From contig CP087563.1 of assembly GCA_020974905.1 (NCBI GenBank), positions 6,510,001 to 6,574,000 of the forward strand: DNA of 64,000 bases. The letters are read 5' to 3'. The position numbers and the translations under genes were made by a program. Below the pieces are notes generated by a model that did no database searches, was not told the DNA's origin, and saw only the letters and a program-made list of their open reading frames with translations. The stretch is from Planctomycetes bacterium syqfu. GTDB taxonomy: Bacteria > Planctomycetota > Phycisphaerae > Phycisphaerales > Phycisphaeraceae. This document shows, piece by piece, positions 1 through 64,000 of the stretch (position 1 is the stretch's first letter; every line of letters starts with the position of its first letter).

Positions 1-1995
1 CTCCAAGACTATGTCATAGCGCAGAAACATGTCCGGGATTCGGCTGATCAGAATCTGACGTTGACCATTGAAGTCCTCAGCCGATCCATGCAGTCCAATC
101 CGCATATGCAGCAGGCTGCTGAGCAGTTGGTTTCATTGCATATGGTTAGCGGTGATGCCGCCCAGGCTTTAAAGGTGGCGGATTTCGCGCTTGAACATGA
201 TCCTGATAACACACAGATGATCAAGCGTCGAGCGCTGGCCTATATTCGCATCGGAGACTTCAAACAAGCGATTGATGATGTGGATCAGTGTATTGTGAAT
301 CTGCCAACGGATTATGATCTTTATCTGCTTCGACTTTATTTGGCAAAATTACAGAATGTTGGCGCACCACTAATGACCGAGCTGGTGGCATCCTGGCGTC
401 CGCATTTACAAAATGAAGCCTGGTATCAAGCATTGATGGGTGTTAACTGCAGACTCAACCAACTCCATGAACAAGCGATTTCCTGGTTTACACAGGCAGC
501 TTCTCAGAAGCTTGATGATCCAAGACTTATCCAATTACTCATTGGACAACTTGATAGTCTTGGTCAGTATCAAATAGTAGATGGTTGGCTGGAGACAGTG
601 GATGTTCAGCAGATGCCAACGTTACTCTATGACAAAGCGTGGCGTCTCTGGCAAAACAAGTCCGATCAATCACTGCTCAAGCTTGAACATCAGGATCAAC
701 CAGCTGTCATGGCGCTGCAAATTTTTGCATGCAAACGAACCGGGCAAGCACAGCGTGGTGATCATTTGCTTTTAAGATTAGCAAACCTACCATCCACAAC
801 TGCCAATCGAAATTGGCTTAAGCTCATACACCTGTTGGTTAATGATGTGGACAGTCACCCCTTGCAAAGGATTGAAGCGGCACGGCAGGTGCGCATGACT
901 TGTTCCAACCATGATCTTGCTGAGGTGGTACTCGCTCAGCAATATGAAAAGCTTGGTGAACAAGAAGCATCGTTGGATGTCTGGCGAACATTATCTAACA
1001 CCACGCCGAGATGGACTATGCCTCATCTTCAGCAGTCGCGTTTGTTGCTTGAAACGGATCATCCGATGGCTGCTGCAGCAGCTGCGAGAAAGGCGTTAGC
1101 TTGTGATCCCAGAAGTATTCATGCTGGCGTCTTACTGATTGAAGCCTTGCTTCGATCCGACCGCGAATCAACACAACAGATGGCACATTCCGTGTTCAAT
1201 GACATGGCTGATAGTCTATCTGCGGACACACGTCTGTTATTGCAGGCAAGGCTTTTTCAGCCACTTGAGGTTCGCCTGTCTGTTGATCAGGCGATTGATC
1301 AACGTCAAGTCATAACTCCCGAGACCTGGTTGGAATTGGCACAGATCAGCTTGGAGCGACAGGGGGATTGGCATGATGCTTGCCTAGCACAATTTGAGCA
1401 ACATCATCCAATCACACCGCTTTGGATGTTGCTCAAGGCCAAAGCGTTGCAGAATGAGGGGCAAGACATAGCCGCACGGGAGTTGATCAATCAGACGGTG
1501 CAAAGTCAGACACTCAGTCAACCGGAGCAGGTGCTTTCCTGGCAGTTGGCTCAGGCGAAATATCTGACAACCACCACCGACCTTTTGGCAAGTCACATTG
1601 CATGGCAGCATTTGCTTGAGAAATATCCGCATACGTTGTCTGTTTGTCAGGCAATTTTGAGTTTGCCAAGAGCTCAATGTCAACCGCAGCTCAGGGAACA
1701 GGCGGTCAGGCAACTCAAGGCACTTACCGGTCCATATGCGATTCGTTGGCGATATGAACAGGCTGCATTGATGTTAGATCAATCCCGTGACAACACAGCT
1801 CTGAGCCAGGCGACGTTGTTGCTTCATGACGCGTTGAAATGCTCCCCTTCAGCCATGAATTGTCGCGTGCTGTTGATGCAATGTTTACAGATGATCGGAA
1901 GTGAGCAGGGCGTACTCGAACAGGCACATGCCATTCTCAACATTGATCCATACCATCCTCAGGCGATGGAGATTCTCAAACAAGCCAGAAGTTGA
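1..1995 (+). CDS. TPR-repeat protein, 5' end outside window
   Basis: The reading frame is open from base 1 to the TGA at 1993-1995, so the start codon lies upstream of the window; 664 residues are visible. The protein is a string of helical pairs of TPR type: segments such as ALKVADFALEHDPDN, AIDDVDQCIVNLPTD and AAAARKALACDPRS have the small/large residue spacing and the Asp-Pro at the repeat end that mark TPRs. No catalytic motif, signal peptide or membrane segment is seen in the visible part. TPR arrays usually act as protein-protein scaffolds, so no enzymatic role can be assigned. A strong terminator follows at 2037-2061. The next gene is a PEP-CTERM protein on the other strand, and some TPR proteins belong to exosortase systems, but nothing here proves that link. 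Confidence 0.8.
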   Translation, partial: LQDYVIAQKHVRDSADQNLTLTIEVLSRSMQSNPHMQQAAEQLVSLHMVSGDAAQALKVADFALEHDPDNTQMIKRRALAYIRIGDFKQAIDDVDQCIVNLPTDYDLYLLRLYLAKLQNVGAPLMTELVASWRPHLQNEAWYQALMGVNCRLNQLHEQAISWFTQAASQKLDDPRLIQLLIGQLDSLGQYQIVDGWLETVDVQQMPTLLYDKAWRLWQNKSDQSLLKLEHQDQPAVMALQIFACKRTGQAQRGDHLLLRLANLPSTTANRNWLKLIHLLVNDVDSHPLQRIEAARQVRMTCSNHDLAEVVLAQQYEKLGEQEASLDVWRTLSNTTPRWTMPHLQQSRLLLETDHPMAAAAAARKALACDPRSIHAGVLLIEALLRSDRESTQQMAHSVFNDMADSLSADTRLLLQARLFQPLEVRLSVDQAIDQRQVITPETWLELAQISLERQGDWHDACLAQFEQHHPITPLWMLLKAKALQNEGQDIAARELINQTVQSQTLSQPEQVLSWQLAQAKYLTTTTDLLASHIAWQHLLEKYPHTLSVCQAILSLPRAQCQPQLREQAVRQLKALTGPYAIRWRYEQAALMLDQSRDNTALSQATLLLHDALKCSPSAMNCRVLLMQCLQMIGSEQGVLEQAHAILNIDPYHPQAMEILKQARS

Positions 1996-2036
1996 GTCAT
2001 GCACTCATTCTGGAAAGTAATCAACACGATCCACGG

Positions 2037-2061
2037 CCGCAGTCAGTCTGCGGTTTTTTTT
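2037..2061 (+). terminator. Rho-independent terminator after the TPR gene
   Basis: CCGCAG and CTGCGG form a 6-bp stem with a 5-nt loop, followed directly by eight T residues. It lies 42 nt after the TPR stop codon on the same strand. Confidence 0.85.
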
Positions 2062-2072
2062 ATGCGCATAAA

Positions 2073-2095
2073 ACCAGCGTCGCGTTGTGACGTGG
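2073..2095 (-). repeat. Degenerate copy of the AATAGCCGCG palindromic repeat
   Basis: ACCAGCGTCGCGTTGTGACG resembles, in reverse complement, the right part of the repeat at 37462-37490 (about 18 of 23 positions) and more distantly the good copies at 25835 and 32126. It is the weakest of the four copies. Confidence 0.4.
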
Positions 2096-2449
2096 TACTT
2101 CATACCTATCGCGTTTTGTACAAATATTTGCCGCCTATCTAGGCACGCGAGGGGAATCCAACGACTTTGATTGGCACAGCAAAGCCGCTGGAAGTTGCGC
2201 AGCAGATTCCTTCGGGTGGTGTCTTGGAGGAAGCGAGAATCAAGCGTCAGGTCACTGCGCAAAACGATCTAGGCAGATCGTGATGCAAACGGCAATAGGC
2301 GTGTCGTCCGAATGACGTATTTGAATTGTCGAATTATTGGATTCATTGCAGTGTTTATGGGCATGGCAACACTGGCTGATTTACAGGAAGGTATGACAAA
2401 TGCCTGCTTTTTTATGGACCGTACATCAGTCATTTGCCTGGATCATGCT

Positions 2450-3100
2450 TTATGTTTGACGGGAACGTCCACGACGACGCAGCAGCAACAGAGAACCCAA
2501 TCCCAGGACGCAGATGCTTGCAGGTTCTGGAACGGATTGAGCACGAACACGACGGCTGACCTCAAAAGACAACGGCAGGGCGGTCCCTGTCTTGGCCATA
2601 CTCACCAATGAAGCATTGCGTCGGGGGCGTTGTTCCTGTGTGTTAACCAATGTGCGATAGCTGCTGTCGATGGCTGCAAGAATCGTCCCATCACCACAGC
2701 AGGCCATCCATGTTGAATCCATTGGTAATTGGTTGGTACCGTTGCCACGAATGGTCGGACCTTGACCGATGAGTTGCATGGTCTGAAGGTCGGGGACGTT
2801 TTCGATGGCTTGGCTTGATGTCGCGAGTAATGCTGTCAACGGTGAAAGCTGAATGTAGGTAATCTGCTGCATGAAATCACGAGCTTGTGATTCGGATGCA
2901 TCGTGACTGGCAGCAATTGAAGCTTGCTTTGATGGATGGCGGGTGCTTGCCCAAGGTGTGACTTCACCGGAAAAAAGCGGTGTCGAAATGTTGTGATCGT
3001 CGGTTTGGTCCCAGACCGCTGCAGACGCAGGATAGAGTTGGCTGAACGTGATGAACAGCACAACAAGACCATATGCAAAATGCCTGGCGGAGCGACTCAT
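2450..3100 (-). CDS. PEP-CTERM anchored secreted protein
   Basis: A 216-residue protein with an N-terminal signal segment (FAYGLVVLFITFSQLYPASA, then a likely cleavage site) and a C-terminal tripartite sorting signal: VPEPAS, a hydrophobic helix (ICVLGLGSLLLL) and an Arg-rich tail RRRGRSRQT. This is the PEP-CTERM signal that exosortase cleaves and uses to anchor proteins at the surface or hand them to exopolysaccharide. The middle part resembles no family I know. The ATG at 3100 is preferred over an upstream TTG in the same frame (3130): GGAGG precedes it, though the spacing is long at about 13 nt. No exosortase gene is in the window. The opposite strand carries a 99-codon open frame that is only a shadow. 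Confidence 0.75.
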   Translation of the reverse strand: MSRSARHFAYGLVVLFITFSQLYPASAAVWDQTDDHNISTPLFSGEVTPWASTRHPSKQASIAASHDASESQARDFMQQITYIQLSPLTALLATSSQAIENVPDLQTMQLIGQGPTIRGNGTNQLPMDSTWMACCGDGTILAAIDSSYRTLVNTQEQRPRRNASLVSMAKTGTALPLSFEVSRRVRAQSVPEPASICVLGLGSLLLLRRRGRSRQT

Positions 3101-3434
3101 ATACGTCCGTTCCCCTCCAAATGCGTCCAATTTGATCCAAAAGGCATTGGATCACTTTCTCCACATGCAGTGTAATCCCTCTTTTACCCAAAACAATTAC
3201 TAGCTACCAAAACATGTAAAAGCACCCGTATTGAAGGCGGTTTAAGCATGGGGTAGAGGTTGTAATGATTATATCGATTGTAGTGGTTGTATGGTTTGCA
3301 GGGGCTTGGAGATTTAAGTTGTGTTAACGAGCGATAATAAAGCTTGGGACAGACTTGAACTCCAGAGATAATAAATTGTGTTCACAGCGACGCCGTATGC
3401 ACAAGGGTGACGTTCTGAACGAGGGAGGGACCAC
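3101..3434. other. Divergent intergenic region, 334 bp
   Basis: This separates the starts of two divergent surface-protein genes and so should carry both promoters. It is AT-richer than the flanking genes, with runs such as AATGATTATATCGATTG near 3265-3280. No palindromic operator or RNA structure was recognised. Confidence 0.35.
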
Positions 3435-3848
3435 GTGAGACAAACCTTCGGATGTATACTCCGTCGGCCAACCCGGGGAGATGTACTGGCAAATCTGTTT
3501 GTACTTGTATTCTTGGGGCTGTTGACGATTACGCCCATATGTGTAGCTCAAGATAACGGGGCACAGACATCGATCATTGCGCCTGAGCTGTTAACGCAGG
3601 TTGACCAGTTGCTGGCAACGGAATTACAACCGATCAAGCAAGATGACTCACAGGGCATGGGAACATTGGTCAGTCAGGCTCAAACAGGTAATCAGGCTGA
3701 TCATCACATGCATCACCATCCAATGAGTGACACACAACTCAATGTGACTGCAATTCCACTTCCCAACGCCTTTGGCATGGCAGCACTTCTGCTTGGTATC
3801 TTGTTGCTGACCTACGTGATCCAGCGTTCTCGATCCGTTGTTGCCTGA
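3435..3848 (+). CDS. Small His-rich secreted protein with PEP-CTERM-like anchor
   Basis: A 137-residue protein starting at GTG, with a purine-rich GAGGGAGGG box 5-13 nt upstream. Residues about 19-39 are a signal peptide (VLANLFVLVFLGLLTITPIC then VAQ). The middle has a His-Met cluster (HHMHHHPM) that could bind metal. The C-terminus reads IPLPNAFGM, a hydrophobic helix, then QRSRSVV. That has the PEP-CTERM layout (short Pro motif, helix, basic tail) but with PLPNA instead of PEP, a variant I recall from Phycisphaerae surface proteins. No enzymatic domain is seen. It is flanked by a divergent PEP-CTERM gene and a shared terminator, so it is probably monocistronic. The anchor is inferred from layout only. 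Confidence 0.65.
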   Translation: MRQTFGCILRRPTRGDVLANLFVLVFLGLLTITPICVAQDNGAQTSIIAPELLTQVDQLLATELQPIKQDDSQGMGTLVSQAQTGNQADHHMHHHPMSDTQLNVTAIPLPNAFGMAALLLGILLLTYVIQRSRSVVA

Positions 3849-3873
3849 CCCTTGACGATCATTTTGAGCAATA

Positions 3874-3908
3874 AAAACGCCGTGCAAGTCTGACATGCAT
3901 GGCGTTTT
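3874..3908. terminator. Bidirectional terminator between convergent genes
   Basis: AAAACGCCGTGCA pairs with TGCATGGCGTTTT (one mismatch or wobble) around a 9-nt loop. T-rich tracts leave the stem on both strands, so it can end the gene at 3435-3848 and the convergent gene at 3932-4618. Confidence 0.85.
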
Positions 3909-3931
3909 GTTTTTCTCGGTTTTGCGTCGGT

Positions 3932-4618
3932 TTACTCGTCGACAGGTGGGACCTGTTTGACATCAGGACTGGCGTTGACGGTTTGGGGTTGGCCAATCCA
4001 ACCTTTGAGATATGCACCCAACCCGATGAGAACAATCACTGCAGCACAGGCTGCCAAACCCATCAATGGGCGGAACAGTTCGTTGTGCGCTTCATTAAGA
4101 AGAATGGCTTTGTCGCGTGATTCTTCCATTTCCATACCAACCTGATCCAGGGCTTCAGGACTCAGTGCCGTGATGCTTTTGGGATTGGGGGCCTTGTACT
4201 TCAGTGGGTCCTCGTACAGAGAAACTGGCTGTGGCGGTTTGAGATGACGGTCATGACGCGACATGTCAAGATCTTGATCTTCTATCGTATTGGGCTCAGT
4301 TGATTGATTGATCTGATCAGCTTGTGACATCAGGGCATTGGTGACACGTTGACGGAATAACTCTGCTTGCTGCTGATCAGTGAGTGTTTGAAGTGATGCC
4401 TGAAACAGCACCTTGGCCAACGGTTCACCGGATTGGTTGGCACGATCGCACAGTGTCGCGAGTTGCTGGGCATCATCCCAAATCGCACGGTGATAACCAG
4501 CACAATTTTGTGATGAGGTCTGTGCATCCACCGTGATATCCGGTGTCTGGGGAACAACCAGATTCTCTGGACAATCCGAGCCTTCCGTGGGCTGATTTTT
4601 TTGCGTTTCCTGCTCCAT
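3932..4618 (-). CDS. Single-pass membrane protein of unknown function
   Basis: A 228-residue protein I cannot place in a family. It has a long acidic, Gln/Asp-rich cytoplasmic part (about residues 1-175), one transmembrane helix near the C-terminus (LMGLAACAAVIVLIGLGAYL) and a short polar tail with VPPVDE. With no N-terminal signal, the most likely topology is N-inside with a C-terminal anchor. The ATG at 4618 is preferred over a TTG 14 codons upstream because only the shorter form begins with a normal polar N-terminus; GGGGGAAAG lies upstream. It converges on the previous gene and is divergent from gcvT. Regulatory, chaperone or scaffold roles are all possible. Confidence 0.65.
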   Translation of the reverse strand: MEQETQKNQPTEGSDCPENLVVPQTPDITVDAQTSSQNCAGYHRAIWDDAQQLATLCDRANQSGEPLAKVLFQASLQTLTDQQQAELFRQRVTNALMSQADQINQSTEPNTIEDQDLDMSRHDRHLKPPQPVSLYEDPLKYKAPNPKSITALSPEALDQVGMEMEESRDKAILLNEAHNELFRPLMGLAACAAVIVLIGLGAYLKGWIGQPQTVNASPDVKQVPPVDE

Positions 4619-4938
4619 CTCCTGTCTCTCTTTCCCCCGCAAATTTTTGGTTACAAACAAGCGCTTTGGCTTGGATCATCCAATATGTGCGGACCCTACC
4701 CACGGATTATTTCGTCCATATCAAGGGTAGACTGAAGCTTGATCACTGTGGAAAGTCGATCTTTTTTGCTGCTGTGGTGCTACAAAACTTCAGGTTCATC
4801 CAGTTTGTGACTTGCAGGTGGAATTATTCGGACATTGCATCCCATTGGTAGATTGACGGGGCATTTGCTCGGACCCTTGATTCGGTGATACCATGGCGGT
4901 CCTATATTCCAATACAGATCATCAAAAAGGGTACCGTT
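4619..4938. other. Divergent intergenic region upstream of gcvT, 320 bp
   Basis: It should hold promoters for gcvT and the divergent membrane protein. I looked for the tandem glycine riboswitch that often precedes gcv genes and did not see its conserved core. No repeat or strong hairpin was found. An in-frame GTG at 4885 could lengthen GcvT into this stretch. Confidence 0.35.
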
Positions 4939-6054
4939 TTGCAGAGAACCGCTTTTTACAAATTTCATGCTGATCGTGGCGCCAAGTTCGTGGATTTTGC
5001 CGGCTGGGAGATGCCGATTTCTTTTGGGTCGGTGATCGATGAGCATAATCAGGTCCGCGAAAAGGGCGGGTTGTTTGACGTGTCTCACATGGGCCGTTTC
5101 AAACTCACCGGACGACACGTCCGTCGCCTGCTTGAACGGGTTCTGACGCGCTACATCACCGACATGGCAGATAAGTCATGTCGTTATGCCTTGATCTGCA
5201 ATGAGCAGGGCGGTGTGATGGACGATGTGATTCTCTACAAGTTCCCAAGCCATTACATGCTGGTGGTCAACGCATCTAACCGTGAGAAGATTTTCAATCA
5301 TCTTCATCAGGTCGCCAAAGACGAAAATATGATCGCCAAGATCGAAGACCAGACCGAGTCCACTGCCATGGTCGCGCTGCAGGGCCCCAAGGTCATGGAG
5401 AAGATTGGCGAGTTTTCACGTGAGGTGCCCACACTCAAGCGATACACCTTCTGTGAGAAGAATCTCTTGATTCTGAAAATGACCATCAGCCGCACGGGCT
5501 ACACCGGCGAAGACGGCGTTGAAGTCATCATGGGTTCGATGATGGCAGAGAAGGCCATCAAGCTCCTGGTCAAGGAGTCACCCAATGCTGAAGAAAACGT
5601 GATGGGGTCGGTCGGTTTGGCTGCCCGTGACACCTTGCGTCTGGAAGCCGCCATGCCGCTGTATGGTCATGAACTTTCTGAGACCATCGATCCGCTCAGT
5701 GCCGGTTTGCAGTTTGCTGTGAATCTCAACAAGGACGAGATGGACCGTGGCGAAACGTTCATCGGTCAGGACGCGCTGAAAACCATTCTTGCAGACGGCA
5801 TCAAGCAAAAACGCGTCGGCATCAAGTTCGATGGCAAACGCACGCCACGCCAGGATATGGCGGTGACCGTCGATGGCAACAAGGTCGGTTTTGTCACCAG
5901 CGGTTGCCTGTCCCCGACATTGGGTTATCCCATCGCCATGGCATATGTCGATGTCGCCCAATCCGAAATTGGTACCAAGCTTGCTGTGGATCTTGGCAAT
6001 GGTAAGCATATTGATGGCGAAGTCGTCGCCTTGCCGTTCTACAAGAAATCATAA
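4939..6054 (+). CDS. gcvT: Aminomethyltransferase, glycine cleavage T protein
   Basis: This enzyme takes the aminomethyl group from lipoylated H protein and passes the one-carbon unit to tetrahydrofolate, releasing ammonia, in glycine breakdown. The 371-residue protein has the family landmarks in order: FVDFAGWEMP near the N-terminus, GLFDVSHMGRF, MVALQGPKV, SRTGYTGEDGVEV in the folate-binding core, and GLAARDTLRLEAAMPLYGHEL before the C-terminal barrel. Length matches the family (about 365). The TTG at 4939 is chosen because AAGGG lies 7 nt upstream and the protein then begins LQRTAFYKFH like other GcvT proteins. A GTG at 4885 would add 18 untypical residues. The other cleavage genes (gcvH, gcvP) are not adjacent. 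A terminator follows. Confidence 0.93.
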   Translation: MQRTAFYKFHADRGAKFVDFAGWEMPISFGSVIDEHNQVREKGGLFDVSHMGRFKLTGRHVRRLLERVLTRYITDMADKSCRYALICNEQGGVMDDVILYKFPSHYMLVVNASNREKIFNHLHQVAKDENMIAKIEDQTESTAMVALQGPKVMEKIGEFSREVPTLKRYTFCEKNLLILKMTISRTGYTGEDGVEVIMGSMMAEKAIKLLVKESPNAEENVMGSVGLAARDTLRLEAAMPLYGHELSETIDPLSAGLQFAVNLNKDEMDRGETFIGQDALKTILADGIKQKRVGIKFDGKRTPRQDMAVTVDGNKVGFVTSGCLSPTLGYPIAMAYVDVAQSEIGTKLAVDLGNGKHIDGEVVALPFYKKS

Positions 6055-6082
6055 TCACTCACCAAACAACACACGTACACCA

Positions 6083-6113
6083 AACACCGGATGGTTGCCA
6101 TTCGGTGTTTTTT
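6083..6113 (+). terminator. Rho-independent terminator after gcvT
   Basis: AACACCGGATGG pairs with CCATTCGGTGTT (one mismatch) across a 3-nt loop, then a T run to 6113. Confidence 0.88.
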
Positions 6114-6177
6114 ATGGTTGAAATGTACGTCTGGTTAGTGCACATCAAACAATTCATCTTCATGCGACCGTTGATTT

Positions 6178-6261
6178 CGTCATTCCCGCGCTGGCCCGAA
6201 TCCAGTGGTATTCTGTGACGCTTGCAAGTTCCACTGGACTCCCGCCTGCACGGGAGTGACG
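6178..6261 (+). repeat. 85-bp imperfect palindromic repeat, CGTCATTCCCGCG type, copy 1
   Basis: It starts CGTCATTCCCGCG and ends CGGGAGTGACG, with inner arms ATCCAGTGG and CCACTGGA, so the whole unit can fold back on itself. A second copy in the opposite orientation lies at 32256-32340 and matches over most of its length. It sits between gcvT and a convergent gene. No protein is encoded; it looks like a REP- or MITE-type element. Confidence 0.75.
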
Positions 6262-6317
6262 GAAGGTGGAGATTCGTTATTTGAATTGATCTTACGCGAA
6301 CTGCAGTAGCAATCGGA

Positions 6318-7907
6318 TCAACGATTCGGGGCATCGGCATCCAGCCACACTATCCACAGTTGCCGATCATGCATGGGCATTTGAGCTTGCTTGATGAGAT
6401 AAGGTTTGATCGCGTCCAGCATCAATTCATACTCCGACGGATGGAGCACCAGCGTGCATTGAGCATGGTCTTTGAGAATCGTTTGGACATCCAAAGCGGG
6501 TGGCAGGTTCGAGGTTGGACGTTTGGCGTAGTAAAACAACTCCGGCTGATCGTAAGCAACTTTCCGGGCAAGGACGATTTGCTGTGGCGTGTCACGGGTT
6601 AAGTCGATCAGCGATTTGGCAGCGATGACGCCACCACGGTTTTGTTCACGAATACACATGTTTGAGATGGGCACGGTGAGTGTTGCAAGCACGAAAGCAA
6701 GACCGATCAAAGCTCTGGTGAATCTTGATTTTCTCAGATGCCATTCACTGCTGATACCTGCGACGATGGCGATGGACAAGGCGATGATACTTGTAGCAGT
6801 GATGTGTTCATTCAAATGAATCAAGATACCCGACAGAATCACGTGTCCGATGACCAGCATCCAGAGAAATACACCAACAAGTTTGCTGGTCACCTGTTGC
6901 AACTTGGTTGCATGCTGTTTCGCGAGCCATTGGCTCAGAAAAATCCCCATGATGGGGCAGAGCAATGGTAACACTGGATAGGCATATCGCGGCTTATGCG
7001 TCGCAGCCAGCATATACACCATGACACTCAAAACGATCGTGCCACGCAGGTACCGTAGCATGCGCCTGGTTCTCGGTTGAATATCAACTGGTCCCTTGAG
7101 CAAACGTTGCATCACGATCAATCCCAAGGACACCGGCAAAGCATAAACCAGCAGCATCACTGGCAAGAGCATCGCTTTAAGATAGTCTTTCATATGTCCT
7201 GTGACGTTGCTGCTCATCTCCGTTAAGCCGCGGGTGTCCGCCTGCCCGAATTGGTCCTGAAATTGTTGATAAACCAGATAGCTCCACGCCAGCAGTGGCA
7301 TGGTTCCAATGATGACGGGCAACAGCAGACGCCAATCCCAAGGTTTTTGGGCTGACTTGTAATCCAGGCAGCTCGGCATCACCCATGCACTGAGAATCAC
7401 CGGCAAGCCAGCATGGACCTTGAGCATCAACGTGGCAGCGATGCCAATGAAAACCATTAGTATCAGCACCAGAGTCTGCTTGAGATGGATTTGCTTGTTT
7501 TGCAGTGACAGTAAACCCAACGCTGCAATCACCGCAAAACAGGTGTTGGCTGCATCAATGTCAGCGGATCGACTTTGCCCCCAAAGTGGCAGTAAACAGG
7601 CGAAAGCCAACCCCGTACACCAACCCGCTGTTTTCCCAGCTAGCCAACTTGTAAAGGCGACCAGTGTTGCTGCAAGGAACCCCGTGCACAATACGGCAGG
7701 CAAACGCCATATCCACGGGGTGCTTATGCCAGTGATGCATTGGAGACTGGCGATGAACCAGTACTGCAACGGGGGTTTGCGAAGATAGACATTGTCCCAC
7801 AAGTGCGGCACAAGCCAGTCACTGTTCTGCACCATCTGGTCCGCCGTCAACGCGCGATGACCTTCTGTCCCAGCCAAGGGCGGAGCCCCCAGTTGCCAAC
7901 TGTGCAA
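6318..7907 (-). CDS. GT39-family membrane glycosyltransferase (ArnT/PMT-like)
   Basis: A polytopic membrane protein of about 529 residues. The first periplasmic loop has the GT39 pattern: an acidic residue in GTEGHRAL, then DWLVPHLWDNVYLRKPPLQYWF, followed by about ten hydrophobic helices. Such enzymes move a sugar from a polyprenyl-phosphate donor to lipid A, protein or another acceptor on the outer face of the inner membrane. The C-terminal soluble part is short. The start is uncertain. The frame stays open upstream to about 8006, and the extra segment (PTLIVGLLIVLL) would supply the first helix that GT39 proteins need, yet it has no ATG, GTG or TTG. TTG 7907 is the first standard codon, so a CTG or ATC start is possible. 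It lies downstream of a phosphatase gene on the same strand. Confidence 0.8.
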   Translation of the reverse strand: MHSWQLGAPPLAGTEGHRALTADQMVQNSDWLVPHLWDNVYLRKPPLQYWFIASLQCITGISTPWIWRLPAVLCTGFLAATLVAFTSWLAGKTAGWCTGLAFACLLPLWGQSRSADIDAANTCFAVIAALGLLSLQNKQIHLKQTLVLILMVFIGIAATLMLKVHAGLPVILSAWVMPSCLDYKSAQKPWDWRLLLPVIIGTMPLLAWSYLVYQQFQDQFGQADTRGLTEMSSNVTGHMKDYLKAMLLPVMLLVYALPVSLGLIVMQRLLKGPVDIQPRTRRMLRYLRGTIVLSVMVYMLAATHKPRYAYPVLPLLCPIMGIFLSQWLAKQHATKLQQVTSKLVGVFLWMLVIGHVILSGILIHLNEHITATSIIALSIAIVAGISSEWHLRKSRFTRALIGLAFVLATLTVPISNMCIREQNRGGVIAAKSLIDLTRDTPQQIVLARKVAYDQPELFYYAKRPTSNLPPALDVQTILKDHAQCTLVLHPSEYELMLDAIKPYLIKQAQMPMHDRQLWIVWLDADAPNR

Positions 7908-7998
7908 CAGTACGATCAGCAGTCCGACGATGAGCGTCGGTTGCCAGGCGATGGATGTTGGCCGTGTTGGTTTAAGTGTGGTAACAGGATTCAGGGGA

Positions 7999-8670
7999 TC
8001 ACTCGGTTAACTGCGGTATCGGATGGGGGACTTGATCAATGATGCCCTGGGCTTGAAGTTGCATGGCCAGATCAGGCATGATGCGATTGAGAAACGGCAG
8101 GAGTTGTTCATTGCGATTTGACGAAAAGTCATAGTCTTTCATGTGGTCCAACGCTGTGTCTGCCGATTCCCCCTGGACCAGCATTTTGTAGCAGGCCAGA
8201 ACCCCGCCGGTGCGATTGACGCCTGAGCCGCAGTGGATCATGGTGATCTTGCCAGCACGTTGTGCTTTGGCCAGCAGGGACACGGCCTGCACGTAGCTTC
8301 CGACGGTCCCCGTGCCGTCACCTTTCATGGCGATGGCGGTGCGGTCGATATTGAGTTTGGCCGAAGCCTGTTGTTCGGGGAGTTTATCCGGATCACCGGG
8401 CGTGTCTGCCCCGAGCGAGATGATGGTTTGGATGTTGTGCTTCTGCAGTGTGTATTCGCACATCGCATCGCTCATCTCACTGCTGCGGTAGAGTCCGGGT
8501 TCGACCATGCCCCAGCGTTTGACGATGAATTGCTCTTCGAGAGCATCCCATGCCACGGCTGCGGTGCTGATCAACAGGATGCAAGTGATGATGATCATCA
8601 ACGGTTTATGTGATTTGTTCTGTTGTTTCGCGTTTTTTGTGCTAGACCGTTGCGCATGCGGACGTGTCAT
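7999..8670 (-). CDS. Membrane-anchored dual-specificity/tyrosine phosphatase-like protein
   Basis: A 223-residue protein with one N-terminal transmembrane helix (LMIIITCILLISTAAVAW) and a protein tyrosine phosphatase domain outside the membrane. The P-loop HCGSGVNRTGG gives the CX5R signature with the catalytic Cys near residue 147 and Arg six further on. The segment VEPGLYRSSEMSD and a following DSP-like fold support this. Substrates could be phosphotyrosine, phosphoinositide or a polyprenyl or sugar phosphate. The gene sits directly upstream of the GT39 glycosyltransferase on the same strand, which hints at a lipid- or glycan-related role but does not show it. The ATG at 8670 has GGGAG at good spacing and is preferred to the TTG two codons upstream. 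Confidence 0.8.
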   Translation of the reverse strand: MTRPHAQRSSTKNAKQQNKSHKPLMIIITCILLISTAAVAWDALEEQFIVKRWGMVEPGLYRSSEMSDAMCEYTLQKHNIQTIISLGADTPGDPDKLPEQQASAKLNIDRTAIAMKGDGTGTVGSYVQAVSLLAKAQRAGKITMIHCGSGVNRTGGVLACYKMLVQGESADTALDHMKDYDFSSNRNEQLLPFLNRIMPDLAMQLQAQGIIDQVPHPIPQLTE

Positions 8671-8848
8671 TTGCAAACTCCCTTAATGACTTGGGGGAAT
8701 CCCTTTTGCCCGACATGAGAGTAAGGCTTCAGCATGAGTCTGCGGTTATCTGGCAGTTACTTTTGGATGCGCATCCAGTGAGTTTATGATGAAATAGGTT
8801 TGGATTTTGATCGTACAAGAACGGTGAGGTTTGCGATCAAGAATGTGA

Positions 8849-9778
8849 TTACTGCATGTCCAGCAGTTGGCGGATTTGATTGGCAGTGGTTTGCTGTTGG
8901 TTGATGCGATAGTCCTTGGGACTCACGCCGGTGCTTTGCTTGAACCAGTTGGTGAAATGAGCAGGCTGCTTGAATGCCATCGCAAAGGCCAGTTGCTTGA
9001 CAGGCATCTTGGAACTGATGAGCATGGTGCAGGCAAAATTCAATCGCTGCATCTGGGCATACGCTTTGGGCGTCATGCCGACGTGGGAGACAAACAGGCG
9101 ATTGAGTTGGCTGATACTCAACCCCGCATGTTGCTCGATGTCTGCCCGACTGTAAGGGGCGTGACAGGCGGTCTGTTCAATGTAACGCATGGTATCGTTG
9201 ACGCGCTCGTCGGTGACAAATCGCATGTTCAACGGGTAAGCCATCTCGCGCATGCATTGGTGATAAGCCATGACCCACTTGAGCATGGCCTGCTTGAGTT
9301 GAATGTACTGAGGCAGTGAACAATTCTGCTTGAGCATGCCTTCTTCCATGAAGGGCAATGTCGGTGCCAGATGCAACACGCGCTTGCAAATCCGCGTCAA
9401 TGTGTTGGCAGCTTTATTGAGACTGGCAAAGCGCATGTCATCAAACGTGATCCATCGATCGTGTTTGTAGAGCATCTGCTGATTGGGCCAACTGATGATC
9501 GAGCGGATGGAGATGATCCTCGCATCGTCGGAAAAGTCGTGTTCAATCTTGTCCGTCACTGGGAAAAACCACTGTCCCTGCTCAACACGGATCGTCCCTG
9601 CTGTCGGACTGGTGGCCTGAACATGGCCACGCAGAATCCGCCACGCAGCGATGGTCATGAACTCCGGACCGACGTGATGTAACTCCTGGGGTTTGCCTTC
9701 GTAGGCCCAGACAAGTTTGACGCGCATGCGATCCCAGTCCAAGTGACGTAGTTCGACATGTTCAGGAACAGGGCTCAT
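8849..9778 (-). CDS. AraC-family transcriptional regulator
   Basis: A 309-residue regulator. The C-terminal third holds the two helix-turn-helix units of the AraC/XylS family: [21 protein letters not shown] for the first and [22 protein letters not shown], then TGVSPKDYR, for the second. The N-terminal two thirds read like a small cupin-type ligand domain (about residues 10-90) plus a linker, as in sugar-sensing AraC proteins. Its start is 151 bp from that of a divergent prepilin-like gene, an arrangement typical of a regulator controlling its neighbour. It would parallel the LacI/prepilin pairing seen elsewhere in the window. The ATG at 9778 is taken, although no clear ribosome binding site precedes it; a TTG lies two codons upstream. 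Confidence 0.88.
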
Positions 9779-9929
9779 GCGCAATTATTGTAATTTTTTA
9801 CGCAATCTCGGCAAGCGGTTTTACGCTTTTGTCTTCACCACGCAACCTACACTTACCCATAGATTCGTTAATGCTCTGCCAGGTTGGACGCTGGTCGCGA
9901 CCTGCGATCGGCTTGTGAAAGGAATCCAC

Positions 9930-10649
9930 ATGACCCGCTTTCGAGAACATGGTTTCACGCTCATCGAGTTACTGGTGGTGATTTCAATCGTGGCATTGCT
10001 CATTGCGATTCTCCTGCCGGCCCTGGCAAAAGCGCGCAAGTCGGCAACACGTGTGCAGTGTCAGACGCGGCAGCATAACTTGATGATCGCAACACTGGCC
10101 TTTGCGACCGACAACAATGATCAACTGCCTAACCGTGGTAAACCGGCTTATCCCCATGCCACCTCCGCCAACACCGGCAGCATTTACTTCGTCGACGCCA
10201 ATCCCTCAGACCCATACCCGCTGAACGTCTGGCATCGCAATTACATGCAGGCTTCGCGTGGCGAGAGTCTCTTTTGCCCCGGTGAATTGACCAATGATGC
10301 AACCCGTCGAGCTAATGCCCCTGGTTACAACAAAGAATGGATGACCTATCAGTACTTCGGTGATGCAGATATTCAAAACCGGTGGGGCTGGGGCCAATGG
10401 CGCAGCAGTCGAACGCTGCTCGATCCCAATGATATACACGCTTCACCCAAGACGCCGATCTGGAGTTGCATTACGGCCAGGTATAAGGCTACGGATTTAT
10501 GGCTTGCCCATGACTCAAACAGCGGCCCGAAGACCGATGGGCAGAACTCCGCCCAATTGGATGGTTCGGTCAAGTGGGTGAATTTTGACAAGCTCGAATG
10601 GGTGGTCTACAGCGGTAGCCTTGAGTTCTACCGTTGGAACATGCAGTGA
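9930..10649 (+). CDS. Prepilin-like secreted protein (type II pseudopilin N-terminus), copy 1
   Basis: A 239-residue protein. A short basic leader (MTRFREHG) is followed by [12 protein letters not shown] and a hydrophobic helix ending [11 protein letters not shown], the class III signal that prepilin peptidase cleaves before Phe. The mature globular part has paired Cys (FCPGEL and others), and near the end [11 protein letters not shown], a form of the DG motif found in H-X9-DG processing-associated proteins. These are abundant in planctomycetes and their function is largely unknown. The ATG at 9930 follows AAGGA at good spacing; a longer frame back to 9777 lacks a site and would put 51 untypical residues before the leader. 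It is divergent from the AraC regulator. Confidence 0.88.
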
Positions 10650-10793
10650 TGCGTGTATCACTGACCACAACCATCAAGCAGGTGTCGGCTGAGCGGTGAT
10701 GCATGTCCTGCAGATGATCAGGGGGATGGCGATGGCCGTTTTGCGTGATGTTCCGTGAAAGCTGCTGATGTGACGGGCTTCAGCACGATCTGA

Positions 10794-11162
10794 TCAATCA
10801 AAACTCTGAGCTGCTTTGTCCAGGTCTGATTGGATATTGAAGGATTGGTGCAGGCGGGTGATGTGGAAGATTTCGTTGACGGACGGTTGAACCGCAGCCA
10901 AACGCAGTTGGCCGTTGGCCGTGTCGAGCTTGCGGTATATGCCGATGAGTTCACCGAGGATGCTTGATGAAAGGTGTTCGACCATACTCATGTCAATGAT
11001 CACGCGCGGGTTGGATCGACGGGCGATGATGTCATCGACAATCCCACGGAGTTTTTCCACCCAGGATTGGCCCGTGAGAAATTGGCCCAACGGCTTGACC
11101 AATACGATCCCATCGTGACTTTTCTTTACCTCAACTGGACATTCGCTGGTGTTTGAATTCAT
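10794..11162 (-). CDS. STAS-domain anti-sigma factor antagonist-like protein
   Basis: A 122-residue single-domain protein that fits the STAS fold: a beta strand (GIVLVKPLG), then RVIIDMSMVEHLSSSILGELIGIYRKL containing the conserved Ser region that an anti-sigma kinase phosphorylates in SpoIIAA-type proteins, then LRLAAVQPSVNEIFHITRLHQSFNI. Such proteins bind a partner kinase and free a sigma factor or feed another partner-switching cascade. The usual Asp before the Ser cluster is replaced (EHLSSS), so phosphorylation remains an inference. No kinase or phosphatase partner is next to it; a sigma-70 gene lies about 1.1 kb upstream but is not of the usual partner-switch type. Confidence 0.82.
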   Translation of the reverse strand: MNSNTSECPVEVKKSHDGIVLVKPLGQFLTGQSWVEKLRGIVDDIIARRSNPRVIIDMSMVEHLSSSILGELIGIYRKLDTANGQLRLAAVQPSVNEIFHITRLHQSFNIQSDLDKAAQSFD

Positions 11163-11265
11163 GGATCAATCTTGTTGTGCGTTTTGGTGTTTTGTAGGCA
11201 GGAAGTGGACGTATTCTAACACAATCCCCATGTGATCACACCCAATAAATGACCTTAATTTTGGT

Positions 11266-11943
11266 TCACCGATCTTTGACGCGTACTGCGGGAACACCCA
11301 TATAGACACCGCGCGGTTGTGTGTCTTTGGTGAGGACAGCATTGGCGCCGATGACGCAGCCGTGTGCGATGCGCGTGTTGGCAAGGACGGTGGCATTGGC
11401 GCCGATCCAGATGTCCTGCTCCAAGGTGATTGGGCCGGTGAGGCCGGGAACTTCTGCCATGCGATGGTCGACAACATGGTGGTCATGACCGACTGTTGCA
11501 AAAACGACATGTGCAGCGATGTTGCAATAAGGCCCAATCTCCAGGCCACCATGACCGTAGAGAATCGCATTGGGCGCAAAGTGCGAGTGATGTCCGATGT
11601 GAATAAAGCTATTCTCACCGCTTCCAATCGAAAGGTAGACACCAGGATAAAACGTCACGTGATCCTCGATGATCAGTTCCCCTTTACCTTGGATAAAGAC
11701 ATTGGGATAGAAGGTCACATGATCACCGATCCTGCCAACACGGAGTTGTTCGTGCAGGTGAAAGCCGTGCATGATGTTGACATGATTACCGACACTTAAG
11801 CAGTGGGGGACATGGATGGTCACGTTGGGATCAATCTGAACGTGATCACCACACGCTTTGAGTTCTTCGCGGATGTCATTCATCGGTTGATAGTTTAAAG
11901 CAAATGATGTTACCCAGAAACCCGGCAAGAGTGACCGGGCCAT
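11266..11943 (-). CDS. Left-handed beta-helix acyltransferase (hexapeptide family)
   Basis: A 225-residue protein made mostly of hexapeptide repeats ([LIV]-G-x-x-x-x): IGDHVTFYPNVFI, IIEDHVTFYPGVYL, IGHHSHFAPNAIL, IGPYCNIAAHVVF. It ends with IWIGANATVLANTRIAHGCVIGANAVL and PRGVYMGVPAVRV, the C-terminal pattern of Maa/WbbJ-type O-acetyltransferases. The His in GHDHHVVDHR corresponds to the catalytic region. The role is probably acetylation of a surface sugar or a small molecule. The start may be ATG 11943 or the in-frame ATG at 11883 (MNDIREELKAC). Neither has a clear ribosome binding site, and a perfect hairpin overlaps the leader of the longer form. Confidence 0.85.
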   Translation of the reverse strand: MARSLLPGFWVTSFALNYQPMNDIREELKACGDHVQIDPNVTIHVPHCLSVGNHVNIMHGFHLHEQLRVGRIGDHVTFYPNVFIQGKGELIIEDHVTFYPGVYLSIGSGENSFIHIGHHSHFAPNAILYGHGGLEIGPYCNIAAHVVFATVGHDHHVVDHRMAEVPGLTGPITLEQDIWIGANATVLANTRIAHGCVIGANAVLTKDTQPRGVYMGVPAVRVKDR

Positions 11944-12272
11944 ATTGCCGAGTCATTTTGACTCGGTTGGCTTTGATTCAGCAGCTATTTGTGGGGTTAT
12001 ACCAATCTCGGAAAAAACGCATGTGTTGTACTAATTTTGAGCACCGGATGTGAATCCGTGCAGGTACCTTGATGCGTCTTCAGACCTGCACCGCATTGAC
12101 ATGCGATACTCATTCATTCATTCATGAGTTCATATTGGGATTGGTATGATGTGGTCTTGCGAAAACGGTTGCCAAAAACAAAACACGGGACACATTCGCA
12201 TGCATCCTGTGTCATCAATTGGCGTTGATCGGCATATAAATTTGTGAATAAATCAAATAAGAACTGGAAAGT
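11944..12272. other. Intergenic, 329 bp, no gene
   Basis: Between the sigma gene's end and the acyltransferase start, both on the minus strand. It contains the 8-bp hairpin at 11948-11966 and an ATTC tetranucleotide run near 12111-12123 facing ATGAGT. No terminator with a clear T tract was found after the sigma gene. Confidence 0.35.
11948..11966 (-). promoter_or_regulatory. Perfect hairpin directly upstream of the acyltransferase start
   Basis: CCGAGTCA and TGACTCGG form an 8-bp perfect stem with a 3-nt loop, ending 4 nt before the ATG at 11943. It has no T tract, so it is not a terminator; in the RNA it would cover the place where a ribosome binding site should be. It could be an operator or a translation-blocking hairpin. 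Confidence 0.4.
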
Positions 12273-13385
12273 TTACCGCAGATAATCGCCTTCCAAAGTC
12301 ACGCGGATTTTCTTCAGAGCCTTGTTCTGGATCTGACGAACGCGTTCCTTGGTGACACCAATTAACCGTCCCACCTCCTCAAGGGTCAACGGTTCAGCAT
12401 TGGGTTCTTTATGCAGCTTCTCACCAATGGCAAAGCGGTGTTCAATCACCTGTTTTTCGACCTTGGTCAGATCCGCTGTGTTTTTATTGAGAATATGCAG
12501 GACTTCGTTGGCACAGTCCTGTTCATGGCCTTCGCGACAACGTTCCATGTAGTCCGAGCGTTCCATCTTCGGATCAAAGTCCGCTGGGAACATCTGGCGG
12601 TAACGTGTGTGCTTCATGCCACTGCGTGAGAATGCTTTGAGAATCGCACGGCAGGCATAGGTCGAAAACTTAAAGCCACGGGAGACGTCGAATTTATCGA
12701 CCGCGCGAAGCAGGGCCATGTTGCCTTCACTGACAAGGTCCGCAAAGTCCATGTCCACACTTCGGGTCCGCTTGGCCATCGCCAGAACCAAAGCCAGATT
12801 CGTCTTGGCGATTTTGTGACGGTAATACTCTGAGCGGTCATACCACTGAAGCATTTCGTCGGATTGGTCGTGGGGGGGATTGTCCAAAGCAGCGATCTCG
12901 GCTTTGATCAGCCAGACGCGATAGCGACAATAATTGAATCGTAAGAACAATGTCTGTTCCTGCTCCGTAGAAAGAAGCAGAGACGATGCCTGACGCAGAC
13001 TCGCTGACGTCGGAATCTCCATCACGGGGCGATACCAACTGGTATCGGGTTCTTCGATCGTCGGCAACTCTTCGAAGAGCTTGGCTTCAAAGGATGATTC
13101 GTGGAAGTCCGAATGATCAATGAAGTCAAACGACTCGGAGAAAATACACCTGAGAAATGGGACTTTGGTCTTAGGAACGCGATTCCACCACTGCGGGTCA
13201 GAATCTTGTAGCCCAAGTGCCTTCCCATCTTCAGGCAACTTTGCCGTACTGAGTGCAGTACTCATGTGGCCAACCTGCCTCTCAAACTGTCGGGATACCC
13301 TATCCCTGTCTCTCTCTATCTCTTCCCGCTGCTTTTGAAGACCCGATAAAAGACTTGGACCGGGTTCATTCGACTCACAGCACAC
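12273..13385 (-). CDS. Sigma-70 family RNA polymerase sigma factor (RpoD-like)
   Basis: A 370-residue sigma factor. Residues about 140-260 hold region 2: EQEQTLFLRFNYCRYRV, then DFADLVSEGNMALLRAVDKFDVSRGFKFSTYACRAI in shorter form, the core-binding and -10 element helix. Residues about 310-365 hold region 4 with PLTLEEVGRLIGVTKERVRQIQNKALKKIR, the -35 helix-turn-helix. Region 3 is short and region 1.1 is absent, so it is smaller than housekeeping SigA/RpoD and may be a group 2 or 3 factor. The N-terminus is a charged coiled coil (QKQREEIERDRDRV). The GTG at 13385 has AAGGG 8 nt upstream and is preferred; ATG 13265 is an alternative. It is divergent from sod. Confidence 0.9.
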   Translation of the reverse strand: MCCESNEPGPSLLSGLQKQREEIERDRDRVSRQFERQVGHMSTALSTAKLPEDGKALGLQDSDPQWWNRVPKTKVPFLRCIFSESFDFIDHSDFHESSFEAKLFEELPTIEEPDTSWYRPVMEIPTSASLRQASSLLLSTEQEQTLFLRFNYCRYRVWLIKAEIAALDNPPHDQSDEMLQWYDRSEYYRHKIAKTNLALVLAMAKRTRSVDMDFADLVSEGNMALLRAVDKFDVSRGFKFSTYACRAILKAFSRSGMKHTRYRQMFPADFDPKMERSDYMERCREGHEQDCANEVLHILNKNTADLTKVEKQVIEHRFAIGEKLHKEPNAEPLTLEEVGRLIGVTKERVRQIQNKALKKIRVTLEGDYLR

Positions 13386-13747
13386 ACTCTCTGCCCTTAA
13401 AGTTACACTGTTTTACGAGAAGATGTTTCGGATTGGTTAGATTTTTTTATTTTTTTTTGAGTTTTTTCGTTCCAAACCTAACATTTCATTGATCGACACA
13501 ATGGGTTATCGGGTGCCACTTTTTCGGTTTATACCCTTTGTTTCAGATTATCAAATGATAGGCGTGTCTTAATTAAATATTTGAAAATAATTGAATTACG
13601 TCAGGAATAATGCCTTTGTTAACTTGATTTGAAACAGTGAAGCCTTTAGGATTTGACCTAGGAAATGGTTGACTATGCCCAATTCGGGATAAGTCAACCA
13701 ATAAGACACCTTAAGACCTTTTTTATGCACGTGAAGGAGCCAATACC
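13386..13747. other. Divergent intergenic region, 362 bp, AT-rich
   Basis: Lies between the sigma gene and sod and should carry both promoters. It includes long T tracts near 13442-13466 (A tracts on the sigma strand, resembling an UP element) and an AT-rich block near 13570-13600 (AATTAAATATTTGAAAATAA). No riboswitch or palindromic operator was recognised. Confidence 0.4.
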
Positions 13748-14374
13748 ATGGCCTACGAAGTCCCCAGTCTGACTTATTCGTTTGATGCACTTGAACCGCA
13801 CATTGATGCCAAGACGATGGAAATTCATCATGACAAGCATCATGCTGCCTACGTTTCCAAGCTTAATGCCGCAGTTGAAGGCCTGGATGTGCCTGACTGC
13901 ATTTGCTCTCTGATCAGTGATCTGAGCAAGCTTCCTGCCGATAAGCAGGGCGCTGTGCGTAACAACGGTGGCGGTCACGCCAACCATACACTGTTCTGGG
14001 AAATCCTTGCTCCAGGCGGCGCTTCGGCACCGACGGGTGATCTGGCCGCTGCCATTGCGTCGGACCTTGGTGGTTTTGATGCCTTTAAGGAAGCTTTTTC
14101 CACCGCTGCTGCAACACGCTTTGGTTCCGGTTGGGCCTGGCTGTGCGTCGGTGAAGATGGCAAGCTCTTTGTCACCTCGACTCCCAACCAGGATAGCCCC
14201 TGCATGGCAGGCGTTGTCGAAAAGGTTGGCAAGCCCATCCTCGGTTTGGACGTCTGGGAGCACGCTTACTATCTGAATTATCAGAACCGTCGCCCCGACT
14301 ACATCAACGCGTTCTTCAACGTGATCAACTGGGACGTGGTGGCTGCCAACTACACCAAGTCCAAGAGCTGCTGA
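13748..14374 (+). CDS. sodA: Superoxide dismutase, probably Mn type
   Basis: This cytoplasmic enzyme converts superoxide to peroxide and oxygen. The 208-residue protein has all four metal ligands: His27 (EIHHDKHH), His80 ([13 protein letters not shown]), and Asp168 and His172 ([13 protein letters not shown]). The active-site Gln lies in TPNQDSP (Gln148) rather than in the N-terminal half, and a Gly precedes the second-ligand helix. Both are marks of Mn-type rather than Fe-type enzymes, though cambialistic use cannot be excluded. GAAGGAG sits at good distance from the ATG. A strong terminator follows, so the gene is probably transcribed alone. The IS110 element begins just beyond it. Confidence 0.95.
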
Positions 14375-14403
14375 TTTAACAGCATCTGGCTAAAACAACA
14401 TCA

Positions 14404-14441
14404 CCGCACGGAGCATCCCGCCTTGCTTCGTGCGGTTTTTT
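14404..14441 (+). terminator. Rho-independent terminator after sod
   Basis: CCGCACGGAGCA pairs with TGCTTCGTGCGG (one G-U) around a short loop, then six T residues. Confidence 0.9.
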
Positions 14442-14564
14442 GATGTCCAGATTTTATTGGACCAATGCCTACCTTTTCTTCCGACGCAAACGAACTTGAA
14501 CCAACAAGACATTGTCTCACGCCAAGCCCGCAAAGCGGCTGTGTTGTTTGTCAAGGCTATTGCC

Positions 14565-15689
<1,125 letters not shown>

Positions 15690-15866
15690 TCAACAACCAA
15701 TCGCTGGAAAAACAACTTACAAGACGCGGAGAAAAGAACTGATCAACTTGGCGTCTTTGCGTTTTGAGCGAAGCGAGCGTGAGATGAATTGGCATTCACA
15801 GATTCGTCAAAGCTCAAAGCACGTAATTCCCAAACACCGCAAAATACGCTATCCTTTTGCGTTTCC

Positions 15867-17216
15867 ATGAGCACGAACGACAGCAATACATCTCGACCGG
15901 TCTTTGGACACATCCTAGTTGGCGGCGCCTTAAGTGGTGCACTGATTCGAGACATCCGATTGGCAAACGAATTGGCGCAGCGCGGATTTGAAGTCCATGT
16001 CTGGTGGGTGTTGGATATCCAAAAGGAAGCACCGCTGGATCCGCGGATCAAGCAGCATGTGATCTTTTCAGGTTTGCGATATCTCTATCGCTTTGGTCGA
16101 CCGGTGATGGATGCTCTGGGCAAGCTGTCTCAAAAACTATACACCGATAAAAAACGCAGTCGCTTCATGCAGAAGCGTGAGAAATCAATGTCCGCGATGA
16201 TGGGCAACTTTCTCAAACTCGTTGCAGATGGCGTTGAAACCGACCCCGGCCCGCTTCGACGTTTCATCCGTGAAGTCACCGACGCCAAAGTCACGCACCT
16301 TCTGCCCATGCTTGCAGCGGTGACACCCTATGCTCTCAAAGCACGCGAGAAGTGCCCGCTCAAACCCAAGTGTCAGATGATCTTTCAGGGCTATGAACTC
16401 TATATCAACTATGCCCGGTTAATTGGTATTGAGCAGGATGTCTATGCCCGCATGCGCGAGTGTGCCAACCTTACCGATTGGCAGGCCGTCTGTGTCAGTG
16501 AAGATTACAAGCAGCGCGTGATGGCGGACATCGGTGTTGATGCAGATCGCCTCATTGCCATCCCACCCGGGGTGCCCGATCAACAGACGGTCACACGCGA
16601 GCAAGCCGTTGCCAACATGCGCAAGCATCCCTGGTTTAGTGAAGATGTCCCGGTCATCACCTATCTTGGTCGTCAGGATGTGGAGAAGGGGATTGACCTG
16701 CTACTTTATGCCTGCAAAATTCTTGTTGAGCGTGGCATCAAGTTCAAGCTGTTCATCGCTGGCCCGACGCTCTTTGGTGAATCCAATCAGGGTATGATCG
16801 TTCAGCTCATCGAAAACCTTCGCTTGACGGATTACATCATCCGCACCAAGTTCGTGCCTGATGAATTTCGCACCAATCTCTTTGCAGCGAGTACCTGTGT
16901 GGTCTACCCGTCGATTCACCGTGAACCATTCGGCATGGTGCCTGTCGAAGCCGGGGCGTTCGGGACGCCAGCAGTCGTACCTGCTTACGGCGGCGTGGCC
17001 AAAACCATCGACATCAACGGCTACAAGTCCGGCTTGCATTTTGACGTGTGGGATTCAGGTTCACTGGCGGATCAATTGCAAAAGCTCATCGAAGATAAAC
17101 AGCTTTGGCAACAACTCTCCGAACAGGGACCCAAGGTCGCGGAATATTACTCGGTGCCAAATCTGGCCAACCGCATCCTGGACCTCATGCAGTTGCCTCA
17201 TCAACCCAATGGATAA
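15867..17216 (+). CDS. GT4-family glycosyltransferase
   Basis: A 449-residue retaining glycosyltransferase of the GT-B fold. The N-terminal half begins HILVGGALSGALIRDIRLANELAQRGFEV in shortened form, the glycine loop and helix typical of the acceptor domain. The C-terminal half has VITYLGRQDVEKGIDLLL, FKLFIAGPTLFG, and the donor-site EX7E region YPSIHREPFGMVPVEAGAFGTPAV with both Glu. It probably acts in the cytoplasm on a lipid-linked glycan or exopolysaccharide. ATG 15867 is taken because family similarity begins shortly after it; an upstream ATG at 15789 would add 26 untypical residues. No clear ribosome binding site is seen for either. No other glycan genes adjoin it, since the IS110 lies upstream. 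Confidence 0.88.
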   Translation: MSTNDSNTSRPVFGHILVGGALSGALIRDIRLANELAQRGFEVHVWWVLDIQKEAPLDPRIKQHVIFSGLRYLYRFGRPVMDALGKLSQKLYTDKKRSRFMQKREKSMSAMMGNFLKLVADGVETDPGPLRRFIREVTDAKVTHLLPMLAAVTPYALKAREKCPLKPKCQMIFQGYELYINYARLIGIEQDVYARMRECANLTDWQAVCVSEDYKQRVMADIGVDADRLIAIPPGVPDQQTVTREQAVANMRKHPWFSEDVPVITYLGRQDVEKGIDLLLYACKILVERGIKFKLFIAGPTLFGESNQGMIVQLIENLRLTDYIIRTKFVPDEFRTNLFAASTCVVYPSIHREPFGMVPVEAGAFGTPAVVPAYGGVAKTIDINGYKSGLHFDVWDSGSLADQLQKLIEDKQLWQQLSEQGPKVAEYYSVPNLANRILDLMQLPHQPNG

Positions 17217-17267
17217 CACAGCATGGACCTGCTGTGAAAAATCGCTGAGTTGACGAATCCGGTGCAC

Positions 17268-17423
17268 TTATCTTCTGTAGGGCAGAACGACATCCCAGAA
17301 TGACATAATCATGTCAACGGTCCCTTCGACAGAATATTCCGGTCCCATCAGACAAACGACAACTGTAAGCGCTCCGGCAAATGCCAGAAAGAGTATGAGT
17401 TGATCACCTTGTCGCCGACGCAT
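17268..17423 (-). CDS. Small single-pass membrane protein, 51 residues
   Basis: A short gene with AAGGG 7 nt before ATG 17423. The product starts MRRRQGDQ, has one transmembrane helix (LILFLAFAGALTVVVCLM) and a 25-residue tail ending PYRR. The positive-inside rule puts the N-terminus in the cytoplasm. It resembles nothing I recognise. It converges on the GT4 gene and lies downstream of dapL, separated from it by a terminator, so it should have its own promoter. It could also be a chance frame, but start context and topology argue for a real gene. Confidence 0.5.
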   Translation of the reverse strand: MRRRQGDQLILFLAFAGALTVVVCLMGPEYSVEGTVDMIMSFWDVVLPYRR

Positions 17424-17569
17424 GGCATTACCCTTACTTTGAGTAAACAACCAAAAACCGTAATTGAAACTGCTCGGACCTTTGTCACATTGCGCTGCAT
17501 CGGCGTTACAGGCCACAGACTTGATACAAATAGGCTGGTTTATCCAAATTAATATTCTCTAAATACAAA

Positions 17570-17604
17570 CACCGCAGAGACACATTTGCTGCATCTCTGC
17601 GGTG
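17570..17604 (-). terminator. Rho-independent terminator after dapL
   Basis: CACCGCAGAGA and TCTCTGCGGTG form an 11-bp perfect stem; on the minus strand it is followed by TTTGTATTT. It lies 31 nt after the dapL stop codon. Confidence 0.85.
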
Positions 17605-17634
17605 ATTAACGATTTGTGGAAATTGTGGATCGAC

Positions 17635-18870
17635 TTAAACCGAAAGCTTGGTTTTAAGTCGATTCATCGCTTCGTTGATATTTTCGCGACTGTTGAATGC
17701 ACTGATACGGAAGTAGCCTTCGCCTGATGCACCGAAGCCGCTGCCGGGGGTCCCGACGATGTTGCACTCGTTAAGCAGCTTGTCGAAGAAGTCCCAGCTT
17801 GCCATGCCGCCTGGGGTTTTGACCCACACGTAAGGGGCGTTTTCACCGCCGAAGGTCTCGATGCCCATGCCGGTGAGGGTGTTGCGGACGATCAACGCGT
17901 TTTCCATGTAGAAACCGACGGTTTCCTTGATCTGTTTCTTGCCTTCTTCAGAGTAAGCAGCAGCAGCGCCCTTTTGGATGACATAGGATGCGCCGTTGAA
18001 CTTGGTCCCGTGACGACGGTTCCAGAGTTTATGCAAGCTCACGTCATTGCCTTGGCTGTCCTTGCCCATCAGGGACTTGGGGATGACCAGGAAACCGCAA
18101 CGCATGCCGGTGAAGCCTGCGTTCTTGGAGAAGCTGCGTGATTCGATCGCCACATCACGAGCCCCCGGAATTTCAAAGATGGAATGTGGCACGCTGCTGT
18201 CCTGGATGAACGCTTCATACGCAGCGTCATAGAGAATGATCGAGCCGTTTTCCTTTGCATAGTTCACCCACTGTGTCAACGCTTCCTTGGTCATGACCGC
18301 GCCGGTGGGGTTGTTCGGTGAACACAGGTAAATCACGTCCACCTTCTGCTTGGGCAGTTCAGGGATAAAGTCGTTATCCGCGGTCATCGGCATGTAGACC
18401 AGGCCTTCGTACTCACCCTTGTCATTCGCTTCGCCGGTGTTGCCGATCATCACGTTGGTGTCGACGTACACGGGATAGACCGGGTCGGTCACCGCAATCT
18501 TGTTACCCTTGCCCAGAATGTCGAGGATGTTGCCCGTGTCGCATTTAGCGCCATCGGAGATGAAGATTTCATCAGCAGCGACGTTACAGCCACGCGGGGC
18601 ATAGTCGTTTTCGACGATGGCTTCGCGCAGGAAGGGATAGCCTTGTTCCGGGCCGTAGCCTTTGAAGGTTTCACGGGAAGCCTGTTCGTCGATGGCTTCG
18701 TGCATCGCCTTGATGATCGCATCGGGCAGCGGTTCGGTGACATCACCGATACCGAGCTTGATGATTTTTGCTTCGGGGTTAGCTGCCTGGAATTCGCTCA
18801 CACGACGAGCGATCTCAGGAAACAGGTAGCCTGCCTTGAGCTTGAGGAAATTGTCATTGATTGTTGCCAT
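17635..18870 (-). CDS. dapL: LL-diaminopimelate aminotransferase
   Basis: This enzyme converts tetrahydrodipicolinate plus glutamate directly to LL-diaminopimelate, a one-step route to lysine and peptidoglycan precursors found in plants, chlamydiae, planctomycetes and some other bacteria. The 411-residue protein begins [21 protein letters not shown] as in the family. It has [12 protein letters not shown], the fold-type I PLP pattern with [10 protein letters not shown] and YDAAYEAF, and the PLP lysine near residue 249 in [17 protein letters not shown] (written in full form within 20 residues). The substrate-loop residues in [15 protein letters not shown] also fit. ATG 18870 has AGGA upstream. 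It lies before alaS on the same strand but is separated from it by a palindromic repeat. Confidence 0.95.
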
Positions 18871-18938
18871 GAGTGTGTGTCCTAACTTTTTTAAACACGT
18901 TGATATCAAATTTTGTGGGTCTATGGTTTGATGATTTT

Positions 18939-19034
18939 AACCACAGATGCACACAGATAAGCACAGATGTTTTTAAACAAGTGAACACAGAATCTTTGTC
19001 TTTTATCTGCGTTCATCTGTGTTTATCTGTGGTT
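18939..19034. repeat. 96-bp palindromic repeat built of CACAGAT units
   Basis: Two 30-bp arms, AACCACAGATGCACACAGAT... and ...ATCTGTGTTTATCTGTGGTT, are near-perfect reverse complements. Each is itself three spaced ACAGAT or ATCTG units, around a 36-nt centre. It lies between alaS and dapL and ends 11 nt before the alaS stop codon. Repeats of this CACAGATAAACACAGAT type occur dispersed in many environmental bacterial genomes. Confidence 0.85.
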
Positions 19035-19044
19035 ATTTGTCTTG

Positions 19045-21807
19045 TTACGAACCGACTTTATCTTCAGCCATGGCTTTGCATGCTGCCAGAGCTTCGTCGA
19101 GTTTGCTTGCGTCTTTGCCGCCGGCCTGGGCTTGATCGGGACGACCACCGCCACCACCGCCGGTGATAGTTGCCGCTTCCTTGACCCAGTCACCTGCCTT
19201 GAGTCCCTTGGCAATCATGTCCTTGGGGACCGATGCGATGAAAGCGAGTTTACTGCCATCATCCGCAGCAAGCAGGATGGCTGCGTTTTCGCCATGCTTG
19301 TTTTTGAACACGTCCATCGCAGTCCGCAGCGTCTTGCCGTCAGCACCGGGGACTTTGCAGATGATCACGCTGCCGGTCGCTTCGTCAGCCAATGCCTTGG
19401 CAGTTTCGACGACGTTACCCGCAGCAGCCTTACTGGCCTGCTTGGCGTGTTCCTTGACCTTATTCTGCAACTCACCGAGCATGTCGCGGATTTTGGCTTT
19501 GATGAGCAGGGGAAGCTGCTTCTCGTTGACAGCTGTGGTGATCTCTGCAATCGCCGTTGCCAACTCTTCGACGGGTTGACTCTTAAGCGCCTCGGCACGA
19601 GCCAGCAAAGAGTCCGCCTGTGCCGTTGCCTTGTGTGCAGCAGGTCCGGTCAAACCAATGAGGCGACGGATACCCTTGGCAACCGCTTCTTCACTGATGA
19701 CGACGAAGCCTTCCGCATCGCCGGTCTTTTTCATGTGCGTGCCACCACAGAACTCAATGGAGTAGCTGGGCCATTGGTCATTGTCCGGGTCACCGACGAG
19801 ATCGGAAACCTTCGGGCCGATGGAGACCACGCGCACCGTTGACGGATACTTCTCGCCAAACACCGCACGCAGACCGTTGATCGACTGGCCCTGTTCCAAA
19901 GGCACATAGTCATAATTCACCGGCATGTCCGCTGCGATGTCCGCGTTAACCGTCTCTTCAACCTTTTCGATTTCTTCGATGGTCACTGCACTATTCTGCG
20001 TAAAGTCAAAACGCAGCTTTTCGTCATCGACCAATGAACCACGCTGATCGGCCTCGGCATTGACATGCTTACGCAACGCACGGTTGAGCATGTGCGTGGT
20101 GGTGTGATTGGAAGCGATGAGTTTGCGGCGTTGTTTATCGACGCTGATCGTCACGTCCTGTTCACCGGCTTCGATCTCACCAGCCCCGGAAGTTCCTAAC
20201 TGGAAATACACATCGCCGACCTTTTGGGTATCGGTGACGGTGAAGGTTTTATCACCGACGGTGATGGTGCCGGTGTCGCCGACCTGACCACCGGACTCGG
20301 CATAAAACGGAGTGGTGTCGGTGAGGACCGCGGTGACTTCGCCGAGGTCGAAGACTTGCACGTTTGTCTTGCCGGAGAACTCAACTTCTTCGTAGCCGAT
20401 GAACTCGGTGGCTTTGAACTTGTTTTTCTGCACCAACTCCACAAGGTGAGCAGTGACGTCGGTCTTGCTGCCACCAGCTTTGGAGATTTCCTGGTGTTGC
20501 TTCCAGCACTTTTCGAATTCGGCTTCGTCGACTTTCAGACCTTGCTCATCAGCCATCAGACGGGTGAGGTCCAATGGGAAGCCGTAGGTTGCATAGAGTT
20601 CGAAAGCATCTTCGCCGGAGATGGTTTTGTTCTGCGAGCCGGAGGCTGCGCGGTTGAAAAGTTCGATGCCGCGATCCAGTGTTTTACGGAAGGCGATTTC
20701 TTCTTCCTTGAGTTCATCTGCCACAGCTTGCGGATTCTTTTTGAGTTCCGGGAAGCTTTCGCCGAAGTGATCAACGACGGTGGGGACGAGTTTGTAGAAG
20801 AAAGGTTCTTCGAGACCGAAGGTTTGCTTGCCGAAGCGCACGGCACGACGCAGGATCGAACGCAGGACATAGTTGCGACCATCATTGCCACAGTGTGCCC
20901 CGTCGGAGAGGGCGAATGTCAGTGTGCGGATGTGGTCCGCAATGACGCGGTAAGCAATGTCGATTGCGTTTTCCAATGTGTCATCGCCACCGTCATACGG
21001 CTTGGCGTTGGTGACTTCTTGAATGGCTGCGAAGATCGGCGTGAACACGTCGGTGTCGTAGTTGCTGGTCTTGCCCTGAAGAATGCGCGTGATGCGTTCA
21101 AAGCCCATGCCGGTGTCGACATGCTTGGCAGGCAGCGATTCAAGCGAGCTGTCCTGCTTGCGATTGAACTGCATGAACACGAGGTTCCAGATTTCGATCA
21201 CGTTGGGATTGTCCGCATTGACGAACTTCGCGCCGGAGAAGTCGGGCGTGCCGTCGTAGTGGATTTCCGAACAGGGACCACATGGGCCGGTGTCGCCCAT
21301 TTCCCAGAAGTTGTCCTTCTTGTTGCCGGGATGGATACGGTCTTCGGGCAGGAACTTGCTCCAAAGTTCTTTGGCTTCGGTGTCCGGTTCCAGACCTTCG
21401 GATGCATCACCTTCAAAGTAGGTTGCATGCAGACGATTCGGATCAAGCCCCCAGACATCCACGAGCAGTTCCCATGCCCAGGCGATGGCTTCAGCTTTGA
21501 AGTAGTCACCGAAGGACCAGTTGCCGAGCATTTCAAAAAACGTGTGGTGATACGTGTCCTTGCCCACGTCATCAAGGTCGTTGTGCTTACCCCCTGCACG
21601 AATACACTTCTGCGTATTGGCAGCACGTGGGTAGGGCGGTTCCTCGGTTCCCAGGAAGTAGGGCTTGAACTGGTTCATGCCGGCGTTGGCAAAAAGCAGT
21701 GTCGGGTCGTTATGCGGGACAACCGGCGACGAGGGCACAAAGGTGTGACCGTGCTTTTGGGCGAAGAAGTCGATGAACTGCTGACGGATTTCGTTGCTCG
21801 TTGGCAT
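19045..21807 (-). CDS. alaS: Alanine-tRNA ligase
   Basis: Charges tRNA-Ala and clears mischarged Ser and Gly. The 920-residue protein has the class II core at residues about 1-440, with SSPVVPHNDPTLLFANAGMN, the TYHHTFFEMLGNWSFGDYFK motif and GPCGPCSEIHYD. An editing domain follows with the zinc ligands HTTTH (His568, His572) and CGGTH near residue 687. The C-terminal C-Ala/DHHA1 domain ends with a glycine-rich TGGGGGGRPDQAQAGG stretch, as usual. It is slightly longer than E. coli AlaRS (876), mostly in the middle insert. ATG 21807 matches the family start (MPTSNEIRQQFIDFF). A very long open frame on the opposite strand is an antisense shadow. Confidence 0.97.
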   Translation of the reverse strand: MPTSNEIRQQFIDFFAQKHGHTFVPSSPVVPHNDPTLLFANAGMNQFKPYFLGTEEPPYPRAANTQKCIRAGGKHNDLDDVGKDTYHHTFFEMLGNWSFGDYFKAEAIAWAWELLVDVWGLDPNRLHATYFEGDASEGLEPDTEAKELWSKFLPEDRIHPGNKKDNFWEMGDTGPCGPCSEIHYDGTPDFSGAKFVNADNPNVIEIWNLVFMQFNRKQDSSLESLPAKHVDTGMGFERITRILQGKTSNYDTDVFTPIFAAIQEVTNAKPYDGGDDTLENAIDIAYRVIADHIRTLTFALSDGAHCGNDGRNYVLRSILRRAVRFGKQTFGLEEPFFYKLVPTVVDHFGESFPELKKNPQAVADELKEEEIAFRKTLDRGIELFNRAASGSQNKTISGEDAFELYATYGFPLDLTRLMADEQGLKVDEAEFEKCWKQHQEISKAGGSKTDVTAHLVELVQKNKFKATEFIGYEEVEFSGKTNVQVFDLGEVTAVLTDTTPFYAESGGQVGDTGTITVGDKTFTVTDTQKVGDVYFQLGTSGAGEIEAGEQDVTISVDKQRRKLIASNHTTTHMLNRALRKHVNAEADQRGSLVDDEKLRFDFTQNSAVTIEEIEKVEETVNADIAADMPVNYDYVPLEQGQSINGLRAVFGEKYPSTVRVVSIGPKVSDLVGDPDNDQWPSYSIEFCGGTHMKKTGDAEGFVVISEEAVAKGIRRLIGLTGPAAHKATAQADSLLARAEALKSQPVEELATAIAEITTAVNEKQLPLLIKAKIRDMLGELQNKVKEHAKQASKAAAGNVVETAKALADEATGSVIICKVPGADGKTLRTAMDVFKNKHGENAAILLAADDGSKLAFIASVPKDMIAKGLKAGDWVKEAATITGGGGGGRPDQAQAGGKDASKLDEALAACKAMAEDKVGS

Positions 21808-22044
21808 GTTGGTTTTCCGAGTTCCGGACTTGCCGGGGTTTGGGGTACCGTGTTTTCTTTAACCGTTTTGAATCGCAAAGTATAGCGGATTTACCCGAAA
21901 AGTTCATGGGGCAGGGGGAGACGGGACGCGGTGCAATATTGGTCCTGTCACGTTGTGTGAAGGCGAGGCAAAAAACAGCCCCCACGTTTGGACGTGTTTG
22001 TCTGTGATATGTCAATCATTTCAGGGAAAGCGGAGAGTCGGGTT

Positions 22045-22890
22045 TTACCACCAGTGTTTGATGGATGAACCATACTCCAATTGGCAGAGGCTGTCTCCAT
22101 AGCTGCCGGTGGGGATTCCCAGTTCGGTGCGTTGACGCCAGTTGCCAGAGCCATCGACCATAAACACGTTGGCACCACCCGGCCCGCGATCCAGATAGCG
22201 ATTGGAGCCGATGGTGAAAGTGTTCTTGCCAGTCATGTGTCCGGAGACAGAGTCGAAGGACAGGTTGTAGGTGCGCACGGTGTCGACGATGATTTCGTCG
22301 TAGGCTGCTTCATGTTCAATGTTGTTATGCAGCGGCTCGACTTTATCAGGTAGCAGCTTGACCCACTGCGCGCTGGTGTCTTTGGCGTTGACCCAGGTGC
22401 CGGTGCTGTTGATGTTCTGACGCATCAAGCCGGTCCGTCCGCCTAAAACCGAGTAACCAATCACGGTGGTTTGACCACTGGCAAATGAGCCGATGTCGTC
22501 AGGGCCCCAGTAGCTGTCAGTGTTGGCTGCGGTATTCTTGGGACAATAAAAATTCTCGCGCGTCAGACCATACTGCAACATGTAATTACGCGCTGCGCCA
22601 TTGATCCGATACGGCGTGCTTGTCTTGGTCGCATTGATATCACCAAACTGACCATCGACACCCTCCCAGTTGCCCAGGTCTGGCAACTTGAGTTTGTTGT
22701 CATTGGACGTCATCAACATCGCCTGTCCCACGCCCCGGACATTGGCAAGACATTTGATCCGAACAGCCGACTCTCTAGCTTTGGCCAACGCAGGTAACAA
22801 GATGGCAATCAACAATGCGATGATCGAGATAACCACCAGTAGTTCAATCAATGTGAATCCAAGTCGGCAGGAGTGTGTTTTATATTTCAT
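22045..22890 (-). CDS. Prepilin-like secreted protein, copy 2 (tandem pair)
   Basis: A 281-residue protein with leader [11 protein letters not shown], then [12 protein letters not shown] and a helix ending [12 protein letters not shown], a prepilin-peptidase signal. The mature part has YCPKNT and ends near [17 protein letters not shown], the DG motif of this family, and a C-terminal HWW. It is clearly paralogous to the next gene upstream (23154-23990): they share NGAARNYML or [24 protein letters not shown]-like and GHMTGKN or GHIKGIN blocks, and Trp-Trp ends. This suggests duplication. No regulator adjoins; sulfatase genes lie 1.5 kb away. No strong ribosome binding site was seen before ATG 22890. 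Confidence 0.85.
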
Positions 22891-23153
22891 GACAGTTGTG
22901 CTTTTTTACTCAGATAAATTGAAACCCAGTGGTCTACATGTGAAAACACCAAACATGTGATCTGTTAATTAATTATAGATTTCAATGACGCATAATCAAT
23001 GAATTTCCCTAGAGACATCATGTCCGCAGCGAGTTACATCCCGTGTAATGCGCATTCAAAAACGCATTAGTGGAATAACCAAGACAGACGTAGTGACATT
23101 CTCGATGTGTTCTGCCATGTGTTTAGGGACATGACTTAAGATATCTGGTTGGT

Positions 23154-23990
23154 TTACCACCACAGATAGTTGGAACTGTTTTCCAGTTGGTGCAGGCCGG
23201 ACCCTGAAGCGCCGTTGATGCCCATCAGATCCTCTTGTTTCCATCGACCTGAGCCATCGATCATGACGATGTTGGTGCCGCCTTGCCCCTGCTTGAGATA
23301 GCGCTTGTTGCTGTAGGGATTGATGCCTTTGATATGGCCGGAGATATCATCAAAATTGCCTGTGGTGTTTGAGCGTGTCACGTCGGTGACGATCTCGTCA
23401 TAGTAGGCTTCCTGCTCCATATCCATGCGGATGGCTTCGACACCATCTGCTGCCATGTAATACCACTTGGACGTGGAATCCCTGGCATTTTGTGATGTAC
23501 CTGATGCGTTAAGATTGGCACGCTGCAGTCCGACACGTCCGCCGATGAGGTTGTAACCGGTGATCGTGTAGCCATAGGTTGCAACACTGGAATTGAACCG
23601 ATCTCCGGATGCTGAACCCCAGAAGCCGTCCTTATTGGAAAGTGGATTGTTGGGACAGTAAAACGAATCACGAACCAAGCCATAACTGAGCATGTAATCT
23701 CGCGCGCCGCCATTGACGTGATACGGGCGTGACTTTTTGACCGAACTGAGATCATCGAAGTAGCCATCCCAATTGCCGGTGTCAGGCAGCTTCTGTTTAT
23801 TGTCATTCGATGCCATCAACATCGCCTGGGCAATGCTCCGCGCGTTGACCAGGCATTTAAGTCGTGTCGCCAACTGACGCGCCTTGGCAAGTGACGGCAG
23901 GAGGATCGCAATGAGCAATGCGATGATAGAGATCACAACCAACAGTTCAATGAGTGTGAATCCGACGTGTCGACGAGGTATATGTTTCAT
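23154..23990 (-). CDS. Prepilin-like secreted protein, copy 3 (tandem pair)
   Basis: A 278-residue paralogue of the preceding gene. The leader MKHIPRRHVG is followed by [12 protein letters not shown] and a helix ending ILLPSLAKARQ. Near the C-terminus GTNIVMIDGSGRWKQ carries the DG motif, and the protein ends LWW. ATG 23990 is taken because the basic leader starts there; the frame is open 24 codons further but that part is hydrophobic and untypical. It is divergent from the sulfatase at 24367, across 376 bp, so a shared control region is possible. The two paralogues may have arisen by duplication and then diverged in the exposed part. Confidence 0.85.
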   Translation of the reverse strand: MKHIPRRHVGFTLIELLVVISIIALLIAILLPSLAKARQLATRLKCLVNARSIAQAMLMASNDNKQKLPDTGNWDGYFDDLSSVKKSRPYHVNGGARDYMLSYGLVRDSFYCPNNPLSNKDGFWGSASGDRFNSSVATYGYTITGYNLIGGRVGLQRANLNASGTSQNARDSTSKWYYMAADGVEAIRMDMEQEAYYDEIVTDVTRSNTTGNFDDISGHIKGINPYSNKRYLKQGQGGTNIVMIDGSGRWKQEDLMGINGASGSGLHQLENSSNYLWW

Positions 23991-24366
23991 GGCGGTGCTC
24001 GTGGTCAAAAGGATGGGTAAACAAGATGTCTGCAAATAAGGTACGAAAGCACCAAAACCCAAATGCTATCAAAATTATAGGTCCGCAATTGAGGCATTCA
24101 AGGCCCTTTTTGCTGCAAAGGATAGGTTCAAAAGTGTTTAGGTGTAGTGCAGTTCGCAATAGGAAGATCGATTCCCTGATGTTGAATATTTGATGTATAG
24201 TTGCTGCAAATCACCAAGTGCGATAATGTCATTTGGTGCAGAAGCACGCTGCGCAATGCATCTGAGCCATGCCTTTCCCGTCTCTTGGATACGATCAGGT
24301 GCTGCAGTTCTGTCCAGTTTTCGATTGATATGTCCATGAAGTTATTGCACACAAGGAAGTTTCAAT
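23991..24366. other. Divergent intergenic region, 376 bp
   Basis: Lies between prepilin copy 3 and the first sulfatase and should hold both promoters. No AACCGG-type operator like those before the LacI genes is present. A short open frame on the minus strand has no family similarity. Confidence 0.35.
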
Positions 24367-25776
24367 ATGTCTTTGTCTCCCAATATCATTTTGCTCGTTG
24401 GAGAAGATACCGGTCGACATCAACATTGCTACGGCGATCCCTATGCTCATACGCCCAATCTTGATCGGCTTGCTTCAGAAGGTTGTTTGTACACCAATGC
24501 CTGTTCCACCGCGCCGGTGTGTGCGCCTTCGCGTTCGACTTTGATCATGGGGCAGTTTGCAAACAAGATGGGTTCGCATCACATGCGTTCGACATTGCTC
24601 AACCCGCCACGCCTGTTCACGCATGAATTGGCGGACGCCGGCTACCATGTGAACTGGGCTAACAAGACCGACTTTAACTTTGAACCGCCGGATGATTTTG
24701 CACACGAAACCACCGACTGGATTCGTGATCTGGAGATGGGGAAATTCCCTTCCGACAAGCCGTTTTTCTACTACTACAACTTCGGCATGACCCATGAAAG
24801 CGGGATGTGGCCGGAGACCTCAACCAGTAATCCATACACACTCGGTGAAGAACCCTGCGTTGATCCCACACTCACCCAGGGCATTCCCGTCCCACCGTAT
24901 TTACCTGATACGTCTGAAGTGCGTAGTGAGTTGTATCGCTATTACCAGAAACTTAAAATGCAGGATCAGCAGATCGGTCGTGTGCTCGATGCACTGGATT
25001 TACACGGCTTATCCGAGAACACCATCGTCATCTATCTCACCGATCATGGGCGTGGGCAGGTCCGCGAAAAACGTTGGCTTTATGAAGCTGGCATCCATTT
25101 GCCATTAATTATTCGCGCTCCGGGTCTCACCGATCCCGGCAGTTTCTGCGAAGAGTTGGTCAGTTGGGTGGACATCGCACCAACACTGTTGTCGATGGCC
25201 AATATGCCGATTCCTGTGGACTACGATGGTCGTGTCATTCTGGGTGAGAAAAAGCAGCCCGAACCACCGTGCATCTTTGCAGCGCGTGATCGCATGGATG
25301 AATGTTTTGATCGTGTCCGTGCTGCACGCAGTCGACGGTTCCTGTATCTGAGAAATGACTTCCCGCAATTGCCCTGGGCTCAGCGCCTGCGATACATGGA
25401 AGTGATGCCAGCCACGCGACAGATTCGGCAAATGCATGTCGATGGGCAACTGCAATTTCCTGCTGATCTATTCATGCAATCAACCAAGCCTGCTGAAGAA
25501 CTCTACGATGTCGTGGCTGACCCGCATTGTGTGCACAATCTTGCAGACGATGAACGCTATGCAGATACACTTGCCAGTCATCGACAGGAAGTCTCCCAAT
25601 GGATCGATCGCATTGATGACAAAGGCTATCTCACCGAACGCGAGTTAATCGAGCGTGGCATTGTCCAGAATCGTTTGGATGATGAATATGCTTTGCGCGT
25701 TGAGCCATTGCCTGAACCAACGCGCATGGGCGGTCTCTATGATTCGCATCTCACCGAGCAGGATGTGACAGCGTGA
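24367..25776 (+). CDS. Sulfatase, type I (formylglycine dependent), no signal peptide
   Basis: A 469-residue arylsulfatase-superfamily enzyme that hydrolyses sulfate esters, probably on polysaccharide fragments. The active-site signature is CAPSRSTLIMGQ with Cys52, which is oxidised to formylglycine. Metal-site residues include NIILLVGEDTGRHQ near the N-terminus and YLTDHGRG in the middle. The C-terminal part has ELYDVVADPHCVHNLADD, typical of the SGSH-like subgroup. There is no signal peptide, so the enzyme appears cytoplasmic, unlike the secreted hydrolases elsewhere in the window. Maturation needs a formylglycine-generating enzyme, not seen here. The gene converges with another sulfatase across a 93-bp gap containing a palindromic repeat. 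Confidence 0.9.
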   Translation: MSLSPNIILLVGEDTGRHQHCYGDPYAHTPNLDRLASEGCLYTNACSTAPVCAPSRSTLIMGQFANKMGSHHMRSTLLNPPRLFTHELADAGYHVNWANKTDFNFEPPDDFAHETTDWIRDLEMGKFPSDKPFFYYYNFGMTHESGMWPETSTSNPYTLGEEPCVDPTLTQGIPVPPYLPDTSEVRSELYRYYQKLKMQDQQIGRVLDALDLHGLSENTIVIYLTDHGRGQVREKRWLYEAGIHLPLIIRAPGLTDPGSFCEELVSWVDIAPTLLSMANMPIPVDYDGRVILGEKKQPEPPCIFAARDRMDECFDRVRAARSRRFLYLRNDFPQLPWAQRLRYMEVMPATRQIRQMHVDGQLQFPADLFMQSTKPAEELYDVVADPHCVHNLADDERYADTLASHRQEVSQWIDRIDDKGYLTERELIERGIVQNRLDDEYALRVEPLPEPTRMGGLYDSHLTEQDVTA

Positions 25777-25834
25777 TGATGCTGATACCGCTATGCAATA
25801 TTGACGTAAACGCAATCACAAATGCATGTGTTAG

Positions 25835-25868
25835 AAATAGCCGCGTTGCGACGCAACGCTGGTGCCTT
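25835..25868 (+). repeat. AATAGCCGCG palindromic repeat, copy 2
   Basis: AAATAGCCGCG followed by the core GCGTTGCG-A-CGCAACGC, a perfect 8-bp inverted repeat around one base, then TGGTGCCTT. It ends one base before the stop codon of the convergent sulfatase gene and could serve as its terminator hairpin. The best copies are at 32126-32204. Confidence 0.8.
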
Positions 25869-25869
25869 T

Positions 25870-27285
25870 TCATCGCAGTAGCGCCTCTGACCCGGGTTTG
25901 AGTTCACGGCGCCAGGGTTCGTCTGCATTGTGTGGGTGGATCGTCTGGAAGTTGCGACCATCGGTTTGGGGTACGGTGACCTTGTCAAAAAACGTGGTCA
26001 AGGCAGCATCCATCTCGTTGATGGTCTCTTGATACTTTGCTTCATTGATGACGTTCTTCGTTTCGCGTGGGTCTTTTTCAAGATCATAAAACTCATCTTT
26101 GAAATGACCATTGGGGCCGGGATACCGACGAATGAGTTTGGCGCGATGACTGCGGATCATGCGTGCGTTGGCATACTCGCAGAATGCGTAGTCCCCCACG
26201 GGTTCGCTGCCATAGACGCGTTGTATGTCACCAAGCAGGTCAAGGAAACTGCTACCGGGTTGATATGGATCATCCGACGCTTCAAGTCCTGCAGCTTCAA
26301 GCAGTGTTTCATGCAGATCACAATGGCTTGCAAAAAAGTCGTGCGATTTCCCTGCTGAAATCCGCTCGGGCCAACGCATCAGGCAGGGGACGATGATCGA
26401 CTCATCAATAAAGTTCTGAGGCGTGGTGCTGTTACCCTTCAGCCACATCCCGTGATGACCGTTGTTGTGACCGTGGTCGGATGTGTAGACGATCAAGGTG
26501 TCATCGAGAATCTGCTGCGAGTCCAGTTCATCTAGCAGTCGCCCAAGGTGTTCATCAATCACACAGACACCTGCAGCGTAGGCAGCCAACTCATCGCGAC
26601 GTTCGTCCCCGGTTTTGTCCGGCCACTTCGTCCAGCCATGACAGTTGGGGAAGTCTTCTGCCGGGGCACTGGGGACACCATGTTTACGGTACCAGTTTTC
26701 CAGGCGACGCGGCTTGCCGGAGAAGGGCGAGTGCGTATCGGTGTAACCGACATACATGAAAAAAGGCTTGTTTTGTGGGCGAATCTGCAGAAAGTCGATT
26801 GCAGCATCGGTGGTGATCCCCGGTTGATGGCCATGCAGCTCGTGAACTTGTTTGCCATCACAGTAGGGTTGTGACCCGTAGCGCGCGTTCGTGCCGTCTG
26901 CAACAAACCATGTATCGAAACCATTGGGCTTGATCCACGGGTAATGACAATGCCACTTGCCAAAGGCTCCGGTTTGATAGCCCCCGTTCTGGAGATGCTC
27001 AGCGAGATTCGGTAGGTGTCCAATCCCCGGGTGTTTGTCCATGATGCTGCGTTCGTTGATCCAATCGTGAATGCCATGTCCTGATGGATAACGCCCCGTC
27101 CAGAAGCTGGCTCTTGCTGGCGAACACACCGGGCAGGGGGTGTAAGCACGATTGAGCTTGGCACCCTCGTCAGCAAGAAACTGCATCGACGGTGTATGTA
27201 ACTCGGATGCGCCATAGGGTGAGGATGCCCACTGACCATGATCGTCGGTGATCAGTACGAGGACGTTCGGCGCTTTGGCATGCAT
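25870..27285 (-). CDS. Sulfatase, type I (formylglycine dependent), no signal peptide
   Basis: A 471-residue sulfatase. VLVLITDDHGQWASS gives the paired Asp metal ligands. The signature CPVCSPARASFWTGR holds the formylglycine Cys near residue 54. GAFGKWHCH and VYTSDHGHNNGHHGMWLKGN give the Lys-His and Asp-His metal and substrate residues. The C-terminus has EFYDLEKDPRETKNVI. It differs from the neighbour sulfatase in subgroup (CSPAR rather than CAPSR), so the two probably act on different sulfate positions. No signal peptide is seen, so the location is cytoplasmic by sequence. ATG 27285 is the family-like start. The pair is convergent, not an operon, so each needs its own promoter. Confidence 0.92.
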   Translation of the reverse strand: MHAKAPNVLVLITDDHGQWASSPYGASELHTPSMQFLADEGAKLNRAYTPCPVCSPARASFWTGRYPSGHGIHDWINERSIMDKHPGIGHLPNLAEHLQNGGYQTGAFGKWHCHYPWIKPNGFDTWFVADGTNARYGSQPYCDGKQVHELHGHQPGITTDAAIDFLQIRPQNKPFFMYVGYTDTHSPFSGKPRRLENWYRKHGVPSAPAEDFPNCHGWTKWPDKTGDERRDELAAYAAGVCVIDEHLGRLLDELDSQQILDDTLIVYTSDHGHNNGHHGMWLKGNSTTPQNFIDESIIVPCLMRWPERISAGKSHDFFASHCDLHETLLEAAGLEASDDPYQPGSSFLDLLGDIQRVYGSEPVGDYAFCEYANARMIRSHRAKLIRRYPGPNGHFKDEFYDLEKDPRETKNVINEAKYQETINEMDAALTTFFDKVTVPQTDGRNFQTIHPHNADEPWRRELKPGSEALLR

Positions 27286-27862
27286 GAGAGAACTTTCTAT
27301 TCCGCTAGTAACAGGACATGATGGTGACCAAGTCTATTTTCAAACATACTCCAATGTTCAAATTTATGTCAAAGGAGCAGCACACATCACAGGATTGCGA
27401 CGCGCAATGAAACAAAGATCAAAATCAAAATGTCCATCATGAGGCATCCATATTGAATCGGCATGTGATGTCAGGATCGTGTTGTTGATCTTCGAAAAAG
27501 CACGGTAAAGTTCTGTATAACCACGGCTTTGGTGAATTGGAAAAATGCATGTCAGTAAAATAGTGATATAGCGATCTGACAATATTTCGGATTAGTAATA
27601 TGCCGGTCGGGGTATATACAGGTCGAGTAATATTCACAATTTACAGATAAAAAGATAAAAAAGTATGGAAACATACCAGGTCACTCATATAATCCAAACG
27701 GAATGAGAGAGCGTTCCATCAAGTCCGATCTCCGCCCGATTTGTTCTCCCGATGCTTGATGTTCCGAGCCCTCGCCTGTTGTGTCTTACGCTGCGTTTTT
27801 GTTGCAGTTTGTCCATTTGCGTATTCGTGCTTTCATCCAGCCACGGTTCTTTCAGGAGAGCG
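27286..27862. other. Intergenic, 577 bp, divergent promoters, no gene recognised
   Basis: Separates the sulfatase from the octaheme cytochrome operon. It is AT-rich, with purine-rich and A-rich tracts near 27650-27670. An in-frame ATG at 27752 could lengthen the cytochrome by 37 residues, but it has no ribosome binding site. No operator, repeat or structured RNA was recognised. Confidence 0.35.
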
Positions 27863-29821
27863 ATGATTATGAGAAGCGGTTCAAAGCGCGTTCGTCCGAA
27901 TCATGACGATCCACCTGTCCCCACTTCCTCGAATCACTCAGGCTTGCCCCGGTCCTCAAAGACTCCCTCGCCGATGAGGACCTATTTCAAACGTCTTGGT
28001 TTGATGGCGTTGGCAATGGGTTTGTTGTTGCTGCTCGCCGTTCCCAATGCCAACCTGGCGCAGACTACGGATGACAAATCGCAGGCACCTTCCAAGCCAA
28101 CAATTGAGCCGGTGACACCCGCCAATGCCCAGGTGATGGAAGCGGGGATGCTTGCTGATGACAATCCACCACCGACTGCAAGTACGGCCGATCACAGCAA
28201 ATTCCCCATTCTTCAGCAGGATTTTCAGTCCGGCCCGGAAGTCACCGCTGCCTGTCTGACCTGTCATACCAACGCTGCCAAGCAGTTGATGAAGACCAGT
28301 CACTGGACATGGATTTGCCCGCGCGCACGCCAGGAACTCGAAGACAAGCAGGGGCGCGAGGTTGGCAAAGGTGAACACATCATCAACAACTTCTGCATCG
28401 CACTGGGGGCCAACGAACCGCGGTGTACATCCTGTCATGCTGGTTATGGTTGGGAAGACAAGAACTTTGACTTCACCAATGAAACACTGGTGGACTGTCT
28501 GGTCTGTCACGATACCACCAAGTCCTACAAGAAATTTCCTGTCTCTGCAGGGCATCCGGTCTATGCCAAGGACTTTCCCAAGGGACGCGAATGGCCCAAG
28601 GGGTCGGGCAAAATCTGGCCTCCGGCGGACCTGAAAAACATCGCATTAAATGTCGGTAAACCCTCACGTCACAACTGTGGCACGTGTCACTTCTTCGGTG
28701 GTGGTGGCGAAGGTGTCAAGCATGGTGATATGGATGTGTCGCTTGCCATGCCCCATGAAGGTGTCGATGTACACATGAATGCAGCAGGACTCGACTTCAA
28801 ATGTACGCAGTGTCACACCACCATGGCGCACCAGGTCTCCGGCAGATGCTTCACGATTCCTGCATTGGAAGAAAAAGAATTCGCGTTGATGGGGCACGAA
28901 AGCAACAAGCTTTTGGCCTGTGAGTCCTGTCATGGCGAATTGCCTCACGAAAACAAAAAGCTCAACGATCACACCGATCGCGTCTCCTGTCAGACCTGTC
29001 ACATCCCCACGATGGCTCGCGAAAGACCGACCAAGATGTGGTGGGACTGGTCCAAGGCCGGCGAGAAATCACCCCAGGGTAAACCCATGGTCAAAAAGGG
29101 TGATGTCAAGGGTGCCACCGTTTCGACCTATGACACCAAGAAGGGCGAGTTCATCTGGGTGATGAACGAAACGCCTGAGTACATCTGGTTCAACGGCAAG
29201 ATGAAACACACCTTCATCGGTGATGTCATCGACGATCAAACACCGGCATCACAAGTCCCCGGTGTGATGAAGGGGCGCTTTGACAATCTGGACATGTCCA
29301 AGCCCATCGTGCGGATCAATATTCCTGGAGGGGATGCGACCGATCCGGAGGCACGGATCACGCCGGTGAAAATCCATCGTGGTAAACAGGTGTATGACAA
29401 GAAACGCAAGATTCTTGCTGTGCCCAAACTTTTCCCATCCGGTGAGAAGAAGGGCGAAGCCTACTGGAAGAGTTATGACTGGGATCGCGCGATCGTCGCG
29501 GGGATGGACTATATCGGCCAGGAATACAGCGGTGAGTATGACTTCATCCAAACCGAAATGGTCTGGCCGCTGGCTCACATGGTCCCGACCGCCAAGGACG
29601 CAGTGAGTTGTGCAGAGTGTCATACCGACAATGGCCGCCTGGCATCGATTCAGGGTGTCTACATGCCCGGGCGAGATCGTAATCCGATCATCGACTATGT
29701 CGGCTGGGGATTGGTTCTGCTGACGTTGGTCGGCGCGATGTTCCACGGCTTGATTCGAATGGTCACTGGCAATAAGCATGCATCCCAATCGCAATCCGAG
29801 AAGCAGGAGGCTGACCAATGA
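27863..29821 (+). CDS. Octaheme c-type cytochrome, tetrathionate reductase (OTR) family
   Basis: A 652-residue periplasmic protein. It has exactly eight CXXCH heme sites: CLTCH (near residue 131), CTSCH (188), CLVCH (212), CGTCH (272), CTQCH (314), CESCH (353), CQTCH (376) and CAECH (583). The spacing, including the long gap before the last heme, fits the octaheme tetrathionate reductase family. The N-terminus has a signal segment (LGLMALAMGLLLLLAVPNANLA). The C-terminus has a transmembrane anchor (YVGWGLVLLTLVGAMFHGLI) that the soluble Shewanella enzyme lacks, as far as I recall. AGGAG precedes ATG 27863, and ATG 27869 is equally possible. The stop overlaps the next gene by 4 bp. The family can reduce tetrathionate, nitrite or hydroxylamine in vitro, so the natural substrate is open. 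Confidence 0.9.
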   Translation: MIMRSGSKRVRPNHDDPPVPTSSNHSGLPRSSKTPSPMRTYFKRLGLMALAMGLLLLLAVPNANLAQTTDDKSQAPSKPTIEPVTPANAQVMEAGMLADDNPPPTASTADHSKFPILQQDFQSGPEVTAACLTCHTNAAKQLMKTSHWTWICPRARQELEDKQGREVGKGEHIINNFCIALGANEPRCTSCHAGYGWEDKNFDFTNETLVDCLVCHDTTKSYKKFPVSAGHPVYAKDFPKGREWPKGSGKIWPPADLKNIALNVGKPSRHNCGTCHFFGGGGEGVKHGDMDVSLAMPHEGVDVHMNAAGLDFKCTQCHTTMAHQVSGRCFTIPALEEKEFALMGHESNKLLACESCHGELPHENKKLNDHTDRVSCQTCHIPTMARERPTKMWWDWSKAGEKSPQGKPMVKKGDVKGATVSTYDTKKGEFIWVMNETPEYIWFNGKMKHTFIGDVIDDQTPASQVPGVMKGRFDNLDMSKPIVRINIPGGDATDPEARITPVKIHRGKQVYDKKRKILAVPKLFPSGEKKGEAYWKSYDWDRAIVAGMDYIGQEYSGEYDFIQTEMVWPLAHMVPTAKDAVSCAECHTDNGRLASIQGVYMPGRDRNPIIDYVGWGLVLLTLVGAMFHGLIRMVTGNKHASQSQSEKQEADQ

Positions 29822-30444
29822 AAAAGGTAATGGTCTATAAACGCTTTGAACGTTTCTGGCATTGGCTTCAGGCCTTGCTGATCATCCTGCTGGCGTTGAC
29901 GGGGTTTGATATCCACTACCCGCAGATCACCATCTTTGACTTTGCAACCGCGCACCTGATCCACAAGTTCTGCGCCTGGGCGTTTATCGTTCTCGTCGCC
30001 TTTGCCATCTTCTGGCACTTCACCACCGGGGAGTGGCGGCAGTACATCCCAACCAAACAATACGTCGGAGACATGGTGCAGTTCTACCTCGTGGGCATCT
30101 TCAAAAACGCACCACACCCGGTTAAGAAAACACTGCTCAGCAAGCTCAACCCGTTACAGCGGCTGGTCTATCTGGGGCTGAAAATTCTCATCATCCCCGT
30201 CATGGTCACCACCGGTCTGATGCTGATTTTTTACAACGAACTGATTGCTGCTGGCTACGGGATTTCACTGGGTGTGCTTGCCACGATTCACACCATCGGC
30301 GCATTGACCTTGATGGTCTTCCTTGCAGGTCACATTTATCTCATCACCACCGGCCACACGCCCGCTTCCAATCTCAAAGCCATGATCACCGGCTATGAGG
30401 AGTTGGAAGAGGATGACGAATTACCGAACCCTAAAACCGTTTGA
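29818..30444 (+). CDS. Cytochrome b subunit, membrane quinol-oxidising partner
   Basis: A 208-residue integral membrane protein with four hydrophobic helices: HWLQALLIILLALTGFDI, FCAWAFIVLVAFAIFWHF, LGLKILIIPVMVTTGLMLIF and LATIHTIGALTLMVFLAGHIYLI in shortened form. His residues in helices 1, 2 and 4 (ERFWHW, FWHF, HTIG, GHIY) match the b-heme ligands of the cytochrome b561 / formate dehydrogenase gamma family. Its ATG overlaps the TGA of the octaheme gene (ATGA), which implies translational coupling. It most likely takes electrons from quinol and passes them to the octaheme protein. That topology makes a terminal reductase more likely than an oxidase. Confidence 0.88.
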   Translation: MKKVMVYKRFERFWHWLQALLIILLALTGFDIHYPQITIFDFATAHLIHKFCAWAFIVLVAFAIFWHFTTGEWRQYIPTKQYVGDMVQFYLVGIFKNAPHPVKKTLLSKLNPLQRLVYLGLKILIIPVMVTTGLMLIFYNELIAAGYGISLGVLATIHTIGALTLMVFLAGHIYLITTGHTPASNLKAMITGYEELEEDDELPNPKTV

Positions 30445-30517
30445 ACATGCCCGTTGACTGGATGCCCGTTTCATCATCGCATCTGACATAACGTCCCTTT
30501 TTGAGAGGAAAAGTTTG

Positions 30518-31969
30518 ATGTTTAAGTCCACACTACTGACCACACTTGTCCTATGCCTGTGTTGCACCGGTTTACAGGCACAGCAAACCGATGGGGAAGT
30601 CTGTGAAGTCAAACCTAAGAAAGCCAAGCCTGCAAGCGCCTGGCCCAAGAATGCGAAGTTGCGATTTGTCGAAGACTACAGCCATGTTGCCGACGCCAAG
30701 CCGCGTGATGTCTTTGATTCACTGAAGCACATCTCGCTGGGGGACGACCCGGATTGGTATGTGAGCTTCGGCGGTCAGGCACGTCTGCGCTTTGAACATT
30801 ACGAAAACTTTAACTTCGGTCGCCCAGCCTCCAACGATGACGGCTACCTGCTGCAACGCTACTTCCTGCATGCTGATCTTCACATGGGTAAGCTCTTTCG
30901 CATCTTCGCTGAGATGCGCTCCGCCTGGGCAACCGACTGGGGCTTGACCAATCCAACCGCGCCGCATCCCACGGGATATCACGATGAATTTGACATCATG
31001 AATCTCTTTGGTGAATTTAACTTTGACCTTTCCGAAGATATCAACACCACCATCCGTGCAGGGCGTTGGGAAATGAACTACGGCATGGGGCGCATGATCG
31101 GCTGTCGTGACTGGTCGCAAACCCGTCGCCCGTTTGATGGTGCGAGTATCCGCCTTGCCAACGGCAAGAATTGGATCGACGGCTTCTGGGCCAAGTGGGT
31201 TGAGATTCAACAGTACGAAGCCTTCAACTCCAGTGACGAAGATATCGCCAGCTGGGGGGTGTATGCTCATCTTGCCAAGGGCACGCTGCCTTTTAACACC
31301 GAGCTTTACCTACTGGGTAAGGATAACACCACCGGCAGCAAAGACGATCATCGTATTTCCACGGGACTTCGTTTCTTCGGTGATATCGCCAAAACCAATT
31401 TCACGTTTGACATCGAAGGTGCTTACCAATTCGACTATGAGGGTACGGATGTTCAAGCCGGTTTCTTTGCAGCAGAACTCACCTACAATTTCAAGCAATA
31501 CGACACCAAGCCCTGGATCACCGTCGGATTTGATTGGGCCTCGGGCGATGACAACCTGTCCGATGGCACGATCAAAACCTTCGAGCCGGTCACCGCGTTT
31601 GGTCACTACTATTTTGGCTACATCGATCAGATCGGCAGACAGAATATTCTCAGCCCGTGGCTTCGTGTCGGTTGCAAGCCAACCAAGAAACTCACCACCT
31701 TCGTCGAAGGCCATTGGTTCTGGGCAGACGAATCAGCGGACGGCATTTACAGCCCCTGTAACTGCACCAAGGTCATGCGTGGTGGCAACAGTAACGCCGA
31801 CAGCTACATCGGCTTTGAACTGGACCTCGTTGCCAAGTACAAGCTCGATCACCACACCATGATCATGGCTGGTTACAGCTATCTCTGGGCAGGTGACTAC
31901 GTGGATGATACCGGTGCAGGCACCAATGACATTCAGCGGTTCTACGTGCAGTTCCAATTCAATTTCTGA
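30518..31969 (+). CDS. Outer-membrane beta-barrel porin, alginate-export family
   Basis: A 483-residue protein with a signal peptide (MFKSTLLTTLVLCLCCTGLQAQ) and alternating hydrophobic strands through to a C-terminal Phe (YVQFQFNF), the outer-membrane barrel signature. Strand patterns such as WYVSFGGQARLRFEHYENF, TTIRAGRWEMNYGMGRMIG and FVEGHWFW are those of the AlgE-like alginate-export family. It probably forms an anion or organic-solute channel. It follows the cytochrome genes by 73 bp, with GAGAGG before ATG 30518, and a terminator closes the unit. The arrangement suggests the barrel admits the electron acceptor to the periplasm; that is inference. A TTG one codon upstream is less likely. 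Confidence 0.85.
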   Translation: MFKSTLLTTLVLCLCCTGLQAQQTDGEVCEVKPKKAKPASAWPKNAKLRFVEDYSHVADAKPRDVFDSLKHISLGDDPDWYVSFGGQARLRFEHYENFNFGRPASNDDGYLLQRYFLHADLHMGKLFRIFAEMRSAWATDWGLTNPTAPHPTGYHDEFDIMNLFGEFNFDLSEDINTTIRAGRWEMNYGMGRMIGCRDWSQTRRPFDGASIRLANGKNWIDGFWAKWVEIQQYEAFNSSDEDIASWGVYAHLAKGTLPFNTELYLLGKDNTTGSKDDHRISTGLRFFGDIAKTNFTFDIEGAYQFDYEGTDVQAGFFAAELTYNFKQYDTKPWITVGFDWASGDDNLSDGTIKTFEPVTAFGHYYFGYIDQIGRQNILSPWLRVGCKPTKKLTTFVEGHWFWADESADGIYSPCNCTKVMRGGNSNADSYIGFELDLVAKYKLDHHTMIMAGYSYLWAGDYVDDTGAGTNDIQRFYVQFQFNF

Positions 31970-32014
31970 TTCGCGCACGCCACGCCAATCAACTTGACCA
32001 AAACACAAAGGCGA

Positions 32015-32054
32015 GAAAAGCCCCACCCGATGCTGGATGACGGTGGGGCTTTTC
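32015..32054 (+). terminator. Rho-independent terminator after the cytochrome-porin operon
   Basis: GAAAAGCCCCACC and GGTGGGGCTTTTC form a 13-bp perfect stem whose 3' arm ends in TTTTC. Confidence 0.88.
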
Positions 32055-32125
32055 GTTGCGCCAGGATTAAATACTTTTATGATCACTCATGAGCAACGAT
32101 CGCTGCGATGATCAATACGGTTAAA

Positions 32126-32204
32126 AAATAGCCGCGTTGCTACGCAACGCTGGTGCCTTGCATACTACAAGCGTATTCCAGCGTTGCGTAGCAACGCGGC
32201 TATT
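32126..32204. repeat. AATAGCCGCG palindromic repeat, inverted pair (copies 3a and 3b)
   Basis: Two 27-bp copies, at 32127-32153 and 32178-32204, are exact reverse complements. Each contains the inner palindrome GCGTTGC..GCAACGC, so the unit can form one long hairpin or two small ones. The first copy extends into TGGTGCCTT like the copy at 25835. It lies between the porin terminator and the GH29 gene. Confidence 0.88.
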
Positions 32205-32255
32205 GTTACGTGAGTCTGGAAGTATTTGTCTGTATTCGAATGAAACTCCACGCTT

Positions 32256-32340
32256 CGTCACTCCCGCGCAGGCGGGAGTCCAGTGGAACCTGCAAGTGTC
32301 AACTGTATGCCACTGGATTCCCGCCTACGCGGGAATGACG
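32256..32340 (-). repeat. 85-bp imperfect palindromic repeat, CGTCATTCCCGCG type, copy 2
   Basis: Begins CGTCACTCCCGCGCAGGCGG and ends CGCGGGAATGACG. Its reverse complement matches the copy at 6178-6261 over most positions, including the central GCAAG or CTTGC and both CCACTGGA arms. With the repeat at 32126 it fills most of the 472-bp gap (31970-32441), which has no gene. Confidence 0.8.
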
Positions 32341-32441
32341 AACAATATTTTGACACACAACTTTAAGAATGCACGTTTTAGTTCATTCATCGTTTTGACG
32401 AATTGCAAGGTTTATTTGTGATGGTTCATCTACGCCAATTT

Positions 32442-33614
32442 TTACTCTGCCAACGCGCCGGTGGGTTGGTTGGCTGAGCGAACGGGTTGAAGCGGTAAAC
32501 TCGCGGCGTCGATCTCATCCCAATTCACGCCATCGCTCAGACGCTTGCCAACTTCAACGAGCGTGGCATGATCCGTCGGATCAATCGAGCCATCAGGCAT
32601 CGGGCCGGTGTTCAAAAGCACCTTGGCATTAAGCTGACGGGCATAGGCATAACAGCGCAACACGTCATCGACATTGCGGTGTTCACCATCGTTGTACTTG
32701 TTGTAACCCCAGACACGAGGTTGCAAGGTTTCGCAGATTTCCCAAGGTTTGTCGCGGTTTTTCTCCCATGCTTTGCGTGCACTCTCACCGGCTTTGCCTT
32801 TGAGTTTTTCGGATAAGTCGCTGGCAGCACGCTCCGGCGCTGCATAGTCCTCATCACCGTTGGCACCTTGCTTAAACGAGATCAAACACTGTGGCTGAAG
32901 ACTACGGATCAACGCATAGGTCTCTTCAATTGGGAACAGATCCGGGCGGCTGTGATATGCCGTGATCGGGTCAAACCACAGACCTGCAATGGGGCCGTAC
33001 TGGGTGAGTAGTTCATGCAATTGAGCATGGACAAAATCCATGTAATGACAGAAGTCCGCGTCCTTCTCCCAGCGATATCGCGGGTCGAGTTGGTCGTAGG
33101 CTGGTTGTGCAGGCTCCCAGAAAATCCGTGGGTAAAAGTAGGGATGCTGCCAATCCGCAGCGTAGGAGTAATAGAGAAACAAGCCGATTTTCTTGCGTTC
33201 ACATGCTGTCGCCAACTCCGCGACAAGGTCTCGGCCACAGGGCGCTTTGACGGAATTGAAGTCCGACTGCTTGGTGTTAAATAAGCTGAAACCTTCGTGA
33301 TGTCGGGTGGTGAAGGTGATGTACTGCATGTCTGCTGCAAGGGCGAGATCTGTGATGACATCCGCATCAAAATTTTCTGCGGTGAACTTGTCCATGAGTT
33401 TGGCATATTGTGTAAACGGGATTTTCTCATGGAACATCGCCCACTCACCATGCCCGTGCACGCTGTAAAGTCCGTAGTGAAGAAACAGGCCATAGCGCGC
33501 CTGTTTGAACCACTGGAGCGTTGCTTGTCTTGGTTTGGTTGCGTAGAGCGATTCATAGCCATGGAGAAACGATGGAGTAGACTGCTGTTGGGTTTGATTG
33601 GGCGATGGGTTCAT
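32442..33614 (-). CDS. GH29-family alpha-L-fucosidase
   Basis: A 390-residue enzyme that releases L-fucose from the ends of glycans. GH29 landmarks in order: WFKQARYGLFLHYGLYS at the start of the barrel, EKIPFTQYAKLMDKFTAENFD, YITFTTRHHEGFSLFNTK, and GLWFDPI with the Asp nucleophile near residue 215, where other members have WFDG. The later VLLNTGPMPDGSI is the conserved C-terminal barrel motif. The acid/base residue is not conserved in the family and cannot be placed. There is no signal peptide, so it appears cytoplasmic. ATG 33614 is used; no clear ribosome binding site precedes it. It is the last gene of the LacI/GH-A/prepilin/GH29 cassette. Confidence 0.9.
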   Translation of the reverse strand: MNPSPNQTQQQSTPSFLHGYESLYATKPRQATLQWFKQARYGLFLHYGLYSVHGHGEWAMFHEKIPFTQYAKLMDKFTAENFDADVITDLALAADMQYITFTTRHHEGFSLFNTKQSDFNSVKAPCGRDLVAELATACERKKIGLFLYYSYAADWQHPYFYPRIFWEPAQPAYDQLDPRYRWEKDADFCHYMDFVHAQLHELLTQYGPIAGLWFDPITAYHSRPDLFPIEETYALIRSLQPQCLISFKQGANGDEDYAAPERAASDLSEKLKGKAGESARKAWEKNRDKPWEICETLQPRVWGYNKYNDGEHRNVDDVLRCYAYARQLNAKVLLNTGPMPDGSIDPTDHATLVEVGKRLSDGVNWDEIDAASLPLQPVRSANQPTGALAE

Positions 33615-33654
33615 GATTGAAAACTCAAGGTTAAGGATTGGAACGGGAAACAAA

Positions 33655-34383
33655 TCATTGGTAAATATCACTGGCATTCAATGCATCTGCCGTGTAGTCG
33701 AAATTGCCATAATGCACATCGGCGAAATGGCCATCAGCATGAACGATGTTGGCTTGTCCATCTTCACTGGAAAAATGTCGGGCGGTGTATTGGTTGGATG
33801 CCGTCTGCGTGCCATCGGGATTGTTAAGGCTGTAGATCAGTTCATCACTGGCGTCGGCAAAGATCGGCCAAAGGTGCGGCTTAAGCAGGGCGCGGTGATA
33901 GAAGTAGGGGATTGCATCACTTTTCACACCCAGGCCATAAGTCGCGTTGTACTTACGAACCGGCAAAGCGCACATGGCGTAACCCATGGGTTTATCGTTA
34001 TGCGAAGTCGGCCAGGCGGTGTAAGGCGAATCTTCAGGACACGCAAGAATTTCAAAGTTAGCCAGGTAGTTGGCCCCTGCACCACCGTTCTGATCAATGC
34101 GAATACCATTGCCATAACCATGCCCCAGAAGTGCGTTGTACCAGAAACCGCGACTGTTGCTGCCTTCGGACCAGTTGCCCCATGACCTGACGTGTTGACC
34201 GTTATTGTCCTGCATATACAGCGTAAAACCCAAGTAAAGTTGTCGTTGCTGATTGACGCAGAGTATGTTGCGAGCCGCCTTTCGGGCACTGGCCAAAGCA
34301 GGCAGGAGAATGCTGATAAGCAGTGACACGATGGAGATCACCACGAGCAGCTCGATGAGCGTGAATCCGCGGGAATGTTTCAT
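33655..34383 (-). CDS. Prepilin-like secreted protein, copy 4, in GH29 cassette
   Basis: A 242-residue protein. The leader MKHSRG is followed by [12 protein letters not shown] and a helix ending [12 protein letters not shown]. The mature part has Cys (LACPED, MCALPV) and ends with [20 protein letters not shown], the His and DG motif of the family with a longer spacing than nine. ATG 34383 has AAGGA 8 nt upstream; the open frame extends 42 codons further without a leader. It lies 46 bp after the GH-A gene and 40 bp before the fucosidase, so it is almost certainly cotranscribed with both under the LacI-family regulator. The function is unknown. The N-terminus predicts cleavage by a PilD-type peptidase and assembly into, or release through, a pilin-type system. 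Confidence 0.88.
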
Positions 34384-34429
34384 GATCCATTTCCTTATGC
34401 AGGTTTGGATGAGAAGGTGGGGTGGATAC

Positions 34430-36193
34430 TCACGGTTTAAGAACGTCAACCGGTGATGCGCTTTGGATGTAAACCGGACTTTGGCTGATGGGTAGAACCA
34501 CCTTGCCATCCGTCGGCGTGAGGGTTTGTTTCACGCCCATGATGTCGGTCACGATGATGGGCGATGTGCAGTGAAGCTGAATGCTGTCCGCTTCGTTGAT
34601 GGTCCAGATCACATGACGGTCGGAGTTATCAGCGAAACTGACTTTGCTGACGAAGATGCCGTCGGTGGGATGGTTTTCCATCAGTTGGACTTGGGAAGCG
34701 CCGGCAAGTTGGCGTTGCATGACGGCATAACTCACCACCGCTGGCTTGGGCATGTAGTCATAATCCTGATTACGCAGAATGCCCAGACCTGCACCGAGGG
34801 TGTCATAAAACCGCCACCAGAAAAAGCGGTCCACACCTTGACTTCGTGCGATGACCATCGTGCGTACCAGCAGTTGAGCTTGCTGCTTTTCGGTAATCGC
34901 CTGATGCAGTGGCGGGGGGAAGGAGGGCAGGGTGTTGTAGCCTGACTCGGTGGACCAGATTTCACGGTGAAAACCGCTGAGTGTGCTGGGCATATTGTTG
35001 GTGACTTGCACGACACCGCGCAGGTCATCGGTCAGTGAATCCAGGCCGTAGCCTTTGGCCTTGGTCGTACCACCCATCTCGGGAATGGCTTGGGGGTAGC
35101 GGTAGGGATGGATGGCAACGATATCCATCATGGGGGCTGCACCTTGTTTGGCGACGACATCAATCCAATCATATTTCACGCCGGTAGTCCCCGCGATACT
35201 GATGCGTACCTTCGGATCAATCTCGCGAATGAGTTTGTATGTCTGCATGTAAAAGTCTGCATAACTCACCGGGTCACCGTTGGGCCACTGTCGAAAGCCG
35301 TTGGTCTCATTGAGTATTTCCCATGCATCGACTTTGCCTTGATAATGCGACGCCATCTGCTTGACGAATTTTTCCCAGTATGGCCACTTGGGAATCGGCT
35401 TACGCACAGGGACCGGCAACGTCTGATCAATCGGCTGGGCAGCAAAGTCGGGAGTTCCCATCAGGGTCATCATCACGTCGATGTCTGCATCGTCACAGGT
35501 TTTTATCAACCGATCCAATCGACGGAAATCAAGCGGTGCATCCACGTGTTCCTGCATCATGTCCCAATGGGTAAACACACGCAGCGAACGTACGCCCATG
35601 CGCTCAAGGATCGGCGCGTTGGTTTGCGTTAAGGGCGGAGTCGGTTGGAAAGCACCGAACGGCGCGCTGATCCCAAAGAAACGGTCGGGGTTGTCGCGTT
35701 TGACCGGTTCGGGGACGATGGCAAGGACCGCCCAGGTCGTGCCGAAGACATGCTTATTGCCGGAGATTGTATTGCCGACCAGCGAAACGGTGACGCGGAA
35801 CCAGCCGGTGTTCTGCGCTGCTGGCAGGTTGATATGCAGCATCATTGCCGGCCAGAGTCGCAGTTTTTTGTTGTAGGTCCACGTTGCAGGTTGGGTGTTC
35901 TGCAGAACCAACTTGCCATCAAAGTCGTGGACTTCATAGCGAAGATGCATCGTTTTAAGATCAAACTTTTTAAAGCTGATTTTGCCATGCCCAAGAATGC
36001 GGAAATTGAGCTTGATCTGTTCGTTGTCATAGAGCACCGTTTCGTGATGCGGTGTATCATGTCGCAGCATTGGGTCAGCATAGGGGGGCAGTGTTGGATC
36101 AGCTTGGGCCGATGCCATGATCACGCCATTGACAGCGATCATGGCAACCAATCCGAGAAGTAACGGTTTGATGGATGTCAGACATGCGGACAT
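34430..36193 (-). CDS. Secreted clan GH-A glycoside hydrolase (GH39/GH5-like)
   Basis: A 587-residue secreted enzyme. Signal peptide [20 protein letters not shown] with a cleavage site after ASA. Residues about 40-160 are a beta-rich domain. The TIM barrel follows: [27 protein letters not shown] with the acid/base Glu near residue 296, and [10 protein letters not shown] with the nucleophile Glu near 416. This pair fits clan GH-A. The family is nearest GH39 or a related xylosidase/galactosidase type, but I cannot fix it. ATG 36193 has AGGAG 7 nt upstream, which decides against an ATG eight codons earlier. The C-terminal 90 residues form a beta domain. It is the first hydrolase after the LacI gene. 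Confidence 0.8.
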
Positions 36194-36260
36194 ACGACAA
36201 CTCCTGCAAGGACACATGCGGTGTCTGCGTTAACACTAGTGATGAAAAACAAAGGTAAAA

Positions 36261-37286
36261 CTAGCCGGCAACCGGGCCGGTGGATTCTCGGATCACCAAG
36301 CGTGTCGGCAGCGGGGTTTCATTGCCCACTGCCACACTCCGATTTTGTTCCATACTCTGAATCACGTTGACGATTCGCTCGACCGCCAGCTTACCCATCT
36401 CCGATTGAGGTTGGGCGATGGAGGTCAGCGGGGGGTCACAAAATTCAGCCATATTCAAGTTCGAACACCCAATCACGGACAAATCAATGGGCGTGTTGAT
36501 GCCCATTGCACGTGCTGCACGGATGGCGGTCATGGCCATGTGATCGTTGGCACAGAACAATGCGGAAGGGCGATTTTTGCCAGAGAGTAATTGGTGAGTT
36601 GCATCAATCGTGGGTTTGATTTCATACTCACCGCAGGCTATGTTTTTAGCATACACCTTCAGGCCGACTTTCTTCATGGCTTGGCGAAAAGCAGCTTCGC
36701 GGACATGCGTGGAAATTGAATGCGGGTTACCGCCGATGTAACCGATGTTGCGATGTCCCAGTTGGTGCAGATGTTCGATGGCTTGCAGGATACCCGTCTG
36801 ATCATCACAACGAATGCTGATGAGCCCAGGTAACTCCGGTGGACCTCCCAGATGCGACACCGGCAGGTTGAGTTGACTGGTGATTTGCGCCAAGTCGCGC
36901 ATGCTCTGTTCATGGGATTCAGCACAGATCAGACCGCTCAGACATTGAGCCTGACATTGCGAAGCCAATGCTTTGGCATCGAACTGCCACTTGGTGCGGA
37001 TGATCTTGATCATGTATCCCATGGCATCGGCCTGTAGCGAAAGACCATCCATGAACATGGACAGATACTCGCTGGCAACGGATTGGGTGGCAAAGCCGAT
37101 GACCTTGGCTTTACCAGTGAAGATCGCCTGCGCCAAGGCATTGGGCTGATAGTTCATCTCCTTGGCAGCCTGCTGGATCTTGCGACGAGTCTTCTCATTG
37201 ACGGTTGGATTGTCCCGCAATGCCATCGACACCGTGGACTTGGCGTAACCCAGTGCGTCTGCGATTTGTTTGACCGTCGGATTCAT
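36261..37286 (-). CDS. LacI-family transcriptional regulator, GH29 cassette
   Basis: A 341-residue repressor. The N-terminal helix-turn-helix (VKQIADALGYAKSTVSMAL) and hinge (NYQPNALAQAIFTGKAKVIG) are typical. The periplasmic-binding-like domain follows with IEHLHQLGHRNIGYIGG and ALFCANDHMAM, and the C-terminus is PLPTRLVIRESTG. Its effector is probably a mono- or disaccharide from the cassette's substrate. AGGA lies 9 nt before ATG 37286. A perfect 16-bp palindrome at 37330-37345 lies 44 nt upstream of the start, the likely operator for autoregulation and control of the three genes downstream. The spacing between genes is small (67, 46 and 40 bp), consistent with one transcript. Confidence 0.93.
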   Translation of the reverse strand: MNPTVKQIADALGYAKSTVSMALRDNPTVNEKTRRKIQQAAKEMNYQPNALAQAIFTGKAKVIGFATQSVASEYLSMFMDGLSLQADAMGYMIKIIRTKWQFDAKALASQCQAQCLSGLICAESHEQSMRDLAQITSQLNLPVSHLGGPPELPGLISIRCDDQTGILQAIEHLHQLGHRNIGYIGGNPHSISTHVREAAFRQAMKKVGLKVYAKNIACGEYEIKPTIDATHQLLSGKNRPSALFCANDHMAMTAIRAARAMGINTPIDLSVIGCSNLNMAEFCDPPLTSIAQPQSEMGKLAVERIVNVIQSMEQNRSVAVGNETPLPTRLVIRESTGPVAG

Positions 37287-37329
37287 TCAGTTTGTTCCTG
37301 GCTGGTTGGAAACATGCAAAAAAACACGT

Positions 37330-37345
37330 TTTGAACCGGTTCAAA
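37330..37345. promoter_or_regulatory. LacI-type operator, TTTGAACCGGTTCAAA
   Basis: A perfect 16-bp palindrome with a central CG, the usual form of LacI/GalR operators. It lies 44 nt upstream of the LacI start at 37286. The same AACCGG core occurs in palindromes before the LacI genes at 52276 and 58908, which supports the call. Confidence 0.75.
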
Positions 37346-37461
37346 TTTCGTATTTGATGGTAGGGCGGCCGTTTGACAATGTCAACGTTGAGCATTGATT
37401 TTGTTTCAAAACAATGGGGATTGGGGGGATGGCATTTTGCGTTATGACTTGCCAATACTTG

Positions 37462-37490
37462 AAATAGCCGCATCGCAATGTGACGCTGGT
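37462..37490 (+). repeat. Degenerate AATAGCCGC palindromic repeat, copy 4
   Basis: AAATAGCCGCATCGCAATGT followed by GACGCTGGT matches the ends of the repeats at 25835 and 32126, with several changes in the middle that weaken the inner hairpin. Confidence 0.65.
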
Positions 37491-37886
37491 CAACCGTGTG
37501 GAGCAATCCCCAAACCTGCCTTGTGTCACAACGTGTCTAGGGGATGAGACGAAAAATAACCGCATAACCAATTCAAAACACTGATACCCCATATTGACAT
37601 ATCTCCCCAATAGGTGACGGGTTAGCCATATTAAGCCTAGAAGGTCGAAACGATGTGAAGCGTGGCATTGACGAATCGGCATTGCGCACATCGCATTGCC
37701 CATGAGGTTATCAATTTGTGCCAATGATCAAGCAGTACCTGGAAAATGACGACCTGTGATTGCCTTGAACGCTGTGGCTACAAGACATGGAGATCATGCC
37801 CCATGCGATATGACGTCGTGGCAATCTGTTGAAGTGACAGACGCCCATTGGGATATTGCTCGTGCTTGAGGCTACGTGTGTCCAGG

Positions 37887-38927
37887 TTACTGCGAGTAGC
37901 GTTGCTGGAGTTGGTTGAATCGGTCGATGGCAACCTGCAAGTCGGATTTGAGCAGAGCCGAAAGATTGCGATAGCCGACTAGCATGCCTCGGGCTCGGGG
38001 GAAGCTGAAATTGTGATAATAAACATCCTTGGCAAACTCGACCATGATTCGCCGACGCATGAAGGGAACCAGGCGTTTGCGAGAACGCATCAGATCGGTG
38101 CTGTGGAGTTTGTGCAGGAAGATGATGTTCAGTGATGAAAGGACCGAGGTGGCAAAGACGGACAGACGTCCCCCCGGAGAACCAATGTGATGCATTTTGG
38201 CATCAAAAGCTTTGATTAATAAGCCCCAACGCGAAGCACGATAGGAGATGTCCGTATCTTCGTCGGAAGCATAACGCAGCAGCCTGCATTCGTGCTTTTC
38301 CTTGAATGCGATTTCCTGGCGCATGGTCATGGAAAAACCAGGCAGAGTCAGGCAGTACGCGACGTGCATCGATTTGAGAAATTCGGGGATTTCGTGTTTG
38401 GGAAAATCTTCGTCGTAAGGGACAAAGCGGATATGGGTTTTAAGCAACTTTCGGAACAGGTGCTTGATTCTTCCGCCACCAGGACTCGATGAAAGATGTT
38501 TGATCTCTTCGTTTGGCATGACGGTCAGCGGGTTCTTGTTGACGTTGGAGCCTGCTACTGCAGCAATCTGTTTGTCTTTATCCAGATTGTAGATGGTCAT
38601 GATTTTTTCAGCGCAGTCTTCATACATCAGCGTGTCATCGTCAATCAGAAAAACAATATCGCCGGTGGACTGGCTGACCGCCTGATAACGCTGGGCAGCT
38701 GTGGATTTGATTTGTGCCGGCTCGTAAATGATGGGAACGTCACATTGGCCTTTAAAGGTATCAAGAACCTCCTGGCGATAGGTCTCCCAATCCGGGCTGC
38801 CATCGATAATGACGATCTGGCAGGTCGCGTAGGTTTGATTCAAGGCACATTGGATGCATTTTTTCAGATCGTCGACACGATTGTATGTCGCGATGGCAAG
38901 TGTCCATGTGAGTTTTTGTGTGCTCAT
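37887..38927 (-). CDS. GT2-family glycosyltransferase
   Basis: A 346-residue inverting glycosyltransferase of the GT-A fold. The N-terminal domain reads TLAIATYNRVDDLKKCI, then VIIDGSPD and FLIDDDTLMYEDC with the DDD metal-binding motif. The middle has LPGFSMTMRQEIA and YASDEDTDISYRASRWG (ED catalytic region and RxxRW-like motif), typical of rhamnosyl- or family 2 transferases. The C-terminal 100 residues are amphipathic and may touch the membrane. ATG 38927 has GGGAA just upstream and GGAGG a little further. It is divergent from metK and not next to other glycan genes, so the product glycan is unknown. Confidence 0.88.
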   Translation of the reverse strand: MSTQKLTWTLAIATYNRVDDLKKCIQCALNQTYATCQIVIIDGSPDWETYRQEVLDTFKGQCDVPIIYEPAQIKSTAAQRYQAVSQSTGDIVFLIDDDTLMYEDCAEKIMTIYNLDKDKQIAAVAGSNVNKNPLTVMPNEEIKHLSSSPGGGRIKHLFRKLLKTHIRFVPYDEDFPKHEIPEFLKSMHVAYCLTLPGFSMTMRQEIAFKEKHECRLLRYASDEDTDISYRASRWGLLIKAFDAKMHHIGSPGGRLSVFATSVLSSLNIIFLHKLHSTDLMRSRKRLVPFMRRRIMVEFAKDVYYHNFSFPRARGMLVGYRNLSALLKSDLQVAIDRFNQLQQRYSQ

Positions 38928-39329
38928 GTTCCCAATTCCCCTCCAGACCCGCGTCTGGTCAATACATTGCGATTGCCTCTTTTTGCTTATATTGAAGCAT
39001 TTTCCTGATCATATATCACTGTTTTGAGCCAAAGCCAAGATTGCAATGGAAATTGGCAATCTTTATCCGCTGCTACTGTTTTAGGCTGCATAATTGGTGC
39101 AGGTGGACGAATAGAGAGTCTTCTGTCTTGCGAGTGAAGATGGCGACCTGTGTCCAGTAAAAGGTTTTAGCCCCGAACATGGTTGCCAACTATTTGCCTC
39201 ATATCCACATTTCGGTAAAAATACGTTTCTATGCCCGGATTTGTCAGTCTTGTGACTGGCGTCGGTGCCATTGGCATCGCATGGTTCGGGTCGATTCAAA
39301 GCCTCTTTATTGAACTGGAAATCACAACT
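38928..39329. other. Divergent region upstream of metK, 402 bp
   Basis: Contains an 8-bp perfect inverted repeat AAGATTGC/GCAATCTT at 39037-39063, 270 nt before metK, with only a short T run. I looked for a SAM riboswitch, common before metK in some phyla, and did not recognise one, but a leader of this length leaves room for control. The frame of metK is open back to 39231 without a ribosome binding site. Confidence 0.35.
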
Positions 39330-40535
39330 ATGGCAATTCGATACGCCGAAGGCACGCATCTGTTCACCAGTGAATCCGTCTCCATGGGCCATCCTGACAA
39401 GGTCTCCGACCAGGTCTCCGATGCCATCCTCGACAGCCTCATCGCAGTTGACCCGATGGTCCGCTGTGCATGCGAAACCCTGTGCACCACCGGCCTGGTG
39501 GTCGTGGCGGGTGAAGTGACGGTGCACAACGACAAGGCCGTCGCTGCCATGGAAAACATTGAAGAAACCGTCCGTGCGACGCTTAAGAAAATCGGTTACA
39601 CCGACCCGAAAATGAAGTTCGACAGTGAAAGCTGTGCGGTCATTCGCACCATTCACGGTCAGTCGGCTGACATTGCCATGGGCGTGGACAAAGAAGGTGC
39701 TGGCGACCAGGGCATGATGTTCGGTTACGCCTGCCGCGAAACCGCCAGCCTGATGCCGCTTCCCATTGACCTCTCGCATCGCCTCATGGAACGTCACGCC
39801 AAGGTCCGTGAAAAGAACATTATCAAGGGGCTGCGTCCCGACGCCAAGAGCCAGGTGACCATTGAGTACAACGGCAACAAGGCTGCCCGCGTTCACACCG
39901 TCGTGCTCTCCACCCAGCACACCGAAGCCTGGAACGGCACCGCCAAGCAGGCTCAGCTCAAGAAGCAGATCATCAAGCACGTCATCGAACCGGTGATGCC
40001 CAAGAAGCTTTACAACGCCAAGGACGTGATCATCCACGTCAATCCCACCGGTCAGTTCGAAATCGGTGGTCCGCACGGTGACACCGGCCTGACCGGTCGC
40101 AAGATCATCGTCGATACCTACGGCGGTCGTGGCTGTCACGGCGGTGGCGCTTTCTCCGGTAAGGATCCGACCAAGGTCGACCGTAGTGCAGCTTACATGG
40201 CCCGCTACATCGCCAAGAACATCGTTGCTGCCAAGCTTGCCGAATGCTGCGAAGTGCAGTTGGCCTACGCCATTGGTGTGGCTGATCCCATGTCCATTCG
40301 CGTGGACACCCAGGGCACCGGCACCGTCGACGAAGCAGCTTTGGAAGCGGCTGTTCGCAAGGTCTTCCCGCTGCGTCCGCAGGGCATCATTAAGCACCTG
40401 GCTTTGCGTAATCCCATCTTCCAGCGTACCGCTTTCCACGGTCACTTCGGTCGCAAGCCCGACAAGACCGGCGGCTTCACTTGGGAAAAAACGGATAAAG
40501 TCGATGAACTCAAAAAGGCTTGTGGGGTAAAATAA
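39330..40535 (+). CDS. metK: S-adenosylmethionine synthase
   Basis: Makes SAM from methionine and ATP, with release of phosphate and diphosphate. The 401-residue protein has the family signature pieces: [20 protein letters not shown] with the N-terminal ATP-site His, [12 protein letters not shown] (the GAGDQG hexapeptide), [20 protein letters not shown] and [19 protein letters not shown]. Tail [13 protein letters not shown] is usual. Length fits the family. ATG 39330 is chosen because [17 protein letters not shown] matches other MetK starts, with GGAA upstream; the frame runs 33 codons further upstream with no similarity. A terminator separates it from ptsI. Confidence 0.97.
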
Positions 40536-40562
40536 CTCACGACCCATTCCAATCGTCATATG

Positions 40563-40609
40563 ACACGCAATCGTGATTGGTTTGGGGGCCAATCTCGGTT
40601 GCGTGTTTT
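40563..40609 (+). terminator. Rho-independent terminator after metK
   Basis: ACACGCAA pairs with TTGCGTGT, with an inner GATTGG/CCAATC stem and a G-rich loop, then TTT and further T residues. Confidence 0.8.
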
Positions 40610-40633
40610 ATTTAGGGTCCAGACTTAGAAGCG

Positions 40634-42400
40634 ATGGGGCAAGTCATGCAGATCAAAAAAGGGATTGCGGTTTCACCCGGCGTGGCGATCAGCCGTGCGG
40701 TGGTGATCGATGCTGAAGATGTTGCCATCCCACGCCGCGTGGTGGCTTCAAGCGCGGTTGGCAAGGAAATCAACCGCCTTGATCAGGCATTGGAAGCATC
40801 GCACAAAGACATCGAAAAGCTCCGAGATCAAGCCGTCGCCACCGTCGGTGAAGACTTGGCCAAGATTTTCGATGCCCACCTTGCCATGCTCATGGACCGG
40901 CCAACCATCGCCCAGATCAAGCAGGCCATCGAGTCAGAAAATGTCACCGCTGAGTATGCTGTGTATTCGGTCATGCGCCGGTTGGCTCAGATGTTTTCGG
41001 GACAGGAAAACCGGTATCTCCGCGAACGTGCCAACGACATCTGGGACCTGGAACGCCGCATCCTAGGCCATCTCATCGGTCACTCCCAACAGGAGTTGGC
41101 ACACCTGGATGCCGAGTGCATTCTCGTTGCCCACGACCTGACACCCAGCCAGACTGCATCACTGGATAAGAAGAAAATCCGTGGCATTGCCACCGATGCC
41201 GGCGGGCGCACCAGTCACACCGCCATTCTTGCTCACGCGCTGGGCATCCCCGCAGTGGTCGGTTTGGAAGATATCACCGGTGCGATTAACAACGGTGATT
41301 CGATCATCCTTGACGGTAACCGTGGCCAAGCCATCATCGAGCCCAACGCCGAGCAGCTGCTGACTTACCGGGAGCAGAAGCGCAAAGCCACCGCCTTTGA
41401 ACACACCCTCGATGAACTCCGCAAGCTGCCTGCTCAGACCACTGACGGGACCGCCATCGCCTTGCAGGCCAACATCGAATTCCCCGATGAAATCGAACCG
41501 GCATTGGGCAAAGGTGCAACCGGTATCGGCCTTTACCGTACAGAGTTTCTGTTCCTGGCATCGGAGACCGAGCCAACCGAAGATCAGCAGTATGCTTCCT
41601 ACAAACAGGCGATTGAAGCCTGTAACGGTTTGCCGTTGACGATCCGTACGCTTGACCTTGGTGCGGATAAAGTCTGGTTGGGCGGTTACACGGATCATGC
41701 AGAGCGCAACCCGTTCTTGGGTTGTCGTTCCATTCGTCTGTGTCTACAGAACCTGCCGTTATTCAAGACGCAATTGCGGGCGATTCTCCGTGCCTCAGTG
41801 CATGGTCCGGTGCGCATCATGTTTCCCTTGATCAGTAATCTCATGGAACTGCGTCAAGCCAAGATGATTCTGGCTGACGTTCAGGAAGATCTCGATGAAC
41901 AGGCGATCGAGTACGCAACGGACATCCCGGTGGGCATGATGATCGAAGTGCCCTCGGCCGCATTGCAGGCATCGGTCTTTGCCCAGGAAGCCGACTTCTT
42001 CTCCATCGGCACCAACGACCTGATTCAATACACCGTTGCGGTTGACCGTGGCAACGAACGCATTGCCAATCTCTATTCGGCAGCACATCCAGCGGTGATT
42101 CAGCTGATTCGTGAAGTTGTTCGTGCTGCCAAGCGTGCGAACATCGACGTTTCACTTTGCGGTGAGATGGGTGGCGAGCCGGAGTATGTGATGCTGTTGC
42201 TGGGGTTGGGGCTGCGTAAGATTTCGATCACACCGCCTGCAATTCCTGAAGTCAAACAGATCGTCCGCAGTGTGTCGATTGAGAAATGCAAGCGTGTGAT
42301 GCGCAAGGTCGCCACGTTCGAAACCGAGCATCAGGTGCTCAACTATCTCCGCGAAGAAATCCGCCGTGTGCTGCCCAATGGGACGCTGGGATCGCGTTGA
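40634..42400 (+). CDS. ptsI: Phosphoenolpyruvate-protein phosphotransferase (PTS enzyme I)
   Basis: Transfers phosphate from PEP to HPr. The 588-residue protein has the N-terminal HPr-binding helices, the swivelling domain with the active His near residue 195 in GGRTSHTAILAHALGIP, and the C-terminal PEP-binding barrel: GLYRTEFLFL, RTLDLGADK, NPFLGCRSIRLCL, MMIEVPSAAL, FFSIGTNDLIQYT and LCGEMGGEP with the proton-donor Cys. It has no GAF domain, so it is the sugar-type enzyme rather than EI-Ntr. No HPr or enzyme II gene is adjacent, so its partner must lie elsewhere or the system is regulatory only. ATG 40634 is used; ATG 40646 would give MQIKKGIAVSPGVAI, equally family-like. Confidence 0.95.
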   Translation: MGQVMQIKKGIAVSPGVAISRAVVIDAEDVAIPRRVVASSAVGKEINRLDQALEASHKDIEKLRDQAVATVGEDLAKIFDAHLAMLMDRPTIAQIKQAIESENVTAEYAVYSVMRRLAQMFSGQENRYLRERANDIWDLERRILGHLIGHSQQELAHLDAECILVAHDLTPSQTASLDKKKIRGIATDAGGRTSHTAILAHALGIPAVVGLEDITGAINNGDSIILDGNRGQAIIEPNAEQLLTYREQKRKATAFEHTLDELRKLPAQTTDGTAIALQANIEFPDEIEPALGKGATGIGLYRTEFLFLASETEPTEDQQYASYKQAIEACNGLPLTIRTLDLGADKVWLGGYTDHAERNPFLGCRSIRLCLQNLPLFKTQLRAILRASVHGPVRIMFPLISNLMELRQAKMILADVQEDLDEQAIEYATDIPVGMMIEVPSAALQASVFAQEADFFSIGTNDLIQYTVAVDRGNERIANLYSAAHPAVIQLIREVVRAAKRANIDVSLCGEMGGEPEYVMLLLGLGLRKISITPPAIPEVKQIVRSVSIEKCKRVMRKVATFETEHQVLNYLREEIRRVLPNGTLGSR

Positions 42401-42634
42401 CAGATTGTCGCAATCGCTTTTTATTCTTCTGTTTAGTATGTCTTTTCGTCTATGACATTTCATATCTGTGAACAGATTTCCCAATGATGCAAAATTGAAT
42501 CATTGTTTGGGAGAGCTGCTGTGTTATGGTGAAATTAGTGCCATCAGCACTTGGATAAACAATCCTGTGAACTGCAAACACATGCTGGTGGTGACCAGAT
42601 ACTTTTTGCAGACTGAACATGAAAGGTTAATCCA

Positions 42635-43090
42635 ATGCCTGACAGAATGAAGATAAGCGAACAGATTACTGTTGGCGCCCAACCCAGCGAAGCGGAACTC
42701 AAAGCCATGTCGCAGGACGGAATTGCCTCGATCATTAACCTGCGTACTGACGGCGAGGACATGCAGCCGATCTCCCCGCAAGCTGAGGCCGACTTGGCGC
42801 GTCAATACGAAATGCAATATCAAAGTCTGCCGGTGTCGATGTCTGATGCCGATGCATCGTTGGTCGATCAATTCCGAAAGACACTGGCTGATGCCAAGAA
42901 GCCTGTGTTCGTCCATTGCAAACTCGGAAAGCGTGCTGGTGCTTTTGTCATGATGCACCAAGCCGTTGAGGCGGGCTGGTCCGGCGAGCAGACACTGAAA
43001 AAAGCCGAGGAAATGGGCTTTGAATGTGACAACGAGAAATTGGAATCGTTCGTCAAAGACTACGTGGATCAGAAGGCCGGCAAAGGATAA
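42635..43090 (+). CDS. DUF442 (BLH-type) phosphatase-like protein
   Basis: A 151-residue protein with the beta-lactamase-hydrolase-like phosphatase domain. The N-terminus ISEQITVGAQPSEAELKAM and IASIINLRTDGED are family typical, and HCKLGKRAGAF holds Cys95 and Arg100 in a short CX4R loop. In many bacteria this domain is fused or adjacent to a persulfide dioxygenase and serves in hydrogen sulfide oxidation. Here the dioxygenase-rhodanese gene follows after 6 bp, which supports that role. AAAGG lies 7 nt before the ATG. The usual Thr/Ser after Arg (HCRTGTRS) is replaced by Ala, so catalysis may be altered. Confidence 0.85.
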   Translation: MPDRMKISEQITVGAQPSEAELKAMSQDGIASIINLRTDGEDMQPISPQAEADLARQYEMQYQSLPVSMSDADASLVDQFRKTLADAKKPVFVHCKLGKRAGAFVMMHQAVEAGWSGEQTLKKAEEMGFECDNEKLESFVKDYVDQKAGKG

Positions 43091-43096
43091 ACAGCC

Positions 43097-44494
43097 ATGA
43101 CACTGCGCTTCGACACGATCATGACCGACAGCATTGCGCAACTTTCCTATTTTATTGGTGACGATTCGGCAGGGGTGGCAGCGGTGATCGATCCACGCCC
43201 GGATTGTCAGTGCTATCGTTCATTGGCTCAACGCTACGGTATGACCATTACACATATTTTTGAGACCCACAACCATGCTGACTTCATGAGTGGCGCTCGT
43301 GAGCTTGCCCATGCCACCGGCACGGCGCAGATTTTTCTGAGCCAAACCGGCGGGACCGATTATGACTTTGAACATGAGTCGATCACCGATGGGCAGGTTT
43401 TTGAACTGGGCTCTGTGAGACTTACCGCCAGGCATACTCCCGGTCACACGCCTGAACACATGAGTCTGGAACTGGCCAGCGAAAGTCATCCAGATCAGCC
43501 CTGGGCGGTCTTCACAGGAGACAGCCTTTTCGTCGGTTCGGCAGGACGGCCTGACCTGGTGGAAGGTGAAGCTGGTAAAACCCTGCCCGAGCAATTGTAC
43601 AAGACGCTTTACGAGTATTACCTGAAGCTTGATGACGGTGTGATTGTCCTGCCGGGCCACGGTTCGGGATCGGCCTGCGGGGCGAGTATTTCTGATCGTC
43701 CCATGAGCAGCATCGGCTATGAAGCGAAGCATAATCCGTTTTTGCAGTACAGTGACCCGGATGCCTTTATCGAGTTCATCACCAGCGAAGAACTCGATAC
43801 CCCCACGCATTACAAGCGCCTGAAAAAGCTCAACACCGCAGGGCCGACAATCATGCACGGCCTGCCGCGTTGTCCGGCATTGACATTGGATCGCTTTGAC
43901 GAGGCCATGTCCGATACCAACGTCACCGTGCTTGATACCCGAAGCAAGGAAGCTTACGGGGCGGGGCATATTCCCAATGTCCTGCAAATCGGCAACCGAC
44001 CGGATCTAAGCAACTGGGCGGGTTGGCTGCTCGATCCATCCAAACCGCTGCTGCTTGTGCTTGAGGATGACTCGGATTTACCCCAGGTTCTCAAGCGTCT
44101 GGTTCGCGTGGGCATCACGCAGTTTGCCGGATACCTTGCCGGCGGGATGGATGTCTGGGAGAACGCGGGGCGGTCGATGAACTGTGTCAAGCAGATCACC
44201 GTCCATGCCGTGAATGACCGGAGTCCACAGGGCATGCAGGTGCTTGATGTCCGCAGTGATGATGAATTTTCGGCAGGCCATGTCCCCGGTGCCCGGCATT
44301 GCTATTTGCCCAGACTGTCCCAGGCATCACTTGATGGCTTAGACAAATCCCAACCCCTGGCCGTCTTTTGCGGCAGCGGGTATCGCGCCAGTACTGCGAC
44401 CAGTGTGCTCGAACAGCAAGGGTATGAAAAGCTGCACAATGTGGTAGGCAGTTGGAAAGCCTGGAAAAACTGCGACTATGCGATTGAAAAATAG
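43097..44494 (+). CDS. Persulfide dioxygenase-like MBL protein fused to two rhodanese domains
   Basis: A 465-residue fusion. The N-terminal metallo-beta-lactamase domain (about 1-230) has THNHADF (His58, His60, Asp62), RHTPGHTPEHMSL, FTGDSLFVGSAGRPDL and VLPGHGSGSACG, the metal site of ETHE1-type persulfide dioxygenases. Two rhodanese domains follow. The first (about 265-360) has VTVLDTRSKEAYGAGHIPN but reads LVLEDDSDLPQ where the active Cys should be, so it is probably inactive. The second has VLDVRSDDEFSAGHVPGA and a complete VFCGSGYRAST loop with Cys near residue 425. The protein should oxidise glutathione or similar persulfide to sulfite and move sulfane sulfur. It is cotranscribed with the DUF442 gene 6 bp upstream. 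No sulfide:quinone reductase is adjacent. Confidence 0.92.
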   Translation: MTLRFDTIMTDSIAQLSYFIGDDSAGVAAVIDPRPDCQCYRSLAQRYGMTITHIFETHNHADFMSGARELAHATGTAQIFLSQTGGTDYDFEHESITDGQVFELGSVRLTARHTPGHTPEHMSLELASESHPDQPWAVFTGDSLFVGSAGRPDLVEGEAGKTLPEQLYKTLYEYYLKLDDGVIVLPGHGSGSACGASISDRPMSSIGYEAKHNPFLQYSDPDAFIEFITSEELDTPTHYKRLKKLNTAGPTIMHGLPRCPALTLDRFDEAMSDTNVTVLDTRSKEAYGAGHIPNVLQIGNRPDLSNWAGWLLDPSKPLLLVLEDDSDLPQVLKRLVRVGITQFAGYLAGGMDVWENAGRSMNCVKQITVHAVNDRSPQGMQVLDVRSDDEFSAGHVPGARHCYLPRLSQASLDGLDKSQPLAVFCGSGYRASTATSVLEQQGYEKLHNVVGSWKAWKNCDYAIEK

Positions 44495-44646
44495 TCTGTT
44501 GATTCGGTCTGATTCTGTGAAATATTGATATTCAGTTCTGTGAGAAAAAGTTTCTTGCCGGGAACTGTTGAGATTGTTAGCCTCAATGCATCACCTTGTT
44601 GGCTGTTATCCGTCGGCATCATGACATTGCTTGAAAGGGTCGTGCA

Positions 44647-45246
44647 TTGAGTGAATCGTCCTATGATCTGCCGCAGAATCTGACTCAGATCGTTGACCGA
44701 TTGCAGCAAACGCTTCAGGAAGAAGACGAGGCGAATATTGAAGTTGTGTTTGAAGCCTTAGATGGTCGTGTATTTGGGCCGATATTGGCCTTTCTGGGAT
44801 TGCTTGTGGTGATTCCGGTCGGCGCGATTCCCGGTGTCCCGGCGGTGATCGGGGTGACAGCTTTTCTGATCAGTGTCCAAAAAGTGTTTGGCAAGAAGTA
44901 TCCCTGGATTCCCCGGAAAATCAGGGAAAAAAGTGTTGAACGGGAAAAACTCAATCAATCGCTGGACAAACTCAAGCCTTGGTTTAAGTGGGTGGATAAG
45001 CTGCTTAAGCCACGTTTGAAGTTTCTCATCGAGGGCAAGATGCAGTATGTCATTGCTATTGCGGTGGTGTTACTTGCCGTTGCCATGCCGCCGTTGGGGT
45101 TGATACCGTTTGCCGCCATGATACCTGCTGCGGGGATCTTCTTTTTCGGTTTGTCGATCACTGCCAATGATGGACTTCTGGCTTTGGTGGGATTGACAAT
45201 CTTTGTGGGCCTGACTGTTTTCTTAATCAGTTTGATGCTCGGTTAA
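44647..45246 (+). CDS. ExoD-like membrane protein
   Basis: A 199-residue membrane protein similar in layout to ExoD of exopolysaccharide synthesis. A polar N-terminus (SYDLPQNLTQIVDRLQQTL) is followed by a hydrophobic pair of helices with PILAFLGLLVVIPVGAIPGVP, then YPWIPRKIREKSV and a basic linker, and two further helix blocks (YVIAIAVVLLAVAMPPLGLIP, LLALVGLTIFVGLTVFLISL). ExoD affects exopolysaccharide production and alkali tolerance; its biochemistry is unknown. The TTG start at 44647 has AAGGG 7 nt upstream, and no in-frame ATG precedes it. A bidirectional terminator follows. It stands alone, 152 bp after the rhodanese gene. Confidence 0.82.
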   Translation: MSESSYDLPQNLTQIVDRLQQTLQEEDEANIEVVFEALDGRVFGPILAFLGLLVVIPVGAIPGVPAVIGVTAFLISVQKVFGKKYPWIPRKIREKSVEREKLNQSLDKLKPWFKWVDKLLKPRLKFLIEGKMQYVIAIAVVLLAVAMPPLGLIPFAAMIPAAGIFFFGLSITANDGLLALVGLTIFVGLTVFLISLMLG

Positions 45247-45301
45247 ATCCGACCTTAAGTTCATCTGCCTGGTAATACGCTTCGTCCCTATCAGCCAATG
45301 A

Positions 45302-45329
45302 AAAACACCAGTCTCCTGACCGGTGTTTT
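45302..45329. terminator. Bidirectional terminator between exoD-like gene and prepilin cassette
   Basis: AAAACACC and GGTGTTTT form an 8-bp perfect stem. The T tracts point both ways, so it can end the plus-strand ExoD-like gene and the minus-strand cassette that stops at 45366. Confidence 0.8.
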
Positions 45330-45365
45330 ATTCATGTTAACTCAATGGATCGTGTTGTGGCGTGA

Positions 45366-46130
45366 TTAATCCCGCCTAAGATTCCCGCGTAACAGGTCGC
45401 CCATTTTAATGGCTTTGGCGTGGGCGTCGATGAAGACGGCGTTGGCAACACTGTTGCCGCTGTGACGCCAACGGATGTTCTGCTCGTTAGCCGGACCGTC
45501 GACATTTAAGCCTGGCTCGATGGCTTCGTCGTTACCGCCAAATAAGGGGTTGGCATATTCGCGACCACGCCAGTAATAGCCCCAACCGTCAATGGCGTTG
45601 GCAACTGGTTGAGCATTGCCCAGCGTTGTGTTGGCCTGGGCGGCATCGAAAAAGGTGATGATCTGCGTGGTGCGTTTGGCCATGCTGATTTTATAGGGTT
45701 GTTCATCAGCAAGTGATGGCATGACAAAAGGATTGGCTGAGAAGTGCAATTGACCGACGTTGTATGACGCGCCGGGACATTGGAAGATCTTGCTGCGTTT
45801 ATCCTCAGCGGCATACTCGCCTGATCCGACACGCAGGGCATAACCGCTTAGCAATAGGGACCATTCGGTGGCCGGTGCTGATCCTTTATAGCCGATGGGC
45901 AATGAGTCCTTAAAGTCCGTGGCATAAATGGCGGAGGCCTGGGCGATGCCGTGGAGATTGGCCATGCAGTTGACCGCCTGAGCCTGCTTCCTGGCAGCAC
46001 CCAATGCTGGTAACAGAATGGCGACCAACAACGCGATGATGGAGATCACCACCAGTAACTCAATGAGTGTGAAGCCCCGTTTCATATTGGAGCGAACGAT
46101 GGATGTCGAACGGTTCAGTATGTCAAACAT
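45366..46130 (-). CDS. Prepilin-like secreted protein, copy 5, in GH16 cassette
   Basis: A 254-residue protein. A longer leader (MFDILNRSTSIVRSNMKRG) precedes [12 protein letters not shown] and a helix ending ILLPALGAARKQ. The exposed part has FQCPGAS and ends with RHSGNSVANAVFIDAHAKAIKMG, where DG has become DA and the His spacing is 11. ATG 46130 has GGGAG 8 nt upstream. An internal ATG at 46085 (MKRGFT) would give a standard short leader, so the leader length is uncertain. It follows the frameshifted LacI gene by 38 bp and is the last gene of the GH16/LacI/prepilin unit, ended by the terminator at 45302. Confidence 0.86.
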   Translation of the reverse strand: MFDILNRSTSIVRSNMKRGFTLIELLVVISIIALLVAILLPALGAARKQAQAVNCMANLHGIAQASAIYATDFKDSLPIGYKGSAPATEWSLLLSGYALRVGSGEYAAEDKRSKIFQCPGASYNVGQLHFSANPFVMPSLADEQPYKISMAKRTTQIITFFDAAQANTTLGNAQPVANAIDGWGYYWRGREYANPLFGGNDEAIEPGLNVDGPANEQNIRWRHSGNSVANAVFIDAHAKAIKMGDLLRGNLRRD

Positions 46131-46168
46131 TTGAAAAACTCCCTGAAAACAAGGGGTATTGAATGAAG

Positions 46169-47219
46169 TTAACTCTCGGTACGTTGCCCGGAAGGCAGAA
46201 TGGTTCCCGTTGGGGTGACCGGTGGCGGGGCGGTGCTCTGGTTGATTTCCAGAATCGTACTTACCGTTTCTCGGCAAGGTTGTGCCTGTTTGGGGTCGAT
46301 GAGCGTGTTGCATAACCACATGGCTGCCTTTTGCCCCAGTGACGAAGCGTCTTGCCAGACGACGGTGGGAAGCGGGTGGGCGTACTGACGGATGGTGCTG
46401 TCATCAAAGCCGGCGATGGACAACTCTTGAGGAACCTTGAGATTGATTTCATGGCATCGCTGTATCGCACCGATCATGGCAGGTGGATCAGCAAAGAAAA
46501 TCGCCGTCGGCGGCTGAGGTAATAACATCGCTCGTGAGATCACCTGCGCACCACCATTTAATGTCGGGATGATTTTAAACGCCAGCTTCGGATCGTAGTC
46601 AATGCCGTTTTCAGCAAGCACCGCGCGATAAGCCTCGTAGCGTTCGCGGTGATCGTGATCCGGGTCGATCATCATGGCAAAGGCGATGCGATTGTGCCCC
46701 AGTTGGATAAGGTGTTCAATCGCCTGACGCGTGCCAATGTTGGAATCTGCCACCAGGTAATTGACGTTGGGTTCTTCGAAACATTCTGCAACCGTGATTG
46801 ACGGGAACTTCTCGTTGGCAATGTCGATACTCACCTGTCGATGCTGCATGGAAGTCCGCAGGATCACGCCCCGGATACCTTTTCGCATGAAAAACTGCGT
46901 GTAATTTTCATTCTCCTGCTTGTCACGATGAATGTCGATGATGGCGACATCCATTTTTTTTGCATGCAGTCCCTTGACGACACCGCCGAGTAACGTCGCG
47001 TCGAAGTTCGAATTCTCCAGGTGGATGTCGCAGGCGTAGGCCAGGCCGATGAGGGTCTGTGTGCGACGTCCGACGGAAGCCGAGTACCCGAGTTTGTTGG
47101 CGCAGAGTCAGGACTTTCTGGCGTGTCTTTTCGCTGATCTCCGGGTCGTTATTCAACGCGCGTGAGACAGTGGCAGTGGAGACGCCGGTTTTATCTGCAA
47201 TGGTTCTGATACTTGCCAT
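46169..47219 (-). pseudogene. LacI-family regulator split by a one-base frameshift
   Basis: The start, ATG 47219 with AAGG 6 nt upstream, opens a normal helix-turn-helix (SIRTIADKTGVSTATVSRAL), but the frame derails after about 39 codons. From about base 47101 the next frame continues with ANKLGYSASVGRRTQTLIGL, then the whole ligand domain (IEHLIQLGHNRIAFAM, IFFADPPAMIGAI, LSIAGFDDSTIRQY) to the stop at 46169. An extra base near 47102 (CTG C GCC AAC) explains it. Without it the protein would be 349 residues, the usual LacI length. Either the gene is inactivated, or this is a sequencing error, or a programmed shift. The ligand domain shows no other damage, which favours error or a very recent mutation. 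Confidence 0.85.
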
Positions 47220-47227
47220 GTTGGACC

Positions 47228-48046
47228 TTAATGATTCTTTGATGTTGAGGCATCTGGTGCTTCAGGGGCTACCGGGATGTACTTGATCTGCTTGACGCGC
47301 ATGTCCACGGGAAGACCGCTGGTTTGATCCCAAGGTCCGACCCATTCGGGTGCTTCAGCAGGCCAGGCATTGAGCATGATATACCCGGGTGTGCTGGGGA
47401 TGGTAATCGGCTCACCCTTGGGGCATTTTTCGCCTTGCTGTGCCTTGGCAATGAGCACGTCATCGACATACCAGGCGATGTGATCCTTCCGCCATTTAAA
47501 GGCATAGTGATGATACTGGGCAGTCGGATCAAAGCTGAGTTTGAGTTGACCTTTGGCACGATCCATGATGGATTCAATGATTCCTTTGCTGTCCTTGGGA
47601 TCGATGAGCCAGTTGGGGTCGGTGCCTTTGCCGTTGACATAGAAGGTCAGGTCGAGGATACGAATGTCCTTGCCGAGGAATTCGATGTCGATTTCGTCAT
47701 GGGGGTTGCCGTGTGGCGGTCCGGTGTAGGTGAAGAAAGCGGAGATGACGCCGGACTTGTTGATGGGTTTGAGCCAGGTGTGGTAATCACCGTAGCCGTA
47801 CATCTTCTGGGTTCGCATCTGACCGCTGTAGATGGTGTTTTCGCGTTCATTGATCTGGATAAACAATTCGCCGCCCCAGGTCCAGATGTTGGCAGGTGAC
47901 CAGGTGCAACGGAAAATGCCGTCGTTTGCCCATGTGCCGTCTTTATGCCAGCGTTGGGTTTGCAGTTCGTCGAAGGTTTCATCGATCATCTGAGCGCAAG
48001 CGATATTCGGCAGTACGAGTAAACAGATCAAGACTGTGAATTTCAT
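47228..48046 (-). CDS. Secreted GH16 glucanase, licheninase-like
   Basis: A 272-residue secreted enzyme with signal peptide MKFTVLICLLVLPNIACA. The GH16 catalytic strand reads HDEIDIEFLGKD: Glu118 nucleophile, Asp120, Glu122 acid/base, in the ExDxE form without the extra residue. This and FLGKD are typical of lichenases and some carrageenase-like relatives. Carbohydrate-contact residues include WTWGGELFIQ and YHHYAFKWRKDHIAWYVDD. The C-terminus closes the jelly roll with MRVKQIKYIPV. ATG 48046 has AAGGA 7 nt upstream. The LacI start follows the stop by 8 bp, so the three genes form one unit. The terminator at 48164-48188 lies just upstream, so this unit should have its own promoter. Confidence 0.9.
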   Translation of the reverse strand: MKFTVLICLLVLPNIACAQMIDETFDELQTQRWHKDGTWANDGIFRCTWSPANIWTWGGELFIQINERENTIYSGQMRTQKMYGYGDYHTWLKPINKSGVISAFFTYTGPPHGNPHDEIDIEFLGKDIRILDLTFYVNGKGTDPNWLIDPKDSKGIIESIMDRAKGQLKLSFDPTAQYHHYAFKWRKDHIAWYVDDVLIAKAQQGEKCPKGEPITIPSTPGYIMLNAWPAEAPEWVGPWDQTSGLPVDMRVKQIKYIPVAPEAPDASTSKNH

Positions 48047-48118
48047 CGGGAGTCCTTTTACATACGGATTTCACAAACGGTTTGGACATCAAGGAGGGAT
48101 GTTAATGGATGTAATGTT

Positions 48119-48145
48119 TCCGTAACAATATCCGTAACAATTACG
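48119..48145. promoter_or_regulatory. Direct repeat TCCGTAACAAT x2 upstream of GH16
   Basis: Two exact 11-bp copies (48119-48129, 48131-48141), 12 bp apart, with an overlapping inverted repeat CGTAA-CAA-TTACG (48133-48145). They lie 73-99 nt upstream of the GH16 start, between the GH50 terminator and GH16, where the promoter of the GH16/LacI/prepilin unit is expected. The element differs from the AACCGG operators, so it may belong to the frameshifted LacI or to another regulator. Confidence 0.45.
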
Positions 48146-48163
48146 AAGTCAATACGGTTAAAC

Positions 48164-48188
48164 AAAAAACCGGCGATAAAATCACCGG
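48164..48188 (-). terminator. Rho-independent terminator after the GH50 gene
   Basis: On the minus strand CCGGTGAT and ATCGCCGG form an 8-bp stem (one mismatch or wobble) with a 3-nt loop, followed by six T residues. It lies about 80 nt after the GH50 stop codon. Confidence 0.85.
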
Positions 48189-48267
48189 CCTCTTGTGAGC
48201 TGTCGTGCCTTGTTTTTATTTAAAACTATTTTGTGTAAGATTTTAGCGTGTGCTTGATTGCATCGTG

Positions 48268-50340
48268 TTATTCATACATTTTCATCGCATTTTCCCGGGC
48301 CGCTTCGACCATGCCCTGGTAAGGGGTGTCGGTGATGGTCAGGAAACCAATTTGGTGGTTTTCTGCATCAAGCGGACGCCCGGAGGTCGGTTCGTCCAAC
48401 AGTTGGAACCAGTGGCAACCAACAATCTGAGGGTTGTCGATGGCGGAGCGGACATAATCCTTGAAGGTGTCCACACGTTCCTGCTGGCTTTGCACACGAA
48501 CCAGGCCGGGGCCGAAGACGCCGCGATCGGTTGATCCGAAGTGGAACTCACCGATGATCACCGGCTTGTCGATGTCCACTGGGGGCTTCCAGCCACGGAC
48601 ATGGTTGCGATACAGGTTAAAGGAAACCACGTCGGCATACTTGGCAGCGATGCGCACCACCATCGGGTTATGCTCTGCAAAGCGGCAACCAAGATAAAGC
48701 TTCTTGGGAGCAATTTCCTTGAGCACGCGTTTGACCGTGGAGAAATACTTGTCGACGATGACCTCGGAGAAATCGAGCAGGTCTTTGTGAGTTTCGGTGG
48801 TGTTGGGAACTTTCTTGGTGCCACGGATGGCTTCGAAATTGTTGTAGTTGGTTTTCCAGGCTCCGTTGAGTTTGGCGATGCTGCCATAACGTTTTTCAAG
48901 GAACTTGATCATCTCGGTGGTCGCTGCATTTTTCTTATTGCCACTCAAAGCCAGTTCAGCGGGGGAGGTTTGGGTGTTCCATGTGATTTCGTTATCCAGG
49001 AAGTAACCGATGCACATGGGATCATCAATGGTGCCTTTGAGCATGTTCGTGCCACGACGGCGGATGTCATTTTCGAACATGGGATTGAACGGGTCGGGGA
49101 TGCGGTTGCGATAACCATGTGCCCAGGGGAGCTTGGGGGTGTTGATGTAGACCCAGTGGGTGTAGGGGGTCTTGGTGTTTTCAAAAAGTTTGGGGTCCGA
49201 CCAGTTGGCTATGGTGTTAATTCCCCAGTTCATCAGCCGCTTGGAGATCAGGTCGTACCATTGGCTTTCCCAATCTTTGCCATATTTGCGAAGCAGGTTG
49301 GAGGAGTAAAAGTGGTAGGCATTGAGTTCCTTATCCTTGTAGTCACCGCGACGGATGGGATTGGTTTTTTCGAGGAACTGCTTGTAGGGTTCGTTTTCCC
49401 AGATGGGTTTTTCAAACCAGTTTTCGCGGGACTCAACGATGGTTGAACCACCAGGGCGAACACAGGTGATGCCCATGGAGAAATACAGAGTGCCTTTGGG
49501 AGTGACAAGCCACCATTTGCCGTCGTGCTTGGCAGTGTAGAAGTGACCAGTGGCTTTGAGCTTCGGTCCGTCAGCCCAACCGCCGTATTCATCCCAGTTG
49601 GCAGGGCGGGGCATGTCGTTGATCGACTTGGCTTCGGCTTCACGGACTGCTCTAAGGTCGCTGTCGGAGTGAATTTTACCCGGCCAGTCATCGTGCTTAT
49701 ATTGACCGAACTCATCGACGAACGGGAAGAAGGGCGTGGGGATTGATTGCGATGCTGGATTAAATTGGCCGACTGCCTTGACGCTGTTGACTGCAAAGGT
49801 GTGATTCTTATGCGGGCGATTCAGGAAGATATTAAGCCCGGTGATCTTACCCGGATCGATCATGGCAATGTTTTTACCCCACGGTGAATACTGCATGCCA
49901 AGTAATTGCTTGCGGATATCTTGAGCAAAAAGTCGGTTGAACTTGACATAGACGGTCCCCGATTCGCCTGGGCCTAATGTCAGACTCCCCGTGTTGATGT
50001 TGTGTTGCCCAGTCGCGCCTTCGTTGTCCACGCGAACGGCAATTTTCAGACCTTCCTCATCAAGGTTAGTCAGAACGACTTCAATGCCTTGATACTTGGA
50101 ATAGTCCCAGGTGCTGCCTTTTGGGCCATGGAGCAGGAGGGCAGGATATGGGTTTTGCGTATCCGTATTGACTTGGAGCATGGACTTGCCATCGTGTTTG
50201 ATGACCTTGAACGTCGTGCCACGCTTGGCATCCACGATGCTCATGTCCGGCGAGTTGTTAAAGTCGATGATGGTTTGATCGGCACAGGCGATATGGCCAA
50301 GCAACAGGCACAGGGCCAGTGCAAGTGTGTGGAACTTCAT
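48268..50340 (-). CDS. Secreted GH50-family beta-agarase
   Basis: A 690-residue enzyme predicted to cut agarose or related galactans. Signal peptide MKFHTLALALCLLLGHIACA. Residues about 25-190 are a carbohydrate-binding-like beta domain. The barrel begins at GKWWLVTPKGTLYFSMGITCV, a hallmark of GH50. The acid/base Glu lies near residue 451 in YFLDNEITWN and the nucleophile near 598 in VIIGEFHFGS. Length fits GH50 agarases. No PEP-CTERM or other anchor is seen, so the enzyme is likely periplasmic or released. It follows a LacI gene and a prepilin-like gene on the same strand (34-bp gap), forming one cassette. The product would be neoagaro-oligosaccharides. The agarase call rests on motifs, not on a search. 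Confidence 0.88.
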   Translation of the reverse strand: MKFHTLALALCLLLGHIACADQTIIDFNNSPDMSIVDAKRGTTFKVIKHDGKSMLQVNTDTQNPYPALLLHGPKGSTWDYSKYQGIEVVLTNLDEEGLKIAVRVDNEGATGQHNINTGSLTLGPGESGTVYVKFNRLFAQDIRKQLLGMQYSPWGKNIAMIDPGKITGLNIFLNRPHKNHTFAVNSVKAVGQFNPASQSIPTPFFPFVDEFGQYKHDDWPGKIHSDSDLRAVREAEAKSINDMPRPANWDEYGGWADGPKLKATGHFYTAKHDGKWWLVTPKGTLYFSMGITCVRPGGSTIVESRENWFEKPIWENEPYKQFLEKTNPIRRGDYKDKELNAYHFYSSNLLRKYGKDWESQWYDLISKRLMNWGINTIANWSDPKLFENTKTPYTHWVYINTPKLPWAHGYRNRIPDPFNPMFENDIRRRGTNMLKGTIDDPMCIGYFLDNEITWNTQTSPAELALSGNKKNAATTEMIKFLEKRYGSIAKLNGAWKTNYNNFEAIRGTKKVPNTTETHKDLLDFSEVIVDKYFSTVKRVLKEIAPKKLYLGCRFAEHNPMVVRIAAKYADVVSFNLYRNHVRGWKPPVDIDKPVIIGEFHFGSTDRGVFGPGLVRVQSQQERVDTFKDYVRSAIDNPQIVGCHWFQLLDEPTSGRPLDAENHQIGFLTITDTPYQGMVEAARENAMKMYE

Positions 50341-50374
50341 GTGTTGATCCTTGTTGGAGATTGCGGTTTAAAAC

Positions 50375-51175
50375 TTATTCGTAGACGGCCCAGAGCGAGA
50401 CGTTCTTGACGACTTCCGACCGGGCAGCCCGCTGAACATGTCCGTCAAAGTAGACGATATTCATCGAGTTGTCATGACGGTAGGCGACATCTGAGGAACT
50501 GAGTGTGTTATCTTCCACGGTATAGTCATCGGAATGGAACATCGTCACATTGGCTTGCAGGGCATCACCGAAACGAAGTTTTTCAGATGGACTGTAGACC
50601 TTGGTCATATGAAAGGTTTGCATCTTCGTGTCAAGGTTATCTACTAAAAAACGAGATAAGGATTTATTGGTATTGGCATTTTTAGGCTCGCTGTCGATGT
50701 TCATCCCATAGCAGTAATCTGCACGGTAATAGTTCACACCATTTGCCTTATTGGGATTAGACAGACAGTCACTGGCATTAGGACAGACAAATTGTTGCTT
50801 GAAGCTGTACCATTTGGAACCTGCCGACTCAAAGTCCATGTTCATCCCGTTGCGGAATGCGGTGTTGTTATACCAGGGGATGGAGAACTCGCCGGGGGTC
50901 GTTGTTTTGCCTGAGATGGATAAGCCGTTGTTATCAGCCCAGAGTGTGGCGGGTAAACACCACTCATTGAAATCCGAGATATAGATGGCGTCGACGGTTC
51001 CATACTGCTTGAGCATGGTTGCACATTTCATGGCATTGGCAGCCTTGCGTGCCTTGCCCAAGGCTGGCAGTAATATTGAGATCAATAAACTGATGATGCT
51101 GATGACCACCAACAGTTCGATCAAGGTGAAACCGGCCGATGTTGTGCGCTTTGATTTGGGTTGGATTGGGTTCAT
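50375..51175 (-). CDS. Prepilin-like secreted protein, copy 6, in GH50 cassette
   Basis: A 266-residue protein. The leader [15 protein letters not shown] precedes [12 protein letters not shown] and a helix ending [12 protein letters not shown]. The exposed part carries Cys in [10 protein letters not shown] and ends with [17 protein letters not shown], an exact H-X9-DG motif of the processing-associated family. The gene lies between a LacI gene (15-bp gap) and the GH50 gene (34-bp gap) on the same strand, so cotranscription is almost certain. The exposed domain differs from other copies in the window, with only the N-terminal helix and the DG motif in common. Whether it forms fibres, binds the substrate or aids secretion is unknown. 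Confidence 0.9.
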
Positions 51176-51190
51176 GATTAAACTCTACTT

Positions 51191-52276
51191 CTAACGTGGA
51201 CAAAGAGTGGTTTGGCGTTCAACCACTTCTGAAGTAAACAATTCATGGATAGGCTTGGCGTCGTTATTTTCCGCCAGCGTTCGCTGGTGCAGCAGGTAAC
51301 CTGCCCGATAACCCATCTCTTCAAGGGGGTGACGCATGGAGGTGATTCTCGGACGCATCATTTTGCAGATGTCCGAATCATCCACGGAGATCACACTCAT
51401 ATCATGGGGAACTTCAATACCCTGGCTGATGAGGTCCTGAATCAGGTTGACTGCAAGCTTGTCGTTGTAAGTGATCACCGCGGTGGGACGCTGGTCAACA
51501 GGCAGAGATAAAATGTAGTTTGCTGAGGGGCTGAGTTGATTTTCATCAAGCACCACGTGATCTGGAATCAACTGCTTGGTCTCGTCAAAAATCCAGGCTT
51601 CGTCGACCGGTAGATCACGGCTTGTCATCGCAACACGATAGGCATTACGACGAAGGACATGATCAGGCACGTGACGATCGGTACACAAACCCATGTAGCC
51701 AATCCGGCGATGTCCCAATTCATGGAGATGATTCACCGCCAGGTCGATGGCACCAATGTTGTCGAAAGTCACCGCGTCCACCGTGTCTTCGGGATTGGAA
51801 TAGTCCACGCCGACAATCGGGACACCGGTTTTTAAAAAGCCTTCCAGCCAATCGCTACCGCCGTGAGCATGCAGCAGAAACAGGCCGTCAACGCGACGCT
51901 GGTAAAGTTTCTCAACGCAGTTTTCGTGACGCTGATCACCAAAGCGGTTAAAGACCAGCAGGTCATAGTCCAACTCCTGACAGGCTTTTTCAATCCCGCG
52001 GAAAATCACCGATTCGTAGGTCGAACCGATGGACCCCCATGGCTGAGGGGGGATAAAGGCACCGAAGGTCATGGTCTTCTGTCTGGCCAGGGATTGGGAA
52101 CTGTAATTGGGCCGATAGCCCATTTCGGACGCCACCTGCTGGATTTTTTCCCGCATGGGCTGACTGACACCGGTGTTGCCCTTGGACCGGTTGAGCACCG
52201 TCGAGACCACCGCCTTGGAGCAACCAATCTGCTCAGCAATGTCCTTGAGTGTGACTTTCTTGGCAACCTGTGTCAT
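51191..52276 (-). CDS. LacI-family transcriptional regulator, GH50 cassette
   Basis: A 361-residue repressor. The helix-turn-helix reads VTLKDIAEQIGCSKAVVSTVL and the hinge GYRPNYSSQSLARQKTMTFG. The ligand domain has VNHLHELGHRRIGYMG, PTAVITYNDKLAVNL and SVISVDDSDICKMMRP, and it ends with SEVVERQTTLCPR. ATG 52276 is taken as start; a TTG five codons earlier is possible. A pair of 17-bp inverted sites with AACCGG cores lies 18-83 nt upstream, consistent with autorepression. The effector is probably an oligosaccharide released by GH50. It heads the LacI/prepilin/GH50 operon and is one of four LacI genes in the window. Confidence 0.93.
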   Translation of the reverse strand: MTQVAKKVTLKDIAEQIGCSKAVVSTVLNRSKGNTGVSQPMREKIQQVASEMGYRPNYSSQSLARQKTMTFGAFIPPQPWGSIGSTYESVIFRGIEKACQELDYDLLVFNRFGDQRHENCVEKLYQRRVDGLFLLHAHGGSDWLEGFLKTGVPIVGVDYSNPEDTVDAVTFDNIGAIDLAVNHLHELGHRRIGYMGLCTDRHVPDHVLRRNAYRVAMTSRDLPVDEAWIFDETKQLIPDHVVLDENQLSPSANYILSLPVDQRPTAVITYNDKLAVNLIQDLISQGIEVPHDMSVISVDDSDICKMMRPRITSMRHPLEEMGYRAGYLLHQRTLAENNDAKPIHELFTSEVVERQTTLCPR

Positions 52277-52293
52277 TGGGGCAAAATCCAAAG

Positions 52294-52359
52294 TTAACTA
52301 ACCGGTTCATTAAAACGTTCATTGAAAACCGGTCATGCGGGCATGAACCGGTTAGTTAA
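52294..52359. promoter_or_regulatory. Paired LacI-type operators with AACCGG cores
   Basis: TTAACTAACCGGTTCAT (52294-52310) and its exact reverse complement ATGAACCGGTTAGTTAA (52343-52359) form a 17-bp inverted pair 46-49 nt centre to centre. A third ACCGGT lies between them (52328-52333). Paired sites suggest DNA looping or cooperative binding by the LacI protein encoded just downstream on the minus strand. Confidence 0.75.
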
Positions 52360-52382
52360 ATCGTAGGCAACGAATGTAAAAC

Positions 52383-52414
52383 AGTCAAGCAACTCCCATG
52401 AGAATTGCTTGACT
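52383..52414 (-). terminator. Hairpin terminator after the GH2 gene
   Basis: AGTCAAGCAA and TTGCTTGACT form a 10-bp perfect stem with a 12-nt loop. On the minus strand it is followed by GTTTTAC, a weak T tract. It lies about 140 nt after the GH2 stop codon and just before the operators of the next cassette, isolating the two units. Confidence 0.6.
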
Positions 52415-52553
52415 AATTTATTAGTGTCTATATTAAAATAAATTAGGATTGTTTTTGTGATGCTGGTTTGGCTGGATTGTCCAGTTGAGATCCAATTTTG
52501 TCGACGGTATGGTGGGTTGGATTCGTTTGTTGTTCATATGAACCGTTGGCGGA

Positions 52554-55500
52554 TCACTCATAGGCTTCGTCTGCCTGTCGCATGGTGATGCCGAAGACCA
52601 TCGCGTCGTACGGCGGGTTGGCAGCAGAGTTGATTGTGATCCGGGTGATCTTGCGTTCGGGGTAGGGGTTGGTCCAACTACTCACGTAAATGGTTGCCAC
52701 TTCGCCGTGGCCGTTGTTGGGATTTTTCACGCGGAGTCCGACCTGGCTGTTGCGACTTTGCGCTGAAGCTGAGCGACAGTCATCAATGTCACGATTCATG
52801 AGCATGGGAATTTGCTGTGTTGTACCGTTCTCGTATTCGACGTCGACACGGTAGACCACGCTGCCGGTGTTCTGGGCTTTGATCTTCCAGTTCTGACTAC
52901 TCGCATGAGCGAAGTACAAGTGACTGGCATGGGCGCGATCAATCGGCAGGGACACACTCATCGGCGTCTTGACCTGGAACATGTCGATGGCCGTATCGAA
53001 CATCACTTTCTGACTTTCAAGTTCACTGCCGATGCGCGCGTTAAACCGGAGCATGGTTTGTTGCTGCTGCGGCGTCTGGGCTAAAAGTCGGAAGGGGATG
53101 TCATTGAGCGTCACCGTACCACGCGGAATGTTGGGGCCGAGATACTTGCTGATGGATGTGTTACATATTTCACTGAGATCCAGATGCGTGTAATGGTTCT
53201 CACTGCTGCGCCGTTGGACGCTTGTGCCTTTGACGCTGATCCCGAGATTCGTCCAGAAAGTACTGACGAACCGATCACGTTGATCCAGTAGATCGACTTC
53301 CTGATTCCAGGGTGAAGCATCAAAGACGATCGTTTGCTTGGCAGTCTGATGAATCGCCAGCGTGCCGGCACTCAGCGGTGATTGCCATTGGTCGTTGGCC
53401 GTGTACCGTGTCAATGACGGGCGCAGTCTTTGATACCAATTGGTGTCATACGTATTGAGTCCATCAAGCAATGCGGGATAGGCTGTGAGATACACACCTT
53501 CACTGACACCGCGACGTTTGCGTTTGGTTTGCGGTTTCTCATCCGCAGCAGCTTTGAGCGCAGGCAACTTCAACTGCTTGATCACCTGCTGAGATTGTTC
53601 AGCAGTCAGGTGTTTGAAGATGAGGACATTGGCGTTGGCTGCAAGGTTTTGAATCGCGCTTTGATCCAACTGCTCATAAGCCTGTGCGTCGATGAGCAGG
53701 GCGTGGACTTTTTCGTTGCTTTGCAAGTCAAGTTCCTGCCAACCCATGCGTTCAAGCAAATGCGCAGTGAACGTCTCGGTTTGAGGCAGGTAGTAACCAG
53801 TTTGTATCGTCTGATCTGCTGCGTGATCCAGATGACTTAACACTGCAGAGAGCATTTTCGCAGCAGCAGGATGTGCCGCATGCGTGATCACATCCAATTG
53901 ACAGACCATGTACTGACCCCTGCCATGATTGATCTGCATCAGCAGGGCATCATCCAATTTTTCACTGCCATCAACCAGTACCTGGAAATTGCCTTGCGTC
54001 GGTTTGTAGAGTGTCTGCGGGCTGATCAGTTCGTGTTCTTTTCCCCAGTAACGCAGGTCCAACGTGTCGATCTCGGTGTTTGCAAATATCGGGTGATTCG
54101 CAGCACGGACAAAACCAATGCTCGCACCTTCCAAGCCCGGGAGCACATCCTCCAACGCCTGGCATGCCACCGGCAAAAGGCCTTCAGGTATCTGCTGTCG
54201 GGGGAGTAGCAACACATGACCACCATCAAGGACAAACGCTTCAATCTGTTTGGCGGATGCGGCCAACGCTGCATTGTCCACCGATGAATCGATAATCAGA
54301 ACGCCGTTACTCATCGTCTTGGGTAACGCCTGATGAGTATCCACCTTGACTCCCAAATTCGATAACACCGTTTGGGCTTGATTGTTACTTGCCCATAACA
54401 ATACCGACTGCGACAGCGAAACACGTTGTTGTGATGGCGGGTAAAGCTTAAGCTCATTTTCCCACTGGTATCGTGGTGTGTCCTGCCCTTGATCCGTAAA
54501 CATCACTTTCAACGTTGCAAGCGTCGGCTTATCAACCGCAGGTAAATCAAGATTCAAAATAGACTGGATTTTCTCGCTGCTTTTGAGCGTGACATCCATC
54601 ACATGGGCATAGAGCAATTGCTTATCCGCGGTGATGGTGATTTGGACTTTGCCTGCATCGAGGTATCCGTCGGTGTCGCGAAGGATGAGCGTGCGTTGCT
54701 GTGTGGAACCGGTGATGAGAATCGGATCGCGTTGCTGGATGTAGCTGCTGACGCCGCGGAGTTCCTTGCCGATTTCGACGAGGAAAGGCGATTCGACGCC
54801 GATGGGAATGTGCATCATGTTCGGGCTGAGCATGGCAATGTTTTGATCACGATACACGCGCACCATATCCGCCCACACCTTGCCCTGATTGGCAAGCAAG
54901 TCACGATACGCCTGTTTGTTGTCCTGGTATTGCAGTTTGAGATGGTCTTCACCAAGTAACGCTTCCATCCCGCGACCTCTTCCGGGGGTCATATGTTCGC
55001 CGACGAAGATCGGTTTTTTGCCGATGGGGTTGTAGCTGGCAAAGGTGTGTCGATGCAACAGCTTGATACGATCCGGCGCGAATTCTTTCCAGAGCACGCC
55101 CTGTGGGTAGGTTCGCATGAGTTCAGGATAATGGATGTTGTAGGCATCAAAATGATTTCTTGCATCACCAAAACCGCTGTGATAGACAGGTCGCGTGGGG
55201 TCCACGGATTTAAACGTGTCATACACCTTGATCAGAAAATCCATCGCCGGTTCGGGGCGGGGCGTGATCCAGTGTTCAAACTCGTTGGACCCTGACCATG
55301 CAACGACACTCGGGTGATTGCGAAGCGTTAATGCCATGTTGCGGATGTGATCCAAACTGATGTCGGCGATGGGGCGGTGAAACAAACCCGACTCTGCAAC
55401 GAGAAGAAAACCGACTTCATCTGCGGTGTCGTAAAAGTATTTTGGATAAGGCTGCCCGTGCAGACGCCCGTAGTTCATGCCATGCTTGAGCATCAGGCGA

Positions 55501-57119
55501 TATGCCTCTGCGATGTCAAAACCTTTCACAGCAGGCCAACACCATTGACCGATGTGCGACCACGGGCCGACGAGTTGAATCTTCCGACCATTGAGCAATA
55601 GGTCTTCACCATTGATCGACACCGTGCGATAGCCAAAGCGCGTGCGGCGTTGGTCGATGACTTGCCCGCCGATGTGAATTTGATCGACTGCAAAATAGAG
55701 ATTCGGTTTGCCGATGTCCCAGCGTTTGAGTTCACCATTGACGGTGAACGTGTGGCTGAGTTCTTTGGATTGGCTAGCTGGGATGGTGAAGACTTGTTGG
55801 TGTGTGAAAATTTCGACACCTTCGTCGGAGATGATTTTTCGAACCAGCGTGCCTTGCTGAGACTTGTGAGCGTTGTTGGTGATCGTGGTCTGCGTGGTGA
55901 GTTGGTTGTTTAAAACATCACTGAAAACAAAGGGTTTTTCGCTGTGAAGCGCAGTCTGCCAGGTGATGCGAGGGGGGCTTGAGATGCCCTTGGTCCACTT
56001 GAACATCGCGCCCAGTGGCATGGTCGGGTAGTTGCGTGCTTGATTGATTTGCTTGCGGTAATCCTGAACAGACAAAACGACATCAAGTTTTTTGTCACCG
56101 GGATTCATAAGGGGCGTCAGATCAAACGCGATGGGCAGTAGACCTTCGCGGATGGTCGGACCCTTCTTGCCATTGACGTAGACCGTGGTGACGAAGGCAC
56201 ATTGATCCAGTTCCAACATCAGTTGCCCGTGTCCCGGCCATTGGGTGATGTCCACGGCAAAGCGGTAGAGGACGGTTTGCGTATCATCACCGATTTTCAG
56301 GTTGGGGTGACTTTTCCACGTTGGCGAGCGGAAGTCGGTGTCGTCGATTTTTGTCATGACCCACGGGTAACGCGACAGCGCGTCGGTATGCAGTGTTTCA
56401 TCATCCGGGTTCAACGGGCAAATGAGCATGTCATGCACTGTGTTGGAAGATGGGCCGATTTTCTCGACATGTAAATCGTACTGCGGGACAGGCACATTTG
56501 AGCTTTGCCCATCGGGTAAGAGACTGCTTGCCTTGGTTTGCTTGTTGGATGTTGGTTCGTCTTTTTTGTCTGCAATGACAGGCTCTTTACCGTTGGCTAG
56601 CCACAGGTCCGCCAGTTCCAATCGCCAGTAAACCGGGATGTCGAGGATGCGCAGCTTCACGTATCGGAACGGCTTGAGTTTGTCGGTGGTGGTCAGTACA
56701 TAGCGATACCAGCCCCCTGGATGTTTGGACGCACGTTTGGCAGAGAGTTTGACGGGGGTGTAGGTCACGCCATCATCCGAAACGGTGATCTCCACGCGGC
56801 CGACTTGTTTGGGGTGAAAGTCACCATGAGCAAAGGCGCGGAGAGCCAAGTGGTCGTACTGCTTGCCCGGTGTGTAGGCATCGACATCAATCAGCGCGTG
56901 AGCATCATCACTGGCCTTGTTTTGGAGCATGATGCGTGCCTTGTCGCCATCTCGTTGGTCGGCTTTCCAGGCACTGATACTCATATCGGTCAGACGGACT
57001 TTGTCTTCCTCTTCAAAGCCGATGCGCAGGGTGTCTTGTGCGATTGCCTGGGGCATGATTGTGCAGAGTGTCAGGCATACCAGCCAGCTCATCATGAGCG
57101 GGGACTTGAAACGAATCAT
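52554..57119 (-). CDS. Large secreted GH2-family glycoside hydrolase, multidomain
   Basis: A 1521-residue secreted protein. Signal peptide MIRFKSPLMMSWLVCLTLCT to about residue 27. Residues about 30-180 resemble an F5/8-type (discoidin) beta domain. The GH2 core follows: sugar-binding jelly roll (about 260-400), Ig-like domain with DVVLSVQDYR, and TIM barrel from GEDLLLNGRKIQLVG with the acid/base Glu near residue 613 in WSGSNEFEHW and the nucleophile near 708 in FVGEHMTPG. After the barrel come Ig-like and glutamine-amidotransferase-like stretches (FVLDGGHVLLLPRQQ), then a C-terminal beta domain. GH2 covers beta-galactosidases, mannosidases and glucuronidases, and the specificity here is not clear. 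It is the hydrolase of the LacI/prepilin/GH2 cassette, 66 bp after the prepilin-like gene. Confidence 0.82.
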   Translation of the reverse strand: MIRFKSPLMMSWLVCLTLCTIMPQAIAQDTLRIGFEEEDKVRLTDMSISAWKADQRDGDKARIMLQNKASDDAHALIDVDAYTPGKQYDHLALRAFAHGDFHPKQVGRVEITVSDDGVTYTPVKLSAKRASKHPGGWYRYVLTTTDKLKPFRYVKLRILDIPVYWRLELADLWLANGKEPVIADKKDEPTSNKQTKASSLLPDGQSSNVPVPQYDLHVEKIGPSSNTVHDMLICPLNPDDETLHTDALSRYPWVMTKIDDTDFRSPTWKSHPNLKIGDDTQTVLYRFAVDITQWPGHGQLMLELDQCAFVTTVYVNGKKGPTIREGLLPIAFDLTPLMNPGDKKLDVVLSVQDYRKQINQARNYPTMPLGAMFKWTKGISSPPRITWQTALHSEKPFVFSDVLNNQLTTQTTITNNAHKSQQGTLVRKIISDEGVEIFTHQQVFTIPASQSKELSHTFTVNGELKRWDIGKPNLYFAVDQIHIGGQVIDQRRTRFGYRTVSINGEDLLLNGRKIQLVGPWSHIGQWCWPAVKGFDIAEAYRLMLKHGMNYGRLHGQPYPKYFYDTADEVGFLLVAESGLFHRPIADISLDHIRNMALTLRNHPSVVAWSGSNEFEHWITPRPEPAMDFLIKVYDTFKSVDPTRPVYHSGFGDARNHFDAYNIHYPELMRTYPQGVLWKEFAPDRIKLLHRHTFASYNPIGKKPIFVGEHMTPGRGRGMEALLGEDHLKLQYQDNKQAYRDLLANQGKVWADMVRVYRDQNIAMLSPNMMHIPIGVESPFLVEIGKELRGVSSYIQQRDPILITGSTQQRTLILRDTDGYLDAGKVQITITADKQLLYAHVMDVTLKSSEKIQSILNLDLPAVDKPTLATLKVMFTDQGQDTPRYQWENELKLYPPSQQRVSLSQSVLLWASNNQAQTVLSNLGVKVDTHQALPKTMSNGVLIIDSSVDNAALAASAKQIEAFVLDGGHVLLLPRQQIPEGLLPVACQALEDVLPGLEGASIGFVRAANHPIFANTEIDTLDLRYWGKEHELISPQTLYKPTQGNFQVLVDGSEKLDDALLMQINHGRGQYMVCQLDVITHAAHPAAAKMLSAVLSHLDHAADQTIQTGYYLPQTETFTAHLLERMGWQELDLQSNEKVHALLIDAQAYEQLDQSAIQNLAANANVLIFKHLTAEQSQQVIKQLKLPALKAAADEKPQTKRKRRGVSEGVYLTAYPALLDGLNTYDTNWYQRLRPSLTRYTANDQWQSPLSAGTLAIHQTAKQTIVFDASPWNQEVDLLDQRDRFVSTFWTNLGISVKGTSVQRRSSENHYTHLDLSEICNTSISKYLGPNIPRGTVTLNDIPFRLLAQTPQQQQTMLRFNARIGSELESQKVMFDTAIDMFQVKTPMSVSLPIDRAHASHLYFAHASSQNWKIKAQNTGSVVYRVDVEYENGTTQQIPMLMNRDIDDCRSASAQSRNSQVGLRVKNPNNGHGEVATIYVSSWTNPYPERKITRITINSAANPPYDAMVFGITMRQADEAYE

Positions 57120-57185
57120 GGGTCGGACTTTCTTGCTGTGAGATTTAATCTTGCTTTGTATGTAGCTGGAAATCAGGGGATAGAC

Positions 57186-57821
57186 TTATGGCCAGGGGAA
57201 ATCGTCGAAGACCGCGTTACCGACATGCCCATCCAGATAAAGGATGTTGGCTGAGTCAATATGACGGAACTTGGGTTGGTGTTTGGCCGGCCAACCGGTG
57301 TTGACGAGCAACCATCCCCATGCGTCGCCGGTCTCTTCGCAGTCAGCCATGTACATGGTGTGGCTGGCATCGCGATACTGCTCAATTTTACGACTCATGG
57401 TGTTGTTGTTTGGGTTGCTTTCCGGGCCGAGTTTGCGGCTGACGCCGTAGGACTTGCCGTTTATCAAAGTTGATGATGGGCAGTAATACATGCTGTTGGG
57501 ATCGTTTTCCCAGTAATTGATTTTCAGATATGTACCGTATTTGCCAACCCAGAATTGACCGTTGGTATTACTGTTGGTCGGGTCAGGTCTCGCAGGACAG
57601 ACCCAACCTTGCCAGTCATTTGTGTAGGTGTGAACGAGAACGCCCCATTGTTTGAGTTTGGATGCGCAACTGATCTGGTTGGCACGCTTGCGTGCTGCGC
57701 CCAAAGCCGGCAGGAGAATCGCAATGAGCAGACTGATGATCGAGATCACCACCAGTAACTCAATGAGTGTAAAGCCATGTTGCTGTGCGTAACCATCGCG
57801 CGGTGTGGCATGAAGTTTCAT
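57186..57821 (-). CDS. Prepilin-like secreted protein, copy 7, in GH2 cassette
   Basis: A 211-residue protein, the shortest of the set. The leader MKLHATPRDGYAQQHG precedes [12 protein letters not shown] and a helix ending ILLPALGAARKR. The exposed part has YYCPSST and ends RHIDSANILYLDGHVGN, an exact H-X9-DG motif. ATG 57821 has AAAGGA at 6-7 nt. It lies 46 bp after the LacI gene and 66 bp before the GH2 gene, repeating the order LacI, prepilin, hydrolase found at 48268-52276. Family membership is clear from the N-terminus and DG motif; the role is unknown. Nothing in the window encodes a prepilin peptidase or secretion ATPase. Confidence 0.92.
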   Translation of the reverse strand: MKLHATPRDGYAQQHGFTLIELLVVISIISLLIAILLPALGAARKRANQISCASKLKQWGVLVHTYTNDWQGWVCPARPDPTNSNTNGQFWVGKYGTYLKINYWENDPNSMYYCPSSTLINGKSYGVSRKLGPESNPNNNTMSRKIEQYRDASHTMYMADCEETGDAWGWLLVNTGWPAKHQPKFRHIDSANILYLDGHVGNAVFDDFPWP

Positions 57822-57867
57822 GACGCATCCTTTATAAGTCTAATCACCGTACACTGACACGTTGAAT

Positions 57868-58908
57868 TCACCCGGTCGTCAGTACACTTGTCTTGGGTAA
57901 AGCGCAGGTCGAACGACGCACCCGCAAGGTTTCGGGCAGAACCAGTTTCTGGCCGACATGCTTGCTGGGATCGTCCATCTGCTTGAGTAACATTTCACTG
58001 GCTTTGCGTCCCATCTCTTCGGTGGGTAAATCCACAACGGTCACAAAATCAGTGGGAATTGAGTCATAATTAATTTCATTGAAACAGGCGACATTCAAAT
58101 CGGTGGGGATATCAATGCCTGCTTTTTCGCAGAGTCTCAGTAGCTGCACCGCCTGCGTGTTTTCCCATGCCAACACCGCGGTGGCGCGTTGGCCGAGAAT
58201 GTAGCGGTCCAGAAATTCGTCGACTTCCACGTTCAGATCGTACCCGGGCATCGGTTCAAGGCCATGCTTGCGCATTGCATCGACATAGCCACGGCGACGG
58301 TCGGGAATACTGTAATGCGTGCGAAACGCCACATCGCCACCACGGTTGATGTGATCCTTGTAAGCGATTCGGCGATGACCGAGTTTGATTAAATGCTCCG
58401 TCGCATCGACTGCACCCTGATAGTCATCCACGCAGACGCAGGATTCATTTTCATGCATCGGTTGATCATTGATTGTCACATGCGGGACATTCATCTGTTC
58501 AATGAACTGTCGCACATGCAGGTTCCGACCGGGCAAAACCAATGCGCCGTGCATCATTCCCGCGGACCATTCGTCCTGGTGATGATCCGATTGATTCATG
58601 TCCATGTACACACGGACGTCAGCTTTGCGCAAGGTGTCGATGGCAGAGGCAAGCAAGGTTTCATAAATACCGTGAGCGGTGGCCCAATGGATGTTGTAAC
58701 CGACCACCATCACCATCCGCACGTTGGACATGCGCAGGTTCCGGGCAATGCCGTCGGGACGGTAGTTCAGTTCCCTAGCAGCGGTCATGATCTTGTCGCG
58801 CACCTCTTGCCGAACGTTAAACCCTTCGGTCTGGTTGAGCACTTTGCTCACAGTGCTTTTGGCAACACCACAGTGCTTGGCAACTTGGGTAATGGTGACA
58901 CGGGGCAT
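57868..58908 (-). CDS. LacI-family transcriptional regulator, GH2 cassette
   Basis: A 346-residue repressor. The helix-turn-helix is VTITQVAKHCGVAKSTVSKVL and the hinge LNYRPDGIARNLRMSNVRMVMV in shorter form. The ligand domain has EHLIKLGHRRIAYKDH, TAVLAWENTQAVQLL and VACFNEINYDSIPTDFVTVVDLP, and the C-terminus KLVLPETLRVRRSTC. ATG 58908 is taken because the DNA-binding domain starts there; the frame is open 25 codons further upstream, but that would translate across the operator at 58935-58946. The operator lies 27 nt before the start, so the gene probably represses itself and the prepilin and GH2 genes that follow on the same strand. Confidence 0.93.
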   Translation of the reverse strand: MPRVTITQVAKHCGVAKSTVSKVLNQTEGFNVRQEVRDKIMTAARELNYRPDGIARNLRMSNVRMVMVVGYNIHWATAHGIYETLLASAIDTLRKADVRVYMDMNQSDHHQDEWSAGMMHGALVLPGRNLHVRQFIEQMNVPHVTINDQPMHENESCVCVDDYQGAVDATEHLIKLGHRRIAYKDHINRGGDVAFRTHYSIPDRRRGYVDAMRKHGLEPMPGYDLNVEVDEFLDRYILGQRATAVLAWENTQAVQLLRLCEKAGIDIPTDLNVACFNEINYDSIPTDFVTVVDLPTEEMGRKASEMLLKQMDDPSKHVGQKLVLPETLRVRRSTCALPKTSVLTTG

Positions 58909-58934
58909 GCTGATTCTGCTTGAATGACGCTTGG

Positions 58935-58946
58935 GAAACCGGTTTC
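58935..58946. promoter_or_regulatory. LacI-type operator, GAAACCGGTTTC
   Basis: A perfect 12-bp palindrome with the AACCGG core, 27 nt upstream of the LacI start at 58908. It belongs with the operators at 37330 and 52294. Confidence 0.72.
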
Positions 58947-59055
58947 TTTGGTGTGAGTATAGACAGGGATCAGGCTCAGTCAAGCCTTGGGGCGAATTTT
59001 ATTTACAAGCTGGGATTGGGGTTTGACGGATGTTCTGAGGATTGGGGTAATGGTG

Positions 59056-61839
59056 TCATTTCTTATCCAGGATCTTCTGGGCGATCTTGTACCACTTCTC
59101 AGACAGGGATCGTGAGCCCGTCTTGCGGTACATATCACCAAGCTTCTTGGCGTCGGCAGCAGCCTTGATCTTTTCACCATTGCGTTCGTAAAGTTTGCAA
59201 CGTGATTCATAGACCCATTTCTTTCGCGTCCCGAGCTTGATGGCCTGGGTGTAGTCTGCCAAAGCCTTGTCGCGCTGGTGGGTCTGCTCATAACAGTAAC
59301 CTCGCATGGCATACGACTCTTCATCGTTGAGCAGGTAGGCGAGCTGTGTCCAGTAGGGGATTGCTTCTGAGTAGCGTTTTAATTCGCACAGGGAATAAGC
59401 CATGTAATCGACCACCAGATCCGATTTGTCGGGCCATTTTTTGATGTAGTCTTTCGTCAACACAATGGTCTTGTCATAGTCCAGTGCGGTGTACGCACCC
59501 TGGATCACACCCGAACGAATCTCCGGTGCATCGAAGCCAAGATTGATCATGTACAAAGCAGCCGATTCAAGCATGGCACCGTTGATGGGGGTGAATTTCT
59601 TTTCAAGAATGAGAAACTGCTGACTCATGTAAAGACCGATTTGCTTGAGGTCCTTTTTCTGGCGCGCATCAGCCAATAGTTTGTCGCGCATCACAGCAGC
59701 CAAAAGCCATGTGTCATCATCAAACTGCTTGGCAGCTTCCTTGAGCTTGGTTTGATTGCCATCAGCATGGTAGCCCAGGCAGGCGGCGTTTAAGTGCATG
59801 ATCGCCATGTCCGAGTCGTTGGCTTTTTCTGCAAGTAAACCCGCATAGTAGTGACCGATGCTGCTGCGCGGGTTGGTACGGAATAGCGAAGCAAGATCCG
59901 GATCATCCACTTTGAGTTGATTGTGGTGATACTTGAGCTCAACCTTCAATGCGTTGGCAGCTTCATGCGTCCAATGCGGGATGTTCTCAATGAGCTTGAG
60001 CATCTGATCGGCTTGGGCAAAACGCCTGGCTTTGAAGTCCGTTTTGCCGGCTTGGGCCAGTTGATCAAGTAACGCATTGGTTACAGAATTCTGGTGGTCA
60101 TAAGGCATGATCATGTTGAGTATGACCATGTTGTATGCCGCGTACATTTCATCACGGAGTTGTTTGAGTGATTTGATGCTCTGGGCGATGGCAGTTGCCT
60201 TGTTGGATGAAAGACTTCGTAAAAATTGATTGTATGCCCCAGCTAAATCCTGTTTGGCCATGTCGTCATTGGCGAATTGATAATGAACATAGGCCCAGGG
60301 CAGCTGGGGACGCCTCGGCGTGGCAGTCGGATCGTAATAGCGGTTGATTTCAAATTGGTTGATGGCCATGCACAACAGGGCATTACGCCGGACGGATTTG
60401 ATGTCACCTTCCCAGAGCGATGCCAGCATCAACTGATAAAAAAGCTCTGGGTTGGGATAGCCTTGGCGGATTTTTTCGTTTGCCAATTGCTTGATGCCTG
60501 CCGCATCACGATTGATTTGCAGTTGTGTGAATGTGTCATGTAATTCCTTACGCTTGTTGGCGTAGACCATATAATTCCAGGCAACTGTGGAATCTTCGAA
60601 CAGGGGATATTCATTGTGCTCGGGGACTTCCAAGATGTAAACATCCTGCAAGGCTCCAGCGTATGGCACCTTGTCTGACGAGTCTTTAGTCAACTGTTTT
60701 TCCAGTGCCTTTTGCATCTCCTGTGCGATGACCGTCTGCATGATCGTGTGTTTGTCGGAATCAGACTTGAGGGCGATAAAGAGCTTGATGTTCTTTTCAA
60801 GTTCGTTTTCGGTCTGCTCATTCTTGAGCTTGGTTAACACTTCAACAGCAAGCTTGCGGTGAGTATCGGTGATCTGGACAAATTTCAGTGGCTGTAAGCC
60901 GGTCGCCTGTGCCATGGCTTGATCACGTTCGAATGATTGGGCGCCATTTTCAAAGTTAAATAAACGCCAACCCTTTTGCTCGATGAGGTAGGTGACATCT
61001 TTGAGAATGGGAGCGTTTACTTGAGCCTGGACTTTCTTTCCCCACTCCTTGATTTTGTTGGCGTATTTGAGGCGGACCTGTGTTTTGAACTGTTGACTGG
61101 AGTAGGGGCTGGACATGACTTGATCGATCATTTTCTCACCGAGCCGATGGGCCTGATCGTATTGCTCGTTCATGGCATAGGCTTCGACGAGGATGGACAT
61201 GGCCTGGAGTTTATCTGCTTCGGGTGCGTGTTCATAGGCTTTGCGATATTGGGGGACCGCCTTGCCGATCTCATTGAGGTGCACGTGGATGTTGGCCTTT
61301 TTTATGTAGACTTCGTACAGCACGTGATCGGGAGTCTTGTCATCAAATTGCGTGATGGCTTTGTCCAGTGACGCGACTGCCTGCTGGAAGTTTTTTTGCT
61401 GGAGCAGCAGGTCAGCCTGAAAGTTGAGCAACTCAATGTCATTGGGATGTTTGTTCAGGGCCTTGTTAATGCGCGTGGTCGCTTGCTGGGCTTGGCCGGT
61501 GGAAAACTCGACAAACGCCAGCCAGACACTGGCGCGGGGTTGGTCGGGTTCGATAGCCAACGCAGCCTGGAGCTTGGCGACACCGTCCTGTTGTTTACGA
61601 TTGAGCAGCAGCATTTTCCCCAGTGTCGCCAGGGCAGCCGCGTTTTGTGGATGAGCTTCTACCAATGCCTTTGCAGCCTGTAAAGCCTGTGGGGTCAGTT
61701 TGCGTCTGACCTTACTGTCGATCTCGTTGATCTGCTTTTGCAGGCTTTGATCTTGTTGTTGAGCGTGAGATGGATGGGGGACAATGAATGTCACAGTGAC
61801 TGCAAATAATGCAGCCATCACAGCGGGTAACATTTTCAT
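59056..61839 (-). CDS. Secreted TPR-repeat protein
   Basis: A 927-residue protein with signal peptide MKMLPAVMAALFAVTVTFIV and a cleavage site after SHA. It then has helical repeats: an N-terminal TPR array (AAALATLGKMLLLNRKQQDG, GKAVPQYRKAYEHAPEADK), a less regular middle (about 300-700) with KTDFKARRFAQADQML, and a C-terminal array ending ALADYTQAIKLGTRKKWVYE. The middle has a charged stretch KLKNEQTENELEKNIKLFIA. No enzyme motif is seen, and TPR scaffolds of this size often assemble periplasmic complexes. ATG 61839 fits the signal peptide better than the ATG 20 codons earlier. Its neighbours (HEAT lipoprotein, GH16) are on the same strand but more than 170 bp away. Confidence 0.8.
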   Translation of the reverse strand: MKMLPAVMAALFAVTVTFIVPHPSHAQQQDQSLQKQINEIDSKVRRKLTPQALQAAKALVEAHPQNAAALATLGKMLLLNRKQQDGVAKLQAALAIEPDQPRASVWLAFVEFSTGQAQQATTRINKALNKHPNDIELLNFQADLLLQQKNFQQAVASLDKAITQFDDKTPDHVLYEVYIKKANIHVHLNEIGKAVPQYRKAYEHAPEADKLQAMSILVEAYAMNEQYDQAHRLGEKMIDQVMSSPYSSQQFKTQVRLKYANKIKEWGKKVQAQVNAPILKDVTYLIEQKGWRLFNFENGAQSFERDQAMAQATGLQPLKFVQITDTHRKLAVEVLTKLKNEQTENELEKNIKLFIALKSDSDKHTIMQTVIAQEMQKALEKQLTKDSSDKVPYAGALQDVYILEVPEHNEYPLFEDSTVAWNYMVYANKRKELHDTFTQLQINRDAAGIKQLANEKIRQGYPNPELFYQLMLASLWEGDIKSVRRNALLCMAINQFEINRYYDPTATPRRPQLPWAYVHYQFANDDMAKQDLAGAYNQFLRSLSSNKATAIAQSIKSLKQLRDEMYAAYNMVILNMIMPYDHQNSVTNALLDQLAQAGKTDFKARRFAQADQMLKLIENIPHWTHEAANALKVELKYHHNQLKVDDPDLASLFRTNPRSSIGHYYAGLLAEKANDSDMAIMHLNAACLGYHADGNQTKLKEAAKQFDDDTWLLAAVMRDKLLADARQKKDLKQIGLYMSQQFLILEKKFTPINGAMLESAALYMINLGFDAPEIRSGVIQGAYTALDYDKTIVLTKDYIKKWPDKSDLVVDYMAYSLCELKRYSEAIPYWTQLAYLLNDEESYAMRGYCYEQTHQRDKALADYTQAIKLGTRKKWVYESRCKLYERNGEKIKAAADAKKLGDMYRKTGSRSLSEKWYKIAQKILDKK

Positions 61840-62017
61840 GAGGTGTTCTCGCCATTTGGCCCGGTTATTTTGCTGGATACAAACAATCGCAAGGACCATG
61901 TGCAGTTGCTGTATCGTGATCGTCTATTATTTAACAGACGTAAGCAACTCGTCAAGGTTCCAGGTGATTTTTAAATTGTTTGGGGCAATATGGTCAATAT
62001 GCTGCTACGTGTAGTGA

Positions 62018-62812
62018 TCAGGAAGCGTTTTCGTCCAGTCCCACCGGAGTCTGGGCGGGTTTGGTTTCCTGTGCTTTTTTCCAGAACTGGAGTTTACTCA
62101 TAAAACCACGGGGTGGGGTGTAGGGTTGCCACATGTAGGTTTTCTGGTTGGCGAAGAGATTGGAACTGTTGGATTCGCGGTACGCAATCCAGGCGCTGGC
62201 CTGATCGCCGAGTTCCTGGCCGGTGATGGTGGACAGTGATTCGCTGGCTGCCAAAGCGACACCGTAACGTTCGTCATCCAAAGCAGCGACCAAAGCGCCG
62301 TAAACTTCCGGGGTGGCATACTGTCCCAACGCATCGGCGCAGGCCATTCGCACATCGGCGTCCGAGTCCTTGTTCATCGTGTTGATCAAAGGCTTGATGG
62401 CTTCGGGATTGTGAATTTTCTGTAAGGCCTTGGACGCTTCCCAGCGAACCATGTCAGCCGGATCACCCAAACGGATCGTGATCAGGGGCACATCTTTGAC
62501 TTCGCCATGCAAACCCAACGCCTTGACGGCAGCGGCACGCACGGTGGGGTCCGGGTCATCAATGAGAAGACGATACAGACGCACATACGGACCTTCGCCA
62601 CCGAACGGTGATGCTGAGAGATTGTTCAATGCTCGGCGGCGGATGTCCGGATCGTAGACATTAAAGACGTTTCGTGCTTCTTCGCTGGGGGTTGGGGGTG
62701 AGATCATGTTATCGATCGCACTGCCGGTGCTGTCAATGACTTCACATCCGACAAACATGCCGGTGGTCATAACCAGCACAGCCATGAAACCCAACTTGGA
62801 GACTGTCTTCAT
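62018..62812 (-). CDS. HEAT-repeat lipoprotein
   Basis: A 264-residue lipoprotein. The signal peptide ends with the lipobox GMFVGC, so Cys23 is expected to be acylated and the protein anchored in a membrane facing the periplasm. Residues about 50-210 are HEAT/PBS-type repeats: DIRRRALNNLSASPF, PTVRAAAVKALGLHGE, MVRWEASKALQKIHNPE, DVRMACADALGQYATPE and YGVALAASESLSTITG. The tail (FANQKTYMWQPYTPPRG, SKLQFWKKAQETK) is not repetitive. Such proteins act as binding scaffolds or quality-control factors. The gene is 178 bp from the large TPR gene on the same strand and may be cotranscribed with it. Confidence 0.85.
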   Translation of the reverse strand: MKTVSKLGFMAVLVMTTGMFVGCEVIDSTGSAIDNMISPPTPSEEARNVFNVYDPDIRRRALNNLSASPFGGEGPYVRLYRLLIDDPDPTVRAAAVKALGLHGEVKDVPLITIRLGDPADMVRWEASKALQKIHNPEAIKPLINTMNKDSDADVRMACADALGQYATPEVYGALVAALDDERYGVALAASESLSTITGQELGDQASAWIAYRESNSSNLFANQKTYMWQPYTPPRGFMSKLQFWKKAQETKPAQTPVGLDENAS

Positions 62813-62926
62813 CTTTTATCCCATATCCTTGACCATTTAATTGCTAACAGTCTAGCGTACAGGTGCTTGGTTTGCACACCCGCATGGCATTGTGATGAAG
62901 ATGTGTCCGTCGTGGCGATTGGTCGA

Positions 62927-64000
62927 TCAGTTACGCGGTTGACCGGGACCCTGAACGAGTTTGGGGTCAGCCTGGAAGACGCGAAGGTAGTCGACCCACA
63001 TATCCGTGCCGTTATCGTAGCGTTCCATGTCGATTTTCCAACCACTGATCCCACCGATGGCATAGTTCATTAACAGGATATGCGGGTTAAGTGATTCGGG
63101 ATTGGTCGGGTGACGCAACACTTCAAAGTTATCGAAGTAGTAAACGGTGTCCTTTTCGTCGACACGCACCGCGTAGGTGTGGAACGTGGTGGACCAATAG
63201 GACTTGCTGCCCAGTTCCATGATGGGCGGGCGGACGTGGAAGCTTTTCTTTTTGCTGCCGTCGGGATTTTTCTGATTCCAGAAATGCGAGACGATGGAGT
63301 AGGACGGATGATTGGGATTGCCTTTGCCCACGCCACCGTAGAGTTCACAGATGTCCAGTTCGTCACCGGGTGTACCGCGTTTGGGTTGCGTGATGGTCCA
63401 GAAGGCAGGCCAGGTTCCCGGCGCGGACTGTGCGGTGAAGCGACATTCCGCGTAGAAGGGGGGATTGGCCCAGAAGCCTTTGCCGTCCATGTCCACGGTG
63501 GCCAGTAAACCGGTGCTTCCCTTGGTGCCTTCGGGCTTGCGAGCCTTGATGCGCAGGAATCCGTCACGGTGTTCAAACGGTGGGGCGGCCTGCCAGTCAT
63601 GATTGCGGAACGGCCAACCGCTGAAGTCTCCGAAGAACGGTTTGTGTGCGTTGTATCGCGCGCCGCGACCGTCGTTGGCAATGGACATTGCACTGTCAAA
63701 ATCATCCTCGAACACCACGGTCATGCCTTTGGCACCGGGGGGTGTCTGTTGCGGGATGCCCTGGTTCCACTTCACGCCACCTGTGTTGTAAAGCTGTAAT
63801 TCACAGATATCGCGCAGGCCCTTACCGTTGTTGGCAAAGATGCGAATGTTCACCGGGCCGTGCGGGAACTTGTCCGCGGGGAAGACAAAGGAACCGCTAC
63901 TGCCTTCGAGTACCAGGCCACCTGGCGTCAGATCTTCATCGTGTCCCCACTTATTGGGATTCGCCTGGGTTGGTTGTTGCCAGCACATGGCGTTGGCATA
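62927..64000 (-). CDS. GH16-family glycoside hydrolase, 5' end outside window
   Basis: The frame is open to the end of the window, so the start and any signal peptide are missing; 357 residues are visible. Residues about 1-90 of the visible part are an Ig- or CBM-like domain (GPVNIRIFANNGKGLRDICE). The GH16 domain follows: VFEDDFDSAMS, FRIKARKPEG-like, and the catalytic strand GDELDICELYGG with the ExDxxE pattern (both Glu and the Asp present), the form used by laminarinases, agarases and carrageenases rather than lichenases. YAVRVDEKDTVYYFDNFEV and NYAIGGISGWKIDMERYDNG close the jelly roll. The substrate cannot be fixed. It is more divergent from the GH16 at 47228 than two copies of one gene would be. 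Confidence 0.85.
   Translation of the reverse strand, partial: YANAMCWQQPTQANPNKWGHDEDLTPGGLVLEGSSGSFVFPADKFPHGPVNIRIFANNGKGLRDICELQLYNTGGVKWNQGIPQQTPPGAKGMTVVFEDDFDSAMSIANDGRGARYNAHKPFFGDFSGWPFRNHDWQAAPPFEHRDGFLRIKARKPEGTKGSTGLLATVDMDGKGFWANPPFYAECRFTAQSAPGTWPAFWTITQPKRGTPGDELDICELYGGVGKGNPNHPSYSIVSHFWNQKNPDGSKKKSFHVRPPIMELGSKSYWSTTFHTYAVRVDEKDTVYYFDNFEVLRHPTNPESLNPHILLMNYAIGGISGWKIDMERYDNGTDMWVDYLRVFQADPKLVQGPGQPRN

Follow-up and report, generated by a model that had tools for sequence, protein, structure and literature searches.

Described relatives of the locus

The octaheme cytochrome c analysed here has its closest described counterpart in the octaheme tetrathionate reductase (OTR) of Shewanella oneidensis (SO4144, PDB 1SP3, TIGR04315), with which it has in common eight CXXCH motifs, a lysine at heme 2, the cysteine C64 and the whole core. 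The Shewanella protein is described as soluble and periplasmic (PMC6449678), whereas ours has a C-terminal helix, and its studied partner is STC, proposed to feed OTR in nitrite reduction (PMC4484225), whereas ours is coupled to a cytochrome b561. Nitrite and hydroxylamine are both reported substrates of Shewanella OTR, which counts against a reading confined to sulfur compounds (PMC4484225). A purified relative, BOGUAY_2386, was reported to reduce tetrathionate faster than nitrite (PMC6449678), and otr transcripts of a marine acidobacterium were reported as 36-fold up by day 8 with tetrathionate, the change at day 1 not being significant (PMC8528874). Caldithrix has Otr, yet the growth tests described for it gave no support for respiration of sulfur, polysulfide or thiosulfate (PMC5317091).

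Gene clusters of related composition have also been described. In Ignavibacteriae bacterium Ch128a, an otr-cytochrome b561 cluster resembling the pair in this study was read as quinone-linked at the membrane; the account of that cluster mentions no barrel, in contrast to the locus described here (PMC7509429). The ext cluster of Geobacter is similar in combining a porin (ExtI), a multiheme selenocysteine (Sec) cytochrome (ExtKL) and a b-type cytochrome, but ExtKL is described as a 5-heme protein rather than an octaheme one, and ExtI is likened to phosphate-selective porins (PMC5877670). A search of our OTR against NF040886 gave no match at 0.001. A 2026 review lists a Sec-containing protein of the same family, TIGR04315, as one table row, annotated in GenBank and without a motif; the protein studied here has Cys instead (PMC13188914). 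The presence of Sec in OTR is thus already in print, and the position, SECIS, frequency and repeated exchange reported below are not part of that entry.

A three-gene operon in a planctomycete

The window, a stretch of 64,000 nucleotides from Planctomycetes bacterium syqfu, holds three plus-strand genes at 27863-31969, which encode an OTR-family octaheme cytochrome c (otr, 27863-29821), a cytochrome b561-type partner (29818-30444) and a PF13372 (Alginate_exp) outer-membrane barrel (30518-31969). A terminator-like hairpin on the same strand (32014-32055) would mark the end of the operon. This layout agrees with a preliminary description, which had proposed an octaheme cytochrome c with a C-terminal membrane anchor, coupled through ATGA to a quinol-type cytochrome b and followed by an alginate-export family barrel and a terminator. 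The cytochrome b can now be assigned to the b561 type, with quinol oxidation as its putative role.

The open frame of otr extends from 27752 to 29821, and its start was placed at 27863, which is preceded by a Shine-Dalgarno-like AGGAGAG and followed by a stretch (MR..SKRV) recognisable in the nearest relative, L048. Membership of the encoded protein in the Shewanella OTR family is supported by a profile match to TIGR04315 of 573.9 bits, above the cut-off of 375, and by 1SP3_A as the sole PDB sequence match at 0.001 (E 2.2e-116). Behind a signal peptide with a long N-region, the protein carries eight CXXCH motifs, and after heme 8 a hydrophobic helix predicted to be a transmembrane anchor (plus strand, 29684-29770), which was found by hydropathy and corresponds to helix 571-614 of an AlphaFold2 model of the 27974-29818 translation. 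Confidence in that model is modest (mean pLDDT 66.3, 20 sequences, without hemes), and it was kept out of distance estimates; the best match of the model is again 1SP3 (E 1.5e-35, TMt 0.78). By homology to 1SP3, heme 2 (CXXCH at 28424-28438, plus strand) is the putative active-site heme, and the lysine encoded at 28718-28720 on the same strand, aligned with K153 of the 1SP3 chain, is its probable ligand. The preliminary description had held that bis-His ligation of this heme would speak against its reading; at the level of sequence none is indicated, since all 143 distinct homologues, the one in the window among them, have K at this position.

The ATG of the second gene, at 29818, overlaps the TGA of otr at 29819-29821. 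Its product matches PF01292 with 87.6 bits against a cut-off of 30.1, and four histidines (H15, H49, H158 and H172), invariant in 116-119 rows, are candidate heme ligands; a PDB sequence search gave marginal matches only. PF00033 was considered as the type of this cytochrome and ruled out, with no match in the protein's own genome. The otr-b561 pair is ordinary, since otr has a b561 domain behind it in 109 of the 143 distinct homologues, and the pair is already in print.

The hairpin at about 32014-32055 has a minimum free energy of -29.4, and 0 of 200 shuffled sequences folded as low (mean -18.1, sd 2.7). It was identified by this separate folding and is absent from the plus-strand list of a terminator scan; a hairpin of like sequence lies 3' of the barrel gene in L048. 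Promoter-like sites were at chance level, with 3 found against 4.3 expected.

An outer-membrane barrel behind otr

For the third gene, ATG at 30518 is a better placed start than the mechanically called TTG at 30515. The protein matches PF13372 with 220.9 bits against a cut-off of 25.2, and its AlphaFold2 model (mean pLDDT 74.5) contains 18 long strands, resembles AlgE and finds AlgE (3rbh_A) as its best PDB match (E 1.1e-15); a PDB sequence search with it gave no meaningful match. Fold and family are thus those of AlgE and the PF13372 barrels. The sharing of one operon by a barrel and a multiheme cytochrome recalls the porin-cytochrome conduits for extracellular electron transfer, in which the cytochrome sits inside the barrel as in MtrAB, and ExtI/ExtKL of Geobacter offer an analogy (PMC5877670). 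Such conduits combine an MtrB-type barrel with an embedded decaheme cytochrome; here the modelled barrel appears AlgE-like, OTR carries an anchor helix and the surrounding 5-6 kb hold no second multiheme ORF, so that we give a conduit very little credence.

The preliminary description regarded a barrel in such an operon as unusual, and this proved correct: a barrel is present at the OTR locus in two of 143 distinct homologues, the window genome and one close relative (L048), in a set of loci of which 90 include 2.2 kb or more of sequence beyond otr. Absence of the linkage from other genomes had been named as a point that would speak against the preliminary reading, and this is nearly the case, L048 being the one exception. 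The idea of a complete module reaching from the outer membrane to the quinol pool can consequently be put forward for the window lineage only.

Linkage confined to two close genomes could also mean that the barrel stands outside the respiratory module and lies behind otr by chance, as an oligosaccharide porin belonging to neighbouring genes. The operon has two sulfatase genes and one alpha-L-fucosidase gene around it, the name of PF13372 refers to alginate export, and AlgE is the best match of the model. Against this, the carbohydrate genes closest to the operon (25870-27285 and 32442-33677) lie on the opposite strand. In L048, moreover, otr, b561 and barrel are found together in the same order and orientation despite rearranged surroundings, the set having come to lie on the other side of a conserved block (32851-37286), and both genomes have a similar hairpin after the barrel. 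Relatives of the barrel elsewhere adjoin genes for NapA, which acts on nitrate, in three of the 12 loci fetched (G319, G337 and G359, with the same order in G337). An oligosaccharide porin is accordingly an unlikely alternative.

The NapA-adjacent barrels have 34-40% identity to that of the window and, like it, neighbour a periplasmic anion reductase, with NapA in place of OTR. Because of these three loci, a porin for acceptor anions is the best reading of the barrel. As regards tetrathionate in particular, the restriction of the barrel-otr linkage to two close genomes weighs against this reading, and the association with Nap would suit nitrate or nitrite equally.

Exchange of cysteine and Sec beside heme 2

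Ten residues before heme 2 lies a nearly invariant cysteine, equivalent to C64 of the Shewanella chain and encoded by TGC at 28394-28396 (plus strand) in the window. In 1SP3 this cysteine may line the active site. Among the 143 distinct homologues, 108 have Cys here and 34 have TGA; the remaining one (L044) has Asp, and it has also lost the heme-2 CXXCH while keeping the lysine. Several observations indicate that the TGA encodes Sec. In all 34 Sec rows it is the sole in-frame TGA of the aligned stretch, and a SECIS-like motif follows it in 34/34 Sec rows as opposed to 1/108 Cys rows, this motif having been written after the Sec rows were seen. A less circular test, for perfect stems of at least six pairs, gave 32/34 as opposed to 4/108. 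A search of four Sec loci against Rfam with E up to 5 listed no SECIS family, and the case for SECIS elements accordingly rests on folding, the motif and the comparison with Cys genes.

Sec is frequent where OTR genes were not selected for it, being present in 31 of 78 from 395 genomes of one sulfate-reducer phylum. At least five exchanges between Cys and Sec are needed by the tree, and the same holds with the SECIS-coding stretch masked; these were quick trees (SH-aLRT only, LG+G4) that carried long-branch warnings. The machinery for Sec does not discriminate Sec genomes from Cys-only genomes and is a needed condition only: tRNA-Sec is present in 27/30 and 36/39, and SelB in 28/30 and 38/39, respectively. 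A first search for tRNA-Sec gave weak matches in all 14 controls, and no strong match (44.9 bits) in the L071 genome, where SelB is present.

The window gene is not of the Sec type, as it has TGC without the hairpin of Sec genes behind it, and a SelB search of its genome at 1e-60 found no match. An in-frame TGA in L048 was rejected as Sec because it falls on a Trp position, 106 alignment columns from that of the cysteine, in a genome that shows no SelB. Sec paralogues were considered as ExtKL and ruled out: L218 matches TIGR04315 below the cut-off (197.9 bits), and not NF040886. Four of 22 lower-scoring paralogue rows are without Cys/Sec, and three of those four have the lysine and heme 2, so that Cys and Lys are not strictly linked, which weighs against the reading preferred below. 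Since it has been exchanged with Sec at least five times, the C64-position cysteine is marked as functionally critical, as far as sequence comparison can tell.

Substrate and electron flow

On balance, the operon probably encodes a membrane-anchored respiratory reductase of tetrathionate or a similar sulfur-sulfur compound, fed through the AlgE-type barrel and using the conserved cysteine for attack at heme 2. The acceptor anion would enter the periplasm through the barrel and bind at the Lys-ligated heme 2 of OTR, where the cysteine may make a nucleophilic attack on the S-S bond. Menaquinol would supply the electrons, which would reach heme 2 by way of the b561 hemes and the heme chain of OTR, and thiosulfate would be released as the product. 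There is precedent in TsdA, for which a heme-site Cys has been proposed to attack tetrathionate (PMC5146829).

The same active site could instead serve ammonium-forming reduction of nitrite or hydroxylamine, with a structural or protective role for Cys/Sec. The activities of Shewanella OTR and the proposed role of STC agree with this (PMC4484225), as do the barrel relatives next to NapA. Repeated Cys/Sec exchange at one position by the heme-2 motif is, however, unexpected for nitrite chemistry, and the genome, which also encodes a NapA-like protein elsewhere, has an NrfA of its own (PF02335, 521 bits). NrfA is not known to use such a Cys/Sec residue, which likewise counts against nitrite. A nitrite or hydroxylamine reductase is therefore regarded as improbable, and the Cys/Sec position appears to favour sulfur-sulfur substrates such as tetrathionate. 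The substrate, left open by the preliminary description, is narrowed toward sulfur compounds by this position and the separate NrfA.

The operon might also run in reverse, with thiosulfate oxidised to tetrathionate and b561 delivering the electrons to the quinone pool; Chlorobium and other phototrophic sulfur bacteria, too, have OTR genes. Transfer of electrons from thiosulfate to menaquinone would be uphill because of the potential of the tetrathionate couple. This is given as +198 mV (PMC8528874), and the OTR assays described are reductive (PMC4484225, PMC6449678). Even though the direction of TsdA is reported to vary with its source (PMC5146829), oxidation is very unlikely here.

Beyond the preferred reading of a sulfur-sulfur reductase, we tentatively propose that OTRs in general could be chalcogen enzymes, whose Cys or Sec by the Lys-ligated heme 2, with its at least five exchanges, is the catalytic nucleophile and whose real substrates would be anions that carry an S-S bond or selenium. 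The planctomycete AlgE-type barrel would then be an exchangeable acceptor gate, joined to both Nap and OTR operons.

Implications

The residue swapped between Cys and Sec allows a direct test of tetrathionate against nitrite activity by mutation. In this analysis, ORF calling with TGA as a stop split the Sec-otr genes, and the enzyme may therefore be undercounted in sulfate reducers. The barrel behind otr suggests that a respiratory operon can also provide for passage of the acceptor across the outer membrane.

Operon layout and family membership

The window lies in a genome of one contig of 7.38 Mb (G000:C1:6510001-6574000). Open reading frames, profile matches and a match to 1SP3_A, from the Shewanella oneidensis octaheme tetrathionate reductase (OTR) structure, bear out the three genes of the preliminary description and their coordinates: OTR (27863-29821, + strand), a cytochrome b561 (29818-30444, +) and a PF13372 barrel (30518-31969, +), for which ATG 30518 is the better choice of start. 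A Shine-Dalgarno-like sequence is found at the OTR start (27863), and the N-region after this start is recognisable in L048, the locus of Phycisphaerales UBA7800. UBA7800 is the nearest relative with a name, and on this basis the window belongs to a planctomycete of the Phycisphaerales type. The described ATGA coupling is present, with the b561 start overlapping the OTR stop, as is a terminator-like hairpin at about 32014-32055 (-29.4 kcal/mol; 0 of 200 shuffles as low). A hairpin of similar sequence also trails the L048 barrel. Genes for two sulfatases and an alpha-L-fucosidase lie on either side of the operon (24367-25776, 25870-27285 and 32442-33677).

The window OTR scores 573.9 bits against the family profile TIGR04315 (cut-off 375). 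At 0.001, 1SP3_A is its sole PDB sequence match and 1SP3 the sole fold match of its AF2 model. The lysine codon at 28718-28720 aligns pairwise with 1SP3 chain residue 153 (counted by hand), which we take to be the ligand of heme 2, the active-site heme by homology. Lysine occupies this position in all 143 distinct homologues, window included, a set of 153 aligned rows minus six of 380 residues or fewer and four duplicates.

Distribution and gene neighbours of OTR

A phylum scan found OTR above the cut-off in 16 of 392 genomes. Its distribution is patchy, because the other carriers are related to G000 at the phylum level only, none sharing its family, order or class. A scan of genome contigs gave 86 relatives, the 80 best being retained. 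The window protein falls in a six-row clade (100% SH-aLRT) of five planctomycetes and one member of the Krumholzibacteriota. A same-strand b561 domain follows otr in 109 of the 143 homologues, a few of these domains being fused to a seven-heme protein, and 7 of the 34 other loci had too little contig left. The otr-b561 pair is a common unit of OTR loci, and is already described in the available part of PMC7509429. In a second arrangement the seven-heme protein stands behind OTR, sometimes fused to b561 (L033-L036, L045, L122, L124, L125 and L127); in L033-L036 its gene sits between OTR and b561.

The barrel was detected, with a profile built from 17 barrel sequences, in just two of the 143 loci, the window and L048; it could be hidden in others, since 2.2 kb or more of sequence beyond the OTR stop is available in only 90 of the 143. 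By sequence identity to the window (flanking proteins 71-92%, b561 84%, barrel 76%), L048 comes from a close relative. Its three genes lie on the opposite side of the conserved block 32851-37286, with order and orientation kept.

Barrel relatives are present in 186 of 392 genomes of the phylum, the next best at 40% identity, and AlgE is the best match of the barrel's predicted model. NapA adjoins the barrel in 3 of 12 loci examined, from the 13 best relatives. These PF13372 barrel-NapA neighbourhoods differ in arrangement. In G337 (L231/L235; same order), NapA (879.8 bits to NF010055, cut-off 904), NapB-like and NapG-like genes precede the barrel, and the opposite strand carries multiheme, Fe-S and NrfD genes. 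In G319 (L234/L222; same order), multiheme, Fe-S and NrfD-type (DsrP-like) genes precede it, and NapA (904.8 bits) lies on the opposite strand together with a NapB-like gene. In G359 (L233; another family), NapA (958.2 bits) lies upstream on the same strand. No Nap gene or multiheme reading frame was seen among the partly scanned neighbours at the remaining nine loci. The window genome's own NapA-like gene at 6064786 scores 851 bits, under the TIGR01706 cut-off, and no PF13372 match lies within 200 kb of it. Near another barrel relative, in G116, are a protoglobin-type histidine kinase and a sigma-54 response regulator (L226 3559-6181, -).

A cysteine or selenocysteine before heme 2

An in-frame stop split the frame in five OTR loci of the first set. 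In four, a TGA stands at the cysteine of an NNFC motif, 10 residues ahead of the first cysteine of the heme-2 motif and equivalent to 1SP3 chain residue 64 (C64, counted by hand). The fifth, L048, has its TGA (nt 8751) at a conserved tryptophan position, reflecting a broken gene or a sequence error. Across the 143 homologues the C64 position holds Cys in 108 (TGC 71, TGT 37), TGA in 34 and Asp in 1, a set enriched in selenocysteine (Sec) because TGA genes were fetched on purpose. In all 34 it is the sole in-frame TGA of the aligned stretch. Among 395 genomes from the phylum of Pseudodesulfovibrio, not chosen for TGA, 78 OTR matches over the cut-off occurred in 69 genomes; 31 of the 78 (30 genomes, counted from the table) contain exactly one TGA, in every case at the C64 position. 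Sec-OTR genes are split by gene calling that treats TGA as a stop.

One of two hairpin types lies behind the TGA in 34 of 34 Sec genes versus 1 of 108 Cys genes. The Sec-gene hairpins have AGGT, AGTT or GGC loops and stems starting 16-20 nt downstream of the T of the TGA. Of the 34 Sec genes, 32 have a perfect stem of 6 or more pairs, versus 4 of the 108 Cys genes. Folding energies also differ (p ~1e-13, a nominal value given the kinship of the sequences), and equally strong folding is seen in some Cys genes. Sulfate-reducer examples of TGA with a SECIS-like hairpin include L055 (3079), L071 (2858), L086 (8211), L093 (8460) and 30 more loci. A strong tRNA-Sec or SelB match was present in each of 30 Sec genomes, and both in 25. 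Nearly all Cys-only genomes also carry such matches; no SelB match at 1e-60 was found in the genomes of the window, whose codon is TGC, or of L048.

The tree requires at least five Cys/Sec changes, five being forced by starred branches (quick trees, with long-branch warnings). Masking the SECIS-coding stretch (136 of 139 rows), with four rows left out, still leaves a minimum of five. The only Cys gene with the hairpin motif, in Desulfatitalea (L072, OTR 4710-6398, TGT), groups in the tree as sister to the Sec gene L157. This position and its intact SECIS-like hairpin both fit a recent change from Sec to Cys, and the hairpin is likely a fossil SECIS.

Sec in the OTR family is itself already in print: TIGR04315 appears among the Sec families in the accessible part of PMC13188914, where a single accession and no motif are given. 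In the portions of the open literature searched, no statement was found on the Sec position, SECIS, frequency or repeated exchange in OTR.

Lower-scoring OTR-like paralogues (20 regions, 22 aligned rows) have Cys in 16, Sec in 2 and other residues in 4 at this position; of these four, one lacks the lysine and three keep both lysine and heme 2. The two TGA paralogues, L218 (1600-3201, +) and L219 (888-2999, -), show different contexts (TYU, SYU).

Implications for mechanism and substrate

The C64 position is probably catalytic, because it alternates between Cys and Sec and because L044 has lost it along with the heme-2 motif. A chemical model is supplied by a separate enzyme, TsdA, whose active-site cysteine is proposed, in the available text of PMC5146829, to attack tetrathionate at its central S-S bond. 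In the parts available, other data favour tetrathionate for the OTR family (PMC6449678, PMC8528874), and nitrite and hydroxylamine are also reduced (PMC4484225). The window genome encodes its own NrfA and NapA-like protein. In the operon, the barrel may serve as the entry pore for the substrate and b561 would act as quinol oxidase. Given the Cys/Sec position, the TsdA chemistry, the family data and the separate NrfA and NapA-like protein, tetrathionate or a like compound is the favoured candidate substrate.
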